From Halopelagius longus (lineage in GTDB: Archaea > Halobacteriota > Halobacteria > Halobacteriales > Haloferacaceae): DNA of 64,000 bases. Made by a program: the position numbers and the translations under genes. Positions 1 through 64,000 of this stretch are shown piece by piece; the first letter of the stretch is position 1, and every line of letters starts with the position of its first letter. The notes beneath the pieces are model-generated. The model did not search any database and was not told the DNA's origin. It worked only from the letters and a program-made list of their open reading frames with translations. The stretch is from positions 186,001 to 250,000 of the forward strand of contig NZ_FNKQ01000005.1 in NCBI RefSeq assembly GCF_900100875.1, given 5' to 3'.

Positions 1-890
1 AGCTCCGCGCGGAGGGTGCCGTCCATCCACGCGGCGGTGGGGATGGAGGCGAGCGTTCCCTCGGAGAACGCGGTGAACCACCCGCCGGACCACATCTCGA
101 TGCGCTTCGTGATTCCGGCGTCGTGCATGTCCTTGATGAGCTGGGCGGCGCGGACGCTCTCTTCGCTGTTGATGCTCACTGCGCCGTCCTCGGTGAACGG
201 TTGCCCGCCGAGTTGACGGAACAGCATCCGCCACATCTGCGGCACCGCCTGCGTCGGGATGTTCACCATCGCCACGTCGTCGGGGAGTTGCTTTCCGGCC
301 TCGATGAAGTCGTCCCACGTCTCGATCGACTTCGGGTCGATGCCGGCCTCCTCGTAACGGTCCCGCTTGTAGAACACGCCGGTCGGGCCGATGTCCCACG
401 GGAGCGCGTAATCCTTCCCGTCGACGCTGACCGTCTGCCACTTTCCCTCCACGATGTCCTCGCGGACGCCCGCCTCGTCGATGCGGTCGGTGAGGTCCAT
501 CAGGCCGTTCTTGCTCCCGTAGGCCGTCACGTCGTAGTTCTGAATGGACGAGAAGTCGGGCGCTCCCTTTCCGCTCGTAATCGCGGTCTGGAACCGCTGT
601 TCCCACGTGGTGCCGCCCATCTCCTCGACCGAAACGTCGGCGTCTTTCTCCTCGTTGTAGGATTCGGCGGCGGAGGCGAGCGCTCTAGCGGCGATGTTCC
701 AGGCCCACCCGTTAGCCGAGGACGCCATCGACGCCGTGGACTCCCCGCCGGTTCCGGTGTTCGATCCGCCGTTACCTCCGCCGTCGCTTCCGCCGGTGCT
801 GACGCAGCCAGCCACTCCAGCGGCACCCGCTATTCCGAGCGCGTGCACGAACTGTCGACGGCGTACACTAGGGTCTGCAGAGTCTTTCAT
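1..890 (-). CDS. ABC sugar-binding lipoprotein, C-terminus cut by window edge
   Basis: This is an extracellular solute-binding protein of family 1 that would deliver a sugar to an ABC permease. The start codon is at 888-890. The first residues carry a twin-arginine motif (RRRQF) and a lipobox (GVAGC), followed by a Gly/Ser/Thr linker typical of haloarchaeal lipoproteins. The mature part has the usual features of the family (a GTTWEQRFQ-like segment, then a DYALPWDIGPTGVFY segment matching the YALP motif of sugar binders). The reading frame stays open to base 1, so the C-terminus and probably the permease genes lie outside the window. It is divergent from the beta-galactosidase gene, so a galactoside or related oligosaccharide is the likely ligand; that is inference. 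Confidence 0.9.
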   Translation of the reverse strand, partial: MKDSADPSVRRRQFVHALGIAGAAGVAGCVSTGGSDGGGNGGSNTGTGGESTASMASSANGWAWNIAARALASAAESYNEEKDADVSVEEMGGTTWEQRFQTAITSGKGAPDFSSIQNYDVTAYGSKNGLMDLTDRIDEAGVREDIVEGKWQTVSVDGKDYALPWDIGPTGVFYKRDRYEEAGIDPKSIETWDDFIEAGKQLPDDVAMVNIPTQAVPQMWRMLFRQLGGQPFTEDGAVSINSEESVRAAQLIKDMHDAGITKRIEMWSGGWFTAFSEGTLASIPTAAWMDGTLRAE

Positions 891-929
891 GGTTAACCCA
901 TCGAGACCATCTATGTGAAAATGCATTAA

Positions 930-4208
<3,279 letters not shown>

Positions 4209-4262
4209 GGCCCGTCCGCGGCGCACCGCGATGGAAACGCTTCGACGCTACTTTTCGGCGCG

Positions 4263-5072
4263 TCACTCCACCTGCGACCGGTAGTCGCGGTAGATTTCGT
4301 CCTGCATGACGGCCGTCCGGCCGCCGTCGACGAGGATGCTCTCGCCGGTGACGAACGAGGCGTCCTCGCTGGCGAGGAACGCGGCCATCCCCGCGACGTC
4401 GGCGGGCGTCCCGAGGCGGCCGACGGGATGTATCTCTTCGGTGTACTCGTACCGGTCGCCGAGTTCCTCCTGCGTTCGCGCTATCTCTATCCACCCCGGG
4501 TTGATGGTGTTGACCGTGATGCCGCGGGGGCCGAGTTCCAACGCGAGCGCTCGGGTCATCCCGTTGATACCGGCCTTGACCGCGTTGTAGGGGAACAGTC
4601 CCGGCATCGTGAGGTAGGCGTGGTTCGAGGACATGTTGACGATGCGCCCGCCCTCCGGCATCCGTTCGGCCGCGTGTTTCGAACAGAGCCAAAACGAGCG
4701 GAAGTCCGTCTCGACGACGAACTCCCAGTCGTCCATCGTCGCGTCCTCCGCCGTCGTCTCCGTCTGGACGCCCGCGTTGTTCACGAGGACGTCTATCCGG
4801 CCGTACTCCTCGACGGCGTGGTCGATCAACGCCTCTATCTCGGCGGGGTCGCGCATGTCCGCCGGGACGAACGTGGCCTCGCCCCCCTCGGCGCGGATGG
4901 AGTCGGCCACCGCCTCGCCGGCGTCCCGCGACCGGCCGTTGACGACGACGGACGCCCCCTCCGCCGCGAATCGGCGGGCGACTCCCTCGCCGATGCCGCG
5001 CGTCGACCCGGTGACCAGAACCACTCGCTCCTCGTGTCTACCTTCGACCGCGTTCGCAGTCGGTGCTGTCAT
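4263..5072 (-). CDS. SDR-family sugar dehydrogenase, possible galactose dehydrogenase
   Basis: A classical short-chain dehydrogenase/reductase of 269 residues. The cofactor motif TGSTRGIG is at residues 21-28, NNAG at 98-101, and the catalytic Ser148/149, Tyr162 and Lys166 (YNAVK) are all present. The C-terminus keeps the usual SDR VTGESILVDGG signature. The gene follows the galactonate dehydratase gene on the same strand with a 66-bp gap, so they are probably co-transcribed. Together with beta-galactosidase this suggests oxidation of D-galactose to galactonolactone, the first step of the De Ley-Doudoroff route. The family is very broad, and another sugar or polyol is possible. Confidence 0.85.
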   Translation of the reverse strand: MTAPTANAVEGRHEERVVLVTGSTRGIGEGVARRFAAEGASVVVNGRSRDAGEAVADSIRAEGGEATFVPADMRDPAEIEALIDHAVEEYGRIDVLVNNAGVQTETTAEDATMDDWEFVVETDFRSFWLCSKHAAERMPEGGRIVNMSSNHAYLTMPGLFPYNAVKAGINGMTRALALELGPRGITVNTINPGWIEIARTQEELGDRYEYTEEIHPVGRLGTPADVAGMAAFLASEDASFVTGESILVDGGRTAVMQDEIYRDYRSQVE

Positions 5073-5138
5073 GCGTGTTCACACGGTACGAGGGGGGTCG
5101 TAAATAGATTCCGAGCGGGCGAAACCGAGCGCCGGGCG

Positions 5139-6293
5139 CTACCACTCGGTGATGCTGCCGTCCTCGTGCCGCCAGATGGGGTTGTGCCAGTTGACGGTCT
5201 TCTCGGCCTGTTCGCGGACGTACGCCTCGTTTATCTCGATGCCGAGGCCCGGCGCGTCGGGGACCGACACGTAGCCGTTGTCGTACTCGAAGACGGTCGG
5301 GTCTTCGAGGTAATCGAGCACGTCCGAGGTTTCGTTGTAGTGGATGTTGAGGCTCTGCTCTTGGATGAGTGCGTTCGGCGTGCAGGCGTCCACCTGCACG
5401 CACGACGCGAGGGCGATGGGTCCGAGCGGACAGTGCGGCGCGAGCGCAACGTCGTACGCCTCGGCCATGCTCGCTATCTTCTTCACCTCGGTGATGCCGC
5501 CGGCGTGCGAGAGGTCCGGTTGAATCACGTCGACGGACCCGTCCTCGAACACCTCCTTGAAGTCCCACCGGGAGTACATCCGCTCGCCGGTGGCGATGGG
5601 AATCGTGGTGTGGGCCGCGATGTCCGGAAGCGCGTCGTTGTGTTCCGGGAGGACCGGTTCCTCGATGAACATGGGGTCGTACGGTTCGAGAGCCTTCGCG
5701 AGGCGCTTGGCCATCGGCTTCGTCACTCGGCCGTGGAAGTCGACGCCGATGTCGACGCCGTCGCCGACGGCCTCCCGGACCTTCCGGAGTCGGTCCACCG
5801 CGTCCTCGACGGTCGCCGGGTTGTCGACGCGTTCCAGTTCCTCGGTGGCGTTCATCTTCAGCGCCGAGAAGCCCGCTTCGACCTTCTGTTGGGCCTCGTC
5901 GGCCACCTCGGACGGTCGGTCGCCGCCGATCCACTGGTAGACCCGGATGCTGTCGCGCGCCGCGCCGCCGAGGAGTTCGTACACCGGCGCGCCGAGACTC
6001 TTTCCTTTGATGTCCCAGAGCGCTTGGTCGATACCGGCGATGGCCGACATGAGGACGGGGCCGCCGCGGTAGAAGCCGCCGCGGTACATCGTCTGCCAGT
6101 GGTCCTCGATCGGGTTCACCGGTTCGCCGAGGAGGTAGTTGTCCATCAACTCCTCGACGGCGGCCCGGACCGTGTGCGACCGGCCCTCGACGACCGGTTC
6201 GCCCCACCCGACGGTTCCGTCGGCCGTCTCGACCCGTAGGAACAGCCACCGGGGAGGCACCTCGAAGAGTTCGTAATCGACGATTTGGTTCAT
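5139..6293 (-). CDS. dgoD: D-galactonate dehydratase (enolase superfamily)
   Basis: It resembles E. coli DgoD along its whole length and dehydrates D-galactonate to 2-keto-3-deoxygalactonate. Key residues are in place: metal ligands D185, E211 and E237, and catalytic H187 (VDFHGR) and H287 (APHCPLGP). The segments GGFYRGGPV, SAIAGIDQALWDIKGK and WRHEDGSITEW are hallmarks of this subgroup. I placed the start at 6293 because the DgoD N-terminus aligns from that methionine; the frame stays open to an ATG at 6335, which would add 14 residues with no counterpart in the family. The gene is the first of a likely two-gene operon with the SDR gene and is divergent from an IclR regulator. Confidence 0.93.
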   Translation of the reverse strand: MNQIVDYELFEVPPRWLFLRVETADGTVGWGEPVVEGRSHTVRAAVEELMDNYLLGEPVNPIEDHWQTMYRGGFYRGGPVLMSAIAGIDQALWDIKGKSLGAPVYELLGGAARDSIRVYQWIGGDRPSEVADEAQQKVEAGFSALKMNATEELERVDNPATVEDAVDRLRKVREAVGDGVDIGVDFHGRVTKPMAKRLAKALEPYDPMFIEEPVLPEHNDALPDIAAHTTIPIATGERMYSRWDFKEVFEDGSVDVIQPDLSHAGGITEVKKIASMAEAYDVALAPHCPLGPIALASCVQVDACTPNALIQEQSLNIHYNETSDVLDYLEDPTVFEYDNGYVSVPDAPGLGIEINEAYVREQAEKTVNWHNPIWRHEDGSITEW

Positions 6294-6454
6294 CGTTGCG
6301 TCATCTCGGCTCGTAGATTGTGTGTCCGATTTCATAGTTGTTCCGCAGGTTCGCCGTCGTGCGAGGACCGCCGAGGCGTCCGCACGTACCGGTGTCTCGC
6401 CGTCGGACGGTCGGTTTCCGTCGCCGAGGCTCTCGGCCCTAGCGAACCGAAACC

Positions 6455-6470
6455 GCGTACTGTAGTACGC
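6455..6470. promoter_or_regulatory. 16-bp inverted repeat, candidate operator
   Basis: GCGTACT-GT-AGTACGC is a perfect 7-bp inverted repeat with a 2-bp centre, in the space between dgoD and the IclR-family gene. Confidence 0.45.
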
Positions 6471-6565
6471 CTATCACCGGGGTAACATCTTTATCGATAA
6501 TGTATAAAACTTCTCGTGGCAGCAATCGAGCGGCGGCGACGGGCGTTCACCGACGGAGAACGCTT

Positions 6566-6581
6566 CGGCGGAATTCCGCCG
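6566..6581. promoter_or_regulatory. 16-bp perfect palindrome, candidate operator
   Basis: CGGCGGAATTCCGCCG is self-complementary over all 16 bases. It lies 115 bp before the iclR start in the divergent control region. Confidence 0.4.
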
Positions 6582-6696
6582 CCGGTGGGTCGTTTCGCTC
6601 GGGCGGGCGGGGCGGATACCGCTCTCGATGACGCTCGACGCCCCCGGTTGTTTACCGATAGCGAACATTTTTCCGTGCCTGCTGTCACGTACCCGT

Positions 6697-7455
6697 ATGG
6701 CCGACGAACAGATCCGAATCAAGTCGATCGCCACCTGCTTTCGGATCGTAGAGCAGATTCAGGCGGACGGGAGCGCGGGCATCAGCGAACTCGCACGGGA
6801 GGTCGGCCTCTCGAAGAGCGCCGTCTACAAGCACGTCCAGACCCTCTGTCGACTCGGGTATCTCGTTCGAGAGGGCGACGAGTACCACCTGAGCCTCAAG
6901 TTTCTCATGCTGGGGACGGAGGCCCGGAAACGGCTCCCACTCACCGTCGCAGAGAGAGTCGTGACCGAACTCGCGGAGACGACGGGCCACACCACGAACT
7001 TCATCGCGCGCGAGAACGACCGCGGTATCTACGCGCTTCGGGTCGAACCGGAGGGGATGACTTCGAAGGCACAGTTAGAGGGGAAGGAAGCCCCCCTCCA
7101 CGCGACCGCCGGGGGGAAGTCGATATTCGCCTACCTCGACGAGGACGAACGCGACGAGATAATCGAGCGAACGGGGTTAGAGGCGTTCACGGACAAGACC
7201 ATAACGGACCGGGCGGTCCTCGACGAGGAACTGCAGTCGGTACGCGACAAGCGGGTCGCGTTCGACCGCGAGGAGTTCATCGACGGCGTACAGTGCGTGG
7301 CGTCGCCGGTTCTCGCCAGCGACCACTCCCCCATCGGGTCGGTGAGCGTCACGGGCAACATCCAGATCATGTCCGGAAAGCGGTTGGAGGAGGAGGTGGT
7401 CGGACTCGTGGTCTCTGCCGCCAAGACCATCGAGAAGGAAGTCCGCACCACCTAA
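6697..7455 (+). CDS. IclR-family transcriptional regulator
   Basis: A 252-residue regulator with an N-terminal winged helix (residues about 8-65, with the recognition helix near LSKSAVYKHVQTL) and a C-terminal IclR effector-binding domain (HATAGGKSIFAYL, then VASPVLASDHSPIGSVSVTGN). The domain order and length are normal for the family. I chose the ATG at 6697 because the conserved N-terminus (IKSIATCFRIVEQ) begins right after it; the open frame continues 69 bp upstream without family similarity. Its divergent placement beside dgoD suggests that it controls the galactonate/galactose genes, with a sugar acid or its keto-deoxy derivative as effector; that is inference. Confidence 0.92.
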   Translation: MADEQIRIKSIATCFRIVEQIQADGSAGISELAREVGLSKSAVYKHVQTLCRLGYLVREGDEYHLSLKFLMLGTEARKRLPLTVAERVVTELAETTGHTTNFIARENDRGIYALRVEPEGMTSKAQLEGKEAPLHATAGGKSIFAYLDEDERDEIIERTGLEAFTDKTITDRAVLDEELQSVRDKRVAFDREEFIDGVQCVASPVLASDHSPIGSVSVTGNIQIMSGKRLEEEVVGLVVSAAKTIEKEVRTT

Positions 7456-8125
7456 TCGTTCGCCGATGGCGAACGGGGGTCGGGCCGCCCCCAGATGTAC
7501 GCTGCGTTCGTGGTGCTTGGTGTCAATCTACACGTTCACGCCTCCCCGGCGGGTGGTAGAGAGACGGCTACCGTCCCCTATCGTTCACTAATAGTTAACG
7601 AGGCGGCGGACCCCGGTCGAATCGGAACCGAGCGTCACCGTTCTCCATTACGCTCCTACATCTGTAACGCTACGCGTATGGGCCGTTCGCTGGGACGTGG
7701 CGTCGGAGCGTCCTTCAGCGGCAGAGAGGTAATCTTGTACTATTTGTCCACGATAGCGGAACCCTTATGATAGATTTCCGCATACATATTCCGTGGCCGA
7801 GAGACCGAGAACTATACCGTGAGGCGTCGGTTAGACGCATCTTCCAGAGTCCGAGGCAATTTCTTCCGCAATCCCGCCGAGAAATGAGATACGGAGTCGT
7901 CAACTAGACGGCCGTAGCGGCCTCTTCACCGGTGAATTCGCCGTCCTTACACTAGGCCATCGTTCCTTCGTTTTCTGCGTCGAGTGAGTCGTGTATAGAA
8001 ATTTTGTATTCGGACAATACCATCTGGGTCGGCGACGTGGGCGAATCGGAGAATTTCAGCGCCGCGGAATGTGTCACGATAGTACGAGATGGAAGTTAAG
8101 CGCGTCGAGCCGAAACTACCCGAGG
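7456..8125. other. 670-bp intergenic region, no gene supported
   Basis: This gap has lower GC than its surroundings and only short open frames that lack haloarchaeal amino-acid bias. It presumably carries the terminator of iclR and the promoter of the aldehyde dehydrogenase operon. Possible TATA-like stretches occur around 7736-7748 and 7993-8010, but neither sits at the leaderless distance from the gene start. Confidence 0.4.
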
Positions 8126-9487
8126 ATGGAAGCCGTCAATCCCGCGACCGGCGAGGAGGTAGAGACGTACGAGACGCAGACGGAGGAGGACGTAGACGAC
8201 GCCCTCGACAGGGCGACGGACGCGTTCGACGAGTGGCGAGCGCGTCCGCTCCGCGAACGCGAGGAGTTGCTGGAGGCGGCGGGCGACGTGCTTCGGGAGA
8301 ACAAGCGCGAGTACGCCGAAACGATGACCCGCGAGATGGGCAAGCCCATCACCCAAGCGGTGTCGGAAGTCGAGAAGTGCGCGTGGGCGTGCGACCACTA
8401 CGCGGAACACGCCAGCGCGTACCTCCAACCCGAGCACCACCCGAGTCCCTCGGGATCGACGGTCAAGACCGTCTACGAGCCCATCGGACCGGTGCTCGCG
8501 GTCATGCCGTGGAACTTCCCCTTCTGGCAGGTGTTCCGGTTCGCCGCGCCGTACGTGACGGCGGGGAACGTCGGCCTGTTGAAGCACGCATCGAACGTGC
8601 CGGGGTGTGCGAAGGCCATCGAGGACGTGTTCCGCGAGGCGGGCTACCCCGAGGACGTCTTCCAGTCGCTTCTGATTCCCTCGGACCTCGTGGACGACAT
8701 CGTCGAAGACGACCGGGTCCGAGCCGCGACGCTCACGGGAAGCGGACCGGCGGGCCGCGCAGTCGCCGCCACCGCCGGGGAGAACCTCAAGAAGACCGTC
8801 CTCGAACTCGGCGGGAGCGACCCCTACGTCGTCTTGGACGACGCCGACCTCGACGCCGCCGTCGAAACCGGCGCGTGGGCGCGCAACCAGAACGGCGGCC
8901 AGTCCTGCATCGCCGCCAAGCGCTTCGTCGTCCACGAGGCCGTCTACGACGACTTCCTCGACCGGTTCGTCGAGGAGATAGACTCCTACGTCGTCGGCGA
9001 CCCGATGGACGAGGAGACGGACGTCGGCCCGCAGGCCAAACCGAGCCTGATGGACGAACTCCACGAACAGGTCGAAGAGAGCGTCGAAGCGGGCGCGAAC
9101 GTCGCCCTCGGCGGCGAACCGATGGACCGCGAAGGAGCGTTCTACCCGCCGACGGTCCTGACCGACGTGCCCGAAGGGTGCCCCGCCGACACCGAGGAGG
9201 TGTTCGGCCCGGTCGCGACCGTCTACGAGGTGTCCGACGAAGAGGAGGCCGTCGAGAAGGCCAACGACACCCAGTTCGGCCTCGGCGCGAGCGTCTGGAC
9301 CGAGGACCGCGAACGCGGAGAACGCCTCGCCCGGCAGATAAACGCCGGATGCGTCTACGTCAACCAGTTGGTGAAGTCCGACCCCCGCGTGCCGTTCGGC
9401 GGCGTCAAGGAGTCGGGCTACGGGCGCGAACTCTCCGAGGTCGGAATCAAGGAGTTCCTCAACGAGAAGACGGTGTGGGTCGAATGA
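8126..9487 (+). CDS. GabD-type aldehyde dehydrogenase (succinate-semialdehyde dehydrogenase-like)
   Basis: A 453-residue NAD(P)-dependent aldehyde dehydrogenase of the short GabD1 subgroup. It has the catalytic cysteine C261 ([10 protein letters not shown]), the general base E227 (LELGGSDP), PWNFPFWQ and the C-terminal [14 protein letters not shown]. The start at 8126 gives the normal N-terminus ([10 protein letters not shown]); the open frame begins further upstream but adds unrelated sequence. The stop overlaps the next start as ATGA, so the two genes are translationally coupled. Succinate semialdehyde is the family's usual substrate, but the neighbouring TPP enzyme suggests an aldehyde formed by decarboxylation of a 2-oxo acid. 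The exact substrate is not readable from sequence. Confidence 0.9.
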
Positions 9488-11064
9488 AGGCATCCGACCT
9501 GTTCGTCGAGTGCCTCGAACGGGAGGGCGTCGAACACGTTTTCGGCATCCCCGGCGAGGAGACGGAGGACCTCCTGTTTTCGCTCCGCGACTCGGACGTG
9601 ACGTTCGTCCCGGTCCGGCACGAACAGGGGGCCGCGTTCATGGCCGACGTGCACGGCCGGTTGACGGGCGAGGCGGGCGTCTGCCTCTCGACGCTCGGCC
9701 CGGGCGCGACCAACCTGCTGACGGGCGTCGCCGACGCCCACCGCGACAAGAGTCCGCTGGTGGCCGTCACCGCCCAGGGCGGACTCGAACGACTCCACAA
9801 GGAGAGCCACCAAGCCCTCAACGTCGTCAGAATCTACGAGTCGGTGACGAAGTGGAACACCCAACTGGACGACCCGGGCATCATCCACGAGTCGGTCCGC
9901 AAGGCGTTCAAGGTCGCCGAGTACGAGAAGCCCGGCGCGACGCACCTCGAACTCCCCGAGGACGTGGCGGCCGAAGAGACGGACGCGCGTCCGCTTCCCG
10001 TCCGGGAGGACGTCCGCTTCGCCGCCCCCGACGCCGACACCCTCGACCGGGTGAAGGAGTTGCTCCGGGAGGCGGACCGACCGCTGATAATCGCCGGTAA
10101 CGGCGCGGTCCGGACGCACGCGGCGTCGCAACTCCGCGAACTGGTGCGCGTCACGGACCTCCCGGTCGCGTCGACGTACATGGGCAAAGGCGCGGTGTCG
10201 GACGCCGACGAGCACTCGCTGATGACGCTCGATTCGGGCGCGGACGGCGAGGCCGCAAGCGCCATCGAACAGTCGGACCTCGTGCTGACGGTGGGCTACG
10301 ACATCGCCGAGCACGACCCGGCGAAGTGGGGGCGGAGCGACACCCCCGTCGTCCACGTCGACACCGAACCCGCGGAGGTGTACGAGGCGTACAACCCCGC
10401 AGTGGAGGTTGTCGCGGACATCGGCCGAACGCTCGAAGAACTCGCCGAGTGGTGCGGGGCCGGCGAGTTGGGGTTCGACCCCGACTGGTACGCCGACCTG
10501 CGCGAACGCATCGTCGAGGACGTAACCGTCGAACCCGCGGAGTCGGCGCCGTTCACCGTTCGGGGGGTGCTCCCCCTCCTGCGGGAGGCGATGGACCCCG
10601 AGGACGTTCTCGTCTCGGACGTGGGGAGCCACAAGATGGCGATAGCGCAGAACTTCCCGACGTACGAGCCGAACACCTGCATCGTCTCGAACGGCCTCGC
10701 CTCGATGGGGATTTCGGTCCCCGGCGGCGTCGCCGCGGACCTCGCGACGGACGGAAACGTCGTCGCCGCGACGGGCGACGGCGGGTTCCTGATGAACGCC
10801 GCCGAGATAGAGACGGCGACCCGAATCGGCTGTGAGTTCACCATCGTCGTGTTCGTAGACGACGACTACGGCCTCATCTCCGAGAAGCAACGCGACCACA
10901 CCGGTGAATCGTTCGGAACCGGGTTAGGCAACCCCGACCTGGTTCCCTTCGCCGAGAGTTTCGGAATCGACGGCTACCGACCGCAGTCGCGGGCGGAACT
11001 CGAAGCGGCCATCGAGGAAGCAGTGGGCGGCGACATGTCGCTGATAGCGGTCGACGTGGAGTGA
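9484..11064 (+). CDS. TPP-dependent enzyme of the acetolactate synthase family
   Basis: A 526-residue thiamine-diphosphate enzyme with the three-domain ALS/pyruvate-oxidase layout: the N-terminal PYR domain carries the proton-relay glutamate E47 (RHEQGAAFMAD), a middle domain follows, and the C-terminal PP domain has the GDGGFLMN diphosphate motif. The usual WND of catabolic acetolactate synthases is replaced by VDDDYG, so the second metal-ligand position is Asp rather than Asn. There is no regulatory-subunit gene nearby, which argues against a biosynthetic AHAS. It overlaps the aldehyde dehydrogenase gene by 4 bp. It could be an acetolactate synthase or a 2-oxo acid decarboxylase feeding that enzyme. 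Confidence 0.87.
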   Translation: MKASDLFVECLEREGVEHVFGIPGEETEDLLFSLRDSDVTFVPVRHEQGAAFMADVHGRLTGEAGVCLSTLGPGATNLLTGVADAHRDKSPLVAVTAQGGLERLHKESHQALNVVRIYESVTKWNTQLDDPGIIHESVRKAFKVAEYEKPGATHLELPEDVAAEETDARPLPVREDVRFAAPDADTLDRVKELLREADRPLIIAGNGAVRTHAASQLRELVRVTDLPVASTYMGKGAVSDADEHSLMTLDSGADGEAASAIEQSDLVLTVGYDIAEHDPAKWGRSDTPVVHVDTEPAEVYEAYNPAVEVVADIGRTLEELAEWCGAGELGFDPDWYADLRERIVEDVTVEPAESAPFTVRGVLPLLREAMDPEDVLVSDVGSHKMAIAQNFPTYEPNTCIVSNGLASMGISVPGGVAADLATDGNVVAATGDGGFLMNAAEIETATRIGCEFTIVVFVDDDYGLISEKQRDHTGESFGTGLGNPDLVPFAESFGIDGYRPQSRAELEAAIEEAVGGDMSLIAVDVE

Positions 11065-11348
11065 CGGCGCGCTTCCGCGTCGGACTCGGACCCTCTCGGT
11101 TCGTCCGCTCAAACTGTCGCCCCGTTTTCGCTCGCTAATCAGCGACAGCCTCACACTTCGAAGGGAGGAGATGACCATCACGCGATACACCTGACTCAAC
11201 CGAGCTACCGCTAACGACGTATATTCGGCCGGCATCTCCGGATACAACGGAGATACCTCGCAACGCTCGGCGCCGCCGCCGTCGTCCCGCGCTACGCTCA
11301 CTGAGAACTAGGTTGGCATTTGCTAAAGATAATTTTAGGAGCCAAGAA

Positions 11349-11367
11349 CTCCACTTTCCGAGTGGAG
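11349..11367 (+). promoter_or_regulatory. Perfect 7-bp stem-loop upstream of katG
   Basis: CTCCACT and AGTGGAG flank a 5-base loop about 80 bp before the katG start. It could be a regulator site or an RNA hairpin in the leader; the sequence does not decide between them. Confidence 0.4.
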
Positions 11368-11433
11368 ACAAATAGAACTGTGAGCAAAAGAATTACCGTA
11401 GAGTTCATAAGGTATACTCGCACATTCCGAACT

Positions 11434-11438
11434 AGGAG
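11434..11438 (+). promoter_or_regulatory. Shine-Dalgarno site of katG
   Basis: AGGAG lies 9 bases before the ATG at 11448, so this mRNA has a leader, unlike the leaderless genes elsewhere in the window. Confidence 0.6.
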
Positions 11439-11444
11439 AGATAA

Positions 11445-13586
<2,142 letters not shown>

Positions 13587-13870
13587 TCTCGCCCGAGAAC
13601 CGTCCGTTTCGGACCGCGACCGTCCGTCGCGTCCGACACCTCGCGTAACTCCCGCGACGTTCTACGCGGCGTGCTTCCCGCCGACGGACGTTCATCGTCG
13701 ACCCTTACACCGTTACGAGCGTAACGAGACCGATCACTCGTGACCGGGCCGGTCACGGAGGAGCGGCGTACGCACTGACGGCGCTCGTACCGATTCTCGC
13801 GGCGTTCTGAGTGTGGGCTGTTAACGCGATGACCAGTAAACCTTTCAGTTGAGAGTCAAAAATACGTGAT

Positions 13871-14686
13871 ATGGCAGTCGGAAAAGCCCTCCAAAGCGTG
13901 CCGACGGCGTTGGCGCGCAACCCCCTCATCGTCGCACTGTTCGCCGTGTTCGGCCTCGTACAGTCCGTACAGGTGGTCACACAGCAACTGAGTCCGATAG
14001 TCGGACTGGCACTGTCCGCCCTCACGATCCTCCTGTACGTGCTGGGGATGCCGTTCGTCCAAGGCGGCCTCATCGCCATGGCCGACGAGTCCCTCCGCGG
14101 ACGCACGACGCTCGGGACGTTCCTCCGCGCGGGAAAGTCGAACTACCTGTCGCTGTTCGGCGCGACCCTCATCGTGTTCTTAGTGAACGCCCTCATCGGT
14201 ATCGCCGTCGTGGCGGCCGTCCTCACCGGGGCCGTCTCGCTCGCGGCAGTAGAGAGCGGGAGCGGACTGCTCGTCGCCGGGGCGGTCGCCCTCCTCGCGG
14301 CGGTTCTCTACCTCGCGTTCTCCTTCTTCGTCCAATTTTACGGCCAAGAGATAGTCCTAAACGATGCCAGCGCCGTCGCGGGCCTCAAGGGAAGCGCCTC
14401 GCTGGTGCGGAGAAACCTCCTGAGCGCGGCCGGCTACCTCGTCGTCTCGTTCGTCGGCGGCGGTGCGCTCGGAGCCGTAATCGGGGTCGCGTCGACTCTA
14501 CTCCTCCCGCAACCGAGCCTCCACGGGACACTGAACCAAGCGGCCGTTCCCGGTCTGGTCGGCTACATCGTCGTCACGGTTCTCGTGACCGCACTCCTCG
14601 GGAGCATCCTCCTCGTGTTCTCGGTGGCGTTCTACAGGGAGATTCACGGCGGTCGCTCCCGGACGTCGGAGGCGGCGGGCGTCTGA
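13871..14686 (+). CDS. Multi-pass membrane protein, DUF7847-like
   Basis: A 271-residue, very hydrophobic protein with about six membrane segments and almost no soluble domain. The N-terminal ALQSVPTALARNPLIVALFAVFGL pattern and a central QFYGQEIVLNDASAVAGLKGS segment resemble a haloarchaeal family of unknown function. The segment order recalls membrane proteins annotated as DUF7847, but this is recalled rather than checked. It is apparently alone; the next gene starts about 100 bp downstream. Confidence 0.75.
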   Translation: MAVGKALQSVPTALARNPLIVALFAVFGLVQSVQVVTQQLSPIVGLALSALTILLYVLGMPFVQGGLIAMADESLRGRTTLGTFLRAGKSNYLSLFGATLIVFLVNALIGIAVVAAVLTGAVSLAAVESGSGLLVAGAVALLAAVLYLAFSFFVQFYGQEIVLNDASAVAGLKGSASLVRRNLLSAAGYLVVSFVGGGALGAVIGVASTLLLPQPSLHGTLNQAAVPGLVGYIVVTVLVTALLGSILLVFSVAFYREIHGGRSRTSEAAGV

Positions 14687-14788
14687 AGGCTACTCCGTCG
14701 GCCGTCTCCGGTCACGGAGTTAGCGGCCCCATTACCGCGTTATAAACATCGTAACGGCGTTCTACTCGGTGACGCTCACCGCCTCGAA

Positions 14789-16195
14789 GTGAATCGAACT
14801 CGCCTCTCCGTCGGGCAGGGAGCCGGACTGGCGAGCGTCGTCGCCGTCAACCTCGTACCGGTGGTCGGCGTCGCGGCGTTCGGATGGAGCCTCGCGTCCC
14901 TGCTCGCGTTGTACTGGTTCGAGGCCGTTTCGACGTCGCTGGTCGCCGCGGCGAAGGCCCTGTTCGCCGAACGCGCGTCCGCCGACGAGGGCGTCCGGCT
15001 CAACCCTCTGAGCGAACTCCGGGAGAAACGCGGCGGGGTGCGCATCCGCCCGGGGTGGCCGCGAGCGTACGTCCGAAACGTTCCCTTCGCGGCCGGAATC
15101 GTGAGCACGTCGACGCTACTCCTCGCGGGCTACGGATTCGCGTTGACGGCCGAACTCTCGATACGACCGACCGACGCGTTCTCGACCGGAGTCCTCCTGA
15201 GCGCCGGCGGACTCCTCCTCGCTCGAATCGTCGAGTTCCGCGTCGAGTATCTCGGGCGGGCGGAGTACGCCGACACGTCCGCGCGGACGATAGCCGCCGC
15301 ACCCGCGCGTCAGGTCCTGTTTCTGACCCTCATCGCGTCGATTGCGGCCGTCCTCGAAGGGCGGGAGGGCGGCGTCGTCCTCCTCGTCGGCGTCGTCGCC
15401 GCCAAGACGCTCTCCGAGTCGTACGGTTTCTACGCGGAGCATCTGGACCGCTCCCCCGGGCGCGTGGGGAGGTGGCTCCTCGGACCGCGGGACGCCTCCG
15501 ACCCGCCGCCGACCGTCGAGATGCCCGACGACGACCCGAGGATACGCGTCCGAACCGACTCGAAGGCGGTGTTGCTCGGCGCGTTCGCCCCCCTCGCCTC
15601 CGGTCTCCTGAGTCGTCCGGGCTACGTCGGAGCGGTCCTCGCGGCGGCGGGCGTCCTCGCTCTCGGACCCGCCGTCGTGGCCGTCGCAGTCGGCCTGTTG
15701 ACGGTCGTCGCGGCCGCCAAAGTCGGGAGCTACTACCTCCGCTACGGGACGGTCGAGTACCAACGGCGGGGTGACCGCATCGTGGCGTACGACGTCGCCC
15801 TCGGCGAACCGCAGTGGGCGGTCGACGCAGACGAAGTAGACGACGTTTCGGTCCGGAATCGAATCTCCGACCGACTGCTCGGGACGACGACCGTCGAGTT
15901 ATCGGGGGTCGAGTCCGCGGGGCGGTCGGCGCTCGAAATCGGTCCCGTCGACGACTTCCACCGGGTCGCGGAGGCGTTCGGACTCCCCGTGAACGATGCG
16001 AGTCACCCGGAGACGAATCGGAGGGCGGTCGTCGTCGCACTCGCACTCGCGGCCTGCTTTCTGGCCGTGCCGGCGGGACTGTTCGTCGCGCCCGGCGTCG
16101 CCGCCGGGACGGCAGTCGCCGTCACGTTCCTGCTAAGCCCGTTCGTCCTGTTGGTCGTCGGCGCGTTGGTCGGCGAGGCACTGTCGCTGTTGTGA
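14789..16195 (+). CDS. Membrane protein, DUF6498-like, with C-terminal PH-like segment
   Basis: A 468-residue protein starting at a GTG. The N-terminal half (residues about 8-230) has membrane helices around the SLLALYWFEAVSTSLVAAAKALF motif, which is typical of DUF6498 proteins. After a cytoplasmic linker come two more helices, a stretch resembling a bacterial PH domain (RYGTVEYQRRGDRIVAYDVALGEPQWAVDADEVDDVSV), and two final helices. The function is unknown. The PH-like stretch is a reading of pattern only. Confidence 0.72.
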   Translation: MNRTRLSVGQGAGLASVVAVNLVPVVGVAAFGWSLASLLALYWFEAVSTSLVAAAKALFAERASADEGVRLNPLSELREKRGGVRIRPGWPRAYVRNVPFAAGIVSTSTLLLAGYGFALTAELSIRPTDAFSTGVLLSAGGLLLARIVEFRVEYLGRAEYADTSARTIAAAPARQVLFLTLIASIAAVLEGREGGVVLLVGVVAAKTLSESYGFYAEHLDRSPGRVGRWLLGPRDASDPPPTVEMPDDDPRIRVRTDSKAVLLGAFAPLASGLLSRPGYVGAVLAAAGVLALGPAVVAVAVGLLTVVAAAKVGSYYLRYGTVEYQRRGDRIVAYDVALGEPQWAVDADEVDDVSVRNRISDRLLGTTTVELSGVESAGRSALEIGPVDDFHRVAEAFGLPVNDASHPETNRRAVVVALALAACFLAVPAGLFVAPGVAAGTAVAVTFLLSPFVLLVVGALVGEALSLL

Positions 16196-16275
16196 CGGTG
16201 GCGTCGCGGGGGTCGTCCGCACGAACCGACGGTCGGTCCCGAAACGTCTAAGGTATCTAACCGTAACTGCGGAGT

Positions 16276-16473
16276 ATGGTCCCCCTGTTCGTTCCCGGAC
16301 TGCCGGGCGGTCCCGAACTCCTCATCGTCCTCCTGATGGTGGCGATGTACGTCGTACTGCCGGTTCTGGGTATCGTAGCCGTATACAACTTTTTGGACGG
16401 CAAGCGCGGATACGAAGAGCGGATTACGCGCCTCGAACGGCGGGTTGCGGAACTCGAAGACGAACTGGAGTAA
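16276..16473 (+). CDS. Small membrane protein with coiled-coil tail
   Basis: 65 residues: a Gly/Pro-rich start, one membrane helix (about 14-40) and a charged amphipathic tail (about 45-65) with heptad spacing. Similar short haloarchaeal proteins are sometimes labelled TatA-like, but no TatA motif is visible. A start codon closely follows a short A/T-poor spacer after the preceding gene. The codon use fits the genome. Confidence 0.7.
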   Translation: MVPLFVPGLPGGPELLIVLLMVAMYVVLPVLGIVAVYNFLDGKRGYEERITRLERRVAELEDELE

Positions 16474-16509
16474 ACCCCGCCGCCGAGCCGACGAGTTCGA
16501 CGGGTCCCG

Positions 16510-18114
16510 TCAGTCGAACGTGTAGTCGCGGTAGCGTCGAATCGCGTACCGATACGAGAGCAACGGGACGCCGCACGCCAACAGGAGGTACGCGCCGGCC
16601 CCGCCGACGAACGCGGGAGTCACGCCGAGGTGGCCGGCGAGCGTGAACCAGAGGAGGACCACGCCGACGGCCGTCCCGCCGCCGACGACGAACATGTACG
16701 TCACCATCACGAGCGTCGAGGGGACGACGGTCTCGGTGCCCCAGACTTCGCGCTCCTCGTAGATGGGGTACGCCGCGCCCACGCCGACTGCGAACGCGGC
16801 GGCGGCGACGCACAGTCCGACGCCGGCCGCGGCGAAGGCGACTGCGAACGAGGGGGAGACGCCGACGGCGACGGACGCGAGGGGGACCAGAACCGCGACG
16901 GGGAGTCCGACCGCCAGCCCGGCGAGCATCCGGCCGCGAACGAGCGTCCGCGTCGGCGTCTCCGTGAGCAACAGAAGCGGTAGCTGCGGTCGGTCGTCGC
17001 CGAGGGGGTTCAGTCCGAACGTCGCGCCGGCGAGGTACGTTCCGAGTCCGACGCCGACGCCGGCCGCGAGCGGTCCGAGCGAACCGGACTGGACGAACAC
17101 GCCGCCGAAAGGTCCGACGAAGAATATCGCCATCAGGAGGTGGTTGAGCTCCTGCGGATTTCTGGCGGCGCGGACGAGCGTTCCCCACGCGATACGGGCC
17201 GACTTCGTTCGCGCGAACGGGCGCGGCGGGGCGAACCCGCCGGCGGACGAACTCGTCCGCCGACTGCGCTCTCGGCGCGGGGCGTCGGAAAGCCACAGTT
17301 CGGACGCCTGCCGGGAGGCGACGGCCAATCCGACGGGCGTCAGCGCGACCAGTGCCGCGAGGACCGCCACCGCCTCCGGTGACATCGGCCGAGAGAGCGG
17401 CGTTCCGAGGAACGCGAGGGCGACGTAGTCGGTCAGCGGTTCGAAGGTGACGGCGGAGAGGAGTCCCTCGACGGAGACGGGCCGTTCGGCGATGTACTGC
17501 CCGGCGAACTGCGACCCGACGACGAAGACGACGAAGACGAGGATGCCGACGGCCTTCAAGACGCGTCGGATGCCCGGCAGTCGCCGCAGGACGCGCAAGA
17601 CGGCGATACCGAGGGCGTATCCCCAAACGGCGGCGCAACAGAGGAGCGGAAGTAAGACGAGCACCGCCGTCACGACAAGCGACGGCGACCCGAGTCCGGC
17701 CGCGAAGGCGACGGCGAGAGCCGCGATGGGGATGCCGAGCCAGACGGCGAGTCGTCCGATTTCGGCGCCGATGAGGCCGACGACGACGGCCCGAGGGTGG
17801 ACGGCGGTCAAAAGCAGGTCCTCGGCTTCGACGCCGCCGATGCGTTCGAGCGTCGTGAAGGCCGCGAAGAGGAGAAGCCCCGCGGGGAGTATCACCGCGC
17901 CGGGGGCGAGGAACGGAACCGCCGCAACCGAGCGAGCGGTGCGGCCGGCGAAGTAGGCGACGGGGAGCGAAAAGGCGATCTGCATCCCGAAGATCAGGAC
18001 GGCGAAGCCGACGCCGAGGAGGCGGCGGTTGTCGCCGCGGATCTGCCTGACGCTCCGGCGGAACTCCGCGCGTCCGATTCGCGCGCCGTGGCGGACGTCA
18101 CGTCCGAGGTTCAT
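16510..18114 (-). CDS. ABC-2-type transporter permease
   Basis: A 534-residue membrane protein with about twelve predicted helices in two blocks and a central cytoplasmic stretch (RRERSRRTSSS near residue 285). It overlaps the ATPase gene upstream by 4 bp, which marks the pair as one transporter. Such pairs export lipids, drugs or peptides or act in surface processes; no substrate can be read from the sequence. Confidence 0.85.
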   Translation of the reverse strand: MNLGRDVRHGARIGRAEFRRSVRQIRGDNRRLLGVGFAVLIFGMQIAFSLPVAYFAGRTARSVAAVPFLAPGAVILPAGLLLFAAFTTLERIGGVEAEDLLLTAVHPRAVVVGLIGAEIGRLAVWLGIPIAALAVAFAAGLGSPSLVVTAVLVLLPLLCCAAVWGYALGIAVLRVLRRLPGIRRVLKAVGILVFVVFVVGSQFAGQYIAERPVSVEGLLSAVTFEPLTDYVALAFLGTPLSRPMSPEAVAVLAALVALTPVGLAVASRQASELWLSDAPRRERSRRTSSSAGGFAPPRPFARTKSARIAWGTLVRAARNPQELNHLLMAIFFVGPFGGVFVQSGSLGPLAAGVGVGLGTYLAGATFGLNPLGDDRPQLPLLLLTETPTRTLVRGRMLAGLAVGLPVAVLVPLASVAVGVSPSFAVAFAAAGVGLCVAAAAFAVGVGAAYPIYEEREVWGTETVVPSTLVMVTYMFVVGGGTAVGVVLLWFTLAGHLGVTPAFVGGAGAYLLLACGVPLLSYRYAIRRYRDYTFD

Positions 18115-18890
18115 TCTTCGGCCTCGGCTACTCGGGAACCGTCGCCGCCGCCGGTGATTTCGAGGAACGCGTCTTCGAGCGACGCGTTCTCGCCCGCCTC
18201 GGCGCGGGCCGTCACCGCCTCGGGTGCCCCTTCGGCGACCACCCGACCGTCGAACAGGACGCCCACCGCGTCCGCGACGGCTTCCACGATGGGGAGGATG
18301 TGCGTCGAGAGGAACACCGTCGCGCCCGCGTCGGCGTACTCGACGACGAACTCGCGGATGCGTCGGACGGCTTTCGGGTCGAGTCCGGCGGTGGGTTCGT
18401 CCAAGAACAGCACGTCCGGGTCGTGGAGGACGCTCTGGGCGAAGGCGGTCTTCTGCCGCATCCCCTTCGAGTAGGTGCCGATGCGCCTGTCGGCGTCGGC
18501 GGTCAGGTCGAACCGGTCGAGGTACTCCTCGATGCGGCGGTGGGCGTCCTCGCGCGGCACGTCCCGGAGGTCCGCGACGTATTCGAGCTGTTCGCGGGCG
18601 CTGAACTCGTCGTACAGGGGCGGCGTCTCGGGGAGGTAGCCGACGAGCGGAGCGAGTTTGCGTCGGTCGGTCACGGGGACGCCGCGGACGCGAACGGTGC
18701 CCGAGGACGGCCGCGAGAGGCCGGTCAGAAGCCGCATCGTGGTCGTCTTCCCCGCGCCGTTCGGGCCGAGGAACCCGTAGACGGTTCCGCTCGGAATCGA
18801 GAGCGACACGCCGTCGAGGGCGACTTCCGAACCGTACGCCTTTCGCAGGTCCGTCGCCTCTATCGCGGCGTTCGGAGTGGTGGAGGGCAT
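18111..18890 (-). CDS. ABC transporter ATP-binding protein
   Basis: A 259-residue ABC-2-type ATPase. It has Walker A GPNGAGKTT (residues 42-50), a signature region YSKGMRQK, Walker B VLFLDEPTAGLD and the H-loop STHILP. The YSKGMRQK signature and the DEPTAGLDPKAVR stretch are typical of exporters related to CcmA/NatA. It is the first gene of the two-gene operon with the permease. Confidence 0.95.
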   Translation of the reverse strand: MPSTTPNAAIEATDLRKAYGSEVALDGVSLSIPSGTVYGFLGPNGAGKTTTMRLLTGLSRPSSGTVRVRGVPVTDRRKLAPLVGYLPETPPLYDEFSAREQLEYVADLRDVPREDAHRRIEEYLDRFDLTADADRRIGTYSKGMRQKTAFAQSVLHDPDVLFLDEPTAGLDPKAVRRIREFVVEYADAGATVFLSTHILPIVEAVADAVGVLFDGRVVAEGAPEAVTARAEAGENASLEDAFLEITGGGDGSRVAEAEE

Positions 18891-18920
18891 GAAGCGGGAT
18901 TCAGTTCCGAACGGCGTTCC

Positions 18921-19991
18921 CTAACTGTTACGAATCTGAGACGAATGCGCGGCGGAGTCGGCCGTCGCGTCGTCGCCCGCGAAGACGACGCCGTAGGCGA
19001 GAGGGACGACGCCCGCGAGCAGTCCGACCGTAAGGGAGACGCCGCCGAGGATACCCCCGAACGGGCCGTGCGCCAGAACGCCGCCGCCGACTGTGAGTGC
19101 GGCGAGCAGGGCGGTCCACGCGAGGAGCCACAGCCACTTCCGTCGGTGAATCAACACCCCGGCGACGACGCCCGCGGAGACGACGAACGCGCTCACCGGT
19201 CCCCTGACGAACCGGTTCGCGGAACCGCTCTCGAACACCAGCGTCGCCGCGAGGGCTATGGGAACGGCGAGTGCCGCGACGGCGACGGCCCGACGGACCG
19301 TCAGCGGTCGGTCCACCGTCGGGTACCGGCGACGGAGTGCCAACAGGCCGACGGCGACGGCGACGTACCCCCGCCCGACGGGCGTCAGCAGGTAGCCGAG
19401 GAACCCTTCGAGGATGGACGCGGCGATGGCCGCCTCGGCCTCCGGAGCGACGGCGTAGTACGCGCCGTCGTGGCGGTAGACCCCCCTCTCGACGCTCCTC
19501 CCGGAGACCGACCCGGAGTCGATGACCGTCCGAGCGTCGGGGGAGGCGTCGGCGTAGGGGGTCGACGTCGCCGCGAGGACGGTTTCGGCGTCAACCGGGT
19601 TCATCCGGATGCGGGAGAACGTGGTGTTCTCCTCCGTCGAGTAGTTCCACCGGTAGTACTCGCCGTCGTACACCGCGAACGTCGCGTTCACGTCGTCGAG
19701 GGCGATGTCCAGTTCGGAGGAGACGTTCCCCTCGAAGGAGCCGTTTCGGGCCGCGCGGACGACGGGCCGCCGGGCCGACTCGGACACCCCGTCGAGGCAC
19801 TCGTCGAGGTCGACGACCGAGTTCGACGCGTCGGCGACGCGGTGGGGGTGGTCGCCGCCGCTAATCTCGGTGGCGGTGTACGTCACCTGCATGTCGGACA
19901 TAGCGGCGTGGAGCGCGAAACTACAGGCGATACCGACCACGAGCAGTGCGAGTACCGCGAGGGTACGGGGGGAGGGCGTGGAGGGCGACAT
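18921..19991 (-). CDS. Membrane protein with large extracellular N-terminal domain, unrecognised
   Basis: 356 residues. One membrane helix (about 10-30) is followed by an outward domain of about 165 residues with several N-glycosylation sequons, then about six membrane helices and a short polar tail. I do not recognise the family. It is transcribed in the same direction as the ABC pair, 30 bp upstream of it, so it may belong to the same transcription unit. Confidence 0.7.
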   Translation of the reverse strand: MSPSTPSPRTLAVLALLVVGIACSFALHAAMSDMQVTYTATEISGGDHPHRVADASNSVVDLDECLDGVSESARRPVVRAARNGSFEGNVSSELDIALDDVNATFAVYDGEYYRWNYSTEENTTFSRIRMNPVDAETVLAATSTPYADASPDARTVIDSGSVSGRSVERGVYRHDGAYYAVAPEAEAAIAASILEGFLGYLLTPVGRGYVAVAVGLLALRRRYPTVDRPLTVRRAVAVAALAVPIALAATLVFESGSANRFVRGPVSAFVVSAGVVAGVLIHRRKWLWLLAWTALLAALTVGGGVLAHGPFGGILGGVSLTVGLLAGVVPLAYGVVFAGDDATADSAAHSSQIRNS

Positions 19992-20153
19992 CGGTCGCTA
20001 CGTCTCCGCGTTCGGACATAAAATCTCGCGGAACTACCACGACCGGGGGACCGAGCGACGAGGACGAGCGTTCCGTCGGGCGTCGGCGTCTCCGCGGTAG
20101 CCCGCTCTCCGTGAACTGCGTCGTCGCGCCGAAGAAGGAGTGCGGCGAGGTGG

Positions 20154-22013
20154 TTAGGGTTGGACGAGCCGACCGAACAGGGACATCACTTGGCGGATGA
20201 ATCCGCTCAAGCCGGTACCCGAACCGTTCGAGTCCGACGCCGCGGTGGTCGTCTCTTCCGTCGATTCGGTCGTCGAGTTCGGCGTCGGCGTCGCGTCCGG
20301 AGTGGACGCCGGCGTGTCCTCGGCCGTCGTCGGCTGAGCGGACGCGGACGACCCTTCCGTCGGCGTCTGCGTCGCGTTCTCCGTCGGCGTCGAAGTGGCC
20401 GTGTCCGTCTGCTCCGGCGTCGACGAAGACGAGGCCGAGTCAGACGAGTCGGACGAACTGGACGCAGAGGAGTCAGACGAGTCGAACGAACTGGACGCGG
20501 ACGAGTCAGACGAGTCGAACGAACTGGACGCGGACGAGTCAGACGAATCGGACGAACTGGACGCAGAGGAGTCAGACGAATCGGACGAGTCAGACGAGGA
20601 GGACGCAGACGAGTCAGACGAGGAGGACGCAGACGAGTCAGACGAGGAGGACGCGGACGAGTCCGTCGAATCGTCGGGGTCCGTCTGCGACGAGTCCGAC
20701 GCCGCGGTTTCGGTCGTACTCGGAACCTCAGTCTCGTTCGGAGCCTCAGTCGCAGTCTCAGTTGCCGTCGTCGTCGAAGTTTCGGTCGCCGTTTCGGTCT
20801 CGGTCGCCGTCGACGGAGACGAACTGGAACTGTCGTCGGCGGGTTCCGTCGCGTCCACCGTCAGGTCGTACTCCGTGAAGCCGACGTTGTACGTTCGCTC
20901 GGTGTCGGGTCTCGCCACGCGGACGTAGTAGGTTCCAGCTTCCGAAATCTGGGCGGACTGCTCCGCCGAGAACGTTCCGCCCCCGCCGTACGCGTACGTT
21001 TCGTTCGTATCGCTCATGCCGGACGGTTCTATCGTCCCTATCGGACGCCCGTCGGCGGTGTAGATTTGGAGCCCGAAGTCGCCCTGATAGAGCGCGTTGA
21101 CGGACAGTTCGGCGGAGACGTTCAGGGTTCCCTCGCCCGCCTCCACGGCGTACCAGTCGACGGCGTCCGAACCCGTGAGAATACCCGTCGCGTCCGAGTT
21201 CGCGCCGAGTTCAGCGGCCTGCGACCTGTCGTCGTTCGATTCGGACGCTTCCTGACTCCGAGTGTAGGCGGTCAGTTCGGCGTGGTTGTCGGAGGAGGAG
21301 GTTATCGCGACGTAGTACTTCCCCGAGTAGTCGGCTATCGTGCCCTGCATGGCGGTGTCGGGGCCTCTCGTGATAGACCGTATCTGCTGTCCGTTCCTAT
21401 CGTAGAGAATCGCCTCTCGCATGCCGCCGCCCGTGACGATGCCGATTGCCTCTCCTTCCTCCGCTTCGATGGAGTAGGCGCCGTCGATGTCGTCGCCGGA
21501 CACTTCCTGACCGGATTCGAGTCGTTGAGCGTCGGCGAACTCCCGGGTCACCGTGACGTTGACGGTGTCACTGACGGTCTGGCCCGTGTCGTCGGTGGCG
21601 CTCACCGTGACCGTGTAAGTGCCGGGGACGACGACCGAATCGAACTGGAGGGCCGTCCCGTCGTCGGACTCCTGCGCGTAGGTGCCGTCGACGTCGTGGT
21701 TCCACGAGTAGCTAACGTACCCGGTCCCCCCCGACGATTCCGCCTGGAGTCGGGGCGTCTCGCCTATCTTGAACGTCTTGTCGGACCCGAGTGAGATGTC
21801 GAACGAGTCCGACTCCGCGGAGTCGTCCGCGTCGGTCGTATTCTGCGTCTCGTTCGCCTCGGCGGCGTCGGCAGTCGTCACTTGACCGAACGTCGCGTCT
21901 CCGCCGTCGGCCGTCGCGGACGCCGCCGCGACCGGAAGCGAGACGGCGGACAGGACGACGACGACGGCAACCAGTAGCGGTGCGAGTTTCCCCGCGAAGG
22001 GTGAGCGAGTCAT
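20154..22013 (-). CDS. Secreted protein with PKD-like and pre-peptidase domains and Ser/Asp repeats
   Basis: A 619-residue secreted protein. A Sec signal peptide (residues 1-30) is followed by a PKD-like domain (about 75-155), a PPC-type segment (about 160-250), a second PPC-like domain (DWYAVEAGEG, about 265-395) and a Thr/Glu linker. A low-complexity Ser/Asp tract then covers about 440-540. The tail ends in an amphipathic segment (GLSGFIRQVMSLFGRL) rather than a PGF-CTERM anchor. The DNA of the tract is itself repetitive. The architecture suggests a cell-surface or matrix protein, with the S/D tract as a stalk; the exact role is unknown. Confidence 0.82.
   Translation of the reverse strand: MTRSPFAGKLAPLLVAVVVVLSAVSLPVAAASATADGGDATFGQVTTADAAEANETQNTTDADDSAESDSFDISLGSDKTFKIGETPRLQAESSGGTGYVSYSWNHDVDGTYAQESDDGTALQFDSVVVPGTYTVTVSATDDTGQTVSDTVNVTVTREFADAQRLESGQEVSGDDIDGAYSIEAEEGEAIGIVTGGGMREAILYDRNGQQIRSITRGPDTAMQGTIADYSGKYYVAITSSSDNHAELTAYTRSQEASESNDDRSQAAELGANSDATGILTGSDAVDWYAVEAGEGTLNVSAELSVNALYQGDFGLQIYTADGRPIGTIEPSGMSDTNETYAYGGGGTFSAEQSAQISEAGTYYVRVARPDTERTYNVGFTEYDLTVDATEPADDSSSSSPSTATETETATETSTTTATETATEAPNETEVPSTTETAASDSSQTDPDDSTDSSASSSSDSSASSSSDSSASSSSDSSDSSDSSASSSSDSSDSSASSSFDSSDSSASSSFDSSDSSASSSSDSSDSASSSSTPEQTDTATSTPTENATQTPTEGSSASAQPTTAEDTPASTPDATPTPNSTTESTEETTTAASDSNGSGTGLSGFIRQVMSLFGRLVQP
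20440..20665 (-). repeat. Tandem DNA repeats encoding Ser/Asp tract
   Basis: Within the surface-protein gene, units of about 39 bp (20463-20580) are followed by three near-identical 24-bp units (20590-20665). The last 24-bp copy differs by a silent base. Such tracts change length easily by slippage or unequal exchange. Confidence 0.75.
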
Positions 22014-22587
22014 CGCGACCCTCCGGTCGGGACGGTCGGTTCCGCGTACGTCCGCGCCGTCGCGGCACGGCCCGCCCGGACGGAACCGGACTCTGCGGTG
22101 TCGTCCGGCGTGTTTTCGGTGGCGTCTCGGCCGGCCGACGCATACCTGTTGGGAAATCGGAAGTTCTTCGTAGGCGGCTGGAGGTGCCTCATACCCGCCA
22201 TGTCTGCATTATCGGATAAAATCAGTATCGGTGATATTCAGAATCTGACACGTTCACGAAATCTAACGTGTTCCCAAATCTTCCGCTCATCTCGCCGAAA
22301 GTGACGAGCACTCTGTCTGTAAGTGGAAATTACCGGTTCGAAATGCGTCCTGTTGCGACGCAGGTACCGGAATATATTCCCGATTCTTGCGACAGCACCG
22401 TTCGGCGCGTACTCCTCGGATTCCCCGTGGACCGCTCTCCTTTCGCTCGTTCTTTCTGTGCTGTGTGGTCACAGGTAACAGTGGTCCGAACCTCTACACG
22501 GAATCCGAGGCAGAAATCGCATAAACGAGATGATGTAATGGACGTTCGTTAGTTATGTGCTACCACGCCTCTTTGAGGAGGTACATC
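22014..22587. other. Divergent intergenic region between surface protein and nitrite/sulfite reductase
   Basis: The 574 bp are A/T-richer than the genes. A short open frame on the minus strand (22010-22201) overlaps the start of the surface-protein gene but has no recognisable features. The promoter of the reductase gene must lie between about 22480 and 22560, where the sequence is A/T-rich (cgcataaacgagatgatgtaatgg). Confidence 0.4.
22577..22582 (+). promoter_or_regulatory. Strong Shine-Dalgarno site of the siroheme reductase gene
   Basis: GGAGGT lies 5 bases before the ATG at 22588. It fixes that start over an in-frame ATG at 22555 upstream. Confidence 0.75.
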
Positions 22588-24294
22588 ATGAATACTGTCG
22601 AACGCTGGAAACAGGAGAAACACCCCCTCGACGTGATAGAGGACGTACGCGAGTACGCCGAGGACGGACTCACGTTCGAGGAGATAGAGGAACGGGCCGG
22701 CGAGGGAGAGTGGGAGCGTCTGAAGTGGGCCGGGATGTACGCCCACGGCCGACAGGAGGGGTACTTCATGGTCCGCACGAAGGTACCCGGCGGCTTTCTC
22801 ACGCCCGAACAGGCCGAAGTGATAGGCGAAGTCGCGGAGGAACACGCCACCGCGCCGCCGGAACACGGCGGCGAAGAGCAGAACTCGATTTGGGGCGACG
22901 CGTTTCTCGACATCACGACGCGGCAGGACATCCAGATGCACTGGATAGAGGTGGAGGACATGCCCGAGGTGTGGGAGAAGTACGACGAGGTGGGTCTGAC
23001 GACGATTCAGGGGTGCGGCGACGGCGCGCGCAACGTCCTCGGGTGTCCCGCGGCGGGACTGACCGACCACGAGTGCTTCGACGCCCAACCCGTCGTCGAC
23101 GCCGTCTCCGACTACTTCACAGGGAACCGCGAGTACGCGAACCTCCCCCGGAAGTTCAAGATGACCGTCACCGGGTGCCGGGAGGACTGCGCGCAGTCGC
23201 AGATTAACGACGTGGGCCTCACGCCCGCGCGGAAGGAGGTGGACGGGCGGGACGTCTACGGCTTCCACGTCCGCGTCGGCGGCGGCCTCTCGGACGGCCC
23301 GCGGATGGCGTCGAACCTCGACGTGTTCGTCCCGCCGGAGGACGCCGTGGAGTTCTGCCGCGCCGTCGCGCAGACGTTCAAGGAACTCGGCGACCGGAAC
23401 AACCGCGGCGTCTGCCGGATGCGCTATCTGGTCGAACAGATGGGCAAAGAGAAGTTCGAGGAGGCGGTCCGCGCCCGGTGCGACGTGGAACTCCCGACGC
23501 GGGGGACGGACCTCACCCGGAGTTACACGGGCGACCACGTCGGCGTCCGCGAACAGAAACAGGACGGCCTCTACTACGTCGGGTTCAACGTCATCGCGGG
23601 CCGGATGGGCGGCGACGAGTTCGCCGAGGCCGCCCGCGCGGCGAGGGAGTACGGGACGGACGAGGCGTCGGTTCGTCTGGCGACGGACCAGAACTTCCTC
23701 GTCACGCACGTCCCGGAGGAGAACCTCTCCGCCCTCCTGAACGAACCGTTCGCCCGGAAGTACGAACACGACCCCGGGCCGTTCTCCCGCGGCGCGGTCG
23801 GATGCACCGGGTCGGAGTTCTGCAACTACGGCATCATCGAGACGAAGAACCGCGTCTACCGGTGGGCGAAGGCCCTCGACCGGCGAATCGAGACGCCCGA
23901 CGACGTGGAAGTCGTCCGCATGCACATGTCCGGGTGTTCGGCGTCGTGCGCCCAACCGCAAATCGCGGACATCGGCTTCCGCGGGGAGACGGTGAAGGTG
24001 GACGACCCCGAGGGGACGACGAACGACGAGGGCGACAACATCGTCGAGGGGATGGACTTCGGACTCGGGGGTTCGCTCGGGTCCGACAACGAGTTCCTCG
24101 ATTGGGTGGAGAACGCCGTTCCCGCGGGGTCGGTGATTCCGGCACTCGAAGAACTGTTCGACGCCTACGCCGACGAACGCGAGGCGGGCGAACGCTTCTA
24201 CGAGTGGACCCGCCGCGTCGAGAACGACCGCCTGCGGACCGTCATGCAGGACGCCGACGCGAACGTCTCCGGGGGTGTCGCCCATGGGGACTGA
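22588..24294 (+). CDS. Siroheme nitrite/sulfite reductase (SirA/NirA family)
   Basis: A 568-residue ferredoxin-type reductase made of two pseudo-symmetric halves, each with a ferrodoxin-like and a siroheme-binding part. The 4Fe-4S/siroheme cysteines are C406, C412, C450 and C454 (GCTGSEFC and SGCSASC). It catalyses six-electron reduction of nitrite to ammonia or of sulfite to sulfide. Y51 (GMYAHG) and C143 (QGCGDG) are 92 residues apart, the spacing of the cross-linked Tyr69-Cys161 pair of M. tuberculosis SirA, a sulfite reductase; plant-type nitrite reductases have SGMDN there. This leans toward sulfite. The 3' end overlaps the next gene by 11 bp. No nitrate reductase or sulfate-activation gene is in the window. 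Confidence 0.9.
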   Translation: MNTVERWKQEKHPLDVIEDVREYAEDGLTFEEIEERAGEGEWERLKWAGMYAHGRQEGYFMVRTKVPGGFLTPEQAEVIGEVAEEHATAPPEHGGEEQNSIWGDAFLDITTRQDIQMHWIEVEDMPEVWEKYDEVGLTTIQGCGDGARNVLGCPAAGLTDHECFDAQPVVDAVSDYFTGNREYANLPRKFKMTVTGCREDCAQSQINDVGLTPARKEVDGRDVYGFHVRVGGGLSDGPRMASNLDVFVPPEDAVEFCRAVAQTFKELGDRNNRGVCRMRYLVEQMGKEKFEEAVRARCDVELPTRGTDLTRSYTGDHVGVREQKQDGLYYVGFNVIAGRMGGDEFAEAARAAREYGTDEASVRLATDQNFLVTHVPEENLSALLNEPFARKYEHDPGPFSRGAVGCTGSEFCNYGIIETKNRVYRWAKALDRRIETPDDVEVVRMHMSGCSASCAQPQIADIGFRGETVKVDDPEGTTNDEGDNIVEGMDFGLGGSLGSDNEFLDWVENAVPAGSVIPALEELFDAYADEREAGERFYEWTRRVENDRLRTVMQDADANVSGGVAHGD

Positions 24295-25930
24295 CGGCGG
24301 CGAGAACCGGCGAGAGGAGCGAACGCTCCCGCGCGTCCCCGACGCCGGCGACGACCACGCGGAGACGGCCGTCCCGCCCGTTGACGGAAGCGCCCCCCGG
24401 ACGCCGGACACCGACCCCGAGGCGAAACTCATCAAGTACCGAAAGCGACGCGTCAAGTCGCGGTCGGAGAGCGACTCCGACAACCGCGCCGATTCCGCGG
24501 ACGGTTGCGGATGCGGCGGCGGGTGTGCGTGCGGACTCGCGTCCGGCGATAGCGGAGAGAGCGAGGCCGTTGCGGACGGTGGCGCGCGGCCCGCGAACGT
24601 GGACGAAGACGGCAACCTCCGGGACCTGAACTTCACTGAACCGACGGCGGGGAAGAGCCAAGACGTCTACGACGACGCGCCGGACAAACGCGTGCAAGTG
24701 CCCGAGGGCGTCGAGTTGGACACGCCGGGCTACTCCATCCGGAGCGAGATGAACGACATCGAGGAGTCCGACGACAAGACGTGGTTCATGGAACTGGACA
24801 CCGCCGTCATAGACGAGGGGCGGTGCATCCAGTGCGGCACCTGCGTCGCCTCCTGCCCCTCCGACTCCATCGGCATCGGCGACGACGGACTCCCCGAACT
24901 GGTGAAGATGTGCACCGGGTGTTCGCTCTGCTGGGACTTCTGCCCCCGCGGCGGCCTCCGGTACGAACGCCAGTGGAAGATAACCGGCGGCGACGACAAC
25001 GTGAAGGGCGCGGGCGACCCGATAACGGAGTTCTCCGCGAAAGTCGAAGAGGAGTGGCGCGAGAACTCCCAAGACGGCGGCGTCGTCACGTCCGTCCTGA
25101 TTCATCTGCTGGAGGCGGGCGAGATAGACGGCGCACTCGTCGCCACCGAGTCCGAGGAGGACCCCTGGAAGGCGGAGTCGTTCCTCGCGACGACGCCCGA
25201 GGAACTCATCGAGAACGCGGGGAGTTTCTACAACCAGACGATGGCGCTGGGCAACCTCGACGTGGACCAGTGGGAGGAGAAACTGCCGGACAAATCGCCC
25301 GAAGACCTCTCTCTCGCACTCGTCGGGACGCCCTGCGAAATCGAAGGGATTCGCGCCCTGCAGGACTTCGAGTGGGACTACGCCTCCCAGGAGGACGGCG
25401 TGCGCGCGATAGACTACACCATCGCGCTGATGTGCACGAAGAACTTCAACTACCACCGCCTCATAGGCGAGCAACTGGCCGAGAAGCGCGACTTACCGCC
25501 CGAGGACATCGGCAAACTCGACGTGCTGGACGGGAAGATGATGGCGTACGACCACGACGGCGAGATGATACTGGAGGAGGACGTCGAGGCGTTCCACGAC
25601 GCCGCCCTCAAGGGGTGCGACGAGTGCGCCGACTTCACGGGCTACTGCGCCGACATCACCGTCGGGTCCGTCGGGTCGGCGGACGAGTATTCGAGCGTCA
25701 TCGTCCGCACCGCGACGGGACTCGACGCGTGGGAACTGACGGAACCGGACCTCGACTACCACGACTTAGAGGACCGGTCGGCCGTCGGCGGCCTCCAGTC
25801 GTGGGACAAGAAGAAGGCGTTCGAGGCGCTTCGGCGCCCGTTCGACCCGGACGCCCCGCGGTTCATCGAGTACACGGAGCACGCGGAGAACTACGGGACG
25901 ACGCTCCGCGCCCACGAGTCCGACCACTAG
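24284..25930 (+). CDS. Ferredoxin-FrhB-type F420-linked oxidoreductase subunit
   Basis: A 548-residue protein in three parts. Residues 1-165 are acidic and loosely structured, with a compact cysteine patch C75, C77, C81, C83. Residues 178-225 form a two-cluster ferredoxin domain (C181, C184, C187, C191 and C210, C213, C216, C220). Residues about 240-540 are the FrhB/FdhB-type domain that binds FAD and coenzyme F420 (QDGGVVTSVLIHLLEAG, LVGTPCEIEG, GCDECADFTGYCADITVGSVGS). Overlap with the siroheme reductase gene suggests it is the electron donor, passing electrons from reduced F420 through its clusters. Methanogen Fsr fuses the same modules in one chain. The start at 24284 is the ATG inside the reductase gene. 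Confidence 0.88.
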   Translation: MGTDGGENRREERTLPRVPDAGDDHAETAVPPVDGSAPRTPDTDPEAKLIKYRKRRVKSRSESDSDNRADSADGCGCGGGCACGLASGDSGESEAVADGGARPANVDEDGNLRDLNFTEPTAGKSQDVYDDAPDKRVQVPEGVELDTPGYSIRSEMNDIEESDDKTWFMELDTAVIDEGRCIQCGTCVASCPSDSIGIGDDGLPELVKMCTGCSLCWDFCPRGGLRYERQWKITGGDDNVKGAGDPITEFSAKVEEEWRENSQDGGVVTSVLIHLLEAGEIDGALVATESEEDPWKAESFLATTPEELIENAGSFYNQTMALGNLDVDQWEEKLPDKSPEDLSLALVGTPCEIEGIRALQDFEWDYASQEDGVRAIDYTIALMCTKNFNYHRLIGEQLAEKRDLPPEDIGKLDVLDGKMMAYDHDGEMILEEDVEAFHDAALKGCDECADFTGYCADITVGSVGSADEYSSVIVRTATGLDAWELTEPDLDYHDLEDRSAVGGLQSWDKKKAFEALRRPFDPDAPRFIEYTEHAENYGTTLRAHESDH

Positions 25931-26763
25931 CGCCCGAACAGCGAGCGATACGAGTGCCGTTCGCTGTCTCGGTCCGGGCCCGTCCCCGCCCGGCGGGCGA
26001 CGGAGACGCTCAGACCGGCCACGGCGAGGCCGGCGACCACGTCCGTCGCCCAGTGGATGCCGAGGTACATCGTGGAGACGGAGATGGACGCCGCAAGCGC
26101 CACCGAGATGGGGTACCACCGCGGGTAGACGTGTCGGAACCGGTAGGCGAGGAGGGCGACGGTAACCGAAAGCGACGTGTGAAGCGACGGGAAGACGTTC
26201 GTGTTCCTGTTTACCTCCGTCGTCAGCAGTTGCGCCTCCGGCCACGTCGTGTACAGTAACGACTCCACGAGTTCGGGCATGAAGTTCCGCGGCCCGTACG
26301 CGATGAACACCACGTAACAGACGAGTCCGACGCCGTAGTTGACGATGTAGGCGACGAGGTGTTCGTAGAGCGACCGCGGGTCGTCGTGCAGGAGGTACGC
26401 CGCCAGCGGAAACGTCAGGAGGAAGACGTACCCGAAGACGTAGACGAACCCGAAGTACGCGGTCAGCGCCGGCGTCGCGAACGACTGGAGGACGGCGACG
26501 AACTCGCCCTCGACGGCGTGGATGTAGCCGGTGATGTTGACGCCGATGAGCCACGACACCTCGAGTCCCACGTCGCGGACGACGCCGTTCGCCGCGAGGA
26601 CGACGAACAACGCGCCGACGGTGCGCGCGACGGTTCGGAGGTTCGACCGAACCGTATCCGAGGCCGAGCGCAGGCGCGCGGGGCCGACGACGACGACGAG
26701 GGCGACGGCGAAGAGGACGAGGACGCCGCCGACGACTTGCGCCGCGACTTCGAGCAGCCCCAT
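25927..26763 (-). CDS. PAP2-superfamily membrane phosphatase
   Basis: A 278-residue membrane protein with about six helices and the PAP2 motifs FPSLHTS (near residue 190) and GIHWATDVVAG (near residue 240); the first motif is a less exact KX6RP. The pattern with an N-terminal helix pair and a HxS..HxxxD core is like the inositol-phosphorylceramide-synthase-related branch, so it may act on a lipid phosphate or pyrophosphate. The stop codon converges and overlaps by 4 bp with that of the FrhB-type gene. Its own transcription starts close to the next gene on the same strand. Confidence 0.9.
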   Translation of the reverse strand: MGLLEVAAQVVGGVLVLFAVALVVVVGPARLRSASDTVRSNLRTVARTVGALFVVLAANGVVRDVGLEVSWLIGVNITGYIHAVEGEFVAVLQSFATPALTAYFGFVYVFGYVFLLTFPLAAYLLHDDPRSLYEHLVAYIVNYGVGLVCYVVFIAYGPRNFMPELVESLLYTTWPEAQLLTTEVNRNTNVFPSLHTSLSVTVALLAYRFRHVYPRWYPISVALAASISVSTMYLGIHWATDVVAGLAVAGLSVSVARRAGTGPDRDSERHSYRSLFGR

Positions 26764-26767
26764 CCTG

Positions 26768-28606
26768 TCAGCCCCCGACGAGCTTTTCGTCCTCGTACTG
26801 ATACCCCGCGTTACGGAACTCCTCTCTGACGCGTTCGACGTCGAGTTCGCCGTTCGCTCCGAGGAACGGCGTCGCCGGGTCCGTCCCGTTCCAGCGGAGG
26901 TCCGAGGGGAGCCAGCCGGTGCCGTCGAGCGGACTCGCGGCGGGTTGGGCGTACCCCTCGAACACCTCCCGCGTGATGAAGTCCTTGTCCACGAGGTGCG
27001 CGAGCGTGTTTCGGAACCGAGGGTTGGTGAGCGGGGGGCGGCGCGCGTTGTAGCCGACGAGGTAGAACCGCTCGGAGCGGCGGACGATCAAGTCGAGTTC
27101 GCTCGCTCGGCCGATGCGCGGGACCGTCGCGGCCCCGAGTGGCGTCCCGGTCACGTCCGCGTCGCCGCTGGCGACCGTCTCGGCGGCGGTGACGTCCGAA
27201 CCCACGACCTGTACGGTCAGGCGGTCGAACGCCGGGGCGTTCGCGAGGTGCGACGGGATACCGTCGTCGTTCTCGCTGGTGAGGAAGTGGTCGTCGAACC
27301 GTTCGAGTACCACCGCCTCTCGCGGCGTGTTCCGGACGAACTCCAGCGGTCCGCTTCCCACCGGCGGGATGTTGTTGGTCACGAGCGCCTCCGTCGCGCT
27401 GCCGAGTTCGATGCCGCCGACGGAGGCGGCCGACGTCCGTTCGCTCCACACGTGTTCCGGGAGCACCGGGACGGTGAACGCGCGAGTCGCGACCTGCGGG
27501 TCGCAGTCGACGAACTGAAGTTCGACCGTCCGCGGGTCGACGACTTCCGCGTTCGTCACGAGACTGCTCTGTCCCTGAAATCGCGGCGCGGGGACGGGTC
27601 CGTCGTCGTCCTCGCCGTCCTCCGTCTGTATCACCGACCCGAGCGACGTGTCCGCGAGGAACGCGTAGGTGAACGCCACGTCGGCGGCGGTGAGTCGTTC
27701 GCCGTCGTGCCACGTCGCCTCCCGGAGTTCGACCCGCGCGACCGGTCCCTCCTTCCCCTCGGAGAACGCCCACGAGGAGGCGAGCCACGGTTCGACCGTC
27801 CCACCGTCGGGCGAGTAGCCGAGCGAGTCGTACAGCAGTCCCGTTATCGCGCTGGTGCGGCGGAACTCGACGGCCAGCGGGTTCAGGTTCTGCGTCAGTC
27901 GCTCGTCCGTCGTCGCCACCGTCAGGTGGGCCTCGGCGGCGTCCGATCCATCGGCGGTGAGACTCTCCGCACCGACGCGCCGGTCGAGGTTCAGATACCC
28001 CATCGGCGACTGCAGGTCGGCGCGCTGCCAGTTCGTGAACCGGTCGGTCCGCGCCGCGCGGATGTCGTCGGGGAACGCGACGACGGTGAAAGGCTGGGTC
28101 GTCGCGACCGACTGCAGCAGCCGGTTGACCGCCTCGCGGCGCTTCTGCCCGGAGGTGTGACGCTGCTGTTCGAGCAGTTCGTCCACGTCGAGGTTCGTGT
28201 AGCCGAACGGGTTCTGCCACCCTTGCGCGCCCGCGAACCGGGAGTGCAAGAGCGGGTACAGCGCGTCCGGCGTCCGGAACGTCGCCGGGGCGGGGGCGAC
28301 GAACAGGTCGAACTCGTGGTTCAACAGCACCTGTCTGAGCAGTTCCTCCTCGGCCATCGGCGTGACTTGAACGCCGATACCGGCGGTTCGGAGCCACTCC
28401 GCGACTCGGCGGGCGACTCGAAGCGCGTAGGGGTCGGCGTCCGCGGGTACGGTCTTGATTTGGAGCGTTATTTGGTCGGGAGACTTCCACCCGGTGACCG
28501 CCCGGAGCCGACTCGCACAGCCGCTTCCGAGGACAGCGACGCCAGTGGCGAGCGAGGAGAGAACGGCCCGCCGGCGGACGGTGTTGGAGGTACACGGCTG
28601 TGTCAT
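26768..28606 (-). CDS. Family 5 ABC solute-binding lipoprotein (peptide/nickel type)
   Basis: A 612-residue lipoprotein. The N-terminus carries a twin-arginine-like motif (VRRRAVLSS) and a lipobox (LGSGC, cysteine near residue 30). The body follows the SBP_bac_5 fold, with PWLASSWAFSEG, REATWHDGERLTAADVAFTYAFL and a final NPRFRNTLAHLVDKDFI-type segment. It lacks neighbouring permease and ATPase genes. It lies 4 bp before the PAP2 gene on the same strand. The ligand may be a peptide, nickel or sugar; the sequence does not tell. Confidence 0.88.
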   Translation of the reverse strand: MTQPCTSNTVRRRAVLSSLATGVAVLGSGCASRLRAVTGWKSPDQITLQIKTVPADADPYALRVARRVAEWLRTAGIGVQVTPMAEEELLRQVLLNHEFDLFVAPAPATFRTPDALYPLLHSRFAGAQGWQNPFGYTNLDVDELLEQQRHTSGQKRREAVNRLLQSVATTQPFTVVAFPDDIRAARTDRFTNWQRADLQSPMGYLNLDRRVGAESLTADGSDAAEAHLTVATTDERLTQNLNPLAVEFRRTSAITGLLYDSLGYSPDGGTVEPWLASSWAFSEGKEGPVARVELREATWHDGERLTAADVAFTYAFLADTSLGSVIQTEDGEDDDGPVPAPRFQGQSSLVTNAEVVDPRTVELQFVDCDPQVATRAFTVPVLPEHVWSERTSAASVGGIELGSATEALVTNNIPPVGSGPLEFVRNTPREAVVLERFDDHFLTSENDDGIPSHLANAPAFDRLTVQVVGSDVTAAETVASGDADVTGTPLGAATVPRIGRASELDLIVRRSERFYLVGYNARRPPLTNPRFRNTLAHLVDKDFITREVFEGYAQPAASPLDGTGWLPSDLRWNGTDPATPFLGANGELDVERVREEFRNAGYQYEDEKLVGG

Positions 28607-28837
28607 TCCGTTCGTGCCCCGTTGTGAACCCGCTCTAATATCTCTTCGGACTTCACGTCGGACGCGTGAACCGACCGGATCACACCCGTTTCTGTCGGCG
28701 GTCCTGAGTGTCCGGCACCCGAGCGCCGGTGAGACGGTCTAGCGGTCCGTACAGTCGGGTTTCGGAGAACTGACGCTCCGAGTCACCGAGAGACGATAGG
28801 CAAGGCGCTTATTTGCGAGCACCAAGATTGGTCCGCT

Positions 28838-30229
28838 ATGGCCTCCCGGAGGCGAACGATTCGCAGCGTGCTCGCCGCACTCGTCTTCCTCTCTGCGGCG
28901 ACGCTCGTCGTCGGATACGTCGACGCCGAGCGAACGAACGACAAGGTGACCGGCGACCCATCGGTCGAGCAGGCGTTCAAGACCGGGAACCGCTCGCCGG
29001 TCGTCCCGAGTCGCCCGAACGTCACCGTCGTCGCCACCGACTCGAACGCGTTCGTCGGCGACGAGGGCGACGGGGCGCGGGCGCGGGCGGAACTCGCCGC
29101 GTTCGCTCCCGACGGTAGCATCTACTACTATCAGGACAACCACACGCGGTACTGGGACGTGGACCGCGTCCCGGGCACGAACTCGACGGTCGAGTTCGTC
29201 TACGCGGACCACCTCGCCCCCGGCGACTGCGGCGAGACGGTCTGCACACAGAACGGCGTCGAACGCGTGAACCTCACGACGGGCGAACGGACGCAGGTGT
29301 ACAGTCGCGTCACGCCCGGCAAGCACTCCACTCGCTGGCACGACGTGGACCGAATCGACGAACACCGCCTGCTGGTCGCCGACATCGACCGGGACCGGGT
29401 GTACGTCGTCAACACCACCACGGAACTCATAGAGTGGGAGTGGGACGCCCAGTCCGACTTCGACGTCGCCGAGAGCGGCGGGCCGTTCCCCGACGACTGG
29501 ACCCACCTCAACGACGTGGAGTACGTCGAGGTGGACGGACAGGAGGCGGTCATGGTGAGCCTCCGGAACCACGACCAAGTCGCCTTCGTTAGCTTCGAGC
29601 GCGGTCTGATGGAGAACTGGACGCTCGGCACCGACGGCGACCACTCGACGCTGTACGAACAGCACAACCCCGACTACATCCCGCCCGAGAACGGCGGCCC
29701 GGCGGTTCTGGTCGCCGACTCCGAGAACGGGCGCGTCGTGGAGTACCAACGGGAGAACGGCGAGTGGAACCGGACGTGGACGTGGGCGGACCAGCGCGTC
29801 CAGTGGCCGCGCGACGCCGACCGTCTCCCGAACGGCAACACCCTTGTCACCGACTCTAACGGCGACCGAGTGTTCGAGGTGAACAGCGCGGGCGAAGTGG
29901 TGTGGTCCGCGACGGTCGGGTTCCCCTACGAGTCGGAGCGACTCGGGACGGGCGACGAGAGCGAGGGCGGCGAGAGCGCCGCCAGCCTCGGCGTCCCCTC
30001 GAAGACGCCCGCGGAAGGGGAGCGTTCGCTCCTCGCGCGGGCGACGGCGGCCCTGCCGCCGAAAGTCGTCAACTCCATCGCGTACGCCTTCCCGCGGTGG
30101 GTCGGCGTCGTAGAGGGACTGGCCGTGGCCGTGTTGACCGTATCGCTCGTCCGGTGGCTCACGCTCGAGTACCGCTGGACGGACAGGACCGTCGGCGTTC
30201 GTTCGCCGCTTCGCTTCGGACGTAAATGA
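28838..30229 (+). CDS. Arylsulfotransferase-like beta-propeller protein, membrane-anchored
   Basis: 463 residues: an N-terminal membrane helix (about 10-28), a large outward beta-propeller-like domain and a C-terminal helix (about 420-440) with a basic tail. The repeats KHSTRWHDVDRIDEHRLLVADIDRDRVYVVN and WPRDADRLPNGNTLVTDSNGDRVFEVN are typical of the ASST (arylsulfotransferase) family in haloarchaea. Known bacterial ASSTs need a catalytic histidine; the HDVD and HLNDVE segments carry candidates. The real reaction in archaea is not established. It overlaps the next gene by 4 bp (ATGA). Confidence 0.8.
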   Translation: MASRRRTIRSVLAALVFLSAATLVVGYVDAERTNDKVTGDPSVEQAFKTGNRSPVVPSRPNVTVVATDSNAFVGDEGDGARARAELAAFAPDGSIYYYQDNHTRYWDVDRVPGTNSTVEFVYADHLAPGDCGETVCTQNGVERVNLTTGERTQVYSRVTPGKHSTRWHDVDRIDEHRLLVADIDRDRVYVVNTTTELIEWEWDAQSDFDVAESGGPFPDDWTHLNDVEYVEVDGQEAVMVSLRNHDQVAFVSFERGLMENWTLGTDGDHSTLYEQHNPDYIPPENGGPAVLVADSENGRVVEYQRENGEWNRTWTWADQRVQWPRDADRLPNGNTLVTDSNGDRVFEVNSAGEVVWSATVGFPYESERLGTGDESEGGESAASLGVPSKTPAEGERSLLARATAALPPKVVNSIAYAFPRWVGVVEGLAVAVLTVSLVRWLTLEYRWTDRTVGVRSPLRFGRK

Positions 30230-31800
30230 CAGTACGAGAGTCCTACTCGCATCGATTGGTGTCGAACGCGGACAGACTCCGCCGCGCCGTTCCGCTGGAG
30301 GCGCGGGACCGCAGGTGGCTGACGCTCGCGTTGATTCCGAGCCTCGTCGCCGTCTGCGTCTACCTCGCGACGAACCCGTACCCCGCCTACGGCGCGGGCC
30401 TGTACACCCAAATCGCCGAGGAGATTATCGCCGGCGGCTACGCGCCGCCGGCCCGGATTCCGGGGTACACCGCCGACGGCGTCCCCTTCGCGTACCCGCC
30501 GCTACAGTTCTACGTGCTCGCCGTGCTCATCGATATCGGCGGCGACCCCGTCACCATCTCGCGGTTCCTCCCCAGCGTCGCCGTCGTCGCAGCCCAGATT
30601 CCCCTCTACCTCCTCGCGCGCGACTACACGGGGTCCCGCCCCGCCGGGGCGGCAACCGCCGCCGCGGTGGCGCTGAACCCGCAGATTCTACAGTGGCACA
30701 TCTCCGCCGGCGGCGTCGTCCGCGCGTTCGCCTACCTGTACGCGCTGACCGCGATATACGCCGGCTACCACGTCTTCACCTCCGGTAACCGCCGGGCGGT
30801 CGTCGGCGGACTGTTCGCGTTCGGACTGACGCTCCTGACCCACCCGACGTACTCGCTGTTCGTCGTCGCGACGTACCTGCTTCTGTGGGCGGTGTTGGAC
30901 CGCTCTCCGCGGGGGTTGGTCCTCGGCGCAATCGTCGGCGTCGGCGGCACCGTCGTCGCCGCCCCGTGGTTGGCGTGGATGGCGTCGGTCCACGGCGTCG
31001 AAACGTTCACCTCGGCGGCGAGCACCCACGGCGGAATCGGCGGCGGGGTGAGCACGCTGTTGGACGGAATTTCGATATACACGGCGATACCGCTCGCGGC
31101 GGCGGCCTACCTCCTCGTCCGGCGCGAGTGGTTCCTGTCGGCGTGGGTCGTCGCCGCGGAACTGCTGTTCCAACAGCCCCGGTTCGTCTACACCGCCGGG
31201 ACGTTCGCCATCGTCGCCGTCGGCCTCGACGCCGCCGGGCGGATTCGCGCGCTCGACCCCGCCGGTTCGCGGAGCGTCGACTGGCGCGCGGTGGGGGCGG
31301 CGGCGGTCATACTCGCGGGGACGGTCTGCGGCGGCGCGTACCTCGCCTACGAGATGACGCTAGTCACCGACCCCACGACGCCCGAGTTCCTCGACGACGA
31401 AGCAGTCGCGGCGATGGAGTGGGCGGCGACGGAGACGCCCGAAGACGCGACGTTCGTCGTCCTCGGCGACGCCGCCGAGTGGTTCCCGGCGGAGGCCGAG
31501 CGGACGATACTCGTCGGCCCGTGGGGCGTCGAGTGGGAGGGCGCAGAGAGGTACGAACCGCAACTCGGCGCGTACACGAACGTCTCCGCCTGTCAGAGCG
31601 CCACCTGCGTCGAGGAAACCGCCGCGACCGTCGGCGCGAACCCCGACTACGTGTACGTGCCGAAAGGGAGGTACACCGTCCGCGGCGCGGGGATGGTGCA
31701 GTTCGGGTCGCTCGAACGGTCGTTCGAGCGGTCGCCGCGGTGGGAACTGGCCTTCGAGAACGAGGGCGTCGCGATTTACCGCGCGACCGACCCCGAGTGA
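30226..31800 (+). CDS. GT-C-like polytopic membrane protein (putative glycosyltransferase)
   Basis: A 524-residue protein with about ten membrane helices and a soluble C-terminal region (about 395-520). After the first helix comes an outward loop with YGAGLYTQIAEEIIAGGYAPPARIPGYTADGVPFAYPPLQFYVLA, a pattern seen in GT-C glycosyltransferases that use lipid-linked sugars. The catalytic Asp/Glu of the first loop is E65 or so; this is not certain. Overlap with the ASST-like gene suggests that both act on the outer face of the membrane, perhaps modifying a glycan or lipid. Confidence 0.78.
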   Translation: MTVRESYSHRLVSNADRLRRAVPLEARDRRWLTLALIPSLVAVCVYLATNPYPAYGAGLYTQIAEEIIAGGYAPPARIPGYTADGVPFAYPPLQFYVLAVLIDIGGDPVTISRFLPSVAVVAAQIPLYLLARDYTGSRPAGAATAAAVALNPQILQWHISAGGVVRAFAYLYALTAIYAGYHVFTSGNRRAVVGGLFAFGLTLLTHPTYSLFVVATYLLLWAVLDRSPRGLVLGAIVGVGGTVVAAPWLAWMASVHGVETFTSAASTHGGIGGGVSTLLDGISIYTAIPLAAAAYLLVRREWFLSAWVVAAELLFQQPRFVYTAGTFAIVAVGLDAAGRIRALDPAGSRSVDWRAVGAAAVILAGTVCGGAYLAYEMTLVTDPTTPEFLDDEAVAAMEWAATETPEDATFVVLGDAAEWFPAEAERTILVGPWGVEWEGAERYEPQLGAYTNVSACQSATCVEETAATVGANPDYVYVPKGRYTVRGAGMVQFGSLERSFERSPRWELAFENEGVAIYRATDPE

Positions 31801-31825
31801 TATCGGGCGGCGCGTCGGGCGGCTT

Positions 31826-33010
31826 TCAGACGTACCCGAACAGCGACGCGGCGAGCGTGACGAACCACGCGGAGACGCCCAACGCCGTAAGCCGCCCGTC
31901 GTCGCGCGCGACGCCGTACGCGAGCAATCCGATCGAGCCCATCAGCGTGAACCGGTGCAGCACCAGACTGACGGGAACCGTCGAGATGCCGACGCCGCTC
32001 AAATCGAGGACGAACCCCGCGCCGAGTCCGGCGGCTGCGACGAGTGCCGTCCGAGTCGGCGGGCGTCCGCGCGCGAAGTAGGTCGCGAGTGCGGGCAAGC
32101 CGAACACCAGCGTCGGGTACAGCACCGCGGCGAACAGCTTCGGCGTCACTCCCGGCATCGCCTGTTCGGCGGTGATGCCGGCGGTGCGGACGCCGACGAC
32201 GAGTCCGGCGAGCGACACCGGGAGCGCGGCGTCGGAGAGGTTCCACCGACGGCGACTGGAACGCGGGAACGCGACGCCGACGATGAGACCGGTCGAGGCG
32301 AAGTCGATGACCGTCAACCACCCGTCGCTCCCGCCGCCGCCGAGTCCGTGGTACTCGCGACTGACGCTCCCGACGAACGGTTCGTCACGGAGGTCCCGTT
32401 CGACGAACCGCGCGCCCGGCGCGACGCCGGTGACGGTGTGGCGCAGACGGAACCAGTCCCAGTACTCCGTGTGGGCTTGAAACGCCGTCCAGTTGCCGAA
32501 GGGGCCGGGGTACGCCCGGATGTGCGTCCGGTGTCCGAGGTACGTCCCCGTCGCCAGTTGGTAGGAAGACTCCACCCACCGGCCGGAGGCGTTCGGGTCG
32601 GCGGTGACGTACGTGTACCGCGAGGAACCGCGGGCCGGGTGCCACGGCGACTTCCCCACCTGTACCGGCGGCCCGTCGTCGAGTCGGGCCTCGGACTCGT
32701 TGCCTTCGGTTTCGTTGATGACCGTCCAGTTGGCCTCCGAACGGCGTTCGAGGGCCCGGCGAATCGTCCCTCGGTCGCCCCTGACGACGACGTTGATGGC
32801 GAGCGTTCGACCGTCGACGGAGCGACTGCGACTGGTGTACGGCCAGAGGTAGCTCCCCGTCTCCTCCGGTTGGTACAGTCGAGCGTCCGGAGGGGTCCGA
32901 TGTTCGGGGGCGGCGCTCCCGTCGAGGAACCCGCTCGCGACGAATCCCCCCGCGAGAAGGCCGACGGTGAGTAGGCCGACGAGTAGTATTCGACGGTGTC
33001 GCACGTTCAC
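31826..33010 (-). CDS. Haloarchaeal membrane protein, unrecognised
   Basis: 394 residues starting at a GTG (33010). One N-terminal helix is followed by an outward domain of about 200 residues with several N-X-S/T sites, then five or six membrane helices. The region LVLHRFTLMGSIGLLAYGVA resembles haloarchaeal membrane proteins of unknown function. A TATA-like acatataatac about 26 bp before the GTG supports a leaderless start here. It converges on the GT-C-like gene with 25 bp between the stops. Confidence 0.72.
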   Translation of the reverse strand: MNVRHRRILLVGLLTVGLLAGGFVASGFLDGSAAPEHRTPPDARLYQPEETGSYLWPYTSRSRSVDGRTLAINVVVRGDRGTIRRALERRSEANWTVINETEGNESEARLDDGPPVQVGKSPWHPARGSSRYTYVTADPNASGRWVESSYQLATGTYLGHRTHIRAYPGPFGNWTAFQAHTEYWDWFRLRHTVTGVAPGARFVERDLRDEPFVGSVSREYHGLGGGGSDGWLTVIDFASTGLIVGVAFPRSSRRRWNLSDAALPVSLAGLVVGVRTAGITAEQAMPGVTPKLFAAVLYPTLVFGLPALATYFARGRPPTRTALVAAAGLGAGFVLDLSGVGISTVPVSLVLHRFTLMGSIGLLAYGVARDDGRLTALGVSAWFVTLAASLFGYV

Positions 33011-33311
33011 CCCTCTGTTCGTTCTGTATTATATGTCTTATCCTCCACCGGGACAATAGTCCACCAGATGATGTTTACAGAGAAAGTGCTTAGACGGGGA
33101 TATACGGCGTTAAGGACGGGTAAACCATCCCCCGGCTCGTTTACTTGTAATAGAAATTACCCGAGTTGGAGCGGCCGCAGTAAGTACCGCAGACGCCGAT
33201 CGAACGAGGGAAAGGTAAAACCGTGGAGAAATCGACTACGATAGACGAACGGAGAGCGAACTCGGACGAATCGATCGCCCTCCGAGAGTCGGTTCGGTCC
33301 CCCTCACACCC
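33011..33311. promoter_or_regulatory. Divergent promoter region
   Basis: This 301-bp gap has no gene. A TATA-like element (gtattatatgtc, 33027-33038) sits the right distance from the leftward start at 33010. An A/T-rich stretch lies at 33140-33160. Confidence 0.5.
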
Positions 33312-34157
33312 ATGGCAGAACCCCGCCTCCAACCGGAAGACCCCGCCGTCTCGTGGCGATACGACGTGACCGATTCGCGCCTCTTGCACACGCTCACGTA
33401 CGCCCTCCCGGGGATGCTCGGCGGAGTCGTGCTCCTCGTCGCGCTACTGGCGGGAAGGATCGCACTCGATGCGGTGAGAGCGGGGAACGTCGGCCGCGCA
33501 GTCGGCGTCCTCGGCGTCGCGGTGCTGGCCCTCCTCGTCCGTCGATACGTCCCCGCGCTGTTGGGCGCCACCGACGCGTTCGACCCGTCGGGGCGCTACT
33601 CGCTCCGCGGACTCGCCGCGAGCAGCGTCGTCGGCGCGGCGGCCGTCCTCTGGAGTCTGCGAGTCTCCCCCGTCGCGCCGTTCGCGCTGTTCGTAGCGAG
33701 TTGGCTCCCGACGGTCCTCGCGGCGGAGTTTCCGACGGAGGGGCGCGCGACGCCGGAGACTGGGACGCTCGTCGTGGACGGGGAGTCTGTTCCGCTCGAC
33801 GCGCTATCGCACCATCGAACCGTCTCCGTCGGCGGCGTCGCGGTCAGTTGGCTGTCGTACGCTCGCGGCGTGCCGCGGGCGCCGCGGACGGTCGTCGTGC
33901 CGACGAACGCGTTCGAGGCGGTGCGCGCGGTGCTCGAAGACGCGGAGCGTCGGCACGACGAGAGCGACGAGAGCAGGTCGTCGCTCGGCGGCGCGGAACG
34001 CGCTATCGTCGCCGCGTTCGGCCTCGGTTCGCTCGCTGTCGGACCGACGCTCTGGATGCTCCTCCCGCCCGGCCGTGGGCGCGCCGTCGCGCTCTACGGC
34101 GGCGCGCTGTTCGGCGTCTTCGGCGCGGTGTTCCTCTGGTACGCGGCGACGGCGTGA
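33312..34157 (+). CDS. Haloarchaeal membrane protein, unrecognised
   Basis: 281 residues with four or five membrane helices, a soluble stretch of about 75 residues (VDGESVPLDALSHHRTVSVGGVAVSWLSYARG) and two C-terminal helices. The soluble part is basic-aromatic and resembles a PH-like segment of membrane proteins, but I cannot name the family. It converges on the next gene. Confidence 0.68.
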   Translation: MAEPRLQPEDPAVSWRYDVTDSRLLHTLTYALPGMLGGVVLLVALLAGRIALDAVRAGNVGRAVGVLGVAVLALLVRRYVPALLGATDAFDPSGRYSLRGLAASSVVGAAAVLWSLRVSPVAPFALFVASWLPTVLAAEFPTEGRATPETGTLVVDGESVPLDALSHHRTVSVGGVAVSWLSYARGVPRAPRTVVVPTNAFEAVRAVLEDAERRHDESDESRSSLGGAERAIVAAFGLGSLAVGPTLWMLLPPGRGRAVALYGGALFGVFGAVFLWYAATA

Positions 34158-34196
34158 ACCGGGTCCGTCGCGACCCGGAGAACGGCGGGTCCGCGG

Positions 34197-35729
34197 TCAG
34201 TACGCGAACAGCTTCCAGACCCACTCGCCGAGGGTGCGAGAACCGAGGGCGGTCGGACGGCGCACGTCCACGTCCTCGCCCGTCCGAACGCTGTATCGAG
34301 TCCGAACCCGCACGTCGCTCCCGAACTCGGACTCGGTGGCGCGCAGTCGAGCGTCGCCGCCGGTGACGACGCCCCGTTCGGTATCGACGCGCATTCGGAT
34401 GCGAGCGGTTTCGTAGGTGGCGTTCTCCAGTTCGAACCCGTAGAGCGCACTGTACACCTCGTCGCCGCCGGTCAACTCGAGGACGAGAACGCCGTCGCCC
34501 CGTTCGACGGCGCGCCACTCGCCGGTCCCGGGTCGCGGGATTCCGAACACACCGTCGAGACGAACCGCGCGGTCGTACGACCAGAACGCCGGTTCGACCG
34601 CCGCGGTTCGGCCGTCGATATCTCGGGTTCCGAGTCGGAGGAAGTCCGCCCAGAGGACGGAGGTGTACCCGACGCCCGCGTCCGCGTACTGGTACCCGCC
34701 CGAGAAGTTCGACTCCGAGTAGAACTGCCGGTCGGGGCGGTCCACCGCCGTCCGGACGAGGAACGGCCGTCCGCGTTCGGTTTCGACGTACGTGACCTCG
34801 TAGCTCGTCGCGTCGGTGTTCTCGAACGCCGTCGCGTACGCGGCGGTGGGGTCGTCGGGGAGGGGCCGAGCGTCGGCCGTCGGGCGGGTTTCGGTCACGC
34901 GGACGGCGGCCGCGCCGCAGAGCAGTCCCGAGAGCAACAGTACGACCAACCCTAACCGACGAACCGGTATCTCCCGTCGCCGCGGCGCGGCGTCGGAGGC
35001 GGCGAACGCGACGTGAATCGGGTAGAGAAACGTCACGGAGAGCGTCGCGGCCGCCGCGCCGAGGACGCCGCCGACGGCCAGAAACGCCCGAACCGCCCGG
35101 AAGTCGCCCGAGTACTCGACGGCGGTTAGGACACAGACGCCGACGACGAGCAGACCCGCGGCGTGGAGTGCGAGTACGGTCGCCGTCCGTCGCGGTGCGC
35201 CGAGGGCGACCCCGACAGCGGTTCGGACGGCCGGGACCGCCGCGTCCCCGTCCGCGAGACGGACGACGGCGGGGACGAGCAGTCCCCACGCGAGACCGGT
35301 TCCAACGGTGACGCCGACGAACGGGGCGACGTACACCACCGCCGAATGGAACGGTTCGGCCCCGAGCGCGTACGCGGCGTAGCGAATCGGCGTATCGACG
35401 ACGAGGAAGAGCGTCGCGCCGAGGACGACGGCGGCGGCGTGGCCGGCGGTTGCGGCGGCGACGAGGCGCGTGCCGACGGTTCGGAAGCGGCGACCGAGGT
35501 TCCACGGCGACCCGGCGTCCGAGTCGGCGAGTGCGGCTTCGACCGCCGGGAGGCCCGCACCCAGTAGCGGAACGACCACGACGGGCGGAAGCAGGAGGGA
35601 AGCGAGCGGGTGGACGAATCCGGCGGCGACTCTGAGCGCCGTCTCGACGACGACGGCAAAACCGACGAGAGCGAGCGCTCGCGGTCGTTCGAGGGCGACG
35701 CGAACGCCGGAGCGAAGCGGGGAGGGCAC
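34197..35729 (-). CDS. Membrane protein with C-terminal lipoprotein-like outward domain
   Basis: 510 residues. The N-terminal half has about six membrane helices; a further helix near residue 260 precedes an outward domain of about 230 residues with YEVTYVETERGRPFLVRTAV and ARIRMRVDTERGVVTGGDARL, which resembles the LolA/LppX-like domains of haloarchaeal lipoproteins. The frame is open to 35894. I placed the start at the GTG at 35729 because the region above overlaps the neighbouring lipoprotein gene and reads as charged filler. It is downstream of two lipoprotein genes on the same strand. Confidence 0.7.
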   Translation of the reverse strand: MPSPLRSGVRVALERPRALALVGFAVVVETALRVAAGFVHPLASLLLPPVVVVPLLGAGLPAVEAALADSDAGSPWNLGRRFRTVGTRLVAAATAGHAAAVVLGATLFLVVDTPIRYAAYALGAEPFHSAVVYVAPFVGVTVGTGLAWGLLVPAVVRLADGDAAVPAVRTAVGVALGAPRRTATVLALHAAGLLVVGVCVLTAVEYSGDFRAVRAFLAVGGVLGAAAATLSVTFLYPIHVAFAASDAAPRRREIPVRRLGLVVLLLSGLLCGAAAVRVTETRPTADARPLPDDPTAAYATAFENTDATSYEVTYVETERGRPFLVRTAVDRPDRQFYSESNFSGGYQYADAGVGYTSVLWADFLRLGTRDIDGRTAAVEPAFWSYDRAVRLDGVFGIPRPGTGEWRAVERGDGVLVLELTGGDEVYSALYGFELENATYETARIRMRVDTERGVVTGGDARLRATESEFGSDVRVRTRYSVRTGEDVDVRRPTALGSRTLGEWVWKLFAY

Positions 35730-35794
35730 GGCCGATTCCTCGCGAGAGGTGACAAAGCCGTTACGGTCCGCGGGTCGGACGGTCGGGACGCCGA

Positions 35795-37123
35795 CTACTC
35801 CGAGAGCGCGTCGCCGGTCGTCCGACACGCGTTCGGAATCGCCTCGGCGACGTGTCGCTGGGCGACGTAGGTCGCGATTTCGCGCCGGACCCACCGGGCT
35901 CGAATCGCGTCGTCGTCGCCGTCGTCGCCCGGGGTGAGTTCGTCGTCCGCGCGGGAGAGGCGGGCGACGACCTTCGGTAGTTCGACGCCCGTCAAGAGCG
36001 GATAGTCGTCGGTCGCTCGCGCCGCCTCGACAGCCTCGACGGCGGCGGTGCGGTACGCCGCCACGTCGCCGGTCGACTCGACCGGGAACGACTCGCCGTC
36101 GGCCACTCGGTCCCGCAGCGTTCGGAACGCCTCGACGCCCGCGAGAAGCCTGTGCATTCGAATCACCGCCGCCGCCGGACGTTCGCCCTCGTACCGGTAG
36201 TTCCGAGCGTCTCGGGCCTCTCCGTAGAGGTCGTCCAGCGCCATCCCGGCGACGGTGTCCTCGATGTCGCGTTCGACGAACGTCGGTCGCTCGCCGTCCG
36301 TCTCGCGCGGAACGTCGTCGAGCGCCTCGCTCAGCCGACCGCCGAGCGTCGCTATCGCGCGTTCGAGTCGGTTATCGAGAGGTCGCGGTTCGTCGAGCGA
36401 GTCGGTGAATCGGTCGTAGACGTGGTTCGCGACGGCGACGTTCGCTCGGGCGCGTTCGACCGCGGCCGCCGTCTCGCCGACGGCGAGGGGGTTGTCGGCG
36501 TCGTACCGCCGTTGGGGTCCGGAGTTCAGATCGAGTTCGCTGTCGGCCCGTGCGACGCGGTGTTCGAACTCCTCGTGGACGAGTACCGCGCGGACGGGGT
36601 CGGAGCCGACGTACTCCCGTCGGTCGGTGAACGCCGAGAGGTCCTCGCGAACCGACGAAGCGCGCTCGGCCACCGCCGCCCGCGTCAGGTCCTCGTCTAT
36701 CGCGCGCCACGCGCCGCGGAGATTCGCCGCGTGTTCGCGGGCGTCCACCGCGGCGTCGAGGCGTTCGTACGAGGACGCGGCGGCCGTCGCCCTATCGAGT
36801 GCGTCCTCGGCACTCGTCCGTTCGTGCGCCATCTCCTCGCGGATGGCCCCGTTGGGCACCTCTTCGGAACCCAACGGGTCGGGGACGGAGTCGAGTGCGG
36901 CCCGCGCCCGGGCGACGTTCTCGTCGACGAACGCCGTCGAGATATCGACCGGGAACGTCCGGGAAGCGTCGGGGAACTCCCCGCTCGCGACCGTCCGGAG
37001 CTTCGACCTGTCGAGTTCGGGGCCGGAGTCTCCCCGGCCGACGCCGAGTTCGGAGCACCCCGCGAGGAAGGTGCTCCCGAACAACGCGAGCGCACCCCGT
37101 CGGGTGGTGTCGAAGTCGCTCAT
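35795..37123 (-). CDS. Alpha-helical Tat lipoprotein, unrecognised
   Basis: 442 residues. Residues 1-25 have a twin-arginine motif (TTRRGALAL) and a lipobox (LAGC). The rest is rich in Ala, Arg, Glu and Asp and predicted to be almost all helical (DALDRATAAASSYERLDAAV and similar stretches), with no domain I can name. The start at 37123 gives the signal sequence; the frame is open further upstream but without it. It overlaps the upstream lipoprotein gene by 4 bp. Confidence 0.8.
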   Translation of the reverse strand: MSDFDTTRRGALALFGSTFLAGCSELGVGRGDSGPELDRSKLRTVASGEFPDASRTFPVDISTAFVDENVARARAALDSVPDPLGSEEVPNGAIREEMAHERTSAEDALDRATAAASSYERLDAAVDAREHAANLRGAWRAIDEDLTRAAVAERASSVREDLSAFTDRREYVGSDPVRAVLVHEEFEHRVARADSELDLNSGPQRRYDADNPLAVGETAAAVERARANVAVANHVYDRFTDSLDEPRPLDNRLERAIATLGGRLSEALDDVPRETDGERPTFVERDIEDTVAGMALDDLYGEARDARNYRYEGERPAAAVIRMHRLLAGVEAFRTLRDRVADGESFPVESTGDVAAYRTAAVEAVEAARATDDYPLLTGVELPKVVARLSRADDELTPGDDGDDDAIRARWVRREIATYVAQRHVAEAIPNACRTTGDALSE

Positions 37124-37821
37124 CGCTCCGCCTCCGCGGTGGCGTCGCCGCGGTCGGTTCCGTCGCCCGCAGTCGCGGGGGCCGAGTCGTTCCCGGAGTC
37201 GCCCCCGCCGGAGTCGTTCACCGGTCGTCCGTCGGGGAGGCGACACCCGCCACTCCCGTATGTGGACGCGTAACTCCGTATCTCGTCGGGGTCGACGGTG
37301 TCCGGGACGCGGACGAACCACGCGACGGTGTCGTTCGCGTCGGGTTCGCAGGCGACGTCGGCGTCGCGGTAGCGACGCACGTAACTCGTTCGTATCTCCG
37401 CGTCGGACCACTGGACGTAACAGAACTCCCGTCGGTAACACTCGCCGACGGTCGACTGCTCGATGTAGACCGTCTCGGCGTCGTAATCGGTCGCATCGAG
37501 GAACTCGCGGGCCGCCTCGACCTCCGCGCCGTCGGTCGAAAACGACAGGGAGTCGGCCGCCTCGGCGTCGGTGACGAACGCGTTGTCCAGTCCGATTCCG
37601 TCGGCCGCCTCGGCGTCCGTCGTCTCGGTCGAACCGGTCCGGACGACGGGGTTCTCGCCGGACACCCGGAGGGAGTAGGTGTCGGCGTCGGTCGAAATCT
37701 CGCCGTTCGCGTCTGAGGAGTGGGAGCCCGCCGACCCGTTGTTCGTACCGGAACATCCGGCGAGGCAAGCGAGGATACCGGCGACTCCGTGGAGGGCACG
37801 CCGTCGTGTCAGGGGACGCAT
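37120..37821 (-). CDS. Small Tat lipoprotein, unrecognised
   Basis: 233 residues with a twin-arginine motif (LTRRRALHG), a lipobox (CLAGC) and an acidic linker. The mature domain (about 50-195) has four cysteines (GECYRREFC, VACEP, GGCRL) that could form two disulfides. The C-terminal 35 residues are disordered. It is first of a likely three-gene unit with the helical lipoprotein and the membrane protein that follow. Confidence 0.8.
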   Translation of the reverse strand: MRPLTRRRALHGVAGILACLAGCSGTNNGSAGSHSSDANGEISTDADTYSLRVSGENPVVRTGSTETTDAEAADGIGLDNAFVTDAEAADSLSFSTDGAEVEAAREFLDATDYDAETVYIEQSTVGECYRREFCYVQWSDAEIRTSYVRRYRDADVACEPDANDTVAWFVRVPDTVDPDEIRSYASTYGSGGCRLPDGRPVNDSGGGDSGNDSAPATAGDGTDRGDATAEAER

Positions 37822-37907
37822 ATTACCTGTGGTGCCGTCCCGTCCCGAAAGTATGTTTTGGAACGTGAATGTGTCTCAAATAAGTTTCTGTACTATACGA
37901 GATTATC

Positions 37908-37916
37908 GTTTATATT
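37908..37916 (+). promoter_or_regulatory. TATA element of downstream lipoprotein gene
   Basis: The stretch cgtttatat lies about 36 bp before the ATG at 37949, which predicts a very short leader. Confidence 0.5.
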
Positions 37917-37948
37917 GAAGTGTCCGCCCGGAGAAGTGACGTACACCG

Positions 37949-38713
37949 ATGCGAACGCGATTCCCCGCAGTCGTCGTCGCCCTCCTCCTCCTCACCGCCG
38001 GGTGTAGCGCGCTCACCGACGACCGACCGCCGAGCGACGAACGCGCGGTAGACGCCACAGCGAAGGCGGCGTCGGCCCTCGACCCGGTTTCGACGTATCG
38101 GTTCGCCCTCGACGGTACCGTCCGCGCGTCCGACGGCGACCGAACGCGAACGGTGGACGTAGACGGCGAGGGCGTCGTCGACACCCGACAGCGGAAGATG
38201 GCGTCGAACGCCACCGTCGACGGGAGGACACGCAGGCAGTATCTCGACGGCTACACGACCTACGCGGAGTGCGCCGAACCGTGGGACGGGTGGAGCGTCG
38301 AGAACGCGAGCAACTCGACGGAGTGGACGAAGCTGACCCCGCTCGGTCGGCAGGTAGAGATACTGCAACGGTCGAACGTCTACTGGGAGGGCAACCGGAC
38401 GGTCGACGGCAACCGAACCGCCGTCGTCGTCGCCCACCCCTCGAAGCGGACGCTCACGTCGCTTCCGTCCGTCGGCCGGACGGCGACGGACCTCTCCGAA
38501 GCCGACGTCGACAACGCGACGCTCAGAATGTGGATAGACGCGGAGACGGGGCGTCCCGTGAAGTCCGAACTCGACGTCAGCCTCTCGACGGGAGGCGCGT
38601 CGGGCGAACTGGAGGCGACTACCCGGTACTACGGGTACGGCGAACCGGCGAACGTCACCATCCCGTCCTCGGCGCGGACGGACCGGTACGAAATCGGCTG
38701 TCCCGGCGAGTGA
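37949..38713 (+). CDS. Haloarchaeal lipoprotein, DUF7537-like
   Basis: 254 residues with a Sec signal and a lipobox (LTAGCSAL). The mature part starts with AASALDPVSTYRFALDGTVRA and ends with TTRYYGYGEPANVTIPSSA, both typical of a common haloarchaeal lipoprotein family resembling the LolA/LppX fold, sometimes labelled DUF7537. It would bind a hydrophobic molecule at the cell surface if it follows the fold; that is inference. It is alone and divergent from the three-gene lipoprotein unit. Confidence 0.8.
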   Translation: MRTRFPAVVVALLLLTAGCSALTDDRPPSDERAVDATAKAASALDPVSTYRFALDGTVRASDGDRTRTVDVDGEGVVDTRQRKMASNATVDGRTRRQYLDGYTTYAECAEPWDGWSVENASNSTEWTKLTPLGRQVEILQRSNVYWEGNRTVDGNRTAVVVAHPSKRTLTSLPSVGRTATDLSEADVDNATLRMWIDAETGRPVKSELDVSLSTGGASGELEATTRYYGYGEPANVTIPSSARTDRYEIGCPGE

Positions 38714-38785
38714 CGGCGAGAGGCGTCCGCGTCGGTCGCTCTCGGCGTCGGTATCGGTATCCGCGTCGCGGACTCGCGGGCCTCG

Positions 38786-39796
38786 TTACTCGGAGACCTG
38801 CACGACCTGTTTCCCGATGTTGTCCCCGGAGAACAGTCCGAGGAACGCGTCGGGGGCGTTCTCCAACCCTTCGACGATAGTCTCGCGGTGTTTCAGTTCG
38901 CCGGACGCCACCCACTTTCCGAGTTGCTCGCTCGCCTCGCCGAACCGCGTCGCGTAGTCGCCGACGAGGAGGCCCTGCACTTTCGCCCGCGGCGCTATGA
39001 GCATCGGGAGTTTCCGCGGACCCGTCGGGACGCCCTCCTCGTTGTAGTGGGCGATCTGTCCGCAGACCGCGACGCGCGCGTCCAGATTCAGCTTCGTGAA
39101 CACCGCGTCCGTAATCGGTCCGCCGACGTTGTCGAAGTAGACGTCCACGCCCTCGGGCGCGGCGTCGTCTAAGGCGGCGGCGTAGTCGTCCGTCGTCTTG
39201 TAGTTTATCGCCGCGTCGAAGCCGAGGTCCTCGGTGAGCCAGTCGGTCTTCTCGTCGGACCCGGCGAACCCGACGACGCGACAGCCGCTCAGTTTCGCTA
39301 TCTGTCCGACGACCGACCCGACCGCGCCCGCCGCGCCGGAGACGACGACCGTATCGTCTGGCTTCGGTTCGCCGACGTCGAGCAGTCCGAAGTACGCCGT
39401 CCGCCCGGGCATCCCGAGCACTCCGAGGTACGCCGGCAGTCCGGCGACGTCCGGGTCCACGGGCGCGACGTCGGCGGCGTCGAGAACGGTGTAGTCGGCC
39501 CACGTCCCCTCGCCGGTGACGAAGTCGCCCTCCTCGTACCGGTCGCTCCCGCTCTCGACGACTTCGCCGACGACGCCGCCTTTCATCGGGTCGCCGACCT
39601 CCCACGGTTCCGCGTACGACTCGGTGTCTCGCATCCGGCCTCGCATGTAGGGGTCCACCGAGAGGTACCGAACGCGGACGAGGAGTTCGCCGTGCCTCGG
39701 CTCCGGTCTGTCGCTCTCGCGCAGCTCGAAGCAGTCCAGATCCGGTTCGCCCTCGGGTCGCTCTGCGAAGTACCACTCGCGGTTCGAGTCTCGCAT
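38786..39796 (-). CDS. Zinc-independent MDR oxidoreductase (CurA/LTB4-dehydrogenase type)
   Basis: A 336-residue NADP-dependent medium-chain reductase. The signatures are YLSVDPYMRGRM near residue 50, GMPGRTAYFGLLDVGEPK, and the Rossmann motif SGAAGAVGSVVGQIAK near 155. The motifs YFDNVGG and GLLVGDY also match the family, which reduces the double bond of enones. The zinc-ligand cysteines of alcohol dehydrogenases are absent. It is not obviously linked to its neighbours. Confidence 0.95.
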   Translation of the reverse strand: MRDSNREWYFAERPEGEPDLDCFELRESDRPEPRHGELLVRVRYLSVDPYMRGRMRDTESYAEPWEVGDPMKGGVVGEVVESGSDRYEEGDFVTGEGTWADYTVLDAADVAPVDPDVAGLPAYLGVLGMPGRTAYFGLLDVGEPKPDDTVVVSGAAGAVGSVVGQIAKLSGCRVVGFAGSDEKTDWLTEDLGFDAAINYKTTDDYAAALDDAAPEGVDVYFDNVGGPITDAVFTKLNLDARVAVCGQIAHYNEEGVPTGPRKLPMLIAPRAKVQGLLVGDYATRFGEASEQLGKWVASGELKHRETIVEGLENAPDAFLGLFSGDNIGKQVVQVSE

Positions 39797-39881
39797 ACAC
39801 GCGTTTAGAGTTCCCCCGGAAGATACCTTCCGGTCGCGGAAGTTCGAAGCTCGAAAGGGGGGCGGGCGCGGAGGGGCCGAC

Positions 39882-42218
39882 TCAGTTTCCGCCCAGCACC
39901 CGTTTGAACAGCGTGAAGGTGAGGAGGGTAAAGAGCAGGCCGTTCAACATCCCTTGGCTCGCCGCCAGCAGTTTGGCCCCGCCGCCGAGCGGATTGATGT
40001 CGCCGTACCCGACCGTACTGAAGCTGATGTAACTGTAGTAGACGGTGTCGAAGAGGACCTGTGCCGCCGACTTGTCGACGAGGCCGGGCGCGAACACGCT
40101 TCCGGCCTGCGTCAGGAACGGGCCGCCGAGGGCGTACACCAGACCGAACAGCATCGGCGAGAGGAAGGTGAGCGCGGCGATTCGGGGGAGCCGGTTGCCG
40201 TACCCGCAGGTCACCTGCATGATGAGGTTGAGGACGACGCTGGCCGCCTTCTTCCCGCGCGCCCAGACGTTCAGCGAGTACTCGTTGAGGAGGATGTCGA
40301 GGTTCTTCCGCCGGTTGTAGTAGTAGCGTTTGAACTCGAACTCCCTGCTTGCGGGCGTGTCGCCGACGGCGTCGGCGCTGTCCTGCGCCTTCCGGTACGT
40401 CTCCTCGATGATTTCGTCGGTCATCTCGACGGCGAACTGTCCGGTGGCCTCGTTGCCGACGAAGTCGTGAATCGTCCAGTCGTTGCGTTCGAGGTACGCG
40501 TGGTGGTTGCTGAAGTCGAAGTGGTCGAAGTCGGTGAGACAGAACCGGAAGTGGTCGAGCAGTTCGTGCTCGTTGCCCTCGCCTTCCAGTTGGAGGTTGC
40601 CGAGCGTCGCCCGCGTGAAGTCGTACGGCGTGGCGTCGCCGGTGACTTGCGCTATCGTGCCGCCGTTTATCGTCGCGTCGGTGAGGTCGATGTACGTATC
40701 GCGTTCGCCGCCGAGCAGGCGGAACTTCGCCGTCTCGTGGAACACCGCGCGTCGGAAGTTACAGCGCTCGTGGAACGTGGCGTCCCAAAACGAGACGTTC
40801 GTGAAGTTGGCCGACTCGAACACGGCGTCATCGCGGAACGTCGCCTCCTTGAACGACGCGTTCTCCTCTAAGTGTCGCGTCTTCCCCTCGAACACCGCCC
40901 CGCGGAACTCCGCCGGGCCGTAGAACGTCGCCTCGCGGAAGCTCGCGTCCTCGTTGAACCGCGCTTCGTCGAAGCGCGTCCGGGCGTCGAACGCGACGTC
41001 GTCGAACGTCACGTCGCCGTCGAACTCGGCCTCGACGGCGACGACGGCGTCGCCGAACCGGCTCCCGTCGAAGACGGTTTCCCCGTCGAACGCCGCGCCG
41101 GTGAGTTCGAGCTCGCCGGAGACGTCCAGACGGTGACAGTCCGCGCGCGCGGTGAACGTCGCGCGGTCGAAGTTGAGCGGCCCTTTGAACGTCGCGTCCT
41201 TGAAGTCGGCGTACCGGAAGCGGGCCAACTTGTAGTCGGCTTCCTCCTCGAACACCGCCCCCTCGAACGTCACGTCGTCGCTCGTCGTCCGACTGCCGCC
41301 GTTGAACTCGACGCCGCGGAACTCGGCCAGTCGCATGAACCGCGCGTCCTCGAAGCTCACGTCGTCGTCGAACCGGGCCTCGTCGAAGTCGGCGACCTGT
41401 TGGAACGTGGCGGCGTCGAACCGCGCGTCGCCGCCGAACACCGCGTGTTCGAAGTCGGAACCAGCGGTGAACTGCGCCCCCTCGAAGGTGACGTAGTCGA
41501 ACGTCGCCTGCCGGAAACTGGCGTCGTCGCGGAACGTCGCGTCGGCGAAGGAGACGTGGTCGTCGAGGACGTGACTGCTACCGCTCGTTTCCGCGTTCCG
41601 GAAGTGGACCTGACCGTGGAACGTCGCCTCGGCGAAGCTCGTATCGCTTCGGAACGTCGTCTCGTCGCAGTTCACGTCGCCGTGGAACACCGCGCCGTCG
41701 AATCGGACGTCCTGTTGGAACGTCGCCTCCGCCGTCGTGACCCCCTCCCGCACCGTCAGGTCGTCCGCCTCCACGACGCCCGTGACGACGGCGTCCTCGA
41801 ACTTGAGGCGGCCGACGGTCGCCTCCCGGAGGATGAGCCCTTGGTCGAGGCGGCCGTGCGTGAGGTCGATGCCCTCGATGTCCGCGTGCTGGAAGTTGAG
41901 GACGTGGTTCGTCGAGCCGTTGACGTCCTGATAGGTGAGCGAGAGGTGCGGCAGGTCCGCACCGACGTACTCGTTGACCCGCGTGTCCGGAGATTCGAGG
42001 TTCTCCCGGAGGTCCTCGAGGATGTCGTCAGCCGTCACGTCGTGTGCGGCGCGTTCGTCTCGACTCATGTGGAAGACGCAGTACTCGCTCTCGGGGTGGG
42101 CTTCGTGCGGGCACTCCCACGTCGCTTGGAGTCGGGCGTCCGTCCGCGTGGAGGGGTCGAAGCGGTACCGGCAGTTCGACGACGACTTCGGCGTGGGGAG
42201 GGATTCGTTTCTCGACAT
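39882..42218 (-). CDS. Pentapeptide-repeat protein fused to a two-helix potassium channel
   Basis: 778 residues in three parts. The N-terminus has a Cys/His set (CRYR, ECPHEAHPESEYCVFH) likely to bind zinc. Residues about 80-530 are pentapeptide-like repeats (A(D/N)(L/F)XX and FXX(A)XF units such as ATFRDDASF and ARFDDDVSF) that fold into a right-handed beta-helix. The C-terminus has TM1 (about 679-702), a pore with the potassium selectivity filter TVGYGD (735-740) and TM2 (about 750-772). So a beta-helix is placed on the cytosolic side of a channel pore; the long N-terminus before TM1 has no signal peptide. It is the last gene of the minus-strand cluster, 144 bp after the zinc-ribbon gene. 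Confidence 0.9.
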   Translation of the reverse strand: MSRNESLPTPKSSSNCRYRFDPSTRTDARLQATWECPHEAHPESEYCVFHMSRDERAAHDVTADDILEDLRENLESPDTRVNEYVGADLPHLSLTYQDVNGSTNHVLNFQHADIEGIDLTHGRLDQGLILREATVGRLKFEDAVVTGVVEADDLTVREGVTTAEATFQQDVRFDGAVFHGDVNCDETTFRSDTSFAEATFHGQVHFRNAETSGSSHVLDDHVSFADATFRDDASFRQATFDYVTFEGAQFTAGSDFEHAVFGGDARFDAATFQQVADFDEARFDDDVSFEDARFMRLAEFRGVEFNGGSRTTSDDVTFEGAVFEEEADYKLARFRYADFKDATFKGPLNFDRATFTARADCHRLDVSGELELTGAAFDGETVFDGSRFGDAVVAVEAEFDGDVTFDDVAFDARTRFDEARFNEDASFREATFYGPAEFRGAVFEGKTRHLEENASFKEATFRDDAVFESANFTNVSFWDATFHERCNFRRAVFHETAKFRLLGGERDTYIDLTDATINGGTIAQVTGDATPYDFTRATLGNLQLEGEGNEHELLDHFRFCLTDFDHFDFSNHHAYLERNDWTIHDFVGNEATGQFAVEMTDEIIEETYRKAQDSADAVGDTPASREFEFKRYYYNRRKNLDILLNEYSLNVWARGKKAASVVLNLIMQVTCGYGNRLPRIAALTFLSPMLFGLVYALGGPFLTQAGSVFAPGLVDKSAAQVLFDTVYYSYISFSTVGYGDINPLGGGAKLLAASQGMLNGLLFTLLTFTLFKRVLGGN

Positions 42219-42362
42219 GGCTATGGCGTCACCGTCCTCCCTCCCGCGCGAGGCGATTCGACGGGGGAGGGGGTTCGTCTGTTCACGTATTTCATACGTT
42301 CTGTCATATAGTTTCGGTACCCGTTCGGGCGTCGCATCCGACGGAGTCGGTCGGTGCGGCGG

Positions 42363-43319
42363 TCAATCGAGCACCGACCGGCGTTCCTCCGGCGAGAGTT
42401 CTGCGTGGACGGCGTTGGGCGAACAGTGCTCGCACTCGCAGGCGGGGTTGGTGCTCCGGTCGTACGTCCACACCGGGTAGCCGAACAGGAAGAACGCCTC
42501 CATCTGGTGGCGTTCGATGACCGCATCGGCCGCCTGCCCGCAGTTCGGGCACCACTCCTCGTCGTCGGTCGGTTCCTGAAACGTCACCTTCCGACGGCCG
42601 AACCCCGCGTTCGAGTACGCCTCCGACCGCGACATCTCGACGAGGTCCTCGGCGGGGTACGGGGCCGCGTCGATTTCGTTGTCGAAGCCGGTTTCGGAGG
42701 CGACGTCGGCCGAGAGATACGGTCCGACGCGGACGGTGTTGTCGTAGCCGACGAAGTGGACCGTCACGTCGGCGTCTCGGCCTTCGACGCGAACGTCGTG
42801 ACCGTGGCCGACGAGGTACAGTTCGAGGTTCCGCCGCGCCTTCGTCAGTTCGATTTCGTGGTCCATGCCGACGGCGTAGACGCCCGTCGTGGGGTCCGTC
42901 GCCGTCGCGGACTGCCGCCACCCGACGGTCGAAACGTCGTACTCCTCGGGGGAGGCGGTCGGCGAAACGTCGTCGGCGTAGACGTTCTCGGCGCCCGGCG
43001 CGGAGAACTCGCCCTCGGCGGCCTCGGCGGCGACGAACACGTCCTCGGCGTCGGTGACGACCACGTCGCCGTCAACCTGTTCGACGTAGCCGTCTTCGAG
43101 GCTGCCGCCGATGGTGGTCTCGGCATCGCCGCGTTCGTCGGGCCGTTCGACGTCGATTGACTGGTGGGTGAACACGTACTCCGCGTTGCGGACGGCGAAG
43201 TCGCCGCCGACGCTGTTCGTCGTCACGAACACGTCCGCCGGGTCGAGTAGTTCGACGGGCGGTCGTTCCGAACCGTTGAGCGTTACGTCGCCGTCGTAGG
43301 TCGTGGTGTCGTCTGTCAT
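42363..43319 (-). CDS. Beta-repeat protein with C-terminal zinc ribbon, unrecognised
   Basis: 318 residues. The N-terminal part repeats a beta-strand-like unit (DPADVFVTTNSVGGDFAVRN and DAEDVFVAAEAAEGEFSAPG), followed by a stretch suggesting a solenoid (NLELYLVGHGHDVRVEGRDA and following). The C-terminus has a zinc ribbon: C257 and C260 (CPNCG), then C294, C296 and C299 (CECEHC). I do not recognise the family. It overlaps the DUF2617 gene by 4 bp, so the two are co-translated. Confidence 0.75.
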   Translation of the reverse strand: MTDDTTTYDGDVTLNGSERPPVELLDPADVFVTTNSVGGDFAVRNAEYVFTHQSIDVERPDERGDAETTIGGSLEDGYVEQVDGDVVVTDAEDVFVAAEAAEGEFSAPGAENVYADDVSPTASPEEYDVSTVGWRQSATATDPTTGVYAVGMDHEIELTKARRNLELYLVGHGHDVRVEGRDADVTVHFVGYDNTVRVGPYLSADVASETGFDNEIDAAPYPAEDLVEMSRSEAYSNAGFGRRKVTFQEPTDDEEWCPNCGQAADAVIERHQMEAFFLFGYPVWTYDRSTNPACECEHCSPNAVHAELSPEERRSVLD

Positions 43320-43852
43320 GGATGGGTTTCAGTCGCGTTCCGCGTCGGGTCGTCGAGTCGTTCGGACCGCGCCGGCGACCGGCGGACGGTCAGTCGCGTC
43401 TCGGTGTGAAGCGCCAGTTCGTGTTCGGGGTAGGTGTGGTACGTCTCGTAGCCCGTCGCGCCGACCGAGATGGTCGTCCACGCCTCCGGGGCGAACCGGT
43501 AGGCGACCGTCGCCTCGTCCGGGCCGGAGAACGCGTCTAGGGGCCGGCCGGTGACGGTCGTCGTCGCGTTGAGGCGGTCGCCGCGGAACCGGAACTCCCG
43601 TTCGACGCCGACCGAGAGCGGCGTCTCGTGCGTCGGTTCGGCCGACAGCGGCCTGCACGAACAGAGTTCGTGGAAACCGAGCGACGGGAGGCCGACGTAG
43701 TGCGACTCGCCGATTACCGTGAACGCGGCCGGGCGGCCGAGGAGTTCGTCGGGGTGGACCGCCTTCACGTCGAGGCGGTCGAAGTCGGGGCGAGTCCCGG
43801 CGTACGCGAAGTACAGTTCGGAGGGAGCGTCGGAGTGGGTGTCTGGGGACAT
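43316..43852 (-). CDS. DUF2617-family protein
   Basis: 178 residues, from the ATG at 43852, which lies 2 bp after the stop of the synthase-like gene. It has the family's N-terminal AYAGTRPDFDRLDVKAV, AFTVIGESHYV and the characteristic C-terminal GYETYHTYPEHELALHTETRL (compare bacterial WHxYPxxxELV). No catalytic residue is known for the family. In bacteria, DUF2617 genes lie beside membrane spermidine-synthase-like genes, as here. A longer open frame runs over this gene, but the segment upstream of 43852 is the reverse of the neighbouring gene's code. Confidence 0.75.
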   Translation of the reverse strand: MSPDTHSDAPSELYFAYAGTRPDFDRLDVKAVHPDELLGRPAAFTVIGESHYVGLPSLGFHELCSCRPLSAEPTHETPLSVGVEREFRFRGDRLNATTTVTGRPLDAFSGPDEATVAYRFAPEAWTTISVGATGYETYHTYPEHELALHTETRLTVRRSPARSERLDDPTRNATETHP

Positions 43853-43854
43853 GA

Positions 43855-45612
43855 TCAGGTGTCGACGAGGATGTCGTAGTTGGGATGGAAGATGGAGTTC
43901 ACCCGCACGCCGTTGTAGCGGGGGACTGGACGCCACCGGGCGTCTCGATAGCGGTCGGAGTACCGCCGAACGTAGTCGGTCCCGTCGGCGACGGGGAGGG
44001 ACCGACGCTCGCCGGGGGCGAAGACGTAGAACCGCTCGACGCGTTCGACGTCGCCGTCGGAGTCTATGTCCTCCACCGCCCAGTAGGGGAGTTGCCGAGT
44101 GAAGCCGGCGGCTCCGACCGTGTTGAGGAACGCCTTGTTGTGTTCGGGGTAGTCGTCCGGCGAGTACGCCCACGTCACTACCACGCCGTCCTCCGAGAGG
44201 TGGCGGCGGACCGACCGATAGAACTCCTCGGAGTACAGCGTCAGGAGGTCGTCGTCCGTCGCTCCGGGGACGTCGAGGAGGACGAGGTCGTACGTCTCGT
44301 TCGTCTGCTGGAGGTAGCGGTAGCCGTCGCCGACGGTCACGTTCAGGCGGTCGTACCGGTAGGCGTCGTCGTGCCACCGTCGGAAGAACGAGTCGTTCTT
44401 CGTCCGGTTCATGAACCGAGCGTCGAGGTCGACCTGGTCGACGGTCACGTCGTACTGCCGGAGGTGGTCGACGGCGACCCAGTCGCCGCCGCCGACGACG
44501 AGTACCTTGGTCTCGGGGCCGCGTTCGAACAGCGACATCGGCACGTCCACGAGGCCGTTGTGGTAGCTGTCGGCCCAACTATCGCACATCTGCACCGCCG
44601 AGTCGAGACGGAGACACCGCTCCGAGCGACCGGTGAAGTGCGGGTTCGGTCCGCTTCCGGTCCACGTGCGCCGGTATCGGACGACGTGTTGGTACTTCGT
44701 CGTCTCCTGCGACGTGACTTCCGCGCGCATCGTACCCGGCCGGTACTCGTCTTCTATCTGCTGTTCGAGGTAGAGTTCGGACAGTCGGTCGTCCACCGTC
44801 TCGTGGTTGACCACGGCGCCCGCGTACGTCGCGGTCAAGAGTAGGCAGACGACGAGCAACGCCTTCGGAACGCGGCCGACGAGGGGCGTGGACGCCGCGA
44901 ACGGCGTCGGCGACCAGCCGCCGAATCGGACGACGAAGACGAGCGCCGCGAGGCCGTTGAGCAACGCGAGCACGAATATGGTCGGGATGAGTCCCAACCC
45001 CGGGTACAGCAGTTTCGCGTAGACGATGGCCCCGAACAGGCCGCCGACGTAGTCCATCGCCAGCACGACGGAGAGACCGCTCCGACGCCCGTCGTTGCGT
45101 TCGACGGTCCAGACGACGCCGAGACAGCGAACGGTCGCGTCGTGGAGGCGGCGTCCGAACCGGCGAAGCCGCGCCGGCGTCACCGCGTCCTCTTCGCCGA
45201 GTTCGTCCACCAAGTAGGTCAAGAGCGGAAGCTCGAACCCCGAGAGGAATCCGACGACGACGACGGGGAGGCGCGCCGCGAGCCATATCAGCTCCGACGG
45301 AACCGCTTGGGGGATGCGGACGCTGTTGAGGGCGACGATTAGCAGAAACCCCGCCGGGGCGGCCGCGGCTAGGAGCACCTCGGTCCTGAAGAAGTTCTCT
45401 CCGTGTTCGTCTGCGTTCAGGTCGTCCGAGAGCGCCGCGCCGATGCCGAGGCTGAAGAAGTACAGCCCGACGGTGATGACGTACTGGGTCACCGTCCCGC
45501 CGTACATCACGGTCAGCAGTTCGGAGTAGACGAACTCGTACGCGAAGCTGCAGAACGACACGACGAACGTGAGTGCGAGGAGGGTGAGCGTCTCGGTTCG
45601 TGTATTCGACAT
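43855..45612 (-). CDS. Membrane-anchored spermidine-synthase-like protein
   Basis: 585 residues. The N-terminal half (about 8-250) has seven or so membrane helices with SFCSFAYEFVYSELLTVMYGGTV, typical of SpeE-like membrane proteins. The C-terminal half is a Rossmann methyltransferase-like domain: VVGGGDW (about 366-373), VDLD, GDGYRYL and LVLLDVPG. In true spermidine synthases the GGGDG glycine is followed by different residues and the catalytic loop is DSSD-like; here it is LDVPG, so the reaction may differ. Haloarchaea have few polyamines, which supports another substrate. It precedes DUF2617 by 2 bp. Confidence 0.88.
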   Translation of the reverse strand: MSNTRTETLTLLALTFVVSFCSFAYEFVYSELLTVMYGGTVTQYVITVGLYFFSLGIGAALSDDLNADEHGENFFRTEVLLAAAAPAGFLLIVALNSVRIPQAVPSELIWLAARLPVVVVGFLSGFELPLLTYLVDELGEEDAVTPARLRRFGRRLHDATVRCLGVVWTVERNDGRRSGLSVVLAMDYVGGLFGAIVYAKLLYPGLGLIPTIFVLALLNGLAALVFVVRFGGWSPTPFAASTPLVGRVPKALLVVCLLLTATYAGAVVNHETVDDRLSELYLEQQIEDEYRPGTMRAEVTSQETTKYQHVVRYRRTWTGSGPNPHFTGRSERCLRLDSAVQMCDSWADSYHNGLVDVPMSLFERGPETKVLVVGGGDWVAVDHLRQYDVTVDQVDLDARFMNRTKNDSFFRRWHDDAYRYDRLNVTVGDGYRYLQQTNETYDLVLLDVPGATDDDLLTLYSEEFYRSVRRHLSEDGVVVTWAYSPDDYPEHNKAFLNTVGAAGFTRQLPYWAVEDIDSDGDVERVERFYVFAPGERRSLPVADGTDYVRRYSDRYRDARWRPVPRYNGVRVNSIFHPNYDILVDT

Positions 45613-45675
45613 GGAGGGTGTATCGGGGACGTGCTGGTCGCGGCTCTCGTCGGGAGGCGCTTGGGCGTCGCTACC

Positions 45676-46368
45676 TCAGATTCGCGGCGACACCTTCCAC
45701 TCCTCCTCGATGCTGTACTCCCCGTCGGTCGAACTGTCGATTTCGAGGTCGTACGACTCCCACCGGAAGTTGTGGTTGTTCTCGGAGCCGACTATCTTGG
45801 CACCGACGCGGTACCACCCGTCGGCGGCCTGCCCGTTCGTGACGTCGTACTTCACCGTATCGTCCGGGTTTCGGAACGTCTTGTCCCACGGAACCGCGCC
45901 GGGGCCCGGCGCGTCGTCCCGGAACTGCGACGTGGTCCCGAGATACGCGACGCCGAGTGCGGCGATTCCGACGGGGTATCGAGACACCTCGTCGCCGTGG
46001 TTCTCGTACCAGTCGTCGGCGTAGTCGCCGCCGTGGTACCACGCGTACCCGTGTCTCGTTCGCGGGGCCGAGGAGTACCCGCCGTTACCGCGGCCGGACG
46101 CGCCGCGGCCGCCGCCACCGCCGCTCTTTCCTTTGGCGCTGGCGACGCCGACGGGGTTCAGCCCGCCGAGCGACTGTTGCTGTGACTCTTCGTACCTGGA
46201 CATGACCCACGTGTCGTCTGCGGCGTCGATGACGAGCGACGTGTCGCTCATCTCGAAGCTCGATATGACGTTCGACTTCCGCGGGGGAGGGGACTTACTA
46301 CCGAGGCATCCGCTCAGGGCGGTGAGCGCTCCGAGGCCGGAGCCGACGATAAATTGGCGGCGACGCAT
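45676..46368 (-). CDS. Tat lipoprotein, unrecognised, first gene of cluster
   Basis: 230 residues with a twin-arginine motif (MRRRQFIVG) and a lipobox (LSGC). After a short beta-like region (FEMSDTSLVIDAADDTWVMSRY) comes a Gly/Arg-rich linker (GGGGGRGASGRGNGGYSS), then an outward domain with HGYAWYHGGDY and WENH-like aromatic stretches. It might be related to the DUF4247 lipoproteins of bacterial clusters with the same neighbours, but I cannot confirm this by reading. It leads the minus-strand cluster, 63 bp ahead of the synthase-like gene. Confidence 0.75.
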   Translation of the reverse strand: MRRRQFIVGSGLGALTALSGCLGSKSPPPRKSNVISSFEMSDTSLVIDAADDTWVMSRYEESQQQSLGGLNPVGVASAKGKSGGGGGRGASGRGNGGYSSAPRTRHGYAWYHGGDYADDWYENHGDEVSRYPVGIAALGVAYLGTTSQFRDDAPGPGAVPWDKTFRNPDDTVKYDVTNGQAADGWYRVGAKIVGSENNHNFRWESYDLEIDSSTDGEYSIEEEWKVSPRI

Positions 46369-46521
46369 AGTTTGCGATTCCTCTCCAACGATTGGACAAC
46401 TAGATTAACTATCTTCTGGTTTAGGGGATCGACCCGCTTTCGGACGCGCCCGTTCGCCGAGTGTCGCCGGTCGGCCGCGGCGAGAGAATCGATAAACCGT
46501 TACGCGGTGTACAAATGCCGT

Positions 46522-47052
46522 TCAGAGGTCGTAGCCCCACTCGCGCAGAATCTCCTCGGCGTCGTCGAGGTGGGCCATTCCGGCGAGGTAGATGGCCTCC
46601 CGGGCGTCGGTTCGCGACAGTCCCTCGCCGAGTCGCTTCTCCAACGTTCGCTCGGCGTCCACCGCCTCTTCGTGCGTCTCGCGTTGGACGAACAGCTGGT
46701 GGACCTCCGGGCGTTCGTCTTTGACCTTCTCGCGGCGAAGGATGAAGGGGAGTTCGTCGCGGGAGAGGCCGCCGTCGCCCTCGTCGCCGTCCGACGACGG
46801 AGCGTCCGCCTCGGAGTTCGTCGCCTCGCTACCCCGCGCGGCGTCGTCGCGCGTCGCGGTATCTCGCGTCGCGGCGTCCGGCGTCTCGGCGTCCCGCACG
46901 TCGCCCGTGGACGCACCCGTCCCCGAGGAGTCGCTCATCGCCTCGTCGGCGTCGGATTCGGGAGTCGCCGCCGCGTCGTTCGCCTCGGGGGGTGATTCGG
47001 CTTCATCCTCCGCGTCGTCGTCCGCGAACGGGTCCGAAGCGCCGGACTTCAT
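46522..47052 (-). CDS. Acidic partner protein of ParA, candidate centromere-binding protein
   Basis: 176 residues. The first 100 are acidic and disordered (Ala/Asp/Thr/Glu-rich). The last 75 form a helical domain (KDERPEVHQLFVQRETHEEAVDAERTLEKRLGEGLSRTDAREAIYLAGMAHLDDAEEILREWGYDL); its basic helix and position right after ParA suit a small partner that binds the DNA site and ParA. The start ATG at 47052 overlaps the ParA stop by 4 bp. No ParB motif is seen. I cannot prove DNA binding. Confidence 0.72.
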   Translation of the reverse strand: MKSGASDPFADDDAEDEAESPPEANDAAATPESDADEAMSDSSGTGASTGDVRDAETPDAATRDTATRDDAARGSEATNSEADAPSSDGDEGDGGLSRDELPFILRREKVKDERPEVHQLFVQRETHEEAVDAERTLEKRLGEGLSRTDAREAIYLAGMAHLDDAEEILREWGYDL

Positions 47053-47930
47053 ACGACTACCTCGCGTTCGTCGTCGGTCAGGTCGTCCTCGGTGAGTTCG
47101 ACGCCGTACTGCCCGGCGACGAAGCGGGCGAGTTCGTCGAACGCCCGCAGGGTGTCGTGTTCTCGCTCCGCGCGCTTGTTGTTCGAGACGAACTCGAACG
47201 CCGTCGTCTGGGCGTCCCACGCGCCGTTCAGCATCGCCTCGCGGACGGGTATCTTGACCGGAGAGACCGGGTAGTCGAGTTCGTTCAGCGCGGCTTCGTA
47301 CTTGTCGCGCATCCGCGTGCGACGGACCTTGTTCGGCACGACGGCGACGACGCCGACTTCGGTGTCCACCTCCGCTTCGAGGTTCGAGACGGTGTCTTCC
47401 AGCCCGTAGAGCGACTGTTCGCCCTTCGGCGAGAGTTCGAGCGGGATGACGACGTTCCCGGTGGCGGCGACGGCGTTGTAGACGTGCTGACCGCCGGTCG
47501 CCGGGGGGTCGACGACGACGACGTCGTACTCGTCGGGGACGCCGGAGTCTCCGATGACGCGGCGCAGTTGGAGTTCCTTGACGAACCGACCGCCCATGTC
47601 CTGCTCCATCTCCTGGGCTCGCTGGAGGTTCGTCTCCAGGCTATCGAGCATGTTGTGACTCGGAATCACGTGCAGGCCGTGCGTCGTCTCGCGGACGAGG
47701 TCCGAGAACTCCCCCTTCGGCCGGTCGATGAGGTGACGAACGAGGTTGTCCACGTCGGGGTCGGCCCGTTCGTCGTCGACGCCGAGGTGGTGGCTCGCGC
47801 CGCCATTCTGCGGGTCGAGGTCCACGAGGAGCGTCTTCTGCCCGTGCCGCCGGTGGGCCGCGGCGAGGTTGACCGCGAGCGCGGTTTTCCCCACCCCGCC
47901 CGCCTCACTCCAGAGCGCGTACGATATCAT
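47049..47930 (-). CDS. ParA-family ATPase with altered Walker A motif
   Basis: 293 residues of the ParA/MinD ATPase family, which move DNA or cargo by ATP-driven surface patterns. The Walker A region reads EAGGVGKT (residues 9-16), so the signature lysine of the deviant KGGxGKT motif is alanine at residue 10. The other marks stand: D37 and D39 in LLVDLDPQNGG and a Walker B VVVVDPPATGG. The start ATG at 47930 fits the first strand. Long open frames upstream run into the repeat array and are not genes. It is coupled to the acidic partner downstream and has two 13-bp repeat arrays upstream. Confidence 0.9.
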   Translation of the reverse strand: MISYALWSEAGGVGKTALAVNLAAAHRRHGQKTLLVDLDPQNGGASHHLGVDDERADPDVDNLVRHLIDRPKGEFSDLVRETTHGLHVIPSHNMLDSLETNLQRAQEMEQDMGGRFVKELQLRRVIGDSGVPDEYDVVVVDPPATGGQHVYNAVAATGNVVIPLELSPKGEQSLYGLEDTVSNLEAEVDTEVGVVAVVPNKVRRTRMRDKYEAALNELDYPVSPVKIPVREAMLNGAWDAQTTAFEFVSNNKRAEREHDTLRAFDELARFVAGQYGVELTEDDLTDDEREVVV

Positions 47931-47978
47931 TCGAACGTCTGCAGACACCACCTGTTCATAAATCTTGACCAAACTGAG

Positions 47979-48028
47979 CAGTAATACTGCGCAATAATAC
48001 TGACGAGTAACACTGATTGGAAATACTG
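47979..48028. repeat. 13-bp direct-repeat array A (4 units)
   Basis: The units end in ACTG at 47989, 48002, 48015 and 48028, exactly 13 bp apart. The unit consensus is CAGTAATACTGAN with minor changes (CAATAATACTG, GAGTAACACTG, TGGAAATACTG). The array begins about 50 bp upstream of the ParA start. Confidence 0.85.
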
Positions 48029-48148
48029 AACCGGAGGTCTGAACACCGTTTCTGAGCGCTCTTTCTGCCCATATCGGCCGATTCAAACGGTTCAGGCGGA
48101 CAGTCGTACTGGACGGTAATGGCAACGAATCCCACCAACACCGTTGAA

Positions 48149-48224
48149 CAGTAGTACTGATCAGTAACACTGCCCAATAATACTGATTAGTAATACTAAG
48201 ATATGTTACTGAGAGAGGATACTG
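48149..48224. repeat. 13-bp direct-repeat array B (6 units)
   Basis: Units end at 48159, 48172, 48185, 48198, 48211 and 48224, each 13 bp apart, with the same consensus as array A (CAGTAGTACTG, CAGTAACACTG, CAATAATACTG, TAGTAATACTA, then two weaker units). The regular phase over 75 bp cannot be chance. Confidence 0.85.
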
Positions 48225-48380
48225 AACAGACGGTTGGACGAGACGGTCCGGTCTCGAATACTGCGTACTCGTTCTACCGGGACGGACCGAACCGTCCGCA
48301 CGGGCAGAACTCGGAGCGTCGGCACGACATTCGGTTCGGTCGGTAATCACCGTCAAGGACCCGAGGGACGTACTCGGGGT

Positions 48381-49286
48381 ATGGTGAACATCACGCTCGA
48401 CGAACGCGACAGAGCGGTACTCGAACGCCTCCGCGAGGGGGAGGCGGACGTCGAGTCGGTCGCCGAAAGCGTCTCCGCGAGTGCGGCGCACCTCCGAGAG
48501 CGACTGCCCGAACTCGCGGACAACGGGTTGGTGGAGCGAACCGGCGACGACCGCTACGCGGTCACGTCGAACGGGGAGCGAGTCGTCGAAGCCTCGCCCG
48601 CCGGAACGAAGGACAACCGAATCGACACGCCGCCGGACGTAGAAGGGGAGATAGCGTCCTTCGACCTCCCGCCCGACAGGGAGGAGGCGGTCCGAAACGC
48701 CTTCGCGTTCCTCCACTACTGGGGCGCGGCGTCCGAGAGCGAGATCATCGACGACGTGTACAGCGAGGACCCGGCGGGGTTCGAGTCCCGGGAGGAGTGG
48801 GCCGAGTTCGTTCGAGAGCATCTAGCGCGCCTTCCGTCGGTCGAACCGCCGAGCGGCGACGAGGAACAGTGGCGGTTCACCGGGACGGCCATCGTCGAGG
48901 AACCGACCGACGACGGCCGAAACGTGCTCGGGAGCGAGGACGCCTCCGACAGTAGCGCCAAGTTCGCGCTCGAACGGTTGGAGATGGACGAGGACGAACG
49001 AAGCGCCGTCCGCGCGGCCTTCGGCCTCCTCGTAACGGAGAACGAGGCGGACGCGGACGGGATTCGGGACCGGGTGTACCCCGACCACTCCGCCGGGTAC
49101 GACTCCCCCGACGACTGGTGGGACGACTGCGTTCGAGATGCCTTCGAATCGCTTCCCGGCGTCGAACGAAGGGACGGAGACGAAGAACGCTGGCAGTACC
49201 GCCAAACCGAGTCCGGGGCGGCGTCGAGCAATCCGGGGGCCGAACTCCCGGACGATATCTCCGCACCGTCGCACGACGACGGCTAA
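48381..49286 (+). CDS. Winged-helix protein with internal duplication
   Basis: 301 residues. Residues 1-65 are a winged-helix domain (LDERDRAVLERLREGEADVESVAESVSASAAHLRERLPEL). A unit of about 75 residues is then repeated: FDLPPDREEAVRNAFAFLHYWG...EEQWRFT (about 93-170) and LEMDEDERSAVRAAFGLL...EERWQYR (about 197-270), with conserved DxVY/DRVY, WxxxVR and a final EE.W. I do not recognise the repeated domain. It is divergent from the ParA operon and faces the repeat arrays. Confidence 0.78.
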   Translation: MVNITLDERDRAVLERLREGEADVESVAESVSASAAHLRERLPELADNGLVERTGDDRYAVTSNGERVVEASPAGTKDNRIDTPPDVEGEIASFDLPPDREEAVRNAFAFLHYWGAASESEIIDDVYSEDPAGFESREEWAEFVREHLARLPSVEPPSGDEEQWRFTGTAIVEEPTDDGRNVLGSEDASDSSAKFALERLEMDEDERSAVRAAFGLLVTENEADADGIRDRVYPDHSAGYDSPDDWWDDCVRDAFESLPGVERRDGDEERWQYRQTESGAASSNPGAELPDDISAPSHDDG

Positions 49287-49863
49287 CTCGTCCGTCGTCA
49301 CACGAGCGAGGGTTGTACAAAAATATATATCGATATCGCTTTCGACGTACCACCATTCGAAGCGGGTCGTACCGCCGACGGAACGACGGACGCGTAGCTC
49401 CGATCCAGTCGAACCGGATTTCGAACGGGTGAAAGCGACGCTTCGTCCGTACTCGTTCGATATTCCGAACGAGTACCCGGATGAGAACTGATACGACCGG
49501 ATGGATTTTCTGCACCACGGATATTTCCCATCTCGAGCATATTAGGGAATATCGGAATCCAGATAGTCAGTCATACTCGCTATTCTAACTCGATATGGCC
49601 ATATATTTGCCATCAGTCGAAACAGATACCCAGAAGAAAACGGGACCAGATAACGAATATAACTAGTTGTACTCAGTTCGTTCAGCGGTCGTTCGAGTGG
49701 TCCATCGTCACGTCGTCGGTGAGGGAGTTGGCGGTCCGAACCCATTACAGACATAGGTGCGTAATAGAAGGGATGCTCCGGTCGAGGAAGAGGCCCGTTC
49801 AACGAAATTGGAAAGGCCGGTGCGACGTTTCAGAACGAACGAGAGTAGAGGGGAGGAGGGGCG
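49287..49863. other. A/T-rich intergenic region
   Basis: 577 bp with lower GC than the rest of the window, especially 49490-49680. Two short open frames (for example 49542-49802) lack haloarchaeal composition and no gene is supported. It separates the partition-like locus from the sugar locus. Confidence 0.45.
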
Positions 49864-50646
49864 TCAGTAGTGGGCGTATCGAAGTTCGATGACGTTGGCG
49901 GTGCTCTTGACCGCGTCTGCCAACTCGGACATCTTCTCAGGGGAGCGAACGCGGTTCACGGGCCCGGAGACGGAGACTGCGCTTATGACTTCGTCCGTGC
50001 TCCGGTCCATGACGGGAACGCCGATTGTGAGGACGCCCTTCCGGCGGTCCTGATCTTCGACGGAGTAGCCCCGTTCGCGGGTCGTTTCGAGTTCGTCGTG
50101 GAGTTCCTCGCGCGTGGTGATGGTGTGTTCGTTCGCGCGCGGGAGGCCGTGTTCGTGGACGATGGCGTCAACGCGTTCGCGGGGATAGTGTGCCAGCATC
50201 GCCTTCCCGAGGGCGGTCCAGTGCATGTTGGTGTACTCGCCGATGGGGGCGTTGTCGTGGATGGCGTCGGCCACTTCCGACTTGTAGAGGAGGACGCGGA
50301 GGCCGTTCTCCTCGATGCCGAGGTTCGCGACTTCGCCCGTCTCTCTGGCGAGTTTGTCGACTTCCAACTTGGCGGCGCGGTACAGTCTCGACCGGTTCCG
50401 AACGACGCCGCCGTACTCCAGAAACCGAAAGCCCAGTCGGTAGGAGTCGCCCTCGCGAACGACGAGGTCGAGGCGTTCGAGCGTCTTCAGGTAGATGTGA
50501 ACCGTGCTCTTGGGGATATCGAGTGCGTCGGCCGTCTCGGTCACGCCCGCACGCTCTGCAGACTCGAGGAAGTCAACTATCTCGAACGCGCGTTCGAGAG
50601 AACTGATCGTGTCTCCCGTGCCCGATTCAACGTCATTTCTCGACAT
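49864..50646 (-). CDS. IclR-family transcriptional regulator
   Basis: 260 residues. The winged helix lies at residues about 15-75 (IPKSTVHIYLKTLERLDLV) and the effector domain follows (ALGKAMLAHY, GVLTIGVPVMDR, VSVSGPVNR). The TTTAAG element about 27 bp upstream of the ATG at 50646 supports a leaderless start. It is at the head of the second sugar locus and probably controls the transporter and dehydratase genes; that is inference from position. Confidence 0.92.
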   Translation of the reverse strand: MSRNDVESGTGDTISSLERAFEIVDFLESAERAGVTETADALDIPKSTVHIYLKTLERLDLVVREGDSYRLGFRFLEYGGVVRNRSRLYRAAKLEVDKLARETGEVANLGIEENGLRVLLYKSEVADAIHDNAPIGEYTNMHWTALGKAMLAHYPRERVDAIVHEHGLPRANEHTITTREELHDELETTRERGYSVEDQDRRKGVLTIGVPVMDRSTDEVISAVSVSGPVNRVRSPEKMSELADAVKSTANVIELRYAHY

Positions 50647-50670
50647 AGGAGTTTATCGCCCGGCGAGCGA

Positions 50671-50677
50671 CTTAAAG
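50671..50677 (-). promoter_or_regulatory. TATA element of the second iclR gene
   Basis: Read on the minus strand as ctttaag, it is centred 28 bp before the start codon at 50646, the leaderless spacing. Confidence 0.55.
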
Positions 50678-50762
50678 CCGAGGGGGAGGGAGAGGCGAGT
50701 CTCGTTCGAGACTGTTGAACGGACGGACCGCGAGAAAATTCGGGGCGAGAACGGCGGCGGCG

Positions 50763-51728
50763 TTACGGGAGGACGAGGTTCTCGAGTTCGTCCACTCCGC
50801 CTTCGTCGAGGGTTTCGACGTTCCGGGCGACGATGTCGGCGAGGCGACTCCAGTGGGCGGGACTGTGGCCCGCGTTGTGGGGGGTGATGGTGACGTTCTC
50901 GAACTCCCAGAGGACGTGTTCCGGCGGAAGCGGTTCGGGGTCGGTCACGTCCAGCGACGCGCTCGCTATCCGGTTGTTCTGAATCGCCGCGACCAACGCG
51001 TCGGTGTCGAGTATCGGTCCGCGACCGACGTTGGTGACCGTGGCGTGCGGCGGGAGCGTCTCGAACTCCTCCTCGCCGACGAGGCCCCGAGTCGTGTCGG
51101 TGAGGGGCGCGGCGACGACGAGGTGGTCCGTTCGGGCGAGGGCGTCGTGGAAGTCGTCGGCGTCGAAGCCGAGCACTTCGTCCGTCGGCCCGCCTTTCTC
51201 CGGGGTGTAGCGGACGCCGATTGTGTCGACGCCGAACCCCTCCAGTCGTTCGACGACGGCGGTGCCGATGGCGCCGAGGCCGACGACGGTGACGGTGCTC
51301 CCCTGTAGTTCGCCCGCCTGATAGTGCCGCCACTCGTGACGCTGTTCGCGCCGCCACCCCTCTCGGAGGCGGCGCGTCGAGGTGAGGATGTAGCCGAGAA
51401 CCTGCTCTGCGATGTTCGGTGCGTGAACGCCCGACGCGTTCGTAACGGCGACGTTCATGTCGGAGAACGTATCGAGCGGAAGGTGGCCGTACCCGGCGGC
51501 GATACCGGCGAACAACCGGAGGTTCTCCGCCTCCTCTAACAGTTCCGCCTCGATTTCGACGCTCGAAACGACCCGCGCCTCCCGAATCAGTTCGCGTTCC
51601 TCCCGCGGCGTTCGCGCGAGTTCGACCGAGTGGTCCGGGAGTCGGTCGCGGAGTTCGCTGACGTATTCTTCGGCGGGGAGTCCGTGCGTTCCTTGTCGTA
51701 AGACGACCACGTCTGGATTTCCGGTCAT
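50763..51728 (-). CDS. D-2-hydroxyacid dehydrogenase (NAD-dependent)
   Basis: 321 residues. The NAD motif GLGAIG is at 150-155, and the catalytic set is R236 (NVGRGP), E265 (DPEPLP) and H284 (ITPHNAGHS). The family reduces a 2-oxo acid to a D-2-hydroxy acid or reverses this. Position in a sugar-acid locus hints at hydroxypyruvate, glyoxylate or a sugar-derived keto acid. It is between the regulator and the ABC importer, in the same direction as the regulator. Confidence 0.93.
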   Translation of the reverse strand: MTGNPDVVVLRQGTHGLPAEEYVSELRDRLPDHSVELARTPREERELIREARVVSSVEIEAELLEEAENLRLFAGIAAGYGHLPLDTFSDMNVAVTNASGVHAPNIAEQVLGYILTSTRRLREGWRREQRHEWRHYQAGELQGSTVTVVGLGAIGTAVVERLEGFGVDTIGVRYTPEKGGPTDEVLGFDADDFHDALARTDHLVVAAPLTDTTRGLVGEEEFETLPPHATVTNVGRGPILDTDALVAAIQNNRIASASLDVTDPEPLPPEHVLWEFENVTITPHNAGHSPAHWSRLADIVARNVETLDEGGVDELENLVLP

Positions 51729-51937
51729 GTGGATGACTACCTCTCGGACCGAGAGTGCGACCCGCTATCGAACGTCTCGGCCGGGTAATAGATTCCGACA
51801 GATGCGTATATACAACCGTTTACAGGAAAGTTTTACCTCAAACCCAGTTCGCCGAGTAAATGTTCTCTCCCGTGCGTTTTGCGGCCGTACGCGCGAGAGG
51901 AGGACCCCCGAGAGCCGATCCATCGTTCACGGACCTA

Positions 51938-51949
51938 AATTATATATAT
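51938..51949 (+). promoter_or_regulatory. TATA element of the sugar transporter operon
   Basis: aattatatatat is centred about 27 bp before the ATG at 51970, predicting a leaderless transcript that starts the transporter operon. Confidence 0.65.
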
Positions 51950-51969
51950 CGGGAGTTCGTTGTCCGTGA

Positions 51970-53397
51970 ATGGTAATGGCAAGCAACCATCAGCGGAGAG
52001 AGTTTATCAAAGCAGCAGCGCTCGGCGGCGTCGCGGCGTCCGCTGGATGTCTCAGCAGCGTCACCGGCGGCGGAAGCGATTCGTCCGGGTCCGGCGGCGG
52101 TGGCGGTGGCGGCGGTGACGGAAACACCGTGGAGTACTGGGAGTACTTCCACTCGCAGTCGCAGGTCGCAGAAAAGTTGATGCAGTCGTCCGTCGAGGAG
52201 TTCCAGAGCAGCACGGACGCCCAGATGAAGATGAACTGGGCGAGTTGGGACGACATCAACGGCGGCAAGTGGAAGAACAACATCCAGAACGGCAACCGAC
52301 CCGTCATCTACGACTCGACGAACTCGCTCGACGGGCAGTTCATCGAACCCGGATGGGTGAAACCGGTGAGCGAGTACAAGGACCGACTGAGCGACGACGC
52401 CCTGCAGAACATCGAGTGGGCGATGCAGATGGCCCAGAGTTGCTACCGCGGGTTCGACGAGAACCTCTACGAGATTCCCATCGGACTCGAAGTGGGGTCG
52501 CCGTTCATCGCTCGGGCGGACCACTTCGAGGAGGCGGGCCTGTCCATCGAGGAGGACTTCCCGCCGACGGACTACGAGCATCTGGTCGAAGTCGCCACGC
52601 AACTGCAGGAGAACGGTCCCGGCGACTACGGGTTCCAGATTTACGGCGCGCAAGGCGACGTGACCGACGAGGCACTCGTCACGTGGACCGCCTCCGAGGG
52701 CGGGTACGAGGGGATGTACCTCGACGAGGAGTGGTCGGACGTGAAGTACGACTCCGACGTCTGGAAGACGGCCACGAAGCAGTACGTGGACCTCTACCGG
52801 AAACACGGCCTCTCCTCGGACAAAGCCCCGACGGCCTCCAACGAGGGCGTCGCCCAGATGCTCATCCAAGGGGACGTGAGCATGTACCAGGGCAGCACGA
52901 AGGACCTCGGGTTGTTCCGGAGTCGCGCCGAGGAGATGTTGAAGGACGGCACCATCGTCTTCGGTCCCTCCTGGGAGGGAAGCGCCGGCAACCGCGGGGA
53001 GTTCTTCACCCAGTGCATCGCGCTCATGCGGAAGCCCGACGGCGTCTCCGAGGACGTCTGGAGCCAGCGCGAGGAGTTGGCCATCCAGTGGATAAACAAG
53101 GTGCTCTCGAAGGAGTTCCAGTCGGAGGTTCCCCGGTCGCTGGCGACGCTCCCGGTCCGGAAAGACGTGTGGGAGAGCCTCCACGAGGACCCGGCGCTCT
53201 CGGAGAGCAACTACATGAGCACCTTAGAGACGATGGCCGACGGGATGGAACACGGCTGGTCCAGCCACCCGAAGATGAACGCCATCCAGTACAACATCGC
53301 CGGTCCGCTGTTCCAAGAGGCCGTGCGCGGACAGATATCGCCCGAGGAGGCCTGCACTCGGGCCGCAGAACAGATACGGGACCAGATCGATCTCTGA
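51970..53397 (+). CDS. ABC sugar-binding lipoprotein
   Basis: 475 residues with a twin-arginine signal (QRREFIKAA) and lipobox (SAGC) and a poly-Gly linker. The mature part is a family 1 sugar-binding protein: YWEYFHSQSQ, then RVDHFEEAG-like AdhEEAG, YGFQIYGAQGDVTDEALVTWTASEGG. It is first of a four-gene operon with two permeases and an ATPase. The ligand is probably a sugar or sugar acid matching the downstream dehydratase. Confidence 0.93.
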   Translation: MVMASNHQRREFIKAAALGGVAASAGCLSSVTGGGSDSSGSGGGGGGGGDGNTVEYWEYFHSQSQVAEKLMQSSVEEFQSSTDAQMKMNWASWDDINGGKWKNNIQNGNRPVIYDSTNSLDGQFIEPGWVKPVSEYKDRLSDDALQNIEWAMQMAQSCYRGFDENLYEIPIGLEVGSPFIARADHFEEAGLSIEEDFPPTDYEHLVEVATQLQENGPGDYGFQIYGAQGDVTDEALVTWTASEGGYEGMYLDEEWSDVKYDSDVWKTATKQYVDLYRKHGLSSDKAPTASNEGVAQMLIQGDVSMYQGSTKDLGLFRSRAEEMLKDGTIVFGPSWEGSAGNRGEFFTQCIALMRKPDGVSEDVWSQREELAIQWINKVLSKEFQSEVPRSLATLPVRKDVWESLHEDPALSESNYMSTLETMADGMEHGWSSHPKMNAIQYNIAGPLFQEAVRGQISPEEACTRAAEQIRDQIDL

Positions 53398-53398
53398 G

Positions 53399-54325
53399 AT
53401 GTCCACCCAGAACCGCTTCGACTTCGGAGGCCGGACCGAACGCTACCGCGAGACCCTCTCGGAGAACTGGTTCTCGTACCTGCTGATACTGCCGGTGCTC
53501 GTGTTCTTGGTCCTGCTCATGTGGCTCCCGTTCGCGCAGGGGGTGTACATGAGCTTCAACGACTGGCCCTTCGGCGGCGACCCGACGTGGGTCGGCTTGG
53601 GGAACTACGAGTTCCTGTTCGGGTGGGAACCGTTCTACACGTCGTTGAAGGCGACGCTTCTGTTCTCGCTCACGACGGCGTTCCAACTCGGCATCGCTCT
53701 CGTGGCGGCGTTGGCCGTGCGCGAAATCCGCCGCGGGAAGAGTCTCGTCACCGGGACGTTCCTCCTCTCGTACACGGTGCCGCCGCTCGTCACCGGTACC
53801 ATCTGGGCGTACCTGCTGCAACCCGACCTCGGTCCAGTCTTCGGGTTCCTCACGCAGTGGGGGATCCTCGAAGAGACGGTCTACTGGGGGAGTCAGGGTG
53901 CCGCCGCCCTCGGCGTCGTCGTGTTCGTGACGACGTGGACGTTCTGGCCGTTCATGTTCCTCATCATCTCGGCCAGTCTGGAGAGCATTCCCGAGGAGAT
54001 GTACGAGAGCGCGCGGATGTACGGCGCGAACCGCTTCCAGACGTTCCTCCGTGTGACGCTCCCGCAGTTGAAGAGCGCCATCTTGGTCGCACTGAGCATC
54101 CGCATCATCTGGAACATGACGAAGATATCGCAGGTGCTGCAGCTGACGAACGGCGGCCCCGGATACGACACGTCGATTCTGGCGGTGCTCCTGTACAGGT
54201 TCGCCTACGGACAGGGCCGGATGGGCGTCTCCTACGCCGTCGGCGTCATCCTGCTCCTCCTGACCATCGGCTTCGTGTTCGTGTTCATCCGCGAATTCGA
54301 GCGAACGAGCGAGGGCCCCGAATAA
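53399..54325 (+). CDS. ABC sugar permease (MalF/UgpA type)
   Basis: 308 residues with six membrane helices. The cytoplasmic EAA loop is YESARMYGANRFQTFLRVTLP, the contact site with the ATPase. The start ATG at 53399 follows the binding-protein stop by one base. The N-terminal cytosolic segment before the first helix (about 30 residues) is normal for this permease type. Confidence 0.94.
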   Translation: MSTQNRFDFGGRTERYRETLSENWFSYLLILPVLVFLVLLMWLPFAQGVYMSFNDWPFGGDPTWVGLGNYEFLFGWEPFYTSLKATLLFSLTTAFQLGIALVAALAVREIRRGKSLVTGTFLLSYTVPPLVTGTIWAYLLQPDLGPVFGFLTQWGILEETVYWGSQGAAALGVVVFVTTWTFWPFMFLIISASLESIPEEMYESARMYGANRFQTFLRVTLPQLKSAILVALSIRIIWNMTKISQVLQLTNGGPGYDTSILAVLLYRFAYGQGRMGVSYAVGVILLLLTIGFVFVFIREFERTSEGPE

Positions 54326-55158
54326 TGAGTACGCAAGAGTTCGACGTGACTGGCGTGACGCTGAAGGCGGCCACGTACGGGGTCATCTCGTTCCTCGTCC
54401 TGTTCAACCTCACCGTGTTGGTGTTCATCTTCTCGGTGTCGTTCATGCCGCCGACGGAGTTCTTCGGCGACCCGCACATCATCCCGAAGGACCCGACGCT
54501 GGAGGCGTGGACAAGCGGGTTCGCGGAACTGCGCGACAACCTCGTGAACAGCTTCCTCATCGGCCTCGGGACGACCATCGTCGCGTTGGCCATCTCCATC
54601 CCGGGCGCGTACGCGTTCGCCCGAAAGGAGTTCTACGGCAAGAAGCTGGGCTTCTACGCCATCATCTCGGCGATGATGTTCCCGTACATCCTCTTGGTCA
54701 TCCCCATCATGGACCTCTGGAACGACCTCGGGTTGTACAACACCATCCCCGGGATGATACTGGCGTATCAGGTGTTCGTCACCCCCTTCGCCATCTGGAT
54801 TCTCCGGGACTTCTTCGCGAAGTTGCCGAAGGACATAGAAGAGGCCGCGCAGGTGTACGGCTGCACGCAGTTCACGGCGTTCCTCCGGGTCATCCTCCCG
54901 TTGGCGACGCCCGGCATCGTCGCCGTCGGCTTCCTCGCGTTCCTCACCGGGTGGAACGACTTCCTGTTCGCCAACCTGCTGACCACCGGGACGGGCCCGG
55001 TTCCGGCGGTGCCGGTGCTGTACGGCACCATCGGCGGCGGGTCGGGCGAACGCGTCTACTGGGGGAAGCTGATGGCGGAGACGCTCATCATCGGCACGCC
55101 GCCGACGATACTGTACCTCGTGGCGCGGAACTACCTCGAAAACGCATTCACGGTGTAA
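54325..55158 (+). CDS. ABC sugar permease (MalG/UgpE type)
   Basis: 277 residues with six membrane helices and the EAA loop IEEAAQVYGCTQFTAFLRVILP. The ATG at 54325 overlaps the stop of the first permease by one base (TAATG). A longer open frame runs into the first permease in another phase and was rejected. Confidence 0.94.
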   Translation: MSTQEFDVTGVTLKAATYGVISFLVLFNLTVLVFIFSVSFMPPTEFFGDPHIIPKDPTLEAWTSGFAELRDNLVNSFLIGLGTTIVALAISIPGAYAFARKEFYGKKLGFYAIISAMMFPYILLVIPIMDLWNDLGLYNTIPGMILAYQVFVTPFAIWILRDFFAKLPKDIEEAAQVYGCTQFTAFLRVILPLATPGIVAVGFLAFLTGWNDFLFANLLTTGTGPVPAVPVLYGTIGGGSGERVYWGKLMAETLIIGTPPTILYLVARNYLENAFTV

Positions 55159-55162
55159 CACA

Positions 55163-56344
55163 ATGACCGCACTAGAAGACGTAGACGGTTCGGACGAACG
55201 GACGACGGAACAGCCGACGGACCCGGACGCCGCCCCGCCGGGGGCGGACGACACCGACGGGCAGATTCGCATCGAGAACCTGCGAAAGACGTTCGACAAC
55301 GGCGAAATCGTCGCCTGCGACGACGTGAATATAAAGACGGAGGGCGGCGAGTTCGTCGTTCTCGTCGGCCCCTCGGGGTGCGGGAAGACGACGACGCTCC
55401 GCTGTATCGCCGGGTTGGAGGAACCCGACGAGGGTCGGATACTCGTCGACGGCGAGGACGTGACGGGGAAGAAATCGAAGGACAGGGACCTCGCGTTCGT
55501 CTTCCAGAGCATCGCCCTGTTCCCGCACATGACCGTACGGAAGAACATGCGCTTCGGCCTCGACATGAAGACGGACCTGCCGAAGTCGGAGAAGAACCAA
55601 CGAGTCAAGGAGGCGGCGGAGACGCTCGGCATCGAGGAGACCCTCGACCGCAAGCCGTCTGCGCTCTCGGGCGGACAACAGCAACGCGTTTCGCTCGGGC
55701 GCGCGATGGTGATGGAACCGGCCGCGTTCTTGCTGGACGAACCGTTCTCGGCGCTCGACGCGAACCTGCGGGACCACATGCGCGTGGAGGTCAAGAAGAT
55801 TCAGCGGCGACTCGACACCGCGATGGTGTTCGTCACGCACGACCAAGAGGAGGCGATGACGCTCGGCGACAAGATCGTCGTGATGGACGACGGGTACGTC
55901 CAGCAGATAGGCACGCCGTACGACATCTACAACGAACCCGAGAACCGCTTCGTCGCCGACTTCATCGGGTCGCCGTCGCCGAATCTCATCGACTGCACCG
56001 TCGAGGAGACGTCCGACGGCGTCGCGTTCGCGAGCGACTTCTGCACGATACCGGCGACGGACGAACAGGCCGAGGCGGTTCGGGAACGCGGCGACGAAAC
56101 CGTCGTCTACGGCGTGCGCCCGGAGTACCTGAACATCCGCGAGGAGGGCGGCCACTTCACGGCCCGACTCGACGTCGTCGAACCCCTCGGCGACAGGGAC
56201 GCCGTCCACATCTCCTCGGGCGGCACCCCCCTGTCTGCGGTGACGCCGCAAGGAGAGGTTTCGAAGGACAGAGAGACGGTGAACGTGCAGATACGGACGG
56301 ACGAATCGTGGCTGTTCGACGAGGACGGCGACCGAATCGTCTGA
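55163..56344 (+). CDS. ABC sugar ATPase (UgpC/MalK type)
   Basis: 393 residues. Walker A GPSGCGKTT (69-77), signature LSGGQQQR, Walker B LLDEPFSALD, H-loop THDQEEA, then a C-terminal TOBE-like domain (VVYGVRPEYLN, VVEPLGD). The MSMX-like organisation shows it drives the two permeases upstream. The first 33 residues are an extra acidic extension. Confidence 0.95.
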   Translation: MTALEDVDGSDERTTEQPTDPDAAPPGADDTDGQIRIENLRKTFDNGEIVACDDVNIKTEGGEFVVLVGPSGCGKTTTLRCIAGLEEPDEGRILVDGEDVTGKKSKDRDLAFVFQSIALFPHMTVRKNMRFGLDMKTDLPKSEKNQRVKEAAETLGIEETLDRKPSALSGGQQQRVSLGRAMVMEPAAFLLDEPFSALDANLRDHMRVEVKKIQRRLDTAMVFVTHDQEEAMTLGDKIVVMDDGYVQQIGTPYDIYNEPENRFVADFIGSPSPNLIDCTVEETSDGVAFASDFCTIPATDEQAEAVRERGDETVVYGVRPEYLNIREEGGHFTARLDVVEPLGDRDAVHISSGGTPLSAVTPQGEVSKDRETVNVQIRTDESWLFDEDGDRIV

Positions 56345-56415
56345 CGGCCGACGCCCGTCTTCACCACCAAAGGTAAGCGAGTCGAACGCGAAGCGACACC
56401 GAACGGAGACTTCCG

Positions 56416-57201
56416 ATGACACGATACGAAACGGCGGTACGGGCGGCGCGCGAGGGGTCCGAAGTCGCCCACGACCTGTTCCGCACCGAACTGGACGTCG
56501 AGACCAAGAGTTCGAAGATGGACTTCGTGACCCGCGCGGACACCGAAACCCAGCGTCGGGTCATCTCCGCCGTCCGCGAGGAGTACCCCGACGCCACTAT
56601 CGTCGGCGAGGAGGAAGACGAGTTGAAGTCCGTCCCCGAAGACGGGAACGCGTGGGTCGTAGACCCCATCGACGGCACGACCAACTTCGTCCGCGAGGCG
56701 CAGTTGTGGACGACCACCGTCGCGGTCGTACGGGACCACGAAACCGTCGCGGCGGTGACCGTCGCGCCGGCACTCGGCGACACGTACGCGGCGAACCCCG
56801 ACAGCGTGACCCGGAACGGGGAACCGATGGCCGCGAGTGCTCACACCGACTTAGCGGAGTTCAGCGTCGCGCCCATCCTCCGGTACGGCCCCGAACGCGA
56901 CGACGAGTTCGGCGACCTACTGGCCGGACTGATACGGAACTTCGGGGACCTGCGCCGGTTCGGGTGCGCGCAGGTGACCCTCGCGATGGTCGCCTGCGGA
57001 ACGCTCGAGGCGGCGATTTCCGCGCAACCGGAGCCGAACCCGTGGGACACCGTCGCGGGCGTCTACCTCGTCCGTCGGGCGGGCGGGACGGTCACGGACG
57101 TACACGGCGACCCGTGGGAACCCGGATGCGAGGGCATCGTCGCGTCGGACGGCGAGGCCCACGACGAGGTTCTGGACCGGGTGAGCGAGGTAATACGGTA
57201 G
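56416..57201 (+). CDS. Inositol-monophosphatase-family phosphatase
   Basis: 261 residues of the Mg-dependent, lithium-sensitive phosphatase family. The metal site is GEEE (64-67), DPIDGT (83-88) and a C-terminal WDTVAG. The family dephosphorylates inositol-1-phosphate, fructose-1,6-bisphosphate or 3'-phosphoadenosine 5'-phosphate. Its location in a sugar locus suggests a sugar phosphate, but the substrate cannot be chosen from the sequence. Confidence 0.92.
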   Translation: MTRYETAVRAAREGSEVAHDLFRTELDVETKSSKMDFVTRADTETQRRVISAVREEYPDATIVGEEEDELKSVPEDGNAWVVDPIDGTTNFVREAQLWTTTVAVVRDHETVAAVTVAPALGDTYAANPDSVTRNGEPMAASAHTDLAEFSVAPILRYGPERDDEFGDLLAGLIRNFGDLRRFGCAQVTLAMVACGTLEAAISAQPEPNPWDTVAGVYLVRRAGGTVTDVHGDPWEPGCEGIVASDGEAHDEVLDRVSEVIR

Positions 57202-57310
57202 AGCGACCGTAACGCGGGCCTGCGCGACTCGAAGTTCGACGGTCGACGCGCGAGCGACGGTGCCTCGCCGGATGGAAGATTTTACTACGCTCTGCGCGCC
57301 AACTACGTGC

Positions 57311-58549
57311 ATGCCGGTAGATTACTCGGAGCTACACGACCCGAACGCGGAGTACACGATGCGAGAGCTATCCGCCGAGACGATGGGCGTCACCGCGGAA
57401 CGGGGTGGCGGCCGCGACGTCGAGATTACCGACGTGCAGACGACGATGATAGACGGGAACTTCCCGTGGACGCTCGTCCGAGTGTACACGGACGCCGGTT
57501 TCGTTGGGACGGGCGAGGCCTACTGGGGCGCGGGTGTCCCCGAACTCATCGAACGGATGAAGCCGTTCGTCGTCGGCGAGAATCCCTTGGACATCGACCG
57601 ACTGTTCGAACACTTGGTCCAGAAGATGTCCGGCGAAGGTTCCGTCGAGGGCGTCACCGTCACCGCCATCTCCGGCATCGAAATCGCCTTACACGACCTC
57701 GCGGGCAAGATTCTCGACGTTCCCGCCTACCAACTGCTCGGCGGGAAGTACCGCGACAAGGTCCGCGTCTACTGCGACTGTCACACCGAACAAGAAGCCG
57801 ACCCCGAAGCCTGCGCCGACGAGGCGGAACGAGTCGTCGAAGAACTCGGCTACGACGCCCTAAAATTCGACCTAGACGTGCCCTCGGGCTTCGAGAAGGA
57901 CCGCGCGAACCGCCACCTCCGCCCCGGCGAGGTTCGCCACAAGGCCGAAATCGTCGAGAAGGTCACCGAACGCGTGAAAGACCGCGCGGACGTCGCCTTC
58001 GACTGCCACTGGACGTTCTCCGCCAACTCCGCGCAACGCCTCGCGGCCGCCATCGAAGACTACGACGTCTGGTGGCTAGAAGACCCCGTCCCGCCGGAGA
58101 ACCTCGAAGTGCAGGAAGAGGTCACCAAGTCCACGACGACGCCGATTACGGTGGGCGAGAACCGCTACCGCGTCACCGAGGAACGCCGCCTCATCGAGAA
58201 CCAAGCGGTCGACATCATCGCGCCGGACCTGCCGAAAGTCGGCGGCATGCGCGAGACGCGGAAGATTGCGGACGTTGCGAACCAGTACTACATCCCGGTC
58301 GCGATGCACAACGTCTCCTCGCCTATCGCCACGATGGCCTCCGCGCACGTCGGCACGGCCATTCCGAACTCGTTGGCCGTCGAGTACCACTCCTACGAAC
58401 TGGACTGGTGGAGCGATTTGGTCGAAGAGACGGTCATCGAGGACGGCTACGTCGAGATTCCCGAAAAACCGGGCCTCGGCCTGACGCTCGACATGGACAC
58501 GGTGGAAGAGCACATGGTCGCAGGAGAGACGCTGTTCGACGAGGCGTAA
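57311..58549 (+). CDS. gnaD: Enolase-superfamily sugar-acid dehydratase, gluconate-dehydratase-like
   Basis: 412 residues. Metal ligands D231, E257 and E283 and the catalytic H233 (FDCHWTF) and H333 (VAMHNVSS) fit the mandelate-racemase/galactonate-dehydratase branch. The N-terminus (DYSELHDPNAEYTMRELSAE) resembles the Haloferax gluconate dehydratase described for the semi-phosphorylative Entner-Doudoroff pathway, so D-gluconate to 2-keto-3-deoxygluconate is the likely reaction. Xylonate is an alternative. I use the ATG at 57311; an open frame runs further upstream. The last codons are copied in a nearby direct repeat. Confidence 0.75.
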   Translation: MPVDYSELHDPNAEYTMRELSAETMGVTAERGGGRDVEITDVQTTMIDGNFPWTLVRVYTDAGFVGTGEAYWGAGVPELIERMKPFVVGENPLDIDRLFEHLVQKMSGEGSVEGVTVTAISGIEIALHDLAGKILDVPAYQLLGGKYRDKVRVYCDCHTEQEADPEACADEAERVVEELGYDALKFDLDVPSGFEKDRANRHLRPGEVRHKAEIVEKVTERVKDRADVAFDCHWTFSANSAQRLAAAIEDYDVWWLEDPVPPENLEVQEEVTKSTTTPITVGENRYRVTEERRLIENQAVDIIAPDLPKVGGMRETRKIADVANQYYIPVAMHNVSSPIATMASAHVGTAIPNSLAVEYHSYELDWWSDLVEETVIEDGYVEIPEKPGLGLTLDMDTVEEHMVAGETLFDEA

Positions 58550-58713
58550 GCCGAAGTCGAGCACGTGACGCACAGCGTCACGAAGTTCGACGAAGAATAA
58601 CGTCGTCGAGCCAGCGAATCTCTGATTCGCGCTGTTCGACGAGGCGTAAGCCGACATCGAGCACGTGCACAGCGTCACGAAGTTCGACGAAGAATAACGT
58701 CGTCGGGCCGGCG
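58531..58713 (+). repeat. Imperfect tandem duplication of a dehydratase 3' end
   Basis: Two copies of about 85 bp, 100 bp apart, start at 58531 and 58631. The first begins inside the dehydratase gene (last codons LFDEA and stop) and the second lies outside. A GTGACG-CACAG-CGTCAC hairpin in the first copy (near 58565-58582) is broken by a 3-base loss in the second. Confidence 0.75.
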
Positions 58714-59205
58714 TATCTTCTGACTGGTGGCTGTCGCCCGGCCGTTCTGGGCGAGTTACATTGAGGCTTTGTCTTGTGTGTTATATACATTATTAATGGA
58801 GTCCACGACCGTAGGGTTCGAGAGAGGCGGCTATCACTGAGAACTGCGAATTTCTCCCATACAGCGGGGAATAACGCGTTTATCCGGAGTTCGGTAGTTG
58901 GATTTATGGAAAGCCCTATCACCACGGCGTCAACCAAACTTCGATCCGCTATCCCGTCATATGCCGAGTTTGAGCCCGTATATATTCGTTTCTCGGTTTG
59001 CGAGTCGGACGGTGAGAATCGAGTGGCGTGTATCGCCGGACCAGATAGAAATCCGAATTTGTAGCAATATTATAGAGGACCAGGTGGGTTCGTTCGAAGA
59101 GCGAGCGGAGTTCGTCCGCGCGCGGAACGACGTCGACGCCGGCGGCGAATCTGACGAAGTTATTCGGACGAAGGTCTATCTAGCTCGCGTGAGAGGACCG
59201 TGACG
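58550..59205. other. Intergenic region after the dehydratase
   Basis: 656 bp. It contains the second copy of the tandem duplication and an A/T-rich stretch (tatatacattattaatgg, 58781-58798). Short open frames here are not supported as genes. The promoter of the MOSC gene may lie toward the right end. Confidence 0.4.
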
Positions 59206-59985
59206 ATGGGAGAAATCGAGCGAATCTCTGTGTATCCGGTGAAGGGACTCGACGGACGCCGCCTCGACGCCGCGGAGGTGTTGGAGGGCGGAACGCTCGA
59301 ACGCGACCGCGAATTTGCACTATTCGATGCCGACGGCGACGTGATGAACGGGAAGCGGACGGAACGCGTCCACGACGTGGATACGACGTTCGATACGGAG
59401 ACGGGAGCGCTGACGGTGCGGACCGCAGACGGGGAAGAAGACGAGTTCGACCTCGACGCCGAGAGCGGGCGGGAGCGAGCGTCCGAGTGGTTCGGCGAGT
59501 TCTTCGGGGAGGACCTGACGCTGAAGCGAGACCGGAGTTTGGGGTTCGTAGACCGCCGCGGGATGGGCCCGTCGGTCATCAGCACGGCGACCCTGCGGGA
59601 AGTCGCGTCGTGGTTCGACGGGACGACGGTCGAGGGGATGCGGCGGCGACTCCGGGCGAACGTCGAAGTGAGCGGCGTGCCGGCGTTCTGGGAGGACCGG
59701 TTCGTCGGTCCCGACGCGCCGTCGTTCGTCGCCGGCGACGTTCGATTCGACGGCGTCACGCCCTGCGGTCGGTGCGTCGTCCCGCAACGGGACCCCGACA
59801 CCGGCGACCGGACGCCGGAGTTCCGCGAACGGTTCGTCGAACGGCGGCGGGAGACGTTCCCCGAGTGGGCCGACGAGGCGGCGTTCGACCACTTCTACAC
59901 GCTGATGATAATTACGGACGTACCCGAGGACTACCGCGGGGCGACGGTTCGCGTCGGCGACACGGTGCAGTCCGTCGAGGGATAG
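59206..59985 (+). CDS. MOSC-domain protein (molybdenum-cofactor sulfurase C-terminal family)
   Basis: 259 residues: an N-terminal MOSC_N beta-barrel (residues 1-110, ISVYPVKGLDGRRL) and a C-terminal MOSC domain. The TPCGRCVVPQRDPDTG stretch (C187 and C190) matches the molybdenum-ligand region of YcbX/mARC-like proteins. Such enzymes hold Mo cofactor and reduce N-hydroxylated or similar compounds. The start is the ATG at 59206; a GTG lies 6 bp earlier. Confidence 0.9.
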   Translation: MGEIERISVYPVKGLDGRRLDAAEVLEGGTLERDREFALFDADGDVMNGKRTERVHDVDTTFDTETGALTVRTADGEEDEFDLDAESGRERASEWFGEFFGEDLTLKRDRSLGFVDRRGMGPSVISTATLREVASWFDGTTVEGMRRRLRANVEVSGVPAFWEDRFVGPDAPSFVAGDVRFDGVTPCGRCVVPQRDPDTGDRTPEFRERFVERRRETFPEWADEAAFDHFYTLMIITDVPEDYRGATVRVGDTVQSVEG

Positions 59986-60317
59986 AGGTCCCGGTTCGAG
60001 TAGAGAGGTCGGAAACGGAGACTCGTATCGAGGCGGCGAGCAACCGAACTCGGACACGGAGTGAGTAAGGCGAGGGCGAGTACACTGAACCCCTTCCGCC
60101 AGCGTCCGAGGCGGACGCACCTCCTCTCGTGAGGAAACGTGCGAATCGCCCGAATGTATTTGCGACGTCGGCGCGTACACTCGATATTCGGTATCTGTCG
60201 GCCTCCCGAGAGGCCGACGGCCGCGAAATCGATGACCCGGAACAGACGCCGCACGACGGAACGCGTGCGAGAACCGCGACCGGCGCAGAACGCCGACAAG
60301 CGACGTTTTCCAAGGCG
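59986..60317. other. Intergenic region before the diacylglycerol-kinase gene
   Basis: 332 bp of ordinary GC. An open frame in the plus strand continues upstream from the kinase gene without family similarity. I see no RNA gene or repeat. Confidence 0.4.
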
Positions 60318-61283
60318 ATGACAGACAATCATACGACTCTCGGTAGTTCGAAGTCGGAGACCGCACCGAACGAAGACGAGGGATGGTGCATCGTACTCAA
60401 CCCGGTGAGCGGAACCGGCGACCACGGAGAGGAGGTCCGTTCGCTCGCGGCGGAGCGCGGATACGCCGTCAGAGAGACGGAAGAGGCGGGTGACGCGATG
60501 GCCCTCGCGGAGGAAGCCGCGGAGGAAGGCGTCTCGCGAGTCGCCGCGTGCGGCGGCGACGGCACGGTACACGAAGTCGTCCGCGGACTCGACCGGGCGG
60601 ACGCGCTAGACGAGGTCACGTTCGGCGTCGTCCCCGGCGGGACGGGGAACAACTTCGCGGGGAACATCGGCGTGCGGAGCGTCGAACACGCCTTCGAGGT
60701 CCTCGAAACCGGCGAACGACGGCGCATCGACTTGGGCGTTGCCGACGGCGAACCGTTCGTCAACTCCTGCATCGCCGGCCTCACCTCGAAGACGAGTTCC
60801 GAGACCAGTCCGGAGTTGAAGGAACGCGTCGGCACCCTCGCGTACGTCATCACCGGCATTCAACAGGCGGCGACGTTCGACCCGCTTCACGTCGCAATCG
60901 ACATCGAAACGGGGCCGGAGATGGACCCGAAGACGTGGGAGGGCGACGCGCTCTGTCTCCTCGTCGGGAACGCGCGACACTTCCCCCGCGGCGGCCAAGC
61001 GAACGTCGAGGACGGCCTCTTCGACGTGACCATCGTCGAGGAGATGCCGACGCCGGAGATGCTCACGGAGGCGGCGGCCCAACGGTTGTTCGGCCGGGAG
61101 ACGGAGCACGTGACGCAACTCACCGCCGAGCGACTCGAAATCACCCACCAGCAGGGCGAGAGCGTCGAGTTCAGTCTCGACGGCGAGATAAGCGCACACC
61201 GCCGCCTGAACCTCTCGGTTCGCCCGCGAGAGTTGACCGTCGCCGTCGGACCGGAGTACGAACCCCTCCCTGCGATGGGCTAA
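60318..61283 (+). CDS. Diacylglycerol-kinase-family lipid kinase
   Basis: 321 residues. The NTP-binding motif is GGDGT (79-83) with VLNPVSG (27-32) upstream and PGGTGNNFA (106-114) downstream, all typical of DagK/LCB5/YegS kinases. It would phosphorylate a membrane lipid such as an archaeal diol or diacylglycerol-like molecule. I chose the ATG at 60318 because family similarity starts just behind it; the frame remains open far upstream. Confidence 0.92.
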   Translation: MTDNHTTLGSSKSETAPNEDEGWCIVLNPVSGTGDHGEEVRSLAAERGYAVRETEEAGDAMALAEEAAEEGVSRVAACGGDGTVHEVVRGLDRADALDEVTFGVVPGGTGNNFAGNIGVRSVEHAFEVLETGERRRIDLGVADGEPFVNSCIAGLTSKTSSETSPELKERVGTLAYVITGIQQAATFDPLHVAIDIETGPEMDPKTWEGDALCLLVGNARHFPRGGQANVEDGLFDVTIVEEMPTPEMLTEAAAQRLFGRETEHVTQLTAERLEITHQQGESVEFSLDGEISAHRRLNLSVRPRELTVAVGPEYEPLPAMG

Positions 61284-61398
61284 ATCCGACGTTCGCGCCG
61301 ACTGAGCCGCGTTTCCGACGCTCGTCCGTCGGTAGGGCAGTAACTGAGATCGGACGTAGCCGAGCGAGTTCGCCGCCCGAGGAGGCGTGTTCGGCAGA

Positions 61399-61448
61399 CA
61401 ATAATACTGACCAATAATACTGATCAGTAACACTGCCCAGTAATACTA
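61399..61448. repeat. 13-bp direct-repeat array C (4 units)
   Basis: Units end at 61409, 61422, 61435 and 61448, each 13 bp apart: CAATAATACTG, CAATAATACTG, CAGTAACACTG and CAGTAATACTA. The same units in the same phase occur next to ParA 13 kb away. Confidence 0.85.
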
Positions 61449-61587
61449 CTGAGAGGACGAACGGAGTCTATCGAGAGGGCGTCAAGAGTAATTCCTCCGT
61501 AGATAGGGGGTCGAGCGACCGCAATCTACCGTCGGTCGCCTCGCCGTTCGGCGATTTTGCGGGCAGTATTCGGGACTATGGCGAATG

Positions 61588-61595
61588 TTTATTAT
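61588..61595 (+). promoter_or_regulatory. TATA element of aceB
   Basis: tttattat is centred about 33 bp before the ATG at 61625, predicting a leader of a few bases. Confidence 0.5.
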
Positions 61596-61624
61596 CATTC
61601 GAGAACGTTTCGAATACGCCCGAT

Positions 61625-62932
61625 ATGAGCGTCAAACGACACTACGAACGCGAATTCGTTCGAACGTTCTTTACATCACCCACGGCGGTCGAAGGAGAGG
61701 ACGACTCCGCGAAGATGGTCAAGAGCGCAGCCCAACTCCGCGGGATGCAGGCGCCGGACGTGTGGGTTCCGGACAACGAGGACGCGACTGCGCCGTCCAT
61801 GCGCGACGAGGGCGTCGAGAACATCGTCGAGGTCGTCTCCGAACACGGATCGGACTTCCCGGGCGAGATTCACCCCCGCGTCGTCTGGCACCGGGAGCGT
61901 CCCACCACCCGGTATCAAGGGTTCAAGCAGATGCTGGAGATAGCCGACCCCGAAAACGGCGCGGTCGACTACATCGACGGGTTCGTCATCCCCGAAGTCG
62001 GCGACATAGACGACTGGAAGAAGGCCGACGAGTTCTTCACCATCATCGAAAACGAGCACGGACTCGAAGAGGGGAGCCTCTCCATGTCGGTCATCGTCGA
62101 GAGCGGCGAGGCCGAACTCGCCATGGCGGACCTCCGCGAGGAGATGGGGAAACCCTCCAACAACCTCGAACGCCTCTTTCTCCTCGTCGACGGCGAGGTG
62201 GACTACACGAAGGACATGCGCGCGATGACGCCCACGGGCGAACTGCCGCCGTGGCCCGAACTGCGACACAACACCTCCCGCGGTGCCAGCGCCGCCGGAC
62301 TCATCGCCGTGGACGGCCCGTACGACGACATCCGCGACGTCGAGGGGTACCGAGAGCGGATGACCGAAAACCGGGCGAAGGGGATGACCGGCATCTGGTC
62401 GCTAACGCCCGGGCAGGTCGTCGAGGCGAACAAAGCGCCCCTGCCGCCGAAGACCGGCAGTTGGCTCTTAGAGGTCGGGGACCGCGAGATAGAACTCGAA
62501 TCCGAGGACGGACGCCAACGGTACGAGGGGAACGAAGTGAGCCTCGAAGAGACCGGCGACGGCGAGTACGTCCTGCGCGTCGGCGGCGACGAACAGCAAC
62601 TCGACGAGGACGAACTGCGCGAGGAGTTGCTGGACATGACCGCCTACGTCCCGAGCATGGACGACATCGTCGACTCCATGGAGGAGTTCGAGGCGGCCAA
62701 GGAAGCCGGGAAGGGCGCGATCGCCATGACGCAGGCGACGACGCTCGCCATCGACGGCGTCGAAATCGACATCAGCAAAGACCGGATGTGGGACGAAGCC
62801 ACCTATCAGGCCGCCCAGACGCCGATAACCCTGTTCCAAGACGTCTACGAGCACCGGCCGGACCAACACGAGGAGTTAGAGGAGATGTACGGCGCAGACG
62901 TCGTCGAACGCGCGACGAACGTCGGTAACTGA
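61625..62932 (+). CDS. aceB: Malate synthase, haloarchaeal type
   Basis: 435 residues matching the short haloarchaeal malate synthase, which joins glyoxylate and acetyl-CoA in the glyoxylate cycle. Diagnostic stretches include RHYEREFVRTFFTSPTAVEGEDDSAKM, DVWVPDNEDATAPSM, DVYEHRPDQHEELEEMYG and the acidic C-terminal half. Isocitrate lyase usually sits beside it in haloarchaea, but no aceA is present here within the window. Confidence 0.95.
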   Translation: MSVKRHYEREFVRTFFTSPTAVEGEDDSAKMVKSAAQLRGMQAPDVWVPDNEDATAPSMRDEGVENIVEVVSEHGSDFPGEIHPRVVWHRERPTTRYQGFKQMLEIADPENGAVDYIDGFVIPEVGDIDDWKKADEFFTIIENEHGLEEGSLSMSVIVESGEAELAMADLREEMGKPSNNLERLFLLVDGEVDYTKDMRAMTPTGELPPWPELRHNTSRGASAAGLIAVDGPYDDIRDVEGYRERMTENRAKGMTGIWSLTPGQVVEANKAPLPPKTGSWLLEVGDREIELESEDGRQRYEGNEVSLEETGDGEYVLRVGGDEQQLDEDELREELLDMTAYVPSMDDIVDSMEEFEAAKEAGKGAIAMTQATTLAIDGVEIDISKDRMWDEATYQAAQTPITLFQDVYEHRPDQHEELEEMYGADVVERATNVGN

Positions 62933-63039
62933 CGGGCGAGTCCGCTCCGCCGCGGTTTTTTCTTCTTTCTCGCCGTCCGGAAGTGATCTACTGTAGCACG
63001 GCAGTCAAGAAGGCAATTCCGGCGTTCAGTGAAGGAATT

Positions 63040-63285
63040 CTACTTTTCAGATTCCGACGAGGTAAGCCCGTAGTCTTTCGGGTCATACTCATCGGTGGCT
63101 GATAGGAGAAGTAGCAGTCCGAACGAAACGATAGAGATGTAGAATACGTCCAACTGTAGTGGACCGACGGAAATGTAGTGTTCTCCCGAACTGGCGAAGA
63201 TGACTGTTGCGACGATGCCAGCGATTCCAATAACTGCATAGTGATAGGTGTGTATCTTAGTGTATAGCCGAAGCCACTTCCCCAT
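63040..63285 (-). CDS. Small membrane protein, unrecognised
   Basis: 81 residues with two membrane helices (about 14-33 and 46-63) and a short acidic tail (ATDEYDPKDYGL). It is A/T-richer than neighbours and I do not recognise a family. The start ATG at 63285 follows an A/T-rich region that could hold a promoter. Confidence 0.55.
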   Translation of the reverse strand: MGKWLRLYTKIHTYHYAVIGIAGIVATVIFASSGEHYISVGPLQLDVFYISIVSFGLLLLLSATDEYDPKDYGLTSSESEK

Positions 63286-63452
63286 ACCAATTAAACAGAC
63301 ACCAGCAGTAAGGATTCTTCGGCGTTAGGCCCGAACACGCTACTGATCGAGCGAGTCACTCCGTCTCGTTGTAACGGAATCCCGCGAGTAGGAGTAAGAT
63401 CAGATGCAGTGAGAGTGTGAGTCTCGATATCGCGCCGTCGCGTCGCCGGGCG

Positions 63453-64000
63453 TCAGGAACGCCACCGCTTGCTCCGCGTCGTGACGACGTCGGTCCGCGG
63501 ACTGTAGTAGAGTATCGGGTCGCCCTCCGGGTGGTCGAACGCGTTCGCCTCGAACAGCGTGTTCGCCTCGACGGTCCACTCCGCGTCGTAGAGCGGCCAT
63601 CGTTCGTGGGAGATGTCCGTGTACCTAATCCGCCCGCTCGTGTCCTGCGTGTACAGGCGTCGTCGCTCCGTCAGGAACTCGGTCAGCGACCCCGGTTCGG
63701 CCTCGAAGGGGTCGCCCGTCGGTCCGTAGGTGGCGGAGAACGTTACGGGTCGGTCGCCGGGGTGGAGCCGCCGGTTATCGAACCTGACGCGGCCGTCTTC
63801 GCCCTCCATCCGGATGCGGGAGTAGTAGTACGGCAGGTGGTGCGTCAGGCGCGCGCCGACGGTGGCGAGGAGACTGCTCGCGTCGAGGTTGAAGAAGTAG
63901 ACCCCCTGCTCGCCGTTGCAGGTGACGTACGTCCGGAGGTTCAACTCCGGCACCGGGATGCCCAGCGACGCCGGGAGTCCCCGCGGGCGAACGTCGACGT
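63453..64000 (-). CDS. DUF2071/YqjF-family protein, N-terminus beyond window edge
   Basis: The frame is open to the right edge, so the start lies outside. The visible 182 codons include PVPELNLRTYVTCNGEQGVYFFNLDASS and a C-terminal RWPLYDAEWTVEANTLFEANAF, the hallmarks of the YqjF/DUF2071 family. Its function is unknown. It is on the opposite strand to malate synthase, with a small membrane protein between. Confidence 0.85.
   Translation of the reverse strand, partial: VDVRPRGLPASLGIPVPELNLRTYVTCNGEQGVYFFNLDASSLLATVGARLTHHLPYYYSRIRMEGEDGRVRFDNRRLHPGDRPVTFSATYGPTGDPFEAEPGSLTEFLTERRRLYTQDTSGRIRYTDISHERWPLYDAEWTVEANTLFEANAFDHPEGDPILYYSPRTDVVTTRSKRWRS

Follow-up and report, generated by a model that had tools for sequence, protein, structure and literature searches.

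DUF2617, a divergent relative of S-adenosylmethionine decarboxylase, accompanies a membrane SpeE-like protein in a conserved haloarchaeal gene cassette

We examined a five-gene cassette of Halopelagius longus in a 64,000-nucleotide stretch of DNA (hereafter the window), and all coordinates are positions within it. ORF calls and Pfam searches placed the five genes on the minus strand (Table 1), as an earlier note on this DNA had described. They encode a lipoprotein, a membrane SpeE-like protein, DUF2617, a beta-repeat protein with a C-terminal zinc ribbon, and a pentapeptide-repeat protein fused to a K+ channel. The tight packing of three of the genes was also borne out, with a gap of 2 bp between the SpeE and DUF2617 genes and an overlap of 4 bp (ATGA) between the DUF2617 and zinc-ribbon genes.

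Table 1. Cassette genes and selected residues in the window.
Feature	Position	Strand	Remarks
Lipoprotein, 230 aa	45676..46368	-	Tat-like signal, lipobox LSGC (C21), then conserved PPPRKS
Membrane SpeE-like aminopropyltransferase, 585 aa	43855..45612	-	Seven TM-like segments, then SpeE domain
SpeE GGGD, residues 374-377	44493-44482	-	Donor pocket
SpeE D447	44274-44272	-	Catalytic-type Asp
DUF2617, predicted two-lobed AdoMet-decarboxylase homologue, 178 aa	43316..43852	-	PF10936, 23 bits, barely above cut-off
DUF2617 S50, predicted pyruvoyl serine	43705-43703	-	Matches human S68
DUF2617 C66	43657-43655	-	Matches human C82
DUF2617 T126	43477-43475	-	Matches human S229; Thr in Ser229 place
DUF2617 H139	43438-43436	-	Matches human H243
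Beta-repeat protein, C-terminal zinc ribbon, 318 aa	42363..43319	-	DUF3060, Zn_ribbon_15
Pentapeptide repeats with a 2-TM K+ channel fused at the C-terminus, 778 aa	39882..42218	-	Pentapeptide_3 6e-59, Ion_trans_2 9e-10
K+ channel filter TVGYGD, residues 735-740	40016-39999	-	Pentapeptide-channel gene

A neighbourhood survey, which the earlier note had proposed, found the orthologues together rather than scattered. A membrane SpeE of the cassette type occurs in about one in seven Halobacteria genomes (59 of 391), and the lipoprotein, membrane SpeE and DUF2617 genes follow one another in the same order and on the same strand in every complete locus (58/58). The zinc-ribbon gene adjoins them in 57 of these loci and the pentapeptide/K+ channel gene in 54, in seven different arrangements. 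Four loci are without the channel, so the chemistry does not depend on it. In many cases the cassette lies on a megaplasmid. The five-gene cassette is thus conserved but patchy, and its grouping is far beyond chance; the five genes travel together. A tblastn search for DUF2617 neighbours on bacterial plasmids gave haloarchaea and chance matches only.

Among the partner proteins, the lipoprotein has invariant G20, C21, P28, P29 and R30, followed by a Gly-rich linker and a predicted Ig/FN3-like beta sandwich. Its AlphaFold2 model has a mean pLDDT of 68.5, with residues 32-57 and 129-229 confident, and a fold search returned FN3/Ig-like matches only, at Z scores (≤6.2) that are not decisive. None of 19 members gave a Pfam match. 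An assignment to DUF4247 was rejected, as none of the 19 matched it and the lipoprotein HMM found no relative in 80 bacterial loci. In the zinc-ribbon protein, C257, C260, C296 and C299 are invariant in the alignment; DUF3060 was matched in 15/15 members at E ≤1 (best 4e-5) and Zn_ribbon_15 in 6/15. Equivalence to DUF4178 was also considered and rejected, the hhalign match being confined to a 10-residue Zn-knuckle. In the channel, filter residues T735, G737, Y738 and G739 are invariant in 19 sequences.

The SpeE domain of the membrane protein was matched by Pfam Spermine_synth (8e-19) and by a PDB SpeE profile (7e-22), and NCBIfam PRK03612 matched at 2.7e-63, below its cut-off. Compared with SpeE of Thermus (1uir, 3anx), the protein keeps the donor-binding and catalytic residues but adds a seven-TM N-terminal domain and has DxPGA in place of DxxDP. 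The earlier note had held that the standard catalytic loop is missing. This stands for the acceptor loop, where the DxxDP of spermidine synthases is not present and is replaced by DxPGA(T/R)xD, but not for the donor pocket (Y350, H351, GGGD377, D395 and D429) or the catalytic-type Asp D447, all of which are invariant in 19 sequences. One bacterial TM-SpeE (locus L106) carries DFPDP at the acceptor loop. The cassette protein shares the GGGD(W/Y) motif and seven TM segments with HVO_B0357 of Haloferax volcanii, which published work lists as a SpeE homologue lacking a known donor (PMC6267482, PMC5178350). Deletion of this cassette-type gene in H. volcanii gave no phenotype under the conditions tried, and cells in minimal medium contained agmatine and cadaverine only, with spermidine and other aminopropylated polyamines not reported (PMC5178350). 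In our control set, H. volcanii carries a DUF2617, scored as presence in the genome.

Reciprocal profile searches, a profile-profile comparison and an AlphaFold model together show that DUF2617 is a divergent relative of S-adenosylmethionine (SAM, AdoMet) decarboxylase, AdoMetDC, with a predicted two-lobed fold. The sequence similarity is visible by profiles alone. When 6,724 bacterial ORFs, including 44 SpeD, were searched with a DUF2617 HMM, three DUF2617 proteins ranked on top, the next 16 consecutive matches were SpeD, and other proteins followed. Reciprocally, 9 of the 11 matches of a SpeD HMM among 11,872 haloarchaeal ORFs were DUF2617. The DUF2617 profile had a sole match in the PDB, the SpeD structure 2iii (E 0.23). 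None of 53 DUF2617 members tested reached the cut-off of the SpeD family (Pfam PF02675, class 1b), and AdoMet_dc matched 4 of the 53 weakly (best 8.2e-4). The hhalign score of DUF2617 with SpeD was 33.0 (P 9e-5), whereas the best of 100 column shuffles reached 23.5, and both DUF2617 lobes aligned to the same SpeD core.

The AlphaFold2 model of DUF2617 (pLDDT 90.3) gave AdoMetDC for all six of its best structural matches (VIA). The human proenzyme 1msv (class 2) came first, matching the predicted two-lobed fold across residues 6-155 (137 residues at 3.8 A) with a Z score of 7.7, which taken alone is not decisive. Foldseek was weak on the same model (best E 0.0076), with AdoMetDC at rank 11 only. 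These structural matches, with the profile searches and hhalign, correct the earlier view of DUF2617 as a protein of unknown function. As in human AdoMetDC, whose motifs were checked in PDB sequences, a pyruvoyl-type Ser and a Cys lie in predicted lobe 1 and a Ser/Thr and a His in lobe 2. DUF2617 differs in being small (~150-180 aa), almost all beta and without the outer helices, and in a variable residue preceding the serine. S50, C66, T126 and H139 are invariant in 53 archaeal proteins; with three bacterial members added, S50, T126 and H139 are found in 56/56 and C66 in 55/56, the exception being a bacterial member with the catalytic Cys changed to Tyr. Human E247, which binds the SAM ribose, aligns with E143 of archaeal DUF2617, and the equivalent residue in bacterial DUF2617 is Asn or Gln.

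Since DUF2617 is an AdoMetDC homologue, the cassette may hold both halves of an aminopropyl-transfer pathway. Prunetti et al. (2016) reported the lack of an AdoMet decarboxylase in all halophiles sequenced, and asked where the donor comes from and what the SpeE homologues do. We found ordinary SpeD in none of 30 cassette genomes tested. Among 14 control genomes, DUF2617 occurred only in Corynebacterium glutamicum and H. volcanii, both with SpeE and without SpeD. Of 80 bacterial TM-SpeE loci, 44 contain SpeD and 3 contain DUF2617, with no locus containing both. Simple counting gives ~9% for such non-overlap (3 vs 44) by chance, so mutual exclusivity of the two in bacterial loci is no more than suggestive. 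From these sequence and model comparisons, we regard DUF2617 as a candidate source of the donor (dcSAM) for haloarchaeal SpeE homologues.

Bacterial TM-SpeE operons associated with PSP contain DUF4178, DUF350, PspA or DUF2617 along with DUF4247 and a 7TM-SpeE, and in some cases a K+ channel; there, DUF2617 is described only as a predicted beta-sandwich enzyme (Ravi et al., 2024; PMC11237479). That account and three bacterial loci agree with the earlier claim that DUF2617 and membrane SpeE are neighbours in bacterial clusters with lipoproteins and ion channels: Frackibacter (L123) has the order DUF4178-PspA-DUF2617-DUF4247-TM-SpeE, and comparable loci occur in Glycomyces (L166) and Streptomyces (L187). 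The haloarchaeal genes form a coherent cassette that is the archaeal counterpart of these TM-SpeE/DUF2617/lipoprotein operons, with which it has in common a seven-TM SpeE, DUF2617 and a lipoprotein, adjacent in all complete haloarchaeal loci. It differs in its unrelated-looking lipoprotein, its beta-repeat zinc-ribbon protein and its pentapeptide-K+ channel fusion, and DUF4247, DUF350 and PspA were not found among the conserved haloarchaeal neighbours.

On balance, the cassette is more likely than not a mobile, membrane-associated module for SAM decarboxylation and aminopropyl transfer. DUF2617 would cut itself before S50 and form a pyruvoyl cofactor, and such self-processing is likely. It would then decarboxylate SAM, which is probably its substrate, and the membrane SpeE would take up the resulting dcSAM and move its aminopropyl group to an acceptor. 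As the DxxDP acceptor motif has been lost, this acceptor would be other than putrescine; agmatine and a membrane component are both plausible. Some AdoMetDC homologues have switched to ornithine or arginine (PMC10407285), which makes SAM less than certain as the substrate. The polyamines reported for H. volcanii in minimal medium, none of them aminopropylated, and the lack of a phenotype on deletion of HVO_B0357 (PMC5178350) also weigh against this reading. More tentatively, the lipoprotein, zinc-ribbon protein and pentapeptide K+ channel might link the two reactions with K+ flux and with sensing at the envelope, a coupling that we consider possible rather than probable. The cassette may thus function in membrane stress and K+.

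It seems unlikely to us that DUF2617 is instead an AdoMetDC-superfamily pyruvoyl enzyme that has come to decarboxylate another substrate (e.g. arginine, ornithine or another amino acid), yielding in place of dcSAM an amine to which SpeE or the channel responds. The conserved catalytic set would suit such an enzyme, but archaeal E143 stands at the position of the ribose-binding human E247, and DUF2617 replaces SpeD beside TM-SpeE, an enzyme needing dcSAM. Neofunctionalised SpeD homologues are widespread (PMC10407285) and haloarchaea have agmatine as their principal polyamine (PMC5178350), yet an arginine decarboxylase of the pyruvoyl type is already present, and essential, in H. volcanii (PMC5178350). 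The altered acceptor motif of SpeE, the lack of a known aminopropylated product in H. volcanii (PMC5178350) and the channel and lipoprotein partners, which suggest signalling, could also point to DUF2617 and SpeE binding SAM, dcSAM or polyamines without catalysis and acting as sensors that set the K+ channel or envelope response. This is improbable given the invariant Ser, Cys and His of DUF2617, expected for self-processing and catalysis, and the invariant catalytic-type Asp of SpeE.

With SpeD missing from the cassette genomes tested, TM-SpeE might use SAM directly, for methyl or 3-amino-3-carboxypropyl transfer, leaving DUF2617 an unrelated role. We give this a slim chance, as DUF2617, an AdoMetDC homologue, could supply the missing step, and SpeE retains the GGGD motif typical of dcSAM users. 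Patchy distribution, plasmid location and a weak match of SpeE to the PADLOC mad2 model would fit a module for defence against viruses in which the channel is the effector; however, that match is limited to the SAM-binding part of SpeE, the other cassette members have none, and the bacterial counterparts sit with PspA, DUF350, DUF4178 and DUF4247, making a defence role very improbable.

For the donor question of Prunetti et al. (2016), DUF2617 beside SpeE is a concrete and quickly testable candidate. The AdoMetDC assignment also covers actinobacterial members of the DUF2617 family of Pfam, such as that of C. glutamicum, a species without SpeD. DUF2617 also offers a prokaryotic protein whose predicted two-lobed layout is that of the class 2 enzyme of eukaryotes, the origin of which is debated. 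In a bolder reading, which we consider rather doubtful, DUF2617 would represent a third class of SAM decarboxylase, prokaryotic and two-lobed, that, with SpeE, makes an unseen aminopropylated molecule at the haloarchaeal membrane (for example a lipid head group or aminopropyl-agmatine), which would gate a dedicated K+ channel; such a class may bear on the origin of class 2.

The earlier note had described five genes on one strand, three of them tightly packed, and we found all five on the minus strand in the order it gave, with DUF2617 starting 2 bp after the stop codon of SpeE and overlapping the zinc-ribbon gene downstream by 4 bp. In the channel, a zinc-knuckle-like motif (C..C..H..H..C..H, residues 16-50) lies ahead of the pentapeptide repeats, a motif that some channels have but not all. 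The window DNA is haloarchaeal, and its ParA-like gene adjoining the cassette, together with the size of its contig (288 kb), suggests a megaplasmid. In four other fetched loci, ParA relatives lie at most 8 kb from the cassette.

Features of the cassette, its surroundings and the compared loci
Feature	Location	Strand	Remark
Lipoprotein	window 46368-45676	-	first gene of cassette
Seven-TM SpeE-like protein	window 45612-43855	-	second gene
DUF2617	window 43852-43316	-	third gene
Beta-repeat protein, C-terminal zinc ribbon	window 43319-42363	-	fourth gene
Pentapeptide-repeat protein fused to 2-TM K+ channel	window 42218-39882	-	fifth gene; filter TVGYGD
ParA-like gene	window 47049-47930	-	adjoins cassette
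Two lipoprotein-like genes	window 35795-37821	-	overlapping; just beyond cassette, not conserved with it
Second SpeE-like membrane protein	L103 (G000:C1:392000-410000), 7887-9554	+	H. longus, another contig; 555 aa
Lipoprotein-family domains without SpeE or DUF2617	L099 7875-8639; L100 7330-8445; L101 7361-8461		one solitary, two inside longer frames (~412 aa)
Candidatus Frackibacter operon	L123 4695-8503		DUF4178-PspA-DUF2617-DUF4247-TM-SpeE
Glycomyces locus	L166		DUF4178-DUF2617-DUF4247-TM protein-TM-SpeE
Streptomyces locus	L187		DUF2617-DUF4247-DUF350-TM-SpeE

With PF10936 alone, a Pfam model that is weak for this clade, DUF2617 was found in 30 of 391 Halobacteria genomes, while our own profile of the membrane SpeE (TM-SpeE) matched 59 (E far below 1e-100); the lipoprotein profile picked out these genomes again and, beyond them, a few copies that are partial or solitary and some weak matches to signal peptides. 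All 59 loci were fetched and every reading frame was searched with profiles of the five families; one locus was truncated by a contig end and counts rest on the other 58. Scattered orthologues in relatives, which the earlier note had named as evidence against its reading, were not what this survey showed: order and strand of lipoprotein, SpeE and DUF2617 were kept throughout (58/58). The zinc-ribbon gene, short or split in some, was adjacent in 57/58 loci and the channel gene in 54/58, in seven arrangements: both downstream on the same strand (24 loci), zinc-ribbon gene divergent upstream (14), the two swapped (8), convergent (6), both divergent upstream (1), no zinc-ribbon gene (1) and no channel (4). 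Flanking genes were common only to small groups of loci. That the genes stay together although their arrangement has changed repeatedly speaks for a functional link and against drift. Twelve relatives in a plasmid collection are on plasmids or megaplasmids of haloarchaea (Haloferax larsenii, Halorussus, Haloarcula, Natribaculum, Salinibaculum), consistent with horizontal spread. A four-gene cassette without the channel was seen at L071, L075, L094, L096 and L104 (Haloferax-like plasmids and one other genus), with an RNase HI-like gene downstream in its place at L071 and L104. The lipoprotein-family domains found apart from SpeE and DUF2617 are maybe relics or in different use.

SpeD (PF02675) was found in none of 30 cassette genomes (0/30); the same search was positive in 8 of 14 control genomes, two archaea among them. 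SpeD is likewise reported absent from all sequenced halophiles in a study that asks where their dcAdoMet comes from and what HVO_0255 and HVO_B0357 do (PMC5178350); judged by its GGGD(W/Y) motif, HVO_B0357 is of the cassette type (PMC6267482). Three of the 14 controls had SpeE without SpeD (C. glutamicum, H. volcanii, L. lactis), and of all 14 only the first two carried DUF2617. Among 80 bacterial TM-SpeE loci, SpeD occurred in 44, DUF2617 in 3 and both in 0, an exclusivity that at 44 vs 3 loci is only suggestive. TM-SpeE also accompanies SpeD on annotated plasmids of Novosphingobium (with SPFH, DUF4178, DUF350 and an FAD oxidase) and Alteromonas, and SpeD reading frames lie close to it in Ensifer and Burkholderia.

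DUF2617 is almost certainly homologous to AdoMet decarboxylase (AdoMetDC), an identification for which we found no precedent among the searched papers that name DUF2617 or DUF4247; the one of them that analyses DUF2617 describes it as a predicted beta-sandwich enzyme (PMC11237479). Its profile had one match in the PDB, Aquifex SpeD 2iii (E 0.25; 0.23 with 53 sequences), and 4 of 53 members scanned one by one matched AdoMet_dc (best 8.2e-4). Against the 6,724 ORFs of the 80 bacterial loci (44 of them SpeD), the archaeal profile ranked three DUF2617 proteins first and then 16 consecutive SpeD proteins before the first unrelated ORF; reciprocally, a SpeD profile had 11 matches among 11,872 haloarchaeal ORFs, 9 of them DUF2617. 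Profile-profile alignment with six SpeD proteins scored 33.0 (P 9e-5), whereas 100 column shuffles reached 23.5 at most and the reversed alignment 16.3; the two lobes matched one and the same SpeD core, although the match of lobe 1 was weak. The AlphaFold model (pLDDT 90.3, pTM 0.81) has two similar beta units, and when 999 PDB chains were realigned to it the top six were all AdoMetDC, led by human 1msv (Z 7.7, 137 residues, 3.8 A) and including T. brucei (Z 6.2, 6.2, 5.7) and T. maritima (Z 5.1), with the next unrelated chain at Z 4.7. Taken alone, Z 7.7 would be middling; joined to the sequence evidence, it leads us to regard the homology as settled.

In human AdoMetDC, S68 is the pyruvoyl serine and C82, S229 and H243 are catalytic. 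DUF2617 carries VIGxS50H51...E62...C66 in lobe 1 and AxT126...YETYH139TYPE143 in lobe 2, and the human equivalents, from PDB sequences, are AYVLSE-S68-SMFVSKRRFILKTC82 and YWTIH243ITPE247PEFSYVSFETN. S50, H51, E62, C66, T126, H139 and E143 were invariant in 53 archaeal sequences, and bacterial DUF2617 (n = 3) differed only at C66, which is Y in one protein, and at E143, replaced by N or Q. T126 would be the S229 equivalent by its distance from the His (13 residues ahead of it); in T. maritima SpeD, S55 precedes H68 by the same distance. Ser and Cys in lobe 1 with Ser/Thr and His in lobe 2 is a pattern shared with eukaryotic class 2 AdoMetDC, the origin of which is discussed in PMC10407285.

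The SpeE-like protein has seven TM-like segments, as do its H. volcanii homologues (PMC5178350). Its SpeE domain matches solved aminopropyltransferases (PDB sequences, profile). Y350, H351, GGGD377, D395 and D429, which from SpeE we take to be the donor pocket, and D447, presumably the catalytic-type Asp, were invariant in 19 sequences. DxxDP of ordinary SpeE becomes DxPGA(T/R)xD in the haloarchaeal family, whereas a bacterial TM-SpeE (L106) retains DFPDP; with donor residues invariant and DxxDP replaced, the protein seems to have kept its donor side and altered its acceptor side. C333 and C343, invariant in the haloarchaeal family and absent from L106, are possibly a metal or redox site. The second SpeE-like gene of the genome has no cassette partners near it at its locus, and its product is probably of the HVO_0255 type.

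The operon type is already known from bacteria, and the Frackibacter operon links DUF2617 directly to the PspA system; the haloarchaeal cassette is a new form of it, distinguished by a lipoprotein, a zinc-ribbon protein and a pentapeptide channel of its own. We propose that DUF2617 would cleave itself before S50 to form a pyruvoyl group and decarboxylate SAM to dcSAM, which the membrane SpeE would spend on an acceptor other than putrescine. Against this, H. volcanii in minimal medium had agmatine and cadaverine only, and a strain deleted for HVO_B0357 showed no phenotype under the conditions tried (PMC5178350). It is possible that the product is made conditionally or lipid-bound, or that the DUF2617 substrate has changed. 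A link of the channel to the SAM/aminopropyl chemistry is proposed because of co-location in 54/58 loci and because channels lie near TM-SpeE genes in 6/80 bacterial loci; polyamines can block K+ channels. An envelope link is likewise proposed because of bacterial counterparts that sit with PspA (our own loci; PMC11237479). The proposed chemistry would be coupled to envelope state and K+ by three partners: the lipoprotein on the outside, the zinc-ribbon protein, and the channel with its cytosolic pentapeptide domain and K+ pore.
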